The position numbers were made by a program, and so were the translations under genes. 32,954 nucleotides of DNA, from the NCBI GenBank assembly GCA_001887945.1, contig LDOQ01000045.1, positions 1 to 32,954 on the forward strand, written 5' to 3'. Below, in pieces: positions 1 to 32,954 of the stretch. Numbering within the stretch: position 1 is the first letter of the stretch; every line of letters begins with the position of its first letter. The notes beneath the pieces were generated by a model, which made no database searches, was not told where the DNA came from, and saw nothing but the letters and a program-made list of their open reading frames with translations. Source of the DNA: Spraguea lophii. Lineage: Eukaryota; Microsporidia; Spragueidae.

Positions 1-2
1 TA

Positions 3-293
3 GGTTGCTATGAAATTATTGTAAGAATACTTTGGATAATAACATATTTTAAAATATTTACACGGTATTATTTACCAATGGTATTTTTATGTGCAGAAAT
101 TATTAGAAGATTTTTATGGGCTTTATTGCGTGTAGAATTAGAACATCTGAATAATTGTGATCAATTGGAAGAAACAAAAACTGTTGCTCTGGAATTAGAA
201 GATTTGTTTTATGCTAAGAAAAAATATAAACAAGAAAAAATGTTAGTATCCGAAAGTGAATCTGGAGATTTGGAAGAAGTTGTTGTAAAATAA
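3..293 (+). CDS. C-terminal part of EXS-domain (XPR1/SYG1-type) phosphate exporter, 5' truncated by window edge
   Basis: The frame is open from base 3 to a TAA at 291-293, so only the C-terminal ~96 residues are in the window. The peptide includes 'AEIIRRFLWALLRVELEHLN', which matches the end of the EXS domain of XPR1/ERD1/SYG1 proteins, where an R-R-F-x-W then R-x-E-x-E-H-x-N pattern closes the last transmembrane region. Family members are multi-pass membrane proteins that export inorganic phosphate; many also carry an N-terminal SPX domain, which cannot be seen here. The tail is Lys/Glu-rich and presumably cytosolic. An internal Met at base 78 should not be taken as the start, because the homology continues upstream of it. 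The product is inferred from motif recognition, not from a search. Confidence 0.8.
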   Translation, partial: GCYEIIVRILWIITYFKIFTRYYLPMVFLCAEIIRRFLWALLRVELEHLNNCDQLEETKTVALELEDLFYAKKKYKQEKMLVSESESGDLEEVVVK

Positions 294-531
294 TAGAAAT
301 AAATATTTTAAATATTACTTTTTTTTGTTATAAGATTTTAAATGTTATAAATGTTATTTTTAGTGTTATTACAAATATTTATTTCTTTGTTATTGTAAAT
401 GTTTATCTCTTTAAGAAAATATTTTTATTATTATTCTTTTATACCTTCACCAAATAAATATTCATTAAATTTACTATTAAAGAATAATTTTAAAAAAAAA
501 TTATTTATGAAAATTTATTATTTATGATATT

Positions 532-1074
532 TTATTTCTGTAATCCTTCTCTTCCATTAGGCTGTAAACAATATTCTATTTTATTACAACTGCATATTCC
601 ATTACTAATATTTTTTATATTAAAAATTAATTCTTCATCTTCCATTATATTATCAGTAGCTATTAAATATATTTTATATTTTTTATTATTTTCTCTATTT
701 TCTATATTTTTTTTATTTATAGAATTTTCTTCTTTGATTATACATAGTGCTACGTTGCTTCTGCATTGTGCTCTCATTCTTTGCATTATTTCATCTTTAT
801 AAACTATTTTAATATCCATTTCTGGATGTGTATAAAAATTATCTTTTATATATTCATAATCCATGTATATATCACCTTCTATCTCTGTAATTACTGTTCT
901 ATATGGTATGTATTCTTTGGCTACTACACTTATATTCCATCTCGGTTTTTTATAAAATCCTCTTGCTTTTTTTTCTTTTATGATAATATTACGTGTTTTT
1001 GTAAAAGGATAGAAAGATGTACATTTATCCGAATAACGAGAAAGATATTCTGATGCATTCTCTGAAATAAACAT
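532..1074 (-). CDS. SET-domain protein (Set3/MLL5-like), probable chromatin factor
   Basis: This 180-residue protein is almost entirely a SET domain. Residues 45-70 (RWNISVVAKEYIPYRTVITE) match the opening strands of SET ('xG-V-A-x-x-x-I-x-x-x-T-x-I-x-E'). Residues 104-110 (CRSNVAL) sit at the R/N-H-S-C-x-P-N position, and residues 146-153 (DEELIFNI) match the 'GEELxFDY' end motif. A C161-x-C163 with C169 resembles a post-SET cysteine cluster. The change from NHSC-PN to CRSN resembles the Set3/SET4/MLL5 branch, whose members often lack strong methyltransferase activity, so a structural role in a deacetylase complex is as likely as catalysis. On the coding strand the start reads ACCCAATG, the CCC-type start context seen across the window. 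It is convergent with the EXS gene. Confidence 0.7.
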   Translation of the reverse strand: MFISENASEYLSRYSDKCTSFYPFTKTRNIIIKEKKARGFYKKPRWNISVVAKEYIPYRTVITEIEGDIYMDYEYIKDNFYTHPEMDIKIVYKDEIMQRMRAQCRSNVALCIIKEENSINKKNIENRENNKKYKIYLIATDNIMEDEELIFNIKNISNGICSCNKIEYCLQPNGREGLQK

Positions 1075-1963
1075 TGGGTTTGTAAAATATTTTTATAATT
1101 TTAAATTATATTATATTACCATCATAACAGAACATATTTTGTAACATTGTGATAGAAAATATTATATTTTTTTGAATTTTTATTTACGAACAAATTATTC
1201 TTTGGCAGAATATTTTTCGATCCTTCTGATGTTTTATATTTTTATTATATAGTTATTAAATAGAACAATATTCTAGATTGTTTCTATTAATAATTTCTTA
1301 CTATATAAGGATAGTATTAATAATCGTATTTATGCATTAATCTATATATACACTTGCAAATTTATTTTATGAGTATTTTGATATAATTTATCACTTTTTT
1401 CATATTTACTAATCTGTTGTAATATATGATATTTATCAAAATGGGTTATTATATTTTAAAAAATAAAATAAACAGATCTGTTGCCTACCGTTATCTTCCT
1501 GTATCTAATACTCATATTGATAATAAATAATAAAAGTAAATAATTTTTATCTGTATATTCTATAGATTCAAAAGATTTATATAAAAATTAATAACGGTAA
1601 CAAAACTTACGATTAAAAACGGAAAGTAGAGAGAGTATTAAAATGTATCTGATAAATATTTTAATATCTAACAATTATTATATACTCTTGTATAACTAAA
1701 GAAGTAGAAATATATTTTATTCTTGTTAATATGAAAACTACATTTATTACAACTTTTAAAAAAATAAATACCTTATGAAAGTGAATGATGATTATAATAA
1801 CATTCATAATATTTAATCGATTGAAAAATAAAAATATATATTTATATTTGCTAATACAACGACAGAAAGAAAATATAATTGTTATGAACATTTTATATGA
1901 AAATAACTAAAATAGAAAATTAATATGAATTGGTCTTGGATAATAATTTATTTTCTATCATTG
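1075..1963. other. Intergenic, ~890 bp, no supported gene
   Basis: This is AT-rich spacer between two minus-strand genes. Open frames here are poor in coding character. A 29-codon frame at 1441-1530 (+) has somewhat more balanced codons than its surroundings but no CCC context or recognisable motif. The first ~100 bp above 1074 presumably hold the SET gene's promoter. Confidence 0.5.
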
Positions 1964-3451
1964 TTATGCATTTAAATTTAGTGTTGGATGTTTATTATTT
2001 AATCCTAATTTTAATTTTCTATTTAAATATATTAGAATTAAAACAAAAATAAATGCTATGACTGAAAATAAAATTAATAGAAATTCTGATAAAGAATATT
2101 TAGGATCTATATTAACTGTTAATGCTAAGAATATGGGTGAGAGTGTGAATGCTAAATTTACACCGGATGAGAATATTGCAAACCCTAGACCAAGGAAATC
2201 TGGTGATGTTAAATATACAACACAAGGCCAGTATGTAGCGATAAATGGTCCTGCTATACCTAATAATATTGAAGAGATATATGGTGATGCTATTTTAAAA
2301 TATATTAGAATGTGTGCTGTTATGAGAGTTAAACCCCCAAGGGCGATAAAGTATAATTTTTTTCCTATTAAATCTGTTAGATAGCCTACAAATATCATTA
2401 GGATTGTAGATGTACCTTCTACTATTGCCATTAATCTTCCTGCTATCACAATAGATACAGAATATCTTTCCTGGAACATTAGGGTGGCAATGTTATAAAA
2501 TGGTGCCCATACACTTGAAAAGAATATTGCAATGGTAAGAAGGAGGAACAATGAAGGATGAAACTTTTCGAATTTTTTTTCTGTTCCTATTGTTTCATTG
2601 AACTCTTCCTTCTTTTCTTTTATCATTGCATTCCATACATTTTCTTCTTCTGGTATAGCATCGTCGTATTGTAATGATTTGTGTTGCATTTGTTTTTGTA
2701 TTCCCCATAGAATATTTTCAGATGAGGATTTTTGATTTGATGGGAAATTGGCCGTGTGTTGAATTGTCTCTTCATTTTTTATTTCTGATGGTATATCCTG
2801 ATTAATTTCTATTAAGGCCGATTTTTTTATTTCAAAATCATCAATATTTAATTCTTCCTGGTTTTCCTCATTAACCACATATCTTAATTCTTCTTTTTGT
2901 GATATATTTAAACAAAATATAAATCCAATAGCCACAAGTATCGTAGCTACTAAAATAGCAATAACAGGACCATAGAATCTATCTATAATAGGCGTTGTTA
3001 TAAAAGTTGTTACTGTACCTGATCTACCCACGCTTATAAATAATGCAAGAGAAAATGCTAATTCTTTACCATGAAAAAATTTAGAAAGAATTTTATTCTG
3101 AACCACAACAAAACTTTCACATCCCATTCCAAATATGAATCTTCCTATCATCATAATTTTAAAATTTTTAAAAGCAATCCCACACATAAAAACTATTTGC
3201 CCTATCATAACCAATATAGAAAATATTATCGTAGCTACTTTATCTGAAAATTTACTGTACAAGAAAAAGAGTATTGGAAGAAATATATTAGGAATTGCAT
3301 ATGCTGAATATAAAAGAGTAAGTTTGGATACAGAAAATCCAGAACTTCCAAAGTTTATGGATTTATTAAGTGCTGCAGGTATATCATAAGCATAATAAAA
3401 TGAAAATAGAATACAACAAGAAATAAAAAGATGTTTAAACCGCCGCTTCAT
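1964..3451 (-). CDS. Major facilitator superfamily transporter, MFSD1-like
   Basis: A 495-residue polytopic protein with about twelve hydrophobic segments, six on each side of a long hydrophilic Glu/Lys/Asn-rich central loop (about residues 190-300). The N-terminal half strongly resembles animal MFSD1: 'YYAYDIPAALNKSI' (MFSD1 has a Y-x-x-D-x-P-A-A-L signature), then 'GRFIFGMGCESFVVVQNK' matching the conserved G-R-F-x-F-G-x-G-x-E-S motif of helix 4. MFSD1 is a lysosomal dipeptide uniporter in animals; the substrate here is unknown and uptake of host metabolites is only an inference. The coding strand reads TTTCCCATGAAG at the start, with CCC abutting the ATG, which supports this start. It is transcribed in the same direction as the SET gene. 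Confidence 0.85.
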   Translation of the reverse strand: MKRRFKHLFISCCILFSFYYAYDIPAALNKSINFGSSGFSVSKLTLLYSAYAIPNIFLPILFFLYSKFSDKVATIIFSILVMIGQIVFMCGIAFKNFKIMMIGRFIFGMGCESFVVVQNKILSKFFHGKELAFSLALFISVGRSGTVTTFITTPIIDRFYGPVIAILVATILVAIGFIFCLNISQKEELRYVVNEENQEELNIDDFEIKKSALIEINQDIPSEIKNEETIQHTANFPSNQKSSSENILWGIQKQMQHKSLQYDDAIPEEENVWNAMIKEKKEEFNETIGTEKKFEKFHPSLFLLLTIAIFFSSVWAPFYNIATLMFQERYSVSIVIAGRLMAIVEGTSTILMIFVGYLTDLIGKKLYFIALGGLTLITAHILIYFKIASPYISSILLGIAGPFIATYWPCVVYLTSPDFLGLGFAIFSSGVNLAFTLSPIFLALTVNIDPKYSLSEFLLILFSVIAFIFVLILIYLNRKLKLGLNNKHPTLNLNA

Positions 3452-3807
3452 GGGAAATAAAATAAATTAAATATAAATATAAAAGTTAGAAACAAAATCA
3501 CTGAAACAGATTTCAAAAAAAAATGATAAAATATATAATTATAAATTATCCCAATATTAGATCCATTCCTGAGAGCTAGATATAAATGGTTAATCTACAA
3601 TACATATAATGATTTTAAATCAATCATTTAATGATTTAACAACTTATTAAAACCCTTGTTATTTGAAAATATAGTTTATTAAATTAATCAATAAAATCTT
3701 AAATTAAAGAATAATTTTAAAAGTTATATAGGTTTACTATATAATAAACTGACTAAGTTTTAATTATCTATTTAAAATATCATTATAAAAAATAATATAC
3801 AATATAT
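3452..3807. other. Intergenic, ~356 bp, nothing recognised
   Basis: AT-rich spacer with no convincing open frame, RNA gene or repeat. It probably contains the promoter of the MFSD1-like gene and the 3' end of the convergently spaced unit below it. Confidence 0.5.
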
Positions 3808-4644
3808 TTATTTATTTTTAGATTTTTCTATATCTTCGTAAAGTTCACTATCATTTGAATAATCCATTTCAGCAAATACATTTACATATCTATCTTTCAA
3901 TGGTTGCTGTCTTCCTAAAAATATATCCTGTTCAAATACTTGTGCTTCTAAATTTAAATATTTACTTTCTGAAGGATTGTGTTCTATTGTTTGTGTACCT
4001 GCTAATATTTGTCCTATAGAATTTTTAGATATATTATTAAGACATCTCATTCCATAACTACAAATATTAGATAACAATGAATTATTTATACCATTTTCAT
4101 TAAGATAATTTGGTATATTTCCCAACATTTTATATACTACAGATTCTATTTCATCCATCATAGATCTTACTTCTCCAAAAATAACAGTAGAAATATGTCC
4201 ACAGGTATCAACAGATAATACATGGCTACTTGAATTATTATAAATCATATTCTGACAGAAATTTATTATCAACCTATTTCCAATATCATCATTTTTCTCT
4301 CTTTTTCTGATATATCCCAAAATTTCACTCGATCTTTCTACAGCTACAGAATTACCACAGATATCAACATTGTAAGAAGGCTTATAATAACCAAAATTCA
4401 ACCTATTAAAATTCGCTTTTATCTGAATATTATTCTTTTTCAAATTTCTATTTATCCTATCAAATATAGCACCTATAAATACCTTTATTGTGATATTAGG
4501 CTGTGTCTCTGAATATAACTCTTTTGCAATAGCACTATTCAAGGACATAATAGCTTCTGGATCTGCATGTATAACTATTTCAAAAACATAAGTATCTGCA
4601 TTACATTTAAAAGAAAATATCAAAGGAAATAGAATAAGAAACAT
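3808..4644 (-). CDS. Predicted secreted protein of unknown function
   Basis: I do not recognise this 278-residue protein. Residues 1-16 form a clear signal peptide ending near 'SFKCNA', so export or entry to the secretory path is likely. The rest has no transmembrane segment. It contains several cysteines (among them C14, C96, C129, C147 and two near 'CSYGMRC' around residues 194-199) that could form disulfides, and ends in an acidic-basic tail. The order of secondary elements, 'YVFEIVIHADPEAIMSLNS' then a later Cys-rich 'NICSYGMRCLNNIS', loosely recalls secreted reprolysin-like metalloprotease folds, but there is no HExxH zinc motif, so enzymatic activity of that sort cannot be claimed. The start has no CCC motif. 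It could be a secreted host-interaction or spore-wall protein, by inference only. Confidence 0.65.
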   Translation of the reverse strand: MFLILFPLIFSFKCNADTYVFEIVIHADPEAIMSLNSAIAKELYSETQPNITIKVFIGAIFDRINRNLKKNNIQIKANFNRLNFGYYKPSYNVDICGNSVAVERSSEILGYIRKREKNDDIGNRLIINFCQNMIYNNSSSHVLSVDTCGHISTVIFGEVRSMMDEIESVVYKMLGNIPNYLNENGINNSLLSNICSYGMRCLNNISKNSIGQILAGTQTIEHNPSESKYLNLEAQVFEQDIFLGRQQPLKDRYVNVFAEMDYSNDSELYEDIEKSKNK

Positions 4645-5012
4645 TTAATTGAATATAAAATAAACTTTAATAATATGAAATAATATTTAAAACATCATGT
4701 TTTAATACCAGAAACATATATCAAATAATTAGATGATAGAGAATAAATAACCTTATGTTTTAAGCATATAATAAAAGTGAGTGGAAAGATTTCTTCTCTT
4801 TTGATAGTAATAAATAAATATCTTTATATTTACTAACAATCACATAGAATAAAGAATTATATATGAATATAATAAAAATAATAATTTACATATAATAAAA
4901 CTAAAAACAAAATATTTATTTATCTGATTATTTAATTTCATGTTTTTCATTTTAATAATTGAAACTAAAAATATATTTATTAAAAATAATTTATTATGAA
5001 TATATTTTAATT
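4645..5012. other. Intergenic, ~368 bp, nothing recognised
   Basis: Spacer between two minus-strand genes. It is A/T homopolymer-rich, without a recognisable gene, tRNA-like box or inverted repeat. Confidence 0.5.
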
Positions 5013-5714
5013 TTATTTACAATAAAAGAAATGTAAAAACAATAAAATAAATATTACACATAATTGTAAAATGAATAACATTCTTCTCGATCTTCTTCTT
5101 TTATCTTTTATTTTCTTTAACTCGTCTACTGTACCATCTACATTCTTTTTTATATTTTTATTTTTCTTAATTATATTTTCTATCTGTTCTCCCTGCTCCA
5201 TTAAATTTACTGTTATTATTTTTTGTATATTTTTTATTTCACTTATACTTTTTCTTGCTTGTTCATATTCATCTCTCATCTTTATTTCTTGTTCGTATAC
5301 TTTCATTTCTTGATCGTATTGATCTTCTACTACATTCTTAGCATCATCAAAATCTAAAAAATTATCTTTTGAATATTCAGGCTCTAATTCTACGTTTTTA
5401 TTTATAAATTCCAATTTTCTATCTTCAAGTCTCTTAGTAACATTTCCTAACCTTTTAAATATTATAAATTTTATTCCATTAAAATGATCTTTTAATTCAT
5501 TTTCTACACCAATAGAAGAAAATAAATCATTTATTTCTTTTGTCATTTTTTCTAATTCATCTTCTATAGATATTAATTTATTATAACACATAACATTTAT
5601 ATTTCTATTAATATTTTCTATATCCTTAATTATGGTATCATAAAATGTATCTTCTCTGATATATTCTATTTTATCTATTCCAGATATTCTATAAAATTCA
5701 TCTGTTATGTTCAT
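5013..5714 (-). CDS. Tail-anchored Qa-SNARE, Ufe1/syntaxin-18-like
   Basis: A 233-residue protein with an N-terminal helical region, a SNARE helix at about residues 152-203 and a single C-terminal transmembrane anchor at about 212-231 preceded by basic KDKRRRSRR. In the SNARE helix, 'NLMEQGEQIENI' aligns with the syntaxin pattern L-V-E-x-Q-G-E-x-I, placing the zero-layer glutamine at Q174 and supporting the Qa class. The arrangement fits ER/Golgi t-SNAREs such as Ufe1 (syntaxin 18), which accept retrograde COPI vesicles at the ER; other syntaxins remain possible. A Sly1-type SM protein, the usual partner of Ufe1/Sed5, is encoded at 24154-26001. The coding strand reads ACCCTATG at the start, the CCC context. 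Confidence 0.75.
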   Translation of the reverse strand: MNITDEFYRISGIDKIEYIREDTFYDTIIKDIENINRNINVMCYNKLISIEDELEKMTKEINDLFSSIGVENELKDHFNGIKFIIFKRLGNVTKRLEDRKLEFINKNVELEPEYSKDNFLDFDDAKNVVEDQYDQEMKVYEQEIKMRDEYEQARKSISEIKNIQKIITVNLMEQGEQIENIIKKNKNIKKNVDGTVDELKKIKDKRRRSRRMLFILQLCVIFILLFLHFFYCK

Positions 5715-6099
5715 AGGGTTATAAAAATATTATTTTCTCTTCCTCTGATAGAGATGTAATTGAGATGTAATATAAATATAATTAAAGTATAATTACTAAC
5801 AAATATTAAGATAGTAAAAATATAATAAACCATTTTTTAGATTAAAAAATTAATAATAATATTTGTATACAATTTTTTATTAATATTATATTTCGTAATA
5901 ATATATTATTTTACACAGAGAACGAAACTTCTTAATGTATTTGTGTGTATATTATTATTTAATAACACTACAAAATACAATGACTAAATAATTAGAATAT
6001 AGTTTATATTAAAAATCCTATTTACATCTTTTGTATAATATCAACTCATTAGTTATTGTAGTTATCTAGGTCTTATATTGTTTATTGTTATGTTCCATA
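5715..6099. other. Intergenic, ~385 bp, nothing recognised
   Basis: AT-rich spacer upstream of the SNARE gene. No convincing frame is seen on either strand. Confidence 0.5.
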
Positions 6100-6369
6100 T
6101 TATTTCAATATTCTACCTTCAAAGGAATTAATAAATGTAATCTTGGTATTCTTTTCAAAGCCGATAACCAACCACGCATCTTCATTATCTCTGCTTTTTA
6201 CCCGTTTTTTCATAAAAAAATAGACTTTCATTCATATTGGTATAATATTTTTATCAACACCCAGTATCCTATTTTCCATTCTCATAACATCTATAATAGT
6301 ATATTTTCTCGTACACTCTAATACCTTATTTTCATTGAAATTAAGATAACAACCAATACACTTAATACA
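6100..6369 (-). pseudogene. Decayed coding remnant, possibly from a Brr2/Slh1-type helicase C-terminal domain
   Basis: On the minus strand one frame runs from just below a TGA at 6370-6372 to a TAA at 6100-6102, interrupted by one in-frame TGA at 6232-6234. Base composition is less AT-rich than the flanks, and codon choice looks coding on both sides of the stop. The second half includes 'NEDAWLVIGFEKNTKITFI', which resembles the 'E-x-W-W-L-V-I-G-x-x-x-x-N-x-x-x-x-I' strand pair in the Sec63/FN3-like region of Brr2 and Slh1 helicases. That assignment is a guess from a short stretch. There is no start codon in CCC context. Scattered open stretches on the same strand up to about 6600 may be older parts of the same gene. 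Confidence 0.35.
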
Positions 6370-6941
6370 TCAACAAGTTTATTTATTTCTAATTCTAGAA
6401 GATAAAAAACTTACTTTTTCGTATATATTTCATATTTTTTAAAACTTTACACATTTCCATTTGTATTTATCTATAAAGTTATATATAAACAACATTTATT
6501 TATCATATATCTCATATATACATATTGTAATTTCAATATCACCTCTTGTCTATTAAAATACCTGTTTAAATCATCTTTTATAATTAATATTTATTTTTTA
6601 TATTACATTTAAAATCCTATATTCTTTAACAATAAAAAATCCCCAATATTTGTATCATAAAACTTTATTTTATTCTTTCAAAAACAAACTCAGAAACCAT
6701 GATAAGTTATAACCAATTAAAAACCTCTATAAATAAAAGCTTTATTAAAAAAAATAAAATATATTTCAAAAAAAAATTTTATTCTAACAATTTCAATAAC
6801 AATAAAATATAAAATAATAAATATAAAAAAAGATAATGTTTTCCTTTAAGTAATATTTTATTTATCTTATCATTCATAATAATTTTATAATACTTTATAT
6901 TTCTTCTATCTATAATACTTTATCATTATAATAATTTTATT
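6370..6941. other. Intergenic, ~570 bp
   Basis: Very AT-rich. A minus-strand open stretch near 6480-6580 could be further debris of the adjacent pseudogene. Long A runs occur around 6740-6780. No intact gene, RNA gene or tandem repeat is supported. Confidence 0.4.
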
Positions 6942-7289
6942 TTAAAATATTTTATTTATAATATTAGAGAATATTATAATATATAAACAATTCTTTACTG
7001 CTATAACATTACTATATCTCATACTTAAAATATAATTTGATAAAATATACGATATATTCTCCAATACACTATTATTTATATAAATATATTTTTTAGAAAA
7101 AATATAATCTATAAAAGAATATAAAATATTACTAATAAATACAGATTGTGTTACAACCGATACATTTCTTACCGTTTTTAAAACAATAGAATATACACTC
7201 CTATTCTTACATTTACTATAAGAAGATATAAAATAAGAAATAAAATTCTTTGAAATAGATTTACCTATGTGAGGATTGATAAGAAACAT
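6942..7289 (-). CDS. Small hypothetical membrane-associated protein
   Basis: A 115-residue protein, if read from the ATG at 7289, that I do not recognise. It is rich in Ile, Ser, Asn and Tyr, with several moderately hydrophobic stretches and a hydrophobic C-terminus 'CLYIIIFSNIINKIF' that could insert in a membrane. Two in-frame ATGs exist, at 7298 and 7289. The coding strand reads GACCCTTATG, so CCC lies two bases before the second ATG, the same spacing as at the SmD3 start; I therefore prefer 7289. It is divergent from SmD3 across a compositionally mirrored 230-bp spacer. The start context and open length support a real gene; the function is unknown. Confidence 0.55.
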   Translation of the reverse strand: MFLINPHIGKSISKNFISYFISSYSKCKNRSVYSIVLKTVRNVSVVTQSVFISNILYSFIDYIFSKKYIYINNSVLENISYILSNYILSMRYSNVIAVKNCLYIIIFSNIINKIF

Positions 7290-7298
7290 AAGGGTCAT

Positions 7299-7527
7299 AA
7301 TTTAGATGATAATATATATGAGTTATAAGTGTGTTGTAAGTGAGTGATGTGTGTATGATATGTGAGTAATATAAATGGATGGTAGAGTGTGATAATGTAT
7401 ATGAGTGATAAACGATGATAGTAATAACAATCAATAAATATAAACATCATAACAATAAACATCATAATAACACTCTATAACACTAACTATACTTATAATA
7501 ATAATAATAATATAACTATTAACCCTT
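7299..7527. promoter_or_regulatory. Divergent promoter region with mirrored base skew
   Basis: About 110 bp after 7298 contain no C on the plus strand (TGAG/GTGA-like words). From about 7425 to 7527 the plus strand contains no G (CATCATAA/AACACT-like words). The upstream leader of each divergent gene is therefore G-free on its own coding strand. The switch point near 7410-7425 is the likely divide between the two promoters. Each leader ends in a CCC placed two bases before the ATG. Confidence 0.5.
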
Positions 7528-7773
7528 ATGATATCTATTCCTCTAAAATTATTATATGATACCATTGGTCATTCTATTACTGTAGAATTATTAGAATGTT
7601 CATTAACTGGAAGATTATCAGATTTCGATGATTATTATAATTTAACATTAGAAGATTGTATTTACAAAGGAAATAATAAAAGAATAATAGAAGTAGATAA
7701 AATATTTATAAGAGGTAATAATATAAAATATATTATATTACCACAGGTAATGAAATATTCTTCTGTATTATAA
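7528..7773 (+). CDS. SMD3: Small nuclear ribonucleoprotein SmD3
   Basis: This 81-residue protein is an Sm-fold protein. 'SIPLKLLYDTIGHSITVELL' matches the N-terminus of SmD3 (the S-I-P-x-K-L-L-x-x-x-x-G-H pattern is diagnostic). Residues 57-72 carry the Sm2 motif with the I-R-G-x-x-I-x-x-x-I-L-P core, as in SmD3, and the protein ends at 'MKYSSVL', lacking the long Arg/Gly tail of animal SmD3. It would join the heptameric Sm ring on spliceosomal snRNAs, in keeping with the intron-containing gene at 17735-18650. The start reads AACCCTTATG, CCC two bases before ATG. Its 3' flank is nearly free of C on the coding strand for ~60 bp. Confidence 0.93.
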   Translation: MISIPLKLLYDTIGHSITVELLECSLTGRLSDFDDYYNLTLEDCIYKGNNKRIIEVDKIFIRGNNIKYIILPQVMKYSSVL

Positions 7774-7984
7774 TTATAATATTATGATATGATAGTGTTG
7801 ATAGTAGTATTATAATGTTATAACGTTAATAGTATTATATTTATATTGTAGTATTATATTTTTATTGTAATATTACTAATTATATTATTAAATTATATTA
7901 TTAATTATATTATTGAATTATAATTTAAACTAACTTTTATTTTATATTTATTTTATTTTCATATTTGTTATACTTTTTATATTT

Positions 7985-8614
7985 CTATTTTATTTTTACT
8001 TTATAATTGATATCACCTGCTCTGACATCTATTTTATTATCTCTTTTCTTTTCCAATGTCACGATTACGAACGTTGAAATAACCAATATCATCAATATTG
8101 TTAAAAATATCGATAGGAGTTGTTTTTTATTCAATTTAGGAATATTTTTAATTTTTTTGAATTGAAAATTTACTGAGAGTGAATCTAACGGATCTTCTTT
8201 AAAAAATATTTTTGATCTGAAAGAATTACTTTCTAAAAAATCTAAATGGTTTCCAGCATATTCTGCCCTTAACGGTGTTTCAGAATCATATCGTAATCTG
8301 AAAAATGCCATTTCGGTTATTGTTTCTTTAAAAATAGGATCTACAAAATTTTTTATCGCAATTTTTCTTCCTTCAGAAGATATTACCATTTCAAAAATAT
8401 ATTTACACATTTGCCTGCCATCGTAACAATAATACGTATTACTCGCTTTCAATGTACCCTTGTTAGCACATTTTATACGTACTAAATAATAATCTATTCT
8501 TCGGGAATGTGATTCATTTATCATATCCACAAAAGGCTTTTGTGTAAATGGCTCTATATTCATAGCCTCCAATGCACACCTCTTCGCACCCTCTCTTTCC
8601 AATATAACAACCAT
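7985..8614 (-). CDS. Hypothetical protein with C-terminal membrane anchor
   Basis: I do not recognise this 209-residue protein. Residues 1-160 are soluble, with balanced codon use and a cluster of Cys/Tyr ('NTYYCYDGRQMCKYIFEMV', about residues 59-77). A single strong transmembrane segment lies at about residues 166-187 ('LLSIFLTILMILVISTFVIV'), followed by a ~22-residue basic tail. No signal peptide is seen, so a single-pass or tail-anchored-like topology is probable. The start lacks the CCC motif (TATTATGG), so it is less certain than its neighbours. The upstream minus-strand leader is G-poor. Confidence 0.6.
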   Translation of the reverse strand: MVVILEREGAKRCALEAMNIEPFTQKPFVDMINESHSRRIDYYLVRIKCANKGTLKASNTYYCYDGRQMCKYIFEMVISSEGRKIAIKNFVDPIFKETITEMAFFRLRYDSETPLRAEYAGNHLDFLESNSFRSKIFFKEDPLDSLSVNFQFKKIKNIPKLNKKQLLSIFLTILMILVISTFVIVTLEKKRDNKIDVRAGDINYKVKIK

Positions 8615-8927
8615 AATACAAAAAAATAAGAATAATTTATAAATGATATGAAACAGAATATGTTAGAAAAATAATAATAATGATACGTGAATGATGATTA
8701 TTTGATGTATGAGTGATAATATGTGAGTGATTATAGTAATAATAATAGAAATAATTTTAATGATATTTCGATTATAACATTCATTTAAAGATAAAACATT
8801 ATAATAAGATAATAGTAATATAGCATCATAACAATATAACATTCTAATAACAACATAATTATAATATAACAATACAACAATATTACATTATAAAAATATA
8901 AAACAATATAATAACGTTTAATAATAT

Positions 8928-10850
8928 TTATTTTCTTCCCCATCCACTTCTTTCTCTCTTAAATACATAAACACTTTCATCTACCTTCTCTTGTTTTCTT
9001 TCTACCACGTATCTATCTGTCTTCTCTTGTTTCCTTTCAACCACATATTTATCTACTTTTTCTTCTCTCCAAAAGTTTCTTTCTTTTACCACTGTAACAA
9101 CACTAGGTCTCTCTACTGGTATATTTCTACTATTATTTATTTTCTCTTCTAACATTCTTCCCATAGTTTCTATTTCTTCTTTATTATTATTATAATATTT
9201 TAATATTATTTTTATTTCATTATTATTTTTAATAATTCTATCTTTCCACATATTATTTCGTATATTAAAATATTTATCAGGTTTTTCATCAAAATGTAAT
9301 AATTTTGTGTAAAGAAGCAATAAATTGTTTTTATAAGAGAAATAATCTTTTTCTTCTTCTCTGTTATTTTTTTTGCTAGTATTATTCTTGATAGTATTAT
9401 TAATATTATTATTGATAGTATGTTTGTTATTGTTATTATTCTTAATATTAATATCTTTATTACTCCTACTTTTATCACTCTTAATACCACCATTATCATC
9501 TTTATCACTTTTATCTTTATTATAAAATTCTTCTATACTCTTATATATGATATTTTCAATTTTTATTTTATCATCTATTTTTTTAATTGTATTTTCTTTA
9601 TTATCATAAATATTATTGATAAGAGAAAATGAATATAATTCTATATTTTCTTTTATATTTATATTATTACCATTATTATAATATTCTATTATTTTATACC
9701 ATATATTATTTATATATATATCATCATAACATATTCTCATACCAATATATTCTACATCATATAATTCTTTACCATAAAAATATTTCTTATAAGATTTTAT
9801 ATCATTTTTTATCTTTATTATTTTTTTTATAATTTCTATTTTATTAGTATTATTATTAGTAGTATTAGGGTTAGGGTTAGTAGCGGTGTTATTGTTAGGG
9901 TTAGTGGTGGTTAGGTTGGTATTATTATTATTGTCATCTATATCACCTCTATCCGTATTACCCATACCATCTCTACCTACATCACTATTATTATTGTTAT
10001 AATTATATTTTAATTCTTCTACAGTATATGTTCTATATAAAGCATTTAATGCAGAATAATAATTATTAGAATTTATAAAATAATTATATAATATTTTAAA
10101 ATACATTCTAGAATGTTCTTCTGTAGGAATAGAATGTATTTTAATATAATTAATTATATTATCTATTATTTGATATGATAGATATTTATAATTAGTATTA
10201 GTATTATTAATATGGTTGTTAGTAGTGATATTGTTAATATGATTGTTAGTAGTGATATTGTTAGTACTGATATTATTGTTAATATTACCATCTATCGTAT
10301 TATTATTATTATTATTATTCATAGAACATAGATTATATGATAATTCTATAAAATATTTTATAATATTAGGATAATATTCTTTTGTATTAAGATCTAAATA
10401 TAAAATATTTATTATATTATATTTAGAATATATATCATAAATATAATTATTAAGAATATTAAGGTTATTAGATATAATATTTATAAATATATTAATATTA
10501 TTCTTAGTAATAGTACTGAGGTTAGTATAGGTTGTATTGTTATTAGGGTTAGTGTAGGTTAATGTGTTATCTATGTTGTTATTATCGTTAGTTAAGTTAT
10601 TATCGTTTATGTTGTTATTTGTATTATCGCTTATCTTACCATTACTTATCTTATCACTTATATCATTGCTTATCTTGTTACTTATTTTATCATTTATATT
10701 ATCATTACTCGTATCATCATTACTTATATCTAAGTATGATAATATTATTTCTTTATCATGCGTATTAAGTATATCAAATAAAGTATTTTTGTTTTCTTTA
10801 TGCTGTTCTATATTTTTTAAAAGAAGTAAGAAATCTTCTTTTGATATCAT
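8928..10850 (-). CDS. Large Asn-rich helical protein with Arg/Trp C-terminus, function unknown
   Basis: A 640-residue protein in which conserved-looking helical blocks are separated by Asn/Thr/Ile-rich inserts. Helical blocks include residues 1-42, ~115-180, ~223-280 ('YFKILYNYFINSNNYYSALN', resembling a helical hairpin repeat) and the region around 535-560. The inserts include an NPN-rich stretch (DNA 9855-9925) and a related one (10510-10562). The C-terminus holds a 14-residue tandem repeat built on 'DKYVVERKQEK', then ends 'RSGWGRK'. Helical blocks followed by a charged Arg/Trp tail recall eIF3a-like translation factors, but this is only a guess. The coding strand reads GGGGTTATCCAAATG at the start. 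It is divergent from the Tho1-like gene. Confidence 0.7.
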   Translation of the reverse strand: MISKEDFLLLLKNIEQHKENKNTLFDILNTHDKEIILSYLDISNDDTSNDNINDKISNKISNDISDKISNGKISDNTNNNINDNNLTNDNNNIDNTLTYTNPNNNTTYTNLSTITKNNINIFINIISNNLNILNNYIYDIYSKYNIINILYLDLNTKEYYPNIIKYFIELSYNLCSMNNNNNNNTIDGNINNNISTNNITTNNHINNITTNNHINNTNTNYKYLSYQIIDNIINYIKIHSIPTEEHSRMYFKILYNYFINSNNYYSALNALYRTYTVEELKYNYNNNNSDVGRDGMGNTDRGDIDDNNNNTNLTTTNPNNNTATNPNPNTTNNNTNKIEIIKKIIKIKNDIKSYKKYFYGKELYDVEYIGMRICYDDIYINNIWYKIIEYYNNGNNINIKENIELYSFSLINNIYDNKENTIKKIDDKIKIENIIYKSIEEFYNKDKSDKDDNGGIKSDKSRSNKDINIKNNNNNKHTINNNINNTIKNNTSKKNNREEEKDYFSYKNNLLLLYTKLLHFDEKPDKYFNIRNNMWKDRIIKNNNEIKIILKYYNNNKEEIETMGRMLEEKINNSRNIPVERPSVVTVVKERNFWREEKVDKYVVERKQEKTDRYVVERKQEKVDESVYVFKRERSGWGRK

Positions 10851-11315
10851 TTGGATAACCCCTAAAAATATTTTTTTATTTAAAAAATTATTTTTGTTTT
10901 AAAAAATGTTTTAAAATTTTAAATGATTTGTATTTTGTTTAAAATAATTGATATTTTATTATTTTATTTAAAATAATTGTTTTTATGTTTAAAATAAATA
11001 TTATTTAATTTACATTTCATTGTTTACTATTATTATATTTAAAATAAAATAAAATTTTATTTCATACCTTAAAATCTTTTAAAACATATTATATTAATAT
11101 AATCATATATCATCTCATAATATTATTGTATTAATTATAATTATATAAAATTGATATATGCTTATTAAGATTATCAATCATTTCATATTACAACTATTAT
11201 GTAATATATACGTAAACATATATTATATCTTTATAATTATATTTCTATCTTTACTTCACTTATATCTTTATAATTATAATTCTATGTTATTTATAATTCA
11301 TTTATATTTTTACCC
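10851..11315. promoter_or_regulatory. Divergent intergenic region with short AT repeats
   Basis: 465 bp between divergent genes. It contains several copies of TTTAAAATAA (10938-11045) and a direct duplication of ATATCTTTATAATTATA near 11223 and 11262, just before the Tho1-like start. It presumably holds both promoters. No RNA gene is seen. Confidence 0.4.
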
Positions 11316-11681
11316 ATGAAATACGAAGAACAGACTGTTGCTGTATTACGTGAAGAATGTAAAAAATATAATATTAATACTACAAATAAAAAGAAATCCG
11401 AACTAATTAAAACATTACAGGAAAGAACATCTTCTAATATTAATATAGATGATAAAACTAATATAGATGATAATACTAACATAGATGATAATACTAATAT
11501 AGATGATAAAATAGAAAGAAGGAGACAGAGGTTTGGTGTGATGGAAGATAAAATAAAAGAGAGAGAAGAAAAATATAAGGTTAATGAAAAAGTTGAAGAA
11601 AGAAGGAAGAGGTTTGGTAATATGACGGAAGAGGAGAAAAAGAAGGTTGAGAAAAGAAAACAGAAATATTCTGTTGATTGA
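11316..11681 (+). CDS. SAP-domain protein, Tho1/SARNP (CIP29)-like mRNA export factor
   Basis: This 121-residue protein starts with a SAP domain (about residues 5-37: 'TVAVLREECKKYNINT' then 'KKKSELIKTLQER'), a helix-turn-helix that binds nucleic acid. After a linker, the basic C-terminal half repeats R-R-x-R-F-G ('RRRQRFG', 'RRKRFG'), the RNA-binding motif of yeast Tho1 and animal SARNP, which couple transcription to mRNA export with THO/Sub2. The linker is a short tandem repeat of NIDD(K/N)T encoded by an 18-bp DNA unit (about 11438-11512). Length is about half that of Tho1. The start TTTTTACCCATGAA has CCC abutting the ATG. Confidence 0.75.
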   Translation: MKYEEQTVAVLREECKKYNINTTNKKKSELIKTLQERTSSNINIDDKTNIDDNTNIDDNTNIDDKIERRRQRFGVMEDKIKEREEKYKVNEKVEERRKRFGNMTEEEKKKVEKRKQKYSVD

Positions 11682-11779
11682 AAATAAATGTTTTATTTCA
11701 TATTCTGAGTAATTAATATTTTTATAAAGAACCTTGATATTCGATTGTGTTGATATTTGATTAAAACTAATATTTTATC

Positions 11780-13468
11780 TCACATTCTAAGTAATGGTTT
11801 CATTCCAAGGATTTTCATTCCATTTCCCAATACAACTTTTATACTTTCAAAAACCAATAATCTTTGTTTAGCTATATTTTCTTCTTGATTTAATACTCTA
11901 AATTTAGAAAATAGGCTATTAGCCATAGCTGATAATGTCATAAGATATGTAACAACCTTACATGGCTCATAATCCTGTCTTGCATCTTCTAATACCAAAG
12001 GATATTTTAAAAGATAAAATAATACGGAAAGGAGTTCTTCTTCTAATTCTACTTTTGTTATTTCTTTTATTATTGTGTTTATATCATAAATACTATTGTT
12101 GTTTTTTATAGATTCTAATCTACAATGCGTGTATTGGAGATAAGGTCCTGTTTCTCCTTCAAACGATGTATTTCTTATCATGTCAAATTCATAGTTTTTT
12201 ACTCTTTTCGCACTAAAATCTTGTATAATAATCGATGATACGGCCAATTGTGTGGCTGTTTCTTCTACATTTTCTATTTTACTGAATTTTTCTTCGTTTT
12301 TTTTCATCATTTCTAATACAGCATTCTTAGCTTCTTTAATTATATCTTCTAGAAAAACTACGGTTCCTTTTCTAGATGACATTCCTTTTACCATTCCAAA
12401 ATTTACATGCACTAATTTATTCATATCTATTCCATACGTTGAAAGAGTTTGGAATAATTGTCTAAAATGTAAATCTTGTTGTGATGCTACGATATATATG
12501 GATTTTTCTGGATTATATTTTTCTGTTCTGTCAATTGCTGCTGCTATATCTCTTGTAGAATAAAGTGTAGAACCATCTTTTTTTATTACTAGAAATTTTC
12601 CAAGATTTCCAAGATCAAAATATTTAGAGCCGTCTTTATCTTCTACAAGATTTTCTGTATTCATAATAATACTTTTACCTTTTTCACCATAGAAACTTTC
12701 TCCTGAATAAATATCAAATGATATATTTAATTTCTTATACGTAATTTTATAATTCTCGATACTTTTATTTCTGAATGTTTCCCATTGTTTTAAATATTCT
12801 TCATTTCCATTCTCCATCTGTTTAAAATGTTCTCTTGCTTCATTCATCACCTCCTCATTTTCATTAGCATCTTTATTTATTTTTACATAAATATCATATA
12901 AATGTTTTATAGCATCTTCATTCAATAGTTTTTCATCTCCGTATTTTTTATACCCAACAGCCAATAATCCAAATTGTCTTCCCCAATCTCCTAAATAATT
13001 TATACTTATTGCATTATATCCAAAATTAGAATATAAATTTTTAACAAAGTTACCAAGTACTGTAGATCTTATATGACCAGCATGAAATATTTTAGCTATA
13101 TTAGGACTACTATATTCTATAATAATATTTTTTCCTTTACCTTCATCAGTTTGTCTGTATTTTTCTTTAGACGTTAAAATATCCTTTATGATAGACATAG
13201 CATATTTTTTCTTATTGAGTCTTATTTTAAAAATTGTACCAGCAACTTCTATATTATCGATTATGTCCAAATTTTTAGATATAATTTTTTCTGATATTTC
13301 TTTTGCTTTATCTTTACAGTTTTTATACATTTTAGCTAACTGAAGTGTTATATCAGCTGATTTGGGTTTTTTAGGAAGTTCTAACATTTTTAAAACATCT
13401 TCAATTTCACAGCCAATTATTGGTGATAGTTGTGTTGCCAATTCCATAAAAATTTTATTCATATCCAT
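11780..13468 (-). CDS. Arginyl-tRNA synthetase (class I), cytosolic type
   Basis: A 562-residue enzyme that charges tRNA-Arg. An N-terminal additional domain (about 1-110) is followed by the class I catalytic core. The HIGH-type motif is 'HAGH' at 129-132 within 'EYSSPNIAKIFHAGHIRST', the strong ArgRS signature. 'INYLGDWGRQFGLL' (156-169) follows. The KMSKS counterpart is the eukaryotic-type 'MSSRKG' at 363-368. The C-terminal helical DALR-type anticodon-binding region includes 'GPYLQYTHCRLESI'. Length fits fungal ArgRS without long extensions, and no mitochondrial presequence is seen. The coding strand reads CACCCTAATGG at the start, CCC two bases before ATG. Unlike several neighbours it has no Asn-rich inserts. 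Confidence 0.95.
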   Translation of the reverse strand: MDMNKIFMELATQLSPIIGCEIEDVLKMLELPKKPKSADITLQLAKMYKNCKDKAKEISEKIISKNLDIIDNIEVAGTIFKIRLNKKKYAMSIIKDILTSKEKYRQTDEGKGKNIIIEYSSPNIAKIFHAGHIRSTVLGNFVKNLYSNFGYNAISINYLGDWGRQFGLLAVGYKKYGDEKLLNEDAIKHLYDIYVKINKDANENEEVMNEAREHFKQMENGNEEYLKQWETFRNKSIENYKITYKKLNISFDIYSGESFYGEKGKSIIMNTENLVEDKDGSKYFDLGNLGKFLVIKKDGSTLYSTRDIAAAIDRTEKYNPEKSIYIVASQQDLHFRQLFQTLSTYGIDMNKLVHVNFGMVKGMSSRKGTVVFLEDIIKEAKNAVLEMMKKNEEKFSKIENVEETATQLAVSSIIIQDFSAKRVKNYEFDMIRNTSFEGETGPYLQYTHCRLESIKNNNSIYDINTIIKEITKVELEEELLSVLFYLLKYPLVLEDARQDYEPCKVVTYLMTLSAMANSLFSKFRVLNQEENIAKQRLLVFESIKVVLGNGMKILGMKPLLRM

Positions 13469-13550
13469 TAGGGTGAGAAATAAAAAAATATTTTTAAAAA
13501 AGTAAAAATAATTTCAATTGCATTTTGATTATTACGTTGAATTTTTTTAT

Positions 13551-13999
13551 AATGAAATTTTTATTTATATAAGTTTTATACAGTCAGTTACGCTATATCG
13601 CGGTCTAAGGTTTGGGGTTTCTGAAGCATATTTAAATTTGTATTAACTAGTTTTATTATGGATATATATTAATATAAACTTATACTATATTCTAGGTATT
13701 GGGCTTTTGTGTATGATACACATCTCTATCGCATCTTCCAATCTTTTAGATATTCTTAGTCCTTTCTTGGTGTAATACTAGTAAGTCACAAATCAATAAA
13801 ATAGTTGCAATTACACATGTTAAATAATATCCGATTTAAATAATAAGGGCGCCAGATAAGGCATAACCAAAGTTACACCATCCAGTCCCATCATTTGACA
13901 ACTTTTCTTTCTACCTTTATTTTTTTAAAAAAGTCTTCTATGTGGGGATTCGAACCCGCGGGCTTGAGATAGCACTCTCGATTATCCAGCTAAACAAAC
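13551..13999 (-). mobile_element. tRNA-derived SINE-like retroposon, copy A
   Basis: In minus-strand sense it begins with a tRNA-like head (13999 down to about 13940): a weak A box (TAGCTGGATAATC) and a perfect B box (GGTTCGAATCC) about 30 bp further on. A ~390-bp body follows that is collinear with copies B and C, with shared blocks such as GTATCATAC, GGTGTAAT-like and TGCAATTA words. The element ends in TATAAATAAAAATTTCATT followed by an A-rich tail. The head cannot fold as a proper tRNA because the acceptor arms do not pair and the T stem has mismatches. No clear target-site duplication is seen for this copy. A T6 run just after the head could terminate Pol III early. Confidence 0.6.
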
Positions 14000-14590
14000 T
14001 AAAAGAAAATAATAATTAAAAATTAATTTGATCTTTAAACAAATGTTGGAAGTTATAAAATCGGATTTAAAAAAAATTAAAAATTAACTTAATTTTGTAA
14101 AAATGTTAAAATCGTAGAAAAACAGTGAATGATCACAAAAAAATCCGATAAATAAAATATAACATGGGACCACTATTACTTTTAGTAGAATTAATCTTAT
14201 TTTGTTAATATAAAGTATAATATTATTCTTAAGGCATTATACTCTATATTAATAGAATAATATGAAAAAAATAAATGAACATTGAATTATACAGTAAATG
14301 GTACGAAAAACTGTTTATTAGATTATAAATAATATAAATAGCACTATTTTATAATATCATTTAAACAACACATAAGTATCATTGCATAGAATTGAATAAA
14401 ATACAAAAATTTAAATTCAATAATATTAAATATACATTAAAGAATATATAAATAAAAACAAAATCCAATAAAAAAATATAATAGATAGCTATTAGATGCA
14501 CACAATTAAGTGTTAATTTATATTTAATAGAATGTTAATTAACACTTAATTCATAATCTATTAAATATAAATTATGTTATAATTATTTTT
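14000..14590. other. Intergenic between SINE copies A and B, holds interleaved inverted repeats
   Basis: AT-rich spacer with no gene found. The one structured feature is the pair of interleaved inverted repeats at 14505-14574, listed separately. Confidence 0.5.
14505..14574. repeat. Two interleaved perfect inverted repeats (14 bp and 18 bp)
   Basis: Arm A ATTAAGTGTTAATT (14505-14518) pairs with AATTAACACTTAAT (14537-14550). Arm B TAATTTATATTTAATAGA (14514-14531) pairs with TCTATTAAATATAAATTA (14557-14574). The order is A, B, A', B', so the two stems cannot form as simple nested hairpins; they would be alternatives or a pseudoknot. Confidence 0.8.
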
Positions 14591-14604
14591 AATAAAATAC
14601 TATT
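14591..14604. repeat. Target-site duplication, left copy, of SINE copy B
   Basis: AATAAAATACTATT matches AATAAAGTACTATT at 15064-15077 at 13 of 14 positions. The two copies flank the element exactly: one directly beyond the A-rich tail and one directly before the tRNA-like head. Confidence 0.75.
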
Positions 14605-15063
14605 TTTTTTAATGGAATTTTTATTTATAGAAGTTTCCTGACCGGGTGCGGCCTACTATGGTCTATGACTTTTGATTCTTAAAGCACATTTAGACTTGTA
14701 CTGACCAGTTTCGTTATATACATACATTAATTTCATCTTACCTTATGCTCTGGGTGTTGGGATTTGCGTATGATACGCGTTTTTACCTCTCCCTAGGATT
14801 TTTGGAAATTCCCAACTTTTTCTTAGCATAATATTGGCGAGCCATAACTCAATATAGGGATTGCAATTAAACCGACTAAACACTACTTTAATCAGTAATG
14901 AGGCAGCCATCCAGAAACAGCTAATATGTGCTATCGAACCCTCACCCATTCAACAAGCTTTCGCTTCTGTTTATTATTTTTAAAAAATTTTTTTGGATGA
15001 GGGATTCGAACCCGCCAGACTTGGAATTTGGTTATTACCCTACGACCATTGGACCAAATGGGC
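14603..15063 (-). mobile_element. tRNA-derived SINE-like retroposon, copy B (best preserved)
   Basis: In minus-strand sense the element starts GCCCATTTGGTCCAATGG (15063 downward) with a good A box TGGTCCAATGG and a perfect B box GGTTCGAATCC (complement of 15003-15013), spaced as in tRNA genes. A body of ~390 bp follows, homologous to copies A and C, ending TATAAATAAAAATTCCATT with an A8 tail (14603-14610). A 13/14 bp target-site duplication flanks it. This combination of Pol III head, unrelated body, A tail and duplication is the hallmark of a SINE. Its body contains an open frame at 14743-14949 (-), not conserved in the other copies and not called as a gene. A second B-box-like GGGTTCGATAGC lies in the body at about 14930-14945. 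Confidence 0.72.
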
Positions 15064-15077
15064 AATAAAGTACTATT
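15064..15077. repeat. Target-site duplication, right copy, of SINE copy B
   Basis: AATAAAGTACTATT directly precedes the tRNA-like head in element orientation and matches the left copy at 13 of 14 bases. Confidence 0.75.
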
Positions 15078-15239
15078 AATGTTTAATGCACTCACAGTTT
15101 ATAATATCGTATATTTTTAAAAAATATGCGATGAAGATATTAAATGTTAAATAATGTATACTAAAACATTAAATATTAATTAATTTATCATTCATATCAG
15201 TTAATATATCAAATATACATATCCATTAGAATAATATTA

Positions 15240-15329
15240 TACATTAAAATTGGTATTAAAACAATATTCTACAATAGGATTGATATTAAAATAATATCAT
15301 ACAATAGAATTACTATTAAAATAAATTTA
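15240..15329. repeat. Tandem repeat, three 30-bp units
   Basis: Units begin at 15240, 15270 and 15300, each with the form TACA(T/A)TA-GATT-TATTAAAA-AAT. Units two and three are closest to each other. It lies in the spacer upstream of the homeobox gene. Confidence 0.8.
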
Positions 15330-15423
15330 TTATAAAATATTAACATATCCATTAAAGATATTCCACGATAGATATATTATTTCATTGAATACTAACGAAT
15401 TAGAATCATGATTAACGTGTTTT

Positions 15424-15515
15424 AATAAAAAATAATCTATTGTCTTTTTTATAAAAAATAAACCTTTGAAATAAAAAATAATCTATTGTCTTTTTTTACA
15501 AAAAATATACTTTCA
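15424..15515. repeat. Tandem duplication, two ~46-bp units
   Basis: Both units begin AATAAAAAATAATCTATTG followed by a T run; they start at 15424 and 15470 and differ at a few positions in their second halves. Confidence 0.8.
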
Positions 15516-15537
15516 AATAAAAAACATCCCCTTTAAA

Positions 15538-15611
15538 ATAAAAAAAATTTTTATATATTGCATCCAAAAAAAAAATAAAAAAAATTTTTATATATTGCAT
15601 CCAAAAAAAAA
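15538..15611. repeat. Perfect tandem duplication, two 37-bp units
   Basis: Units at 15538-15574 and 15575-15611 are identical, each an A8 run, TTTTTATATATTGCATCC, then an A10 run. The identity indicates a very recent duplication. Confidence 0.85.
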
Positions 15612-16145
15612 ATAAATATAAATGTTAATTAATTAAAATAATATTTAAAAGGTTATTTTTGTTTTTTTTTTCAAAGACAATGATAAAATAGAAGTATCAA
15701 ATATACGACAATTGATAGATGTCATGTAAATAAAAAAAGATTTGCAAAAAATAAAATCTTTCATTGAATGTTGAAATATGCATGTAAATCCAATTTTTAT
15801 TTAGTTACCTGATCTTTGCTTTCTTCTTTTGTAGTAAGCTGTTTAAGGAAAATTGAATTTAAAAATTTTATACCATTTTAATCTATCAAATATCAAAACA
15901 AATGAAAAAAAACTTAAAAATATTTAGAATATTGCGAAATGGAAATTTTTGGGAAATATCGCGTAGCTTTGATTTTTATTAATTAATTTTTTTAATTTAA
16001 AAAAGAATGGAAATTAAAAGAAAAATAAATACGGTAAAAGGCGTATATCGTTCTATAAGGGAATTTGCAATCTTTTCTTCAAAAAATCTTTTGATTTTAT
16101 TGATATGTTTAATTAACACATATCAGGAATCAATCTGGACATAAA
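15612..16145. other. Upstream region of homeobox gene, ~530 bp
   Basis: No gene found. The spacer presumably includes the homeobox promoter. No CCC motif precedes the start; the coding strand reads GGACATAAAATG. Confidence 0.4.
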
Positions 16146-16757
16146 ATGTTCAGATCTAGTCGGGGTATGAATCCTCAATTCAACAATTATTTTGATTCAT
16201 TTCATAGAAATCCACGTGGTGAGTTACAAAGTTCATATTATAATCCATTTATGGTCAAACCAAGAAAAAGAACTACAAAATCACAGTTAAAGGTTTTAGA
16301 AAAAACTTTTGAGACAATAATAAAACCGGATGCAGCACTCAGAAAAAAATTGGGACATGAATTGGGAATGACACCAAGAGAAGTTCAGGTTTGGTTTCAG
16401 AATAGAAGAGCCAAGGTTAAAAAACTGAATAAAAAAGTTCATGAAGATAAACGGGAAAATATTCAAAATCATACTGAGGAGAAAATGGAAGAAAATTTCT
16501 ATAATCAATATTATTTTCCAGAAACTCATATGTTCACTCCAATCACACCAAAAGAGTTTAACAACTACTGTAATGATAGATATCCAGCATCTCCCATAAA
16601 AGAAAATTCATATTTTTCTTATGAAAAAGATGAGAATTTAGAGTTGCCCAATGCAGAAAACCTTGATTCTTCTTGGATGGAATACGAACAGCCAAAATAT
16701 AAAAATGAACGAATATGCGAGAATCCATTTGATCCTAATAATTTCTTTACTGAATAA
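16146..16757 (+). CDS. Homeobox transcription factor
   Basis: A 203-residue protein with a single homeodomain at about residues 38-97. The region opens with basic 'KPRKRTTKSQLKVLEKTF', continues with helix 2 'LRKKLGHELGMTPREV', and has recognition helix 'VQVWFQNRRAKVKK' (80-93), with the invariant W83, F84, N86 and R88. The spacing fits a typical 60-residue domain with no three-residue insertion, so it is not of the TALE class. The remaining C-terminal 100 residues are acidic and Asn/Tyr/Pro-rich and could act as an activation region. Microsporidia are known to keep about a dozen homeobox genes; which one this is cannot be told here. It lies between SINE copies B and C. Nuclear DNA binding is inferred from the domain. 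Confidence 0.93.
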   Translation: MFRSSRGMNPQFNNYFDSFHRNPRGELQSSYYNPFMVKPRKRTTKSQLKVLEKTFETIIKPDAALRKKLGHELGMTPREVQVWFQNRRAKVKKLNKKVHEDKRENIQNHTEEKMEENFYNQYYFPETHMFTPITPKEFNNYCNDRYPASPIKENSYFSYEKDENLELPNAENLDSSWMEYEQPKYKNERICENPFDPNNFFTE

Positions 16758-17034
16758 TTTTATAATAAATTGTTTTCTATCCTTTAAAATTTTTAATTTA
16801 AATGAAAATATTTTTTTATGTAGAAAATTTTTTTTCTTATCAACAAAAATTACATAATTAAATTTTAATTAAATTAAATTTATTTATATTTTTAATACCC
16901 ATAATTAAAATATATTCATTTTTATTATTATTTTTTCTATTTTAATCATAGATAATAGAATTTATACGTTTTATTCTTTTTATATTTTCTATTTAAATTA
17001 TAGTTTATAACCTTAAAATCTTAATATTTAATTA
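16758..17034. other. Intergenic between homeobox gene and SINE copy C
   Basis: AT-rich, no gene found. It contains the probable 3' end of the homeobox transcript. Confidence 0.4.
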
Positions 17035-17542
17035 TTTTTTTTGATGAAACTTTAATTTATAAAAATTTCTTTAAATAACATTCTAATTTATACAGAAATT
17101 TTCTAGCCGATGGCGGTTTATCGTAATCTGTGTCCTTTGATTCCTAAAGCACATTTAAACTTGTATTAACTGGTTTTGCTGCAAATATGTATTAATTTCG
17201 TTTTATCTTATGTTCCAGAACGTTAAAGTTTTGCGTATGGTGTAATCATCATTTTATCATCCGTAATTCGATTTTAATATTTTTTCTTTGCATAATAATA
17301 TAAATTCACAAATCAATACAGAAATTATAATTATATCAGTTAAACATTATTCCAATATAGTAGTGATGTAGTGCATAAGACACAACTAATGCTATGTTAT
17401 CAAATCCTCACCTGCTAAACAACTTTTTTCCTCTTCCCTTCTATTTTTCATCTGTTTTTTTTAAAATTCTTTCAGGAGGGGGATTCGAACCCGCTAGCCT
17501 TTGAATTTAATTATCACGCTATGACCATTGGATTAAGCAGAC
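17035..17542 (-). mobile_element. tRNA-derived SINE-like retroposon, copy C
   Basis: In minus-strand sense the head begins near 17542 (GTCTGCTTAATCCAATGG, a decayed A box) and has a perfect B box GGTTCGAATCC. The body is homologous to copies A and B but ~50 bp longer, because the 3' segment is duplicated: TTTAATTTATAAAAATTTCT is followed by a second TCTAATTTATACAGAAATTT. It ends GTTTCATC plus an A8 tail (17035-17042). A weak flanking match (TCTT..TTTAATT at 17019-17033 and 17545-17558) may be an eroded target-site duplication. Divergence from A and B suggests an old insertion. Confidence 0.6.
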
Positions 17543-17734
17543 GGTCTTTTGTTTAATTGGATTGTACAAAATCAACGGTCTGAAGTAATGATGAATTATA
17601 ACTGCTTAGAACATCGTGATTATAAAAATGTTATTATTGCGAATATTTTATTTATTCTTTTTAATACATTTCCTTTTAAAGAACAATATACAAACAAATT
17701 TTAAAAGTATATAAAGGATAAAATTTTCTATTTC

Positions 17735-18650
17735 ATGACTTCATTTGATAAAAAGATAACAAAAGGAGATGAACAAATAAAAGAAGATCTACGACTTATA
17801 TATACATTCAACGTATTCTTATTTTTAGAAATAACCACATTTGGATTAGCTTTATTTTTTGCTTCATCATACAAAAATTCATTTATATATATAGCATTTG
17901 GATTATCTATAGTTATAGGAAATTATATTATCTGTGATGCTATTAACACACATAATACATTCCAATTAATTAACTATTTTTTCTTATATACGTTCTCGTT
18001 AATAAACACATGGCTGGACGGATTAACAGAACGTGGATTATATTTCTCGTTTAAAATAGCTTTCGGAGTTATATTTACACTTAGAGGGGTATATACTCTT
18101 TATAAAATTAATGATTTATATCGTATATATTCTTTTTCTTATTATAAGAAAATAGGAGGAGATAAAAAATTACAAGGTAAGTTTAATTTTAATTTTAGAT
18201 GCCAATAAAACCAGAAAAGATCTATTTATTATGTTTAAATTGTATATGGCTATAAATTGTATAAAAATATATTATCCTGCATATTCCAGATTAACGTATG
18301 GTATTGCTGTATTTTCAACGCTTACAACATTAAGATGTATTATATTTCTATTTTTTATGAGTATAAAAGATGTGGAATATAAACCTCTAGCATTTGGTTG
18401 TGGAATCTTAATATTTTTAGATATTATAGTTTGTTCTTTAAAGTTTATTGATTTAATATTAGTAAAAAACGAAGAAAAAAACAAGTAAGTTAAAATTAAT
18501 TTTAGAAATGAATATTTTCTGATAACATATTCTCTAGCAGTTACTGTATATATGTTTATTTTATATATTCAAAATTATAAAAAGTTCGGATCTGGGTTGG
18601 AAGCTGATTATATGGGTACTAGAGTGGAAGATACGGAAAGATTAAAATAA
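17735..18650 (+). CDS. Eight-helix membrane protein encoded by three exons with two mini-introns
   Basis: The gene is read as exons 17735-18176, 18199-18484 and 18506-18650, joined in frame to give 290 residues and a TAA at 18648-18650. Without splicing, reading stops soon after each exon. The protein has about eight hydrophobic helices: four in exon 1 (roughly residues 22-44, 50-66, 78-94 and 103-122), three in exon 2 and one in exon 3. It ends in a polar, charged tail (EADYMGTRVEDTERLK). The 4+4 layout, with a basic loop after each group, might reflect an internal duplication. I do not recognise the family. Both introns lie in hydrophilic loops. No signal peptide and no CCC motif at the start (TATTTCATG). 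SmD3, a spliceosome part, is encoded at 7528-7773. Confidence 0.75.
18177..18198 (+). other. Intron 1 (22 nt)
   Basis: Starts GTAAGT and ends TTAATTTTAG. It splits a Gly/Asp codon after its first base, and removal joins the upstream frame exactly to the downstream one. Retention would add ten residues and a stop. Branch-point-like TAAT lies immediately upstream of the 3' AG, as in microsporidian short introns. Confidence 0.8.
18485..18505 (+). other. Intron 2 (21 nt)
   Basis: Starts GTAAGT and ends TTAATTTTAG, the same terminal decamer as intron 1. Splicing joins AA|A and continues an open frame with a hydrophobic helix; retention puts TAA directly after the exon. Confidence 0.8.
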
Positions 18651-19159
18651 AAGTATTTTAATTACCTTTTTAATATTAGAAAATATTAATTAATGATGAT
18701 ATTTTTTATTTTCATTTGGGTATAATGTGTATTCTAAATATAAAAATAATAGATATATTAATATTTTTTAATATTAAAAAGGTAAAAATACAAAATTATA
18801 CTCAAATTTAATATGTTAGAAAAAGATAAAATATACAATAAGTAGAATAAATTATTATGAAATTATTTCATTCTATGTTCTCAAAATATTAATCTTTTAC
18901 TTAAAAAAATTAGTAAAAAAATATATTAAAAGTAATTTAAATATAAAATAATATTACATAACCATTATCAGATATTTAACATCAATAATTATAATTGAAA
19001 ATATGTTAATATTAAATAAAATACACATGAGATTAATCTATTTTCAATTATAATTATATACGCAGATATATCTCAAGCAATTGTATTAAAATTTTATTAT
19101 ATCTTTCTATTTCGAGAATATAAAGATATAATAAAAAACTTGGAGATACAAACAAAACA
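18651..19159. other. Intergenic, ~510 bp
   Basis: No intact gene. Part of it (after about 19080) may hold more of the decayed transposase that follows, since 'FREYKDIIKN' can be read just upstream in one frame. Confidence 0.4.
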
Positions 19160-19421
19160 ACATAATGGATGAAACCGGAATTACCCGAAAAGTATAATAA
19201 AGAACAAATTATTGAAACAAAATAGATGCTGGATAGGATTTGTCATAAAACAAGAGGTCAGTTTTTAATCAAAGTTAATGTTATAAAAGAAGACGCATTG
19301 ATTAAATTAATAAACAATACGTAGCCAAAGAATCTTTAATCATTACAAACTACTGGAAATCATATAATAATATAAAAAAATATATCAGTAATAAAAAACA
19401 AGCTACATTAAAAACCTTATG
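19160..19421 (+). pseudogene. Decayed Merlin/IS1595-type DDE transposase fragment (catalytic core region)
   Basis: Two frames together carry the core of a Merlin/ISXO2-like transposase. The first reads 'KTRGQFLIKVNVIKEDALIK', matching the strand region before the second catalytic Asp. A one-base frame shift then gives 'YVAKESLIITNYWKSYNNI', which matches the family pattern Y-V-x-x-x-(S/T)-x-I-(I/V)-T-D-x-W-x-x-Y. The D of that motif is N here. Stops occur at about 19224 and 19323. No N-terminal zinc region or terminal inverted repeats are identified. It is inactive. Confidence 0.65.
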
Positions 19422-19896
19422 AATGTTTTAAATTAACAGTTCCATATCCCAAACATAGGGAATAAAAGAATATTGTTTAAAAAACATAATTATAACATTT
19501 TTCTGTAATTTTTAGAATTAACAAATAAATACATTTCTATTAGTTTTATTTTTCTATCATATTAGGTTAAAACTCGGATTTTGCATTTTAATCAATTATT
19601 ATTTGAATATTTTTTAATATAAGAAAATAAGATACATTATTATTGTTATTACAATACAACTATTTTATATTTTTCTACTCAGTTCTCAAACTCTGCAAGC
19701 CTTCTCCAGGAAAAATACTATTTGAATACAAGAAAAAAAACTTTTTTATAAAAAAAATTATTGTAATAAAACGAATTATTTTTATAATTTAAAATTTAAA
19801 TGATAGACATAAACAATCTACATTATTTTAAATTATAAAAAAAGTTTGTTTGTATTCTTAACACAGTAAATATTAAAACTTTACGCATTAAACATT
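19422..19896. other. Intergenic, ~475 bp, with a fold-back repeat
   Basis: AT-rich spacer between the transposase remnant and SGT1's 3' end. It includes the fold-back at 19724-19857, and no gene. Confidence 0.4.
19724..19857. repeat. Fold-back (imperfect inverted repeat), possible MITE
   Basis: Outer arms begin GAATACAAG (19724) and end TTTGTATTC (19857), and match with a few gaps over ~25 bp including CTTTTTTATAA. An inner pair, TTTATAATTTAAAAT (19781-19795) and ATTTTAAATTATAAA (19825-19839), is a perfect 15-bp match. No convincing target-site duplication, so the mobile origin is uncertain. Confidence 0.5.
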
Positions 19897-20382
19897 TTAT
19901 TTCTTTTCAACTTTCTTATCTTTCACATCACTCCAATTATTCGTAAGAACTGTTCCATCTGACTGCAGAATTGATTTATTCATAGCTCTCCTTACATTTC
20001 CATCTCCTTCTTCATAAACATTCTGAAACATTTCCATAAGCGACTCCTTCTTATCCTTACGACATTCTTCATCTATAGCAAGCCAATTACTATTTATATG
20101 TATATAATCCTCTTTCTCACCATCAGATATTCTATTAAGACTACCCCACTTTCCCTTTTCAACTTTCTGTAATATAATTTCCATTTTATGTTTATATTTC
20201 TTTATTTCATATTCAGAAATATTTGCATAGAAATTAACTACAATATCCTCTGGTGTATATTTTATGATCAATCTATTTATATATCCATTATTATCTTTTT
20301 CCATCACATATTCAATATCATTACAATTGTATAAAACAATAGTAACAGCAGATAAAGATTCATACCAATCATAATTCATCAT
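19897..20382 (-). CDS. SGT1: SGT1-like co-chaperone (CS + SGS domains, no TPR)
   Basis: A 161-residue protein. After the start comes 'YDWYESLSAVTIVLY', the opening of a CS domain (p23-like fold; D-W-Y-x-x pattern), spanning roughly residues 4-88. The C-terminal part carries an SGS domain with 'MEMFQNVYEEGDGNVRRAMN' and a W-x-D-V end ('NNWSDVKDKK'), the SGT1 signature. SGT1 works with HSP90 and SKP1 in kinetochore and SCF ubiquitin-ligase assembly; the N-terminal TPR of yeast Sgt1 is absent, as in other reduced eukaryotes. An ATG 15 bases upstream is possible, but the coding strand reads ATGCCCATGATG, so CCC abuts the second ATG and that start is preferred. Confidence 0.85.
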   Translation of the reverse strand: MMNYDWYESLSAVTIVLYNCNDIEYVMEKDNNGYINRLIIKYTPEDIVVNFYANISEYEIKKYKHKMEIILQKVEKGKWGSLNRISDGEKEDYIHINSNWLAIDEECRKDKKESLMEMFQNVYEEGDGNVRRAMNKSILQSDGTVLTNNWSDVKDKKVEKK

Positions 20383-20385
20383 GGG
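20383..20385 (-). promoter_or_regulatory. CCC start-context motif that decides the SGT1 start
   Basis: CCC directly before ATG, as in the MFSD1-like, Tho1-like and CK1 genes. It falls inside the longer reading frame, arguing that the upstream ATG is not used. Confidence 0.55.
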
Positions 20386-20434
20386 CATATTATTCATAGT
20401 TTTTAAAATATTTTTTTTTTATTGTGATTTTTAA

Positions 20435-20438
20435 CCCC
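20435..20438 (+). promoter_or_regulatory. CCCC start-context motif that decides the start of the Asn-rich gene
   Basis: AACCCCGTAATGG: the C run lies three bases before the ATG at 20442 and downstream of an in-frame ATG at 20424, favouring the shorter form. Confidence 0.5.
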
Positions 20439-20441
20439 GTA

Positions 20442-21755
20442 ATGGCTTGTACACATCCCCATGATACATCAACATCAGCATGTTTATCGTGTTCTGGATG
20501 TCTCATAACAGAAATAACATCTAAACATTTAATATTTTCTTCTAAGGCTAAAATACAAATATTTAATTATGTGAGTAAATCTGTTAATATAAATTATGAA
20601 GAATTTGAAGAATTTTTACATTCTACAGATTTTAGAACCAACAACACAACAGATGCGATAAATGATACTGACAATAATACAACAGAAGCGATAAAAGATA
20701 CTAACAATAATATAACAAATGAAATGACCAATAACAATAACACAACAAAGGCGATAAAAGATACTAACAGTAATATAACAACAGAAACTAATAACAATAA
20801 TATAAAAACAAAAAACAACAATAATACAACCAATAACACAACAGAAAACAACAATAATACAACAAAAAATATAACAGAGAAAATAAAAATAATAGATAAA
20901 AGAGATTTAAATAATCTTATAAAAAACAATATAGATTCTTCAATATTCAATCTCACCCACTTAGAATTAACGTATAAAAATTTAAAACCTCATAACAACA
21001 TAGTAACAGAATGTATATACCTTAAAAAAATATTACATAAAAAAATAAATAAAAAATATAATATAATAGATATAGATCTACCACAGAGTATAGGATATAA
21101 TATTATAAATAATAGTACAGGTATAGTAATCAATCATAATAAAGAACATATAGAAGAAATAACAGTAGAAGAATTTATTGAAATAACCAATATTAAAGAT
21201 TTATTAATAAAATATTTCAATATAAAAGAAAATAAAGAGAGTATAATAAAATGTAATAATATAAATTATAGTAAATATATTATATCTAAAAAGCATATCA
21301 ATAGTGATAAGGATATAGGTGAGATAGATAGTATAAGTGATAACTGTGATATAAAAGATAATATTACTAATACTACCTATCCTAACCCTAACACCAATAT
21401 CACCACTAACAACAATATCACTAACAACAATAACCCTATCACCAATAACAATATCACCATTAACAACAATATCACTAACAATACAACTAATAATAACATA
21501 ATTAATAAGCATATAAATTCTATTAATAATAAAATAATTATAAATAATAAAATATACATTAGAACCAATAAAATAAATGATATAATAAATAATAAAGATA
21601 ATATATATTTAATAGAATTAATATGTAATTATTGTAATAAAAATAATAACTATGAAAATATAAATATTATAACAGAAGATAATAATATTATAATAAAAGA
21701 TTATAAAAATAAATATAAAATAAAAAAGAAAGAGAGTATAGCAGTACAATGGTAG
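20442..21755 (+). CDS. Asn-rich protein with N-terminal Cys/His cluster, function unknown
   Basis: A 437-residue protein, if started at the CCCC-linked ATG. The N-terminus 'MACTHPHDTSTSACLSCSGC' holds a C-x-H-x9-C-x2-C-x2-C cluster that could bind zinc, then a conserved-looking block to about residue 65. Asn/Thr-rich tracts dominate residues ~67-150 and ~315-375, with repeats such as 'EAIKDTN' and one TTYPNPNT module (21372-21395). Between them, residues ~155-310 are less repetitive ('FNLTHLELTYKNLK', 'ITVEEFIEI'). The C-H-P...C-x-x-C opening slightly recalls Fcp1 phosphatase N-termini, but no DxDxT motif follows, so that identity is rejected. It is divergent from SGT1 with only ~60 bp between starts, so they share a promoter. 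Confidence 0.7.
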   Translation: MACTHPHDTSTSACLSCSGCLITEITSKHLIFSSKAKIQIFNYVSKSVNINYEEFEEFLHSTDFRTNNTTDAINDTDNNTTEAIKDTNNNITNEMTNNNNTTKAIKDTNSNITTETNNNNIKTKNNNNTTNNTTENNNNTTKNITEKIKIIDKRDLNNLIKNNIDSSIFNLTHLELTYKNLKPHNNIVTECIYLKKILHKKINKKYNIIDIDLPQSIGYNIINNSTGIVINHNKEHIEEITVEEFIEITNIKDLLIKYFNIKENKESIIKCNNINYSKYIISKKHINSDKDIGEIDSISDNCDIKDNITNTTYPNPNTNITTNNNITNNNNPITNNNITINNNITNNTTNNNIINKHINSINNKIIINNKIYIRTNKINDIINNKDNIYLIELICNYCNKNNNYENINIITEDNNIIIKDYKNKYKIKKKESIAVQW

Positions 21756-22065
21756 ATAGTTAATATAGTGATAGTAATGTTATAGTGATAATAATAATAT
21801 AATGATGTTAACATTATATTTACTATTATATTTATTATTGTTAACAGTATATTTACTATTGTTATTCTTATTGTTAATATTATAATGAAGATAGAAGAAA
21901 GTGAATCCTTCTAAAATAAATAATAATAAAAAACTATTACATTAAAGGAAAGCTAAATATTTTTTAATAATTAAATTTTATAATCATTATAATAATTATA
22001 ACTAGTATACTATAATACCATTGTAACTACTATATCACCATATCAATTACAATCAATTATATCAA
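21756..22065. other. Convergent intergenic region, mirrored base skew
   Basis: 310 bp between convergent 3' ends. The first ~60 bp lack C on the plus strand and the last ~70 bp nearly lack G, so each gene's 3' flank is C-poor on its own coding strand. No gene or terminator hairpin is seen. Confidence 0.5.
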
Positions 22066-23901
22066 TTATATTATAATAGAATTAATATACATAGATAATT
22101 CTTTTACTGATGTTACATTATTTATAATATTTTCTATATTTCTTATTATTTTACATTTATAATATTTATTTGTTAATTTATTAAATATATATTTATACCA
22201 TAGTATATTTGTTTTAGGATAATAATTATACCACATATCATTTGTTATATCTCTCATTTCTCTATAAATATCATATTGTATATCATTCTCACCTAAGAAT
22301 ATATTTATATCATTACATAGATTATTATATATTATATTATTATTTATCTTTATTCTGGTAAGACTAAAATCTATTATACTTATTTTATAATTTATGATAT
22401 TATTAGTTATAGTATTAGTGATAGGGTTAGTGTTGGTGGTTGTGTTAGGGTTATTGGTGATAGTATGATTGATAATGGTACGTGTATTAGGGTTAGGGTA
22501 GGTAGTATTTTTATTATTTTTATTATTGTTTTTATAACCTATCTCTTTATTACCATTACCACTTTTATTACCATTACCACTTTTATTACCACCATCCTCA
22601 TCATCCATATCATCACATACATCATTATTATATCTTTTAATAAGTATATTTCCCAAATGTAAATCTCTATGCTCCATCTGATATTCCTTTTCCAATATTG
22701 TTATTTTATTTATTAATATTTTTAAAAATACTAATACTTCTTTTTTATTTTTGAATTTATAATTTTCTACTGCTATTCCACCATCTTCCATTTTTATAAC
22801 ACCATAATATTTATTTTCTATAGGTATAGCATTATAAGATATATTATTATCTTTATACAACATAAAAGCATCTATAAGATATTTACCTTTACAATAGAAG
22901 TAATCATATAATCTAACTGTTATATTATTATTTATACTATTATTTCTATTATTGTTAGTGGTATTAGTATGGTTATTAGTGTTACTGTTATTGGTATTAT
23001 TGGTATTAGGGTTAGGATAGGTAGTATTGTTATTAGATTTATTATTATCATTACTCTTATATCTTTTATTACTCTTATTATCATCACCCATATCACCTAT
23101 ACTACTCTTATTACTACTCACACCACTCATACTACTCATAATATTATCACACTTAGTATTATCAATAATTTTATGAATATATAATTCTTTATAAAATATA
23201 TCATTTATCTCCATAACCTTATAAATATATTTATCTTTAGAATAAATATCAGAATAAGAAGCCTCATTAATCTTTTTTATACCAAATAATTCTTTATTTC
23301 TTATATTTAATATATTCTTAATATCTTCTATCTTCATACTCTTATTTATATTTATCTTTATACTATTATTAGTTGTGATATTAGAAGTATGGTTATTAGT
23401 AGTATGTATTTGAGTGTTAGAGTTAGTATTATTACTAGGGTTAGGGTAGGTAGTAGTATTATTTATATTAGTGTTAGTATTAGTATTAGTAATAATGTTA
23501 TTATTAATATGATTATCTTTATTATTCTTTACAGCCTTAGTATTACTATTCTTTATAACCTTATTATTATTAAATTTATTTTCTATTAATAAATCTATAC
23601 TACTATTATCCATTATTGAAGTATTTATATTATTTTCTAATGAATTTATTTTATTTTTTATATTCTTAGTAATGTTAGTAGTAGTGATATTGGTAATGGT
23701 ATTAATGTTAGTTGTATTAGTAGTAATGTTAATATTATTACTATTAATATTAGTGGTATTCTTATTATCACCTAACTCACTATCTAACTTCATATCACCA
23801 TTACCATTATCATCATCTTTATAAGCATTAATTAAATCTTTATATTTATTTTTTATTTTATTTATTATTTTTCTTCCAGTGATATAAGAATCATCTATCA
23901 T
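22066..23901 (-). CDS. Haspin-type protein kinase with Asn-rich inserts
   Basis: A 611-residue kinase. The catalytic loop 'EHRDLHLGNILIK' (410-422) and 'SIIDFSLTR' (508-516), replacing DFG with DFS, match haspin, which has E-H-R-D-L-H-x-G-N and I-I-D-(Y/F)-(T/S)-L-S/T-R. 'QYDIYREMRDITNDMWYNYY' then 'PKTNILWYKYIFNKL' (562-576) matches the haspin C-lobe (Q-F-D-I-Y-R-x-M...Y-x-P-x-S-N-V-L-W). K228 in 'YIYKVMEI' is the likely ATP-binding Lys; the Gly-rich loop is weak ('INEASYSDIY'). Haspin phosphorylates histone H3 Thr3 at mitosis. Inserts rich in Asn/Thr break the kinase between conserved blocks (about 250-325 and 424-502), each containing a TTYPNPNT-type motif, with a third in the N-terminal region. 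The start is ACCCCTATG. Confidence 0.85.
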   Translation of the reverse strand: MIDDSYITGRKIINKIKNKYKDLINAYKDDDNGNGDMKLDSELGDNKNTTNINSNNINITTNTTNINTITNITTTNITKNIKNKINSLENNINTSIMDNSSIDLLIENKFNNNKVIKNSNTKAVKNNKDNHINNNIITNTNTNTNINNTTTYPNPSNNTNSNTQIHTTNNHTSNITTNNSIKININKSMKIEDIKNILNIRNKELFGIKKINEASYSDIYSKDKYIYKVMEINDIFYKELYIHKIIDNTKCDNIMSSMSGVSSNKSSIGDMGDDNKSNKRYKSNDNNKSNNNTTYPNPNTNNTNNSNTNNHTNTTNNNRNNSINNNITVRLYDYFYCKGKYLIDAFMLYKDNNISYNAIPIENKYYGVIKMEDGGIAVENYKFKNKKEVLVFLKILINKITILEKEYQMEHRDLHLGNILIKRYNNDVCDDMDDEDGGNKSGNGNKSGNGNKEIGYKNNNKNNKNTTYPNPNTRTIINHTITNNPNTTTNTNPITNTITNNIINYKISIIDFSLTRIKINNNIIYNNLCNDINIFLGENDIQYDIYREMRDITNDMWYNYYPKTNILWYKYIFNKLTNKYYKCKIIRNIENIINNVTSVKELSMYINSIII

Positions 23902-24153
23902 AGGGGTATAGAATATTTTTAACAGATAATTATATGGTTATAGTGATAGTAGATATGATGGTAGTAGTAGTACTAATGATATGGTAATAGTGATATGATG
24001 GTAATAATATCAATATAATAATAATATTAATAAAATAATAAATATACCTTATAAACTTAGAATAAATAAATAATAAAATCTTAATTTTTATTAGTACCAT
24101 TACTACCACTATCTCTATTATCACTATATCTATTACTATATCTATCATTGTTA
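23902..24153. other. Haspin promoter and Sly1 3' flank, mirrored base skew
   Basis: Plus-strand bases 23902-24050 are very C-poor, and about 24085-24143 are very G-poor. In minus-strand sense, a C-poor 3' flank of Sly1 is followed by a G-poor leader of haspin. No gene found. Confidence 0.45.
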
Positions 24154-26001
24154 TTAAGAATATTCTATACCCATTAAATCTAACATCCTTCTTCCATTAA
24201 TAATCTCATTTGTTATCATTATTATTTCTATATTATATTTATTCTTTAATTCCATTATACCATTATATTCTTCATACGTACATTTATTTATATATAATAT
24301 TATTCTACTTATTTCTTTATAATATAATATTCTTTCTTCTCTGTTATCTATATTTATATTATAATGATTAGTATTGTTATTATGATTGTTATACCTATTA
24401 CCATCTAACTTGTCATACCTATCACCCAATCTATCACTATCACCATATCTACTATCACCCAATCTATCACTATATTTATTACCATAATCATAAATATTGA
24501 TTCTTAGATTATTATTTCTTAATTGCTGTATTATCTCTTCTACATACTCTACCACCATAATTTCTTTATTTTGTTTTATATAATATTTTAACGATGATAA
24601 TATATCTCTTTCTTTGTAGAGTGTATAATCTATATTGATATTTCTATCTTCTTTTATTTCTTCTATTTCTTTTGTATGTTTATTCGTAAGTATATATCTT
24701 ATTATATCTTCTTTTCTTCCTTTTTTTATCATATGTATATTATCTGTATTGTTATACGATGTATATTCTATCTCATTTATTATATCAAGTATAATATTTA
24801 TTAATATCATATGTGTATCTATTCTTTGTTTTTGTAATTTTAATATGTTTTTTTCTTTAAATGTTAAATTGTTCGTCATTTCTAATTTTCTCTTGTATTC
24901 AATTAATTCTTTTTCTATCGCTTCCGCTACTTCAAATATTTCTTTATTCGCATAATTTAACCAGAATTCATCTTCTGGATTTATTGTTATTATTTTTTCT
25001 TTATTATTATTCTTATATGAATTATGTGAATTTGTATTGTTGTGTAGGTTGATGTTTGATTTAGTATGTGGGTTAGTAGTATCAATTTCTGAGTTAGTAT
25101 ATGCATTTATATCAGGTTTATTATGTTCTTTTATTATTACTGTGTTGTTATTAAGATTTAATAGATCTTTTAATAATATATTATATGATAGTGTGTGTTT
25201 TAATGGTGTTATTATATCTTCTGAACGATCAAAATATAATAATAATGGTTTGGTGTGTGTGTCTGGTATTGTGGAATTATTTATTTTTTTATCTAATATT
25301 TTTATTTGTTGTGTTAGATGAAATAGTGATTCAGTATTATTTGTTTTAATATTATTATGTGTATTGGTATTAGTTTTATTGTTGTTTGTTTTATTTGTAT
25401 TGTTAGTATTTCTATAACCATTGTCGTTATAACCATTATTATTACTATAACTTTCATCGTTACTCTCATCATCACCTTCATAACCACTATCATTATCATC
25501 ACACTCATTATCTTTATAAAGTATGTATGGTTTCTCTCCTAAAGAATAAAACACTGAATACAATCCATTTCTCTCATCTTCTATTACTGCCATATATGTT
25601 TCTACTGGTATATAATCCATATGCTGATCATACACTGCCACAATATCTGTTGTCCTGCCTATAGATTTTATTTTATTACACAACTCTTCCAAGAGTATGC
25701 GTGGTATAGAATTTATAAAATTTAAATAATATCTATTATATAAATTACTTTCTATATTATCTATTAGTAGTTCTATATTCTCTTCTGTTGCAGATATAAA
25801 ATAAAATGCGTCGATATCAGGTATTCTCGTTCTATTGTTTTTTATAGATACTATAGTTGTCACAAAATAATCGTGCAGATCAGATAGTGTGTATAATGTG
25901 TTTAATAGAGGTAGTGTGGTGTTGTCTATAACTAGAATCTTCCAGTATTTGCTTAATGAGAGCATAGTGGATATTCGTGTGCGCGATAACTTTCTTAGCA
26001 T
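24154..26001 (-). CDS. SLY1: Sec1/Munc18 (SM) family protein, Sly1-like
   Basis: A 615-residue SM protein. It opens with 'WKILVIDNTTLPLLNTLYTL' (about 20-39), the SM domain 1 start. It continues with 'DAFYFISATEENIELLIDNI' (64-83) and 'YYLNFINSIPRILLEEL', the Sly1-like Y-Y-L-N-F-x-S-x-x-R pattern. 'LLLYFDRSEDIITPLKHTLS' opens the second domain, as D-R-x-x-D-x-x-x-P-L-x-H-x-x-x-Y is conserved in SM proteins. Sly1 binds N-terminal peptides of Sed5/Ufe1-type syntaxins and promotes ER-Golgi fusion; a Ufe1-like SNARE lies at 5013-5714. Length is near yeast Sly1 (666). Asn-rich inserts lie at about 175-225, and in the C-terminal part is a tandem 'DRLGDSRYGDSDRLGDRY'. The start TATCCATG has CC before ATG. 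Confidence 0.85.
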   Translation of the reverse strand: MLRKLSRTRISTMLSLSKYWKILVIDNTTLPLLNTLYTLSDLHDYFVTTIVSIKNNRTRIPDIDAFYFISATEENIELLIDNIESNLYNRYYLNFINSIPRILLEELCNKIKSIGRTTDIVAVYDQHMDYIPVETYMAVIEDERNGLYSVFYSLGEKPYILYKDNECDDNDSGYEGDDESNDESYSNNNGYNDNGYRNTNNTNKTNNNKTNTNTHNNIKTNNTESLFHLTQQIKILDKKINNSTIPDTHTKPLLLYFDRSEDIITPLKHTLSYNILLKDLLNLNNNTVIIKEHNKPDINAYTNSEIDTTNPHTKSNINLHNNTNSHNSYKNNNKEKIITINPEDEFWLNYANKEIFEVAEAIEKELIEYKRKLEMTNNLTFKEKNILKLQKQRIDTHMILINIILDIINEIEYTSYNNTDNIHMIKKGRKEDIIRYILTNKHTKEIEEIKEDRNINIDYTLYKERDILSSLKYYIKQNKEIMVVEYVEEIIQQLRNNNLRINIYDYGNKYSDRLGDSRYGDSDRLGDRYDKLDGNRYNNHNNNTNHYNINIDNREERILYYKEISRIILYINKCTYEEYNGIMELKNKYNIEIIMITNEIINGRRMLDLMGIEYS

Positions 26002-26297
26002 GGATAAATGTGGGGTGTATTATATTTATTTTATATTATTTTATTTATTCAGATAGATTAGGTTAGTATAGAGGTTAGTATGGATTAATATAGGTGAGTA
26101 TATTTATATGATGAGTATGTTATAAATATTACAATCAAAATAAAAATTAATATTTGATTTAAATTATATATGAATATTTATATTGTATATGTGTTATCCT
26201 ATTATGATTTGTAAAATAAATATTTTGTATAGAATATCTCATATAGAATATAAACAGAATATTAATTTTTATTTTAATAAATTTATTTAATTATATT
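26002..26297. promoter_or_regulatory. Sly1/CK1 divergent spacer, C-poor near Sly1
   Basis: About 26052-26119 contains no C on the plus strand, with TTAGGTTAGTATAG-like repeats, so the Sly1 leader is G-free in its own sense. No gene found. Confidence 0.4.
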
Positions 26298-26419
26298 GAT
26301 ATTAATAACATATTATTTTATTATAAATATCATTAATAATATTTTTTTTAACCTTTATCAAAATATTACTTAAAAAGATATTATACTTTTTTACAATAAA
26401 ATAATATGTTATTAATATC
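26298..26419. repeat. Perfect 25-bp inverted repeat with 72-bp spacer
   Basis: The left arm (26298-26322) begins GATATTAATAACATATTATT and the right arm (26395-26419) ends with its exact complement AATAATATGTTATTAATATC. Arms match at all 25 positions and stop matching immediately on both sides. It sits ~130 bp upstream of the CK1 start. It could be a fold-back mobile remnant, a protein-binding dyad or a transcript hairpin. Confidence 0.85.
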
Positions 26420-26552
26420 TTTATACTCTTTTACTTTGAAAATACTATCTTTATACGATTAAAATAATATTTTATTATATTTATATTTATATCACAAAAC
26501 TTATTTTGTTTTATCTCCTTTTTATTTTATATAGAAACTTTTTGTTTCACCC

Positions 26553-27461
26553 ATGTCCAGATCGTTCAACATCTCTGAATATAAAATAATAAAAAAAATA
26601 GGCTCTGGTTCTTTTGGTAAAATATATGTATGTGTAGCACCGGATGGTAAAGTTTATGCTTTGAAATGCGAAACACGTGGGAATACTTTATATAGGGAAT
26701 ATAATATCTATAAACAATTGGGTGATAGTTTTTTTGTTCCGAGAGTGTGTGCATATGGTAATATGGAGCTTAAAGGGAAAACGGAGGCGGTTATGATTAT
26801 GGAGTTGTTGGGTGTGTCTTTGCATGATTTGTTTTTAAGATGCGATAAGAGGTTTTCAGTTAAGACGGTCATGATGTTGGCGCAGTTGATGATAAGTAGG
26901 GTAGAGTTTTTACATCATAGAAATATTATACATAGAGATATAAAACCGGATAATTTTATGTTTGGAAGAGATAATAGAATTAATTCATTGTATATTATAG
27001 ATATGGGGTTGAGTAAGTGTTATAGAGATAGGGCGTATGCACATATTCCTTTTAGGAAGGATAGGTCTTTGACGGGTACTGCAAGATATGCAAGTTTAAA
27101 TATTCATAGGGGAATAGAAGCAACGAGAAGAGATGATTTGGAGTCTTTGGGATATTGTCTTATTTATTTTATTAAAGGAAAATTGCCGTGGCAGGGTCAG
27201 AAAGGTGTGAATAAAATGGAAAAATACGAAAATATAAAATATGTAAAATTGGATGTTACGTTACAAGAGTTGTGTGAAGATTTGCCTATGTGTTTTCTTG
27301 AGTATATGAAATATGTAAGAAATCTTGACTTTGATGAAATGCCTGATTATGTTTTTTTAAAAGATCTGTTTGCAAATTCAATGAAAGAGAAAATGCAGAG
27401 ATTTGATTATAAATTTGATTGGGTGGTTAATGAAGATAAAATAGAGATATCAGAAATATAA
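26553..27461 (+). CDS. Casein kinase 1 family protein kinase (Hrr25/CK1-delta-like)
   Basis: A 302-residue Ser/Thr kinase. The ATP loop is 'GSGSFGKIY' (17-25), with Lys38 in 'YALKCE' and the catalytic loop 'HRDIKPDNF' (127-135, catalytic Asp129). The DFG motif is DMG (150-152). The CK1 family signature 'LTGTARYASLNIHRGIEA' (173-190) is clear, followed by 'RRDDLESLGYCLIYF' and 'LPWQG'. Family members act in vesicle traffic, meiosis and ribosome maturation; Hrr25 is the fungal type. It ends soon after the kinase domain, with no regulatory tail. The start TTTCACCCATG has CCC abutting ATG. Asn inserts are absent, and codons have more G than the neighbouring genes. Confidence 0.95.
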   Translation: MSRSFNISEYKIIKKIGSGSFGKIYVCVAPDGKVYALKCETRGNTLYREYNIYKQLGDSFFVPRVCAYGNMELKGKTEAVMIMELLGVSLHDLFLRCDKRFSVKTVMMLAQLMISRVEFLHHRNIIHRDIKPDNFMFGRDNRINSLYIIDMGLSKCYRDRAYAHIPFRKDRSLTGTARYASLNIHRGIEATRRDDLESLGYCLIYFIKGKLPWQGQKGVNKMEKYENIKYVKLDVTLQELCEDLPMCFLEYMKYVRNLDFDEMPDYVFLKDLFANSMKEKMQRFDYKFDWVVNEDKIEISEI

Positions 27462-28599
27462 ATAAAAAAACTATTGAAATAAATATTGTTTTTAATTCCA
27501 ATATCAATATTGCCTGTAACTTACAAAATGGAAACAATTTTCTCAAACTTTCTCCTTTTTCTAATGGAAAATAAAAAAACCATTTTATCATAAATAGTAA
27601 AATAAAGAAATATTGATAGTAAAATAGATATATGATAACAATAAATGTGTTCTAGAGAAATATATAATAAAAAACTTTATTTATTTTATTTTTAATTTTA
27701 TCATTTATTTAAAATTATGTATAAAAGGATATTTTAAAAAGTTCGATGATACGATATTGTTTTTGTTTTTTTTAAAGAATTATTATCCTTTTTTTTATTT
27801 TATTTTTGAATAATTTTTTAATAATAATATTTTATAAATAATCAAATCGATCTAGTCAATTGTGAATAACCATAATTTAAAATTATTTGTTTTTTAAAAC
27901 ACGTAATATTATATCAATTAATTTCACGTAAATAGATATTAATCCTATATAACCATTAAATACAAATTCTTTTTATTATAAAATTATAAATAATTATCCT
28001 TTTATTAACATGTTGTGTAATATTCAAATATTCATTTACACACCCCTTTATCTTGTTATGTAAGAATAATTGTTTCGTGAATAGTTTGATTTTATTTTCT
28101 TTATAAAAAGATTTTATACTCAATTAATGGATTGATTTTATAATGTCAAAATAATCAAAAATAAATTAAATGTAAAATAAAAGATGGGTTTAATGACTTT
28201 GAGTTAAATGAGTAATTTTGATGGTTTTTTTATTTTTTACACTTTATTATTTTATGAGGAATGAATATATAATTTAATTACAATATTGATATTAGCTGTG
28301 ACACAGATAAACCTAATCTAAGCAGCATATTAAAATCTCGTCAAGATTAAGTTATCTATTAACAGAATAAATTATACGCAATATATAATTCGTTTAATTT
28401 AAAATAATATGAGATTAATGAGTATATGTAGCAAAGTTATTTAATATACATATATCATCTATTTTAAAGATATAAAAATCCTAAAATATTTTGATAGCAA
28501 ATTTCCGTAATGTTTTAATTGTGATTTTAATAACTCAAAAATTCGAAATATTTATCAACTTTGATGATTATTACATCATATACTAAAAAACAACAGCCA
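27462..28599. other. Intergenic, ~1.1 kb, nothing recognised
   Basis: Gene-poor AT-rich stretch. No coding frame over ~50 codons with coding character, no tRNA-like boxes and no clear tandem repeats. It may include flanking sequence of the transposon remnant below, but its terminal inverted repeats were not found. Confidence 0.45.
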
Positions 28600-29515
28600 C
28601 AGAGAAGAAATGAAGGCATTTTTGAATAAAAAACTGCTTTAACTTGCAAAAAATTGCTGGTTATATTATTTACCTCAATTTTTATCACCGTATAAAAACA
28701 AGAGTTTTGGTAATAATAATATTATGTCCCTCAAAAAATAACCATAATTCATGAATATAATAATAAAAAACATAAAAAAATATATGATAGAATAGATTCT
28801 TCATGTATGTTAGTGTGGTTTTTACGCGATTTAGCTGATCTTAAAAAATCAAAATTATACAAGATTCCGAAAAAAAGTGTGAAAATGTTAAAAAAGGAGT
28901 TGGCGGTGGGTTTGTATTAAGGTGTTACACAAAAAGATGTAATAAAAAAACTGTTTCAACCAGAATTGATAATGGATTGAGTGAAATAATTTTTTTTAAA
29001 CATTATCATACAAGTGGTATATGAGCGGATTACAAAAAGATGATTAAAATAAATTAGAATATTTTTCACCTGATGAAAATTTATAATACTGATTTGCTGA
29101 GTATATAAAAATCAGCATAAAAAAATAGGTGATATAGATAAATGGGTTGAAATAGATAATCAGTCATTTCCGAAAGATAATATAACCTTGTAAGGATTAA
29201 TAAGGAAATGTTCGTTGTTGCTTGTATTGATAAAATAACTAAAGAAATCTTTTTTGACGTAACAATTTCAAGAAATGCAAAATTTTCGAGACATATGATA
29301 AAAAAATATGTAAAAGAGAGTTCGAATATACTAACAAACTATTGAAGGGGTATAAAGACATTTGGAATATAGTTAAAAGTATTATATATAAATTATTCTA
29401 GAGATATTATAGAAACTTAAAGTGCGAAAATAATTACTCAAACAATAAAGTAAACTGGAGATGGTTAAAAGTACATTTAAAGATTAGAAACCCCAAATCA
29501 AAAAGAGTGTTTTAA
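28600..29515 (+). pseudogene. Decayed Merlin/IS1595-type (ISXO2-like) transposase
   Basis: Collinear pieces in several frames follow a Merlin-type transposase. 'FLRDLADLKKSKLYKIPKKS' (~28830-28890) corresponds to the region around the N-terminal zinc ribbon, then 'GVGGGFVLRCYTKRCNKK' (28895-28950) to the C-x4-C arm. 'KWVEIDNQSF' (~29143-29170) corresponds to V-E-I-D-E, the first catalytic Asp block. 'EMFVVACIDKITKEIFFDVT' (from about 29207) and 'MIKKYVKESSNILT' (to about 29332) match the core, and 'DIWNIVKS' resembles the C-terminal W-x-x-(V/I)-K. At least three frame shifts and several in-frame stops are present. Terminal repeats and duplications were not found. It is inactive and independent of the other two remnants in the window. 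Confidence 0.7.
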
Positions 29516-30077
29516 TGGCTGTATCTCAATGTTTTTTTCTAAAAAAATATAAATTTGATTTTATTACAATTTTATAGAAACTAAAGTATTTATAAGTCAT
29601 TAAAAATTCTTAATACAACTTTTTTCCTACGTTTTAAGATGGAATATGTAATACTCATTACTATTAAAATTTTATTTATCGTTCTTTTTTATTTATTCAC
29701 ACGAAACATATAAAAAAAAGAAAATATATAATTTTTAATTATAATCAAAAGATAAAAATTATTGAGTATAAAAATACTGACAAATTAACATCTTTACATA
29801 TACTTAAACGATAATTTTCGATGAATCAAAAATATATTACATTCAAAATAATAAATAACACTTTAAAGAACAAAGATAAAATATATAAAAACCATCAAGA
29901 CAATAAATGTTTAAAAAAAATAAAACATTATTAAAACATACTAAAACAATTCCAAACACATCAATTAAAGATATAATCATTTATAATAAAAGTTATAAAA
30001 CTTCTGGGAAGTATAACATGTTTATCCTAAATAAAATTTGTAGTAATTTTTTATTTATTTAGGGTTTTTAAACATAC
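29516..30077. other. Intergenic, ~560 bp, nothing recognised
   Basis: AT-rich, with no supported gene. A 24-codon hydrophobic frame at about 29639-29713 (+) is too short to call. Confidence 0.4.
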
Positions 30078-31532
30078 TTAAAATAAACTATGGAAATTTC
30101 GCTGTAATATATTAAGATTTTTTTTACTATTAACTTCATTATACTTAAATTTATATATTCTATTTTTTTTTCCTAACCAATTGTGATTTAAATTAATTGT
30201 TATATCTTTATTGATATTTGTATTTAAATCCTCGATTATATTGTTATGAAGATTCAAATATTCTAAATTTTCCATTTTTAAAATTTTCTTAGGTATTTTT
30301 TTTATATAATTATTTGTCATATGTATTTCTTTTATACTTTTTATTTTATAAATTATTTTCGGAATTTTAACAAAACAATTGATAATTGTTAATTTCCATA
30401 GTGTATCAAGTTTAGAAAGTTTTATAAATGCTTTTTTAGCTGTGTTTGATTTTAAATAAGTATCGCTTGAAATTATTAATTCTTCTAATGGAGAATATAT
30501 TTCGGGGAAAATCCAAAATGAAAATAAATGAATATGAATTGATCGAAGATGTGGAAATTTTTTAAGATCGGGTTTCTCTGATGTTTCCGTACAATCTATA
30601 AATAAATGTTTTATAGCTAAAGATTGTACTTCAACAATATTATTTAAACTAATACTAAATGAGCTTATATTTTCTGGTCGTTCTATGTTTAATCTCACAA
30701 GATTTCTATTATTTTTTAAAAACAACTTATTCAAACTAATTATATTTATATGAATTATTTCTAACTGATTATCAACTAAAGATAATTCTTCCAATTTCAT
30801 CTTATTAAAAAATGATGGAATGGTTGTAAGATTATTTTCATCAAGAATCAATATTCGTAAATCTTTTAGATTCAAAATACTGTCAGATATGCTAGTTAAA
30901 TTATTACAAGAAAGATCTAAAGATTGAAGATGTGATTCGGGATATTTCATATCTATTCTAAACAAAAGATTATTTTCCAAATTTAAAACTGTCGTTATTT
31001 TCATTAAATTGAAGATGGTGTTTGCAAATTTTTTATGTTCTTTCCCTTTATTTCTGGCGACATAGATATAACGAAAAAATATATTACCTATAAAATCGAA
31101 CTTGTAAATATTCAAATTAAAAAAATCATCGTGTAAACAACATTTATAATATTTTCCGATATACAAATATTTTAAACTTTTCAAATTTTCTATTCCAAGT
31201 AGATTATGACGACATATATTAGGTATTATCAATGTTTTTAAATTTTTTAAAAAAAATATTTTGTGTAATTCATCAAATAAGAAGTATGATAGGGTAATAT
31301 TTAAATATTCAGCGTTATGAAATAGGTTGGAAACTTTAATTGTAAAACATCTCTCTAAAAAAATAGCCTTAATATTTTTCACATTATTTAACTTTGGAAA
31401 TTCATAACTCTCGTTTATCTCTAAGCATATATTATTTATTTGCAATAAAATATCATCACATTTTTCTAATAATTCAAAGCAGTTATTATTATTTATAAAG
31501 AGAATGAAAAATATCATAGAATAAAAAAGCAT
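30078..31532 (-). CDS. Secreted leucine-rich-repeat protein
   Basis: A 484-residue protein with an N-terminal signal peptide (residues ~1-19, hydrophobic 'LFYSMIFFILFI') and leucine-rich repeats through most of its length. Repeats follow L-x-x-L-x-L-x-x-N-x-L-x-x-I, seen best around residues 190-275 ('LQSLDLSCNNLTSISDSILN', 'LRILILDENNLTTIPSFF', 'LEELSLVDNQLEII') and at 395-440 ('IKEIHMTNNYIKKIPKKIL', 'LEYLNLHNNIIEDLN'). Few cysteines. No transmembrane anchor appears after the repeats, so secretion or vesicle-lumen residence is likely. Microsporidia often carry families of secreted LRR proteins; a host-contact role is inference. The start reads CTAACCTTATG, a CC form of the start context. Transposase remnants lie on both sides. 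Confidence 0.8.
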   Translation of the reverse strand: MLFYSMIFFILFINNNNCFELLEKCDDILLQINNICLEINESYEFPKLNNVKNIKAIFLERCFTIKVSNLFHNAEYLNITLSYFLFDELHKIFFLKNLKTLIIPNICRHNLLGIENLKSLKYLYIGKYYKCCLHDDFFNLNIYKFDFIGNIFFRYIYVARNKGKEHKKFANTIFNLMKITTVLNLENNLLFRIDMKYPESHLQSLDLSCNNLTSISDSILNLKDLRILILDENNLTTIPSFFNKMKLEELSLVDNQLEIIHINIISLNKLFLKNNRNLVRLNIERPENISSFSISLNNIVEVQSLAIKHLFIDCTETSEKPDLKKFPHLRSIHIHLFSFWIFPEIYSPLEELIISSDTYLKSNTAKKAFIKLSKLDTLWKLTIINCFVKIPKIIYKIKSIKEIHMTNNYIKKIPKKILKMENLEYLNLHNNIIEDLNTNINKDITINLNHNWLGKKNRIYKFKYNEVNSKKNLNILQRNFHSLF

Positions 31533-32039
31533 AAGGTTAGTTTACATACATTTTAATAGTAATTATAGGCATATTCCATTTATGATTATAACTCCTAAAT
31601 TATTATATAATTTTTAAAAATGTTTTATTGAATCATTGAATAGAAATAAAAAAAGAGTCATACAGAAATTATATAACAAATGTATATTTAATGTTTTTTT
31701 TATTAAATATATTTCTTATAAAGGATATAATATATTTGGTAAAAAGAGAATATTAATAAAAATAAATACACTTTTATAAATGTGTTTTTTCTTGATACAA
31801 AAATTATAGTGATTTTAGTTTTTTTCTTGATCTATATAAGGAAATAAACAAATATAATTGTTTTTATTGGTTTTGTCCGTAAAATGTAAAAATATATAAT
31901 TAATTAAACAGTAAATAACGATTGAAATAAAATGATAGGCTTCTTATAAAAATGTAATAAAAATAAAAAACAGGGCAATATTTTTAATTAATAGTATAAA
32001 GTTTCATAATAATCTTACTTATTTCATAAAAATATATTT
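31533..32039. other. Intergenic, ~500 bp, nothing recognised
   Basis: AT-rich upstream region of the LRR gene. No coding frame or repeat was supported. Confidence 0.4.
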
Positions 32040-32425
32040 CAACTTTTTTCCTAAAAATAAATTCTGCTATATATTCTATGGCATTGTTATGAATGTTTAT
32101 ACCATTAGATCTCAAGTGGTTTTGCTAGTCATCGCGATATTTTGGATATTTATTTTTTGTTTTGTTGGTTTATTGAGTAATTAACTTTATAATGTATAAA
32201 ACCAATTTTAGCAATATCATTATAGAATTTTCATAAATTTAATATAATAATATTTACTTTATTATTCTATCTTTTCAGTTCTTTTAATAATGGTTTTTGT
32301 TTTCTGTTAGGATCTTCCTACATCATCAGAATCCATTTTGTTTTAAATGTCTATTAAATTTTCTTTTAACAATTACTGATTCATCTGTTTTAAAATTTCC
32401 AGGAGATTTGAATTTTCATTATATT
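32040..32425 (-). pseudogene. Decayed Merlin/IS1595-type transposase fragment, third remnant
   Basis: Read on the minus strand from about 32410 downward, 'NFKTDESVIVKRKFNRHLKQ' matches the V-x-I-D-E-(S/T)-x-x-x-K-R-K-(Y/F)-(N/H)-R catalytic block of ISXO2/Merlin transposases. Further on, 'IGFIHYKVNYSIN' resembles the G-(Y/F)-x-H-x-x-V-N-H-S block, and 'GINIHNNAIEYIAEFIFRKK' resembles the H-T-N-x-I-E-x-x-W-x-x-(I/L)-K-R block that follows. The pieces are in different frames with intervening stops, in the expected order. The N-terminal zinc region is missing. Not functional. Confidence 0.55.
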
Positions 32426-32840
32426 TTTTACAAAAACATAACAGAATAAAACATTTTTATTTAAGGCTCGTTCTTATATATTTATTTTTATATTTATTAT
32501 TAATCATAAGTCCCTTATTTGTTCATTTATGACCCATCAAAAATCACCAAATTTTTATTTATATCCTTTGAAATTTTATTGCACGATATATTAAATATCC
32601 ATAAAGAATAATTATTAAACATTTGAAAGATTTTCTTTTCTTATACAATAATTCCTAATTTATAATTATTTTATTTTATTCATTTTATATCCGAAATAAC
32701 TTTTTATAAAATTTATTTTTATAAGATTTATAAATTAAAAGAATTTCTAAAAAAAAGAATATATTTATTAAAAACATATTTAAAATATAAAAAAGTATAC
32801 AAAAGAAATTTATTCTTTTTTCTTCAATTACATTTATATT
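32426..32840. other. Intergenic, ~415 bp
   Basis: AT-rich, between the transposase remnant and the TFIIA gene end. No gene found. It may contain older remnant sequence. Confidence 0.4.
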
Positions 32841-32954
32841 TTACCATTCCAATTCTCCTATAGCACTATTGAATGCATAATCTCTATTACCCAAATTTAT
32901 AAAACCATGTTTAAATGTACATCTCCATTTATTTTTAGTTTTGGATACCTTTTC
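32841..32954 (-). CDS. TOA1: TFIIA large subunit (TOA1/GTF2A1), C-terminal end, cut by window edge
   Basis: The last 37 codons of a minus-strand gene that runs beyond the window. They encode 'NKWRCTFKHGFINLGNRDYA' then 'FNSAIGELEW' and a TAA at 32841-32843. This is the C-terminal beta-barrel end of TFIIA-alpha/beta (K-W-K-x-x-L-K-D-G-x-x-x-x-x-x-R-D-Y-x-F-x-x-A-x-G-x-x-x-W), which contacts TBP and DNA in the pre-initiation complex. The reading is short but the motif is specific. Too short to judge the rest of the gene. Confidence 0.88.
   Translation of the reverse strand, partial: EKVSKTKNKWRCTFKHGFINLGNRDYAFNSAIGELEW

Follow-up and report, generated by a model that had tools for sequence, protein, structure and literature searches.

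The window analyzed here, positions 1 to 32,954 of contig LDOQ01000045.1 (32,954 nt), comes from Spraguea lophii, a fish parasite and strongly reduced microsporidian. Its ArgRS shows 100% identity to that of S. lophii strain 42_110. The window carries three collinear elements, E1, E2, and E3, of ~460–480 bp each, all on the minus strand and with their heads at the high-coordinate end, in agreement with an earlier note on this DNA that described three same-strand elements of about 450–500 bp. The elements and their parts are as follows.

13542..13999, minus strand: SINE copy E1, old, 62% identity to the family consensus
13999 and ~13542–13548, minus strand: ends of E1, the 5' head and the A-rich tail, respectively
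13945..13959, minus strand: B box stretch of E1 (GCGGGTTCGAATCCC)
14591..14604, minus strand: 3' target-site duplication of E2, AATAGTATTTTATT, where the A tail ends
14605..15063, minus strand: SINE copy E2, old, 76% identity to the consensus
15001..15015, minus strand: B box stretch of E2 (GCGGGTTCGAATCCC)
15064..15077, minus strand: 5' target-site duplication of E2, AATAGTACTTTATT, 13/14 match with the 3' copy
17035..17065, minus strand: possible second SINE tail, strongly 5'-truncated, adjoining E3 (TTTTTATAAATTAAAGTTTCATC plus an A run), as direct reading suggests
17066..17542, minus strand: SINE copy E3, old, 67% identity to the consensus
17480..17494, minus strand: B box stretch of E3 (GCGGGTTCGAATCCC)

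The B box GGTTCGAATCC is exact in all three copies, as the earlier note had it, and lies within the common 15-nt stretch listed above. Pairwise identities of 61–65% likewise confirm its estimate that the copies differ at roughly one-third of sites. The 3' end TATAAATAAAAATT(T/C)CAT that it assigned to all three is present in E1 and E2 but not in E3, which ends in TATAAATTAGAATGTTAT. A target-site duplication (TSD) is retained at 13 of 14 nt in E2, and none was recognized for E1 and E3. Both E2 and E3 resemble the family consensus more than they resemble one another or E1, and E1 is equally close to the consensus and to E2 (62.0 and 62.2% identity). From these identities, we regard E1–E3 as separate insertions and not as a local tandem array. 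Changes in the three copies are mostly G>A and C>T, i.e. a drift towards A+T. E1–E3 are old, decayed members of a dispersed family, derived from earlier rounds of insertion.

This family is not limited to three members, as had been proposed, but has hundreds of copies genome-wide. Specifically, pattern searches of the whole genome recovered 344 matches to the 3' tail (7 for the reversed-pattern control), 297 to the body (0 in the control), and 144 to the head (0 in the control), figures which suggest that the 5' end is missing from many copies. One element used as a query against its own genome gave at least 43 matches with 40 of 355 first-look candidates scored, and GGTTCGAATCC occurs 173 times (tRNA genes counted in) vs 0 for the reversed pattern. 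Full reading covered a sample of the copies, brought together through similarity to E2, through matches to the 3' pattern, and from the surroundings of tRNA genes. Of 35 extracted copies, 33 were aligned (the composite L021 and one short fragment were left out), and nearly all 33 have A runs at the 3' end. The consensus, built from these 33 minus E1–E3, L007_2926, and L028, is 484 nt long plus an A tail. Among 39 full-length copies, sampled largely through similarity to E2, 31 show 92–99% identity to the consensus, and these many near-consensus copies are the product of a recent burst. The data support a dispersed, tRNA-headed SINE family with hundreds of copies in the S. lophii genome.

In the consensus, an A box (TGGCCCAGTGG) at positions 9–19 precedes the B box at 53–63, which is the tRNA spacing the earlier note had described and a predicted Pol III type 2 promoter. 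That the heads are true tRNA genes, an alternative it had raised, is ruled out by ARAGORN, which found 0 tRNA genes in the window, and by an Rfam cmscan of the window, with nothing at E ≤ 1. For the E1 and E2 heads alone, cmscan at E ≤ 10 listed no tRNA-model match; from the tRNA/tmRNA clan it listed a single hit, to a tmRNA T-loop over 13 nt of E1. As cmscan lists the best of overlapping clan members, a tmRNA match could mask a weaker tRNA match in E1 and in one further head search, which likewise listed no tRNA-model match. The SINE head neither folds nor scores as a tRNA. When compared with 22 distinct tRNAs, it reached a best local score of 21 with tRNA-Arg(UCG), a value attained by 0 of 300 shuffles; with the T arm removed, 38 of 300 shuffles equaled the best score. 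For the 5' part of E2, the best match was tRNA-Glu, equaled by 3 of 300 shuffles. A tRNA search of the genome, in which 63 of 485 candidates were scored, gave at least 57 places above the cut-off. Directly after the head, the young consensus contains an internal TTTT, a possible early Pol III stop; this is its single T4 run, and no depletion relative to shuffles that would indicate Pol III stop avoidance was detected.

Flanking duplications of 11–17 nt (≥10 nt counted) are present in 28 of the 55 copies with both flanks, vs a mean of 0.4% and a maximum of 2 copies in a mismatched-flank control (200 shuffles). These 55 copies, which include E1 and E2 and not E3, were kept if the match reached consensus position 470 and lay at least 60 nt from the locus end. 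The other 27, including several old copies, have no TSD of ≥10 nt, and several rows in the TSD table, as in the box-retention table used below, are old fragments or chance alignments. Outside the TSDs, flanks are otherwise unrelated between copies. TSDs are also found on 5'-truncated copies (L040, L045, L047 [consensus 456–484], L052, and L091), and four of the TSD-bearing copies are reduced to the last 29–160 nt; on such severely truncated copies, they are a signature of target-primed reverse transcription. Loci with just the last ~37–66 nt of the SINE, among them L041, L047, L051, and L052, were considered as possible LINE 3' ends; two of these, L047 and L052, are in fact SINEs with extreme truncation and a TSD. 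No strong target-site preference was found at TSD-bearing insertion sites, with upstream sequence only mildly T-rich, and low A at position −1 is an artefact of the TSD extension procedure.

SINEs depend on a LINE reverse transcriptase, which the earlier note did not expect in strongly reduced parasites. This expectation does not hold for S. lophii, since Campbell et al. 2013 (PMC3749934) reported four non-LTR retrotransposon transcripts in germinated spores of S. lophii, and a LINE was therefore already known in this species. An RVT_1 search of the genome gave 9 matches as first candidates for the partner. Judged from their translations, L031, L032, and L033 (presumably Ty3/gypsy-type, with L036 similar but decayed), L035/L038 (presumably telomerase), and the decayed L037 were rejected, while L034 and L039 are what we take to be LINE-like. 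The putative EN/RT frame of the LINE, P0001, is open over 479 aa and interrupted by a contig end. Its matches to RVT_1 (E 0.0018) and to Exo_endo_phos_2 (E 0.0019) fall below curated cut-offs, and among PDB sequences it matches LINE-1 ORF2 chains, along with one other RNA-directed DNA polymerase, at ~1e-9. Several of its 13 database relatives contain PF03372/PF14529 and PF00078; a whole-genome search for the PF14529 endonuclease gave no match at E ≤ 0.01. A C-terminal zinc-finger region is found at several loci and, at L065, RT similarity, finger region, and the block shared with the SINE lie within one stretch.

This block, 49 bp at 86% identity (E 8e-11), links the SINE tail to the LINE 3'UTR, where it lies ~40 nt past the stop codon; in a genome-wide search, the similarity is 84% over 55 nt (E 1e-9), and the shared-block alignment comprises 13 of 18 blocks. 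Both elements terminate in an A run. Since SINE tail and 3'UTR have this block in common, the resident L1-like LINE, read from partial copies, is the likely partner, i.e. a LINE with a related 3' end of the kind the earlier note had suggested seeking. The two termini differ in layout, with 28 nt between block and A tail in the SINE and ~125 nt in the LINE (L057). The final 28 nt of the SINE show weak similarity to the LINE terminus (7 to 211 of 500 shuffles equal, depending on the copy, in nine LINE copies of which one, L062, was wrongly anchored), and an identical terminus was rejected as the likeness is not significant. Two hairpins common to SINE and LINE show no significant covariation (fold z −1.8 and −1.1).

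From end to end, the element consists of a tRNA-like head carrying the A and B boxes, the body, and a 3' tail that holds the 49-nt block in common with the LINE. Pol III transcription would start from the head, and the LINE protein, as the shared sequence suggests, may recognize the LINE-like tail, the poly(A) end, or both, and nick a chromosomal site. Reverse transcription primed at the nick would then yield 3'-complete, often 5'-truncated copies with 11–17 nt duplications, and such products are observed here.

Dispersal, TSDs, truncation, the boxes of the head, and the LINE-related tail together sustain the SINE reading, and we are highly confident that S. lophii has a tRNA-headed SINE family spread by LINE-type retroposition, with the window trio among its old copies. 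A partner other than the L1-like LINE, with the 49-bp block an old relic or capture, is unlikely but retains some weight: the final 28 nt of the SINE cannot be clearly matched to this LINE, whose recovered copies are decayed, truncated, or interrupted where a contig ends, and the four transcripts reported by Campbell et al. (PMC3749934) indicate that more than one LINE may exist. Such a partner would be expected to end in GATAAATAAAAGTTTCATTCGT(A)n. Against it stand the significance of the block, its place in the 3'UTR, and the A run closing both elements, as well as some old SINE copies that are, by eye, nearer the LINE in parts of the block than the young consensus is, although this signal is mixed. 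Local duplication of a stretch that contained a tRNA, whether tandem or segmental, would account for three copies on one strand within 4 kb. It is ruled out by copies dispersed in their hundreds and by TSDs amid otherwise unrelated flanks, and has a negligible probability also given that pairwise identities of E1–E3 do not exceed identity to the consensus and that the longest direct repeats common to the three sites fall inside the elements (best 20 of 38 families).

DNA transposons and MITEs do occur in microsporidia according to the text of PMC7313128, and a MITE or Helitron-like derivative with a captured tRNA piece could be imagined; yet the consensus ends, by reading, are not inverted repeats, and the A tail, the varying length of the TSDs, and the copies truncated at the 5' end but complete at the 3' end contradict it, making this origin extremely improbable. 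A different proposal concerns the trio alone, whose B boxes could have been co-opted around the homeodomain gene and kept by selection as TFIIIC-binding sites (with a boundary or chromosome-organizing role) or short Pol III genes. Over consensus positions 51–65, E1–E3 keep 14, 15, and 14 of 15 nt, their overall identities being 68, 79, and 74%, compared with 11–12 of 15 in seven other old copies (L085, L047, L103, L078, L044, the plus-strand L007 copy, and L088; the table counts E1 twice, as L001 and W), and a T6 run directly follows the head in E1 and E2. However, the trio was noticed through its B boxes, which is an ascertainment bias, the less decayed L028 and L050 likewise keep 14 and 15 of 15, the trio's A boxes have decayed (4, 7, and 9 of 11 positions retained in E1, E3, and E2, respectively), and drift towards A+T would itself be expected to produce T runs. 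Co-option of the trio appears improbable.

Microsporidia are a model for extreme genome reduction. Young, abundant SINEs and a resident LINE mean that a two-tier retroposon system can persist and expand in a parasite genome of ~5–6 Mb, and S. lophii would, to our knowledge, have one of the smallest nuclear genomes with such a SINE/LINE system. The family also helps explain breakpoints of the S. lophii assembly, its insertions offer markers for population studies, and its many copies of different age provide a measure of mutation bias in an A+T-rich genome.

The S. lophii family resembles tRNA-derived SINEs with LINE-like 3' tails, the SINE/LINE partnership reviewed in PMC3747384. Such SINEs likewise have A and B boxes in a tRNA-like head, followed by an unrelated body and a 3' segment related to a LINE; they end in an A tail, are flanked by TSDs of differing length, and include 5'-truncated copies as well as copies of different age. 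It departs from usual members of this class in its host, a microsporidian with a 5.3-Mb assembly, in a head too degenerate to name its tRNA, and in a shared block whose distance to the A tail is 28 nt in the SINE and ~125 nt in the LINE (L057). Among fungi, Aspergillus fumigatus belongs to a different lineage from S. lophii and has a much larger genome. From their description (PMC5063351), its AfuSINE2 elements are also tRNA-related fungal SINEs with short TSDs.

Descriptions of microsporidian transposable elements, in the literature examined, are concerned with LINEs, LTR elements, DNA transposons, and MITEs. The term "SINE" occurs 0 times in the main text of PMC3749934 and PMC3486916, and the repeat table of Nosema bombycis (PMC3614468) gives a "SINE" class of 28,669 bp (0.18%) as a class total only, i.e. 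microsporidian SINE content likewise, with no family, structure, TSD, or partner given in that table. Apart from this 0.18%, no described SINE family was found for any microsporidian in these sources, and the S. lophii family is, as far as we have found, the first to be characterized in this group. The non-LTR retrotransposons present in Trachipleistophora hominis (PMC3486916) and in S. lophii (PMC3749934) are, as described in those texts, autonomous, unlike the SINE, and probably represent the lineage of its autonomous partner.

The SINE family represented in the window is genuine, abundant, and recently active, and the three window copies (E1, E2, and E3) are old members, i.e. decayed relative to the family consensus. 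An earlier note had described three tRNA-headed, SINE-like repeats here, and these are present: all lie on the minus strand, their heads are at 13999, 15063, and 17542, and any two of them share 61–65% identity. The assembly comprises 5,273,041 bases in 73 contigs, of which the window is one entire contig. Within it, E1 and E2 sit between an arginyl-tRNA synthetase (ArgRS) ORF and a homeodomain-type ORF, and E3 between the latter and an ORF at 17735.

SINE copies and neighboring features in the window
11780–13468, minus strand: ArgRS ORF, whose protein (11783–13468) matches the ArgRS of Spraguea lophii 42_110 at 100% identity along its whole length
13542–13999, minus strand: E1, with the B box stretch GCGGGTTCGAATCCC at 13945–13959
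14605–15063, minus strand: E2, with the same stretch at 15001–15015 and a target-site duplication (TSD) pair, AATAGTACTTTATT / AATAGTATTTTATT (13/14 match), in the expected flanking places
16146–16757: homeodomain-type ORF, its class read from the translation
17066–17542, minus strand: E3, with the same stretch at 17480–17494

No TSD was found in the flanks of E1 and E3. After S. lophii 42_110, the next matches to the ArgRS are microsporidian, at no more than 54% (best 120 of 7865). The genome is therefore that of S. lophii or of an extremely near relative. The spacer before the homeodomain ORF carries a perfect 37-nt tandem duplication (15535–15608) and a 46-nt one at 83% (15424–15515). Several window proteins contain long asparagine/threonine-rich stretches (8928–10850, 20442–21755, 22066–23901, and 24154–26001), including, by eye, one kinase-like and one Sec1-like protein.

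Searching the genome with E2 returned at least 43 matches (355 first-look candidates, 40 scored). A 3' tail pattern (19 nt, up to 2 mismatches) matches 344 times genome-wide, compared with 7 for the reversed pattern, while body and head patterns (each 22 nt, up to 3 mismatches) match 297 and 144 times, respectively, against 0 for their controls. We estimate that some 340 copies of roughly 350–480 nt make up 2–3% of the assembly. At least 14 of the 73 contigs (C3, C15, C17, C19, C22, C25, C35, C36, C46, C47, C48, C52, C54, and C56) have a SINE pattern match no farther than about 405 nt from their start; the assembly thus seems to break at SINEs, and our counts are probably too low.

The copies bear marks of retroposition: TSDs of at least 10 nt (range 11–17 nt) flank 28 of the 55 copies with both flanks, lying at the 5' edge of the head and after the A tail. 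When the 5' flank of each copy was paired with the 3' flank of another, such duplications averaged 0.4%, with a maximum of 2 copies (200 shuffles). Shortened copies also carry TSDs.

Shortened copies with TSDs (consensus span)
L040: 89–484
L091: 325–484
L045: 348–484
L052: 427–484
L047: 456–484

Among 39 full-length copies, 31 show 92–99% identity to the consensus and 8 show 70–89%; in a separate global alignment, 23 of 45 rows reach 94–100%. The window copies stand at 62% (E1), 76% (E2), and 67% (E3) in one alignment and at 68, 79, and 74% in a second with freer gapping. G>A and C>T changes prevail in these old copies (92/171, 59/111, and 83/157, respectively), an excess that is a drift towards A+T-rich composition. 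Elsewhere, one copy begins in or right after the T run downstream of a tRNA-Ala gene (L088, about 1573–1600; C45 just after 103515). Copies L030 (C52, with a TSD) and L043 (C1 near 213340, with none) have an identical 30-nt 5' flank and differing 3' flanks, which may reflect a misjoin or ectopic recombination of the copies.

Thirty-three copies were aligned together with their flanks. The family consensus spans 484 nt plus an A tail and consists of a tRNA-like head, an A-rich linker, a body, and a tail ending in GATAAATAAAAGTTTCATTCGT(A)n. Its G+C content is 46.5%, compared with about 22% in the window. The head is tRNA-like as judged by its boxes and their spacing (A box TGGCCCAGTGG from consensus 9 onward, B box GGTTCGAATCC from 53 onward). 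No match to the Rfam tRNA model was listed for the head or the window, and two Rfam scans of the head listed a 13-nt T-loop match to tmRNA, which belongs to the tRNA clan. Against 22 distinct tRNAs, the head scores highest with tRNA-Arg(UCG) (score 21; reached by 0 of 300 shuffles), and once the T arm is removed, significance is lost (38 of 300 shuffles score as high). E2 is an exception, its 5' part resembling tRNA-Glu(UUC) (3 of 300 shuffles as high). A single T4 run is present in the consensus, at position 79; the first T run of 30 tRNA genes is at least T5 in 27 and T4 in 3.

The B box stretch is identical in E1, E2, and E3, while their A boxes and bodies have decayed. Over consensus 51–65, the trio retains 14, 15, and 14 of 15 positions, and seven other old copies retain 11–12. 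This unusual retention is a mere lead, because B boxes drew attention to the trio.

A PF00078 profile search of the genome gave 9 matches. We rejected L031 (C73:40003–40479), L032 (C48:16630–17118), L033 (C44:27834–28307), and L036 as LINEs, as their translations look like Ty3/gypsy-type elements, with long open frames in L031 and L033. L035/L038 (C2:66528–67271) was also set aside; by eye it looks like a telomerase-type reverse transcriptase (RT), in a 1239-aa open frame with long asparagine-rich insertions. L037, a decayed match, was placed in no class.

LINE candidates
C72:3–1439, minus strand: L039, an open frame of 479 aa, cut by the contig end, with parts that read as endonuclease-like and RT-like
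C48: L034, a decayed relative of L039

LINE-1 ORF2 chains match the L039 product (about 1e-9), as do, weakly and under cut-offs, Pfam RVT_1 and Exo_endo_phos_2; the latter profile has no match at E ≤ 0.01 in the whole genome. Among the 13 relatives of the L039 product in the database are a protein from the fungus Smittium culicis that is LINE-1-like and another whose annotation gives a nematode as its source. The LINE C-terminal finger region has 13 matching pieces genome-wide, on C21, C63 (both ends), C11 (two places), C61, C67, C27, C34, C5, and C1. LINE pieces cluster at contig ends (C63 both ends, C11:267–913, C21:1349–1991, C61:810–1392, and C72:3–1439), a pattern that would fit a subtelomeric location or a collapse of the assembly caused by them.

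An L1-like LINE is quite probably the SINE's partner, as suggested by a block common to both. In the LINE 3' end L057, 49 nt located about 40 nt past the stop codon match SINE 408–456 at 86% (E 8e-11), and a genome-wide search finds 55 nt at 84% (E 1e-9). Of the 9 LINE segments aligned, 8 show the block in collinear position; in L068 it has decayed, and L071 has lost most of it by deletion. L065 combines RT similarity (to the region following the FADD motif and beyond), finger, and block in a single stretch, which contains one in-frame stop. The final 28 nt of SINE and LINE share a similar layout (TAAATAAA followed by TTTC and an A tail), a likeness that is not significant. Both elements can fold the block into two hairpins, for which covariation support is absent. 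The L057 3' end and A tail directly abut a piece of another LINE.

Campbell et al. (PMC3749934) reported transcripts of non-LTR retrotransposons, four in number, from S. lophii. The word "SINE" does not occur in the main text of that paper, nor in those of PMC7313128, PMC4202319, PMC13174016, and PMC3486916. Among the open-access articles listed, titles and abstract openings name no microsporidian SINE. For S. lophii, the available part of Parisot et al. 2014 (PMC4202319) gives one LINE, three LTR, two Mariner/Tc1, and six Merlin families. In a Nosema bombycis comparison, the portion available has a table row reading "SINE 28,669 bp, 0.18%", with no family named (PMC3614468). The element is a SINE of a known kind, and its microsporidian host lineage is, as far as could be found, new.
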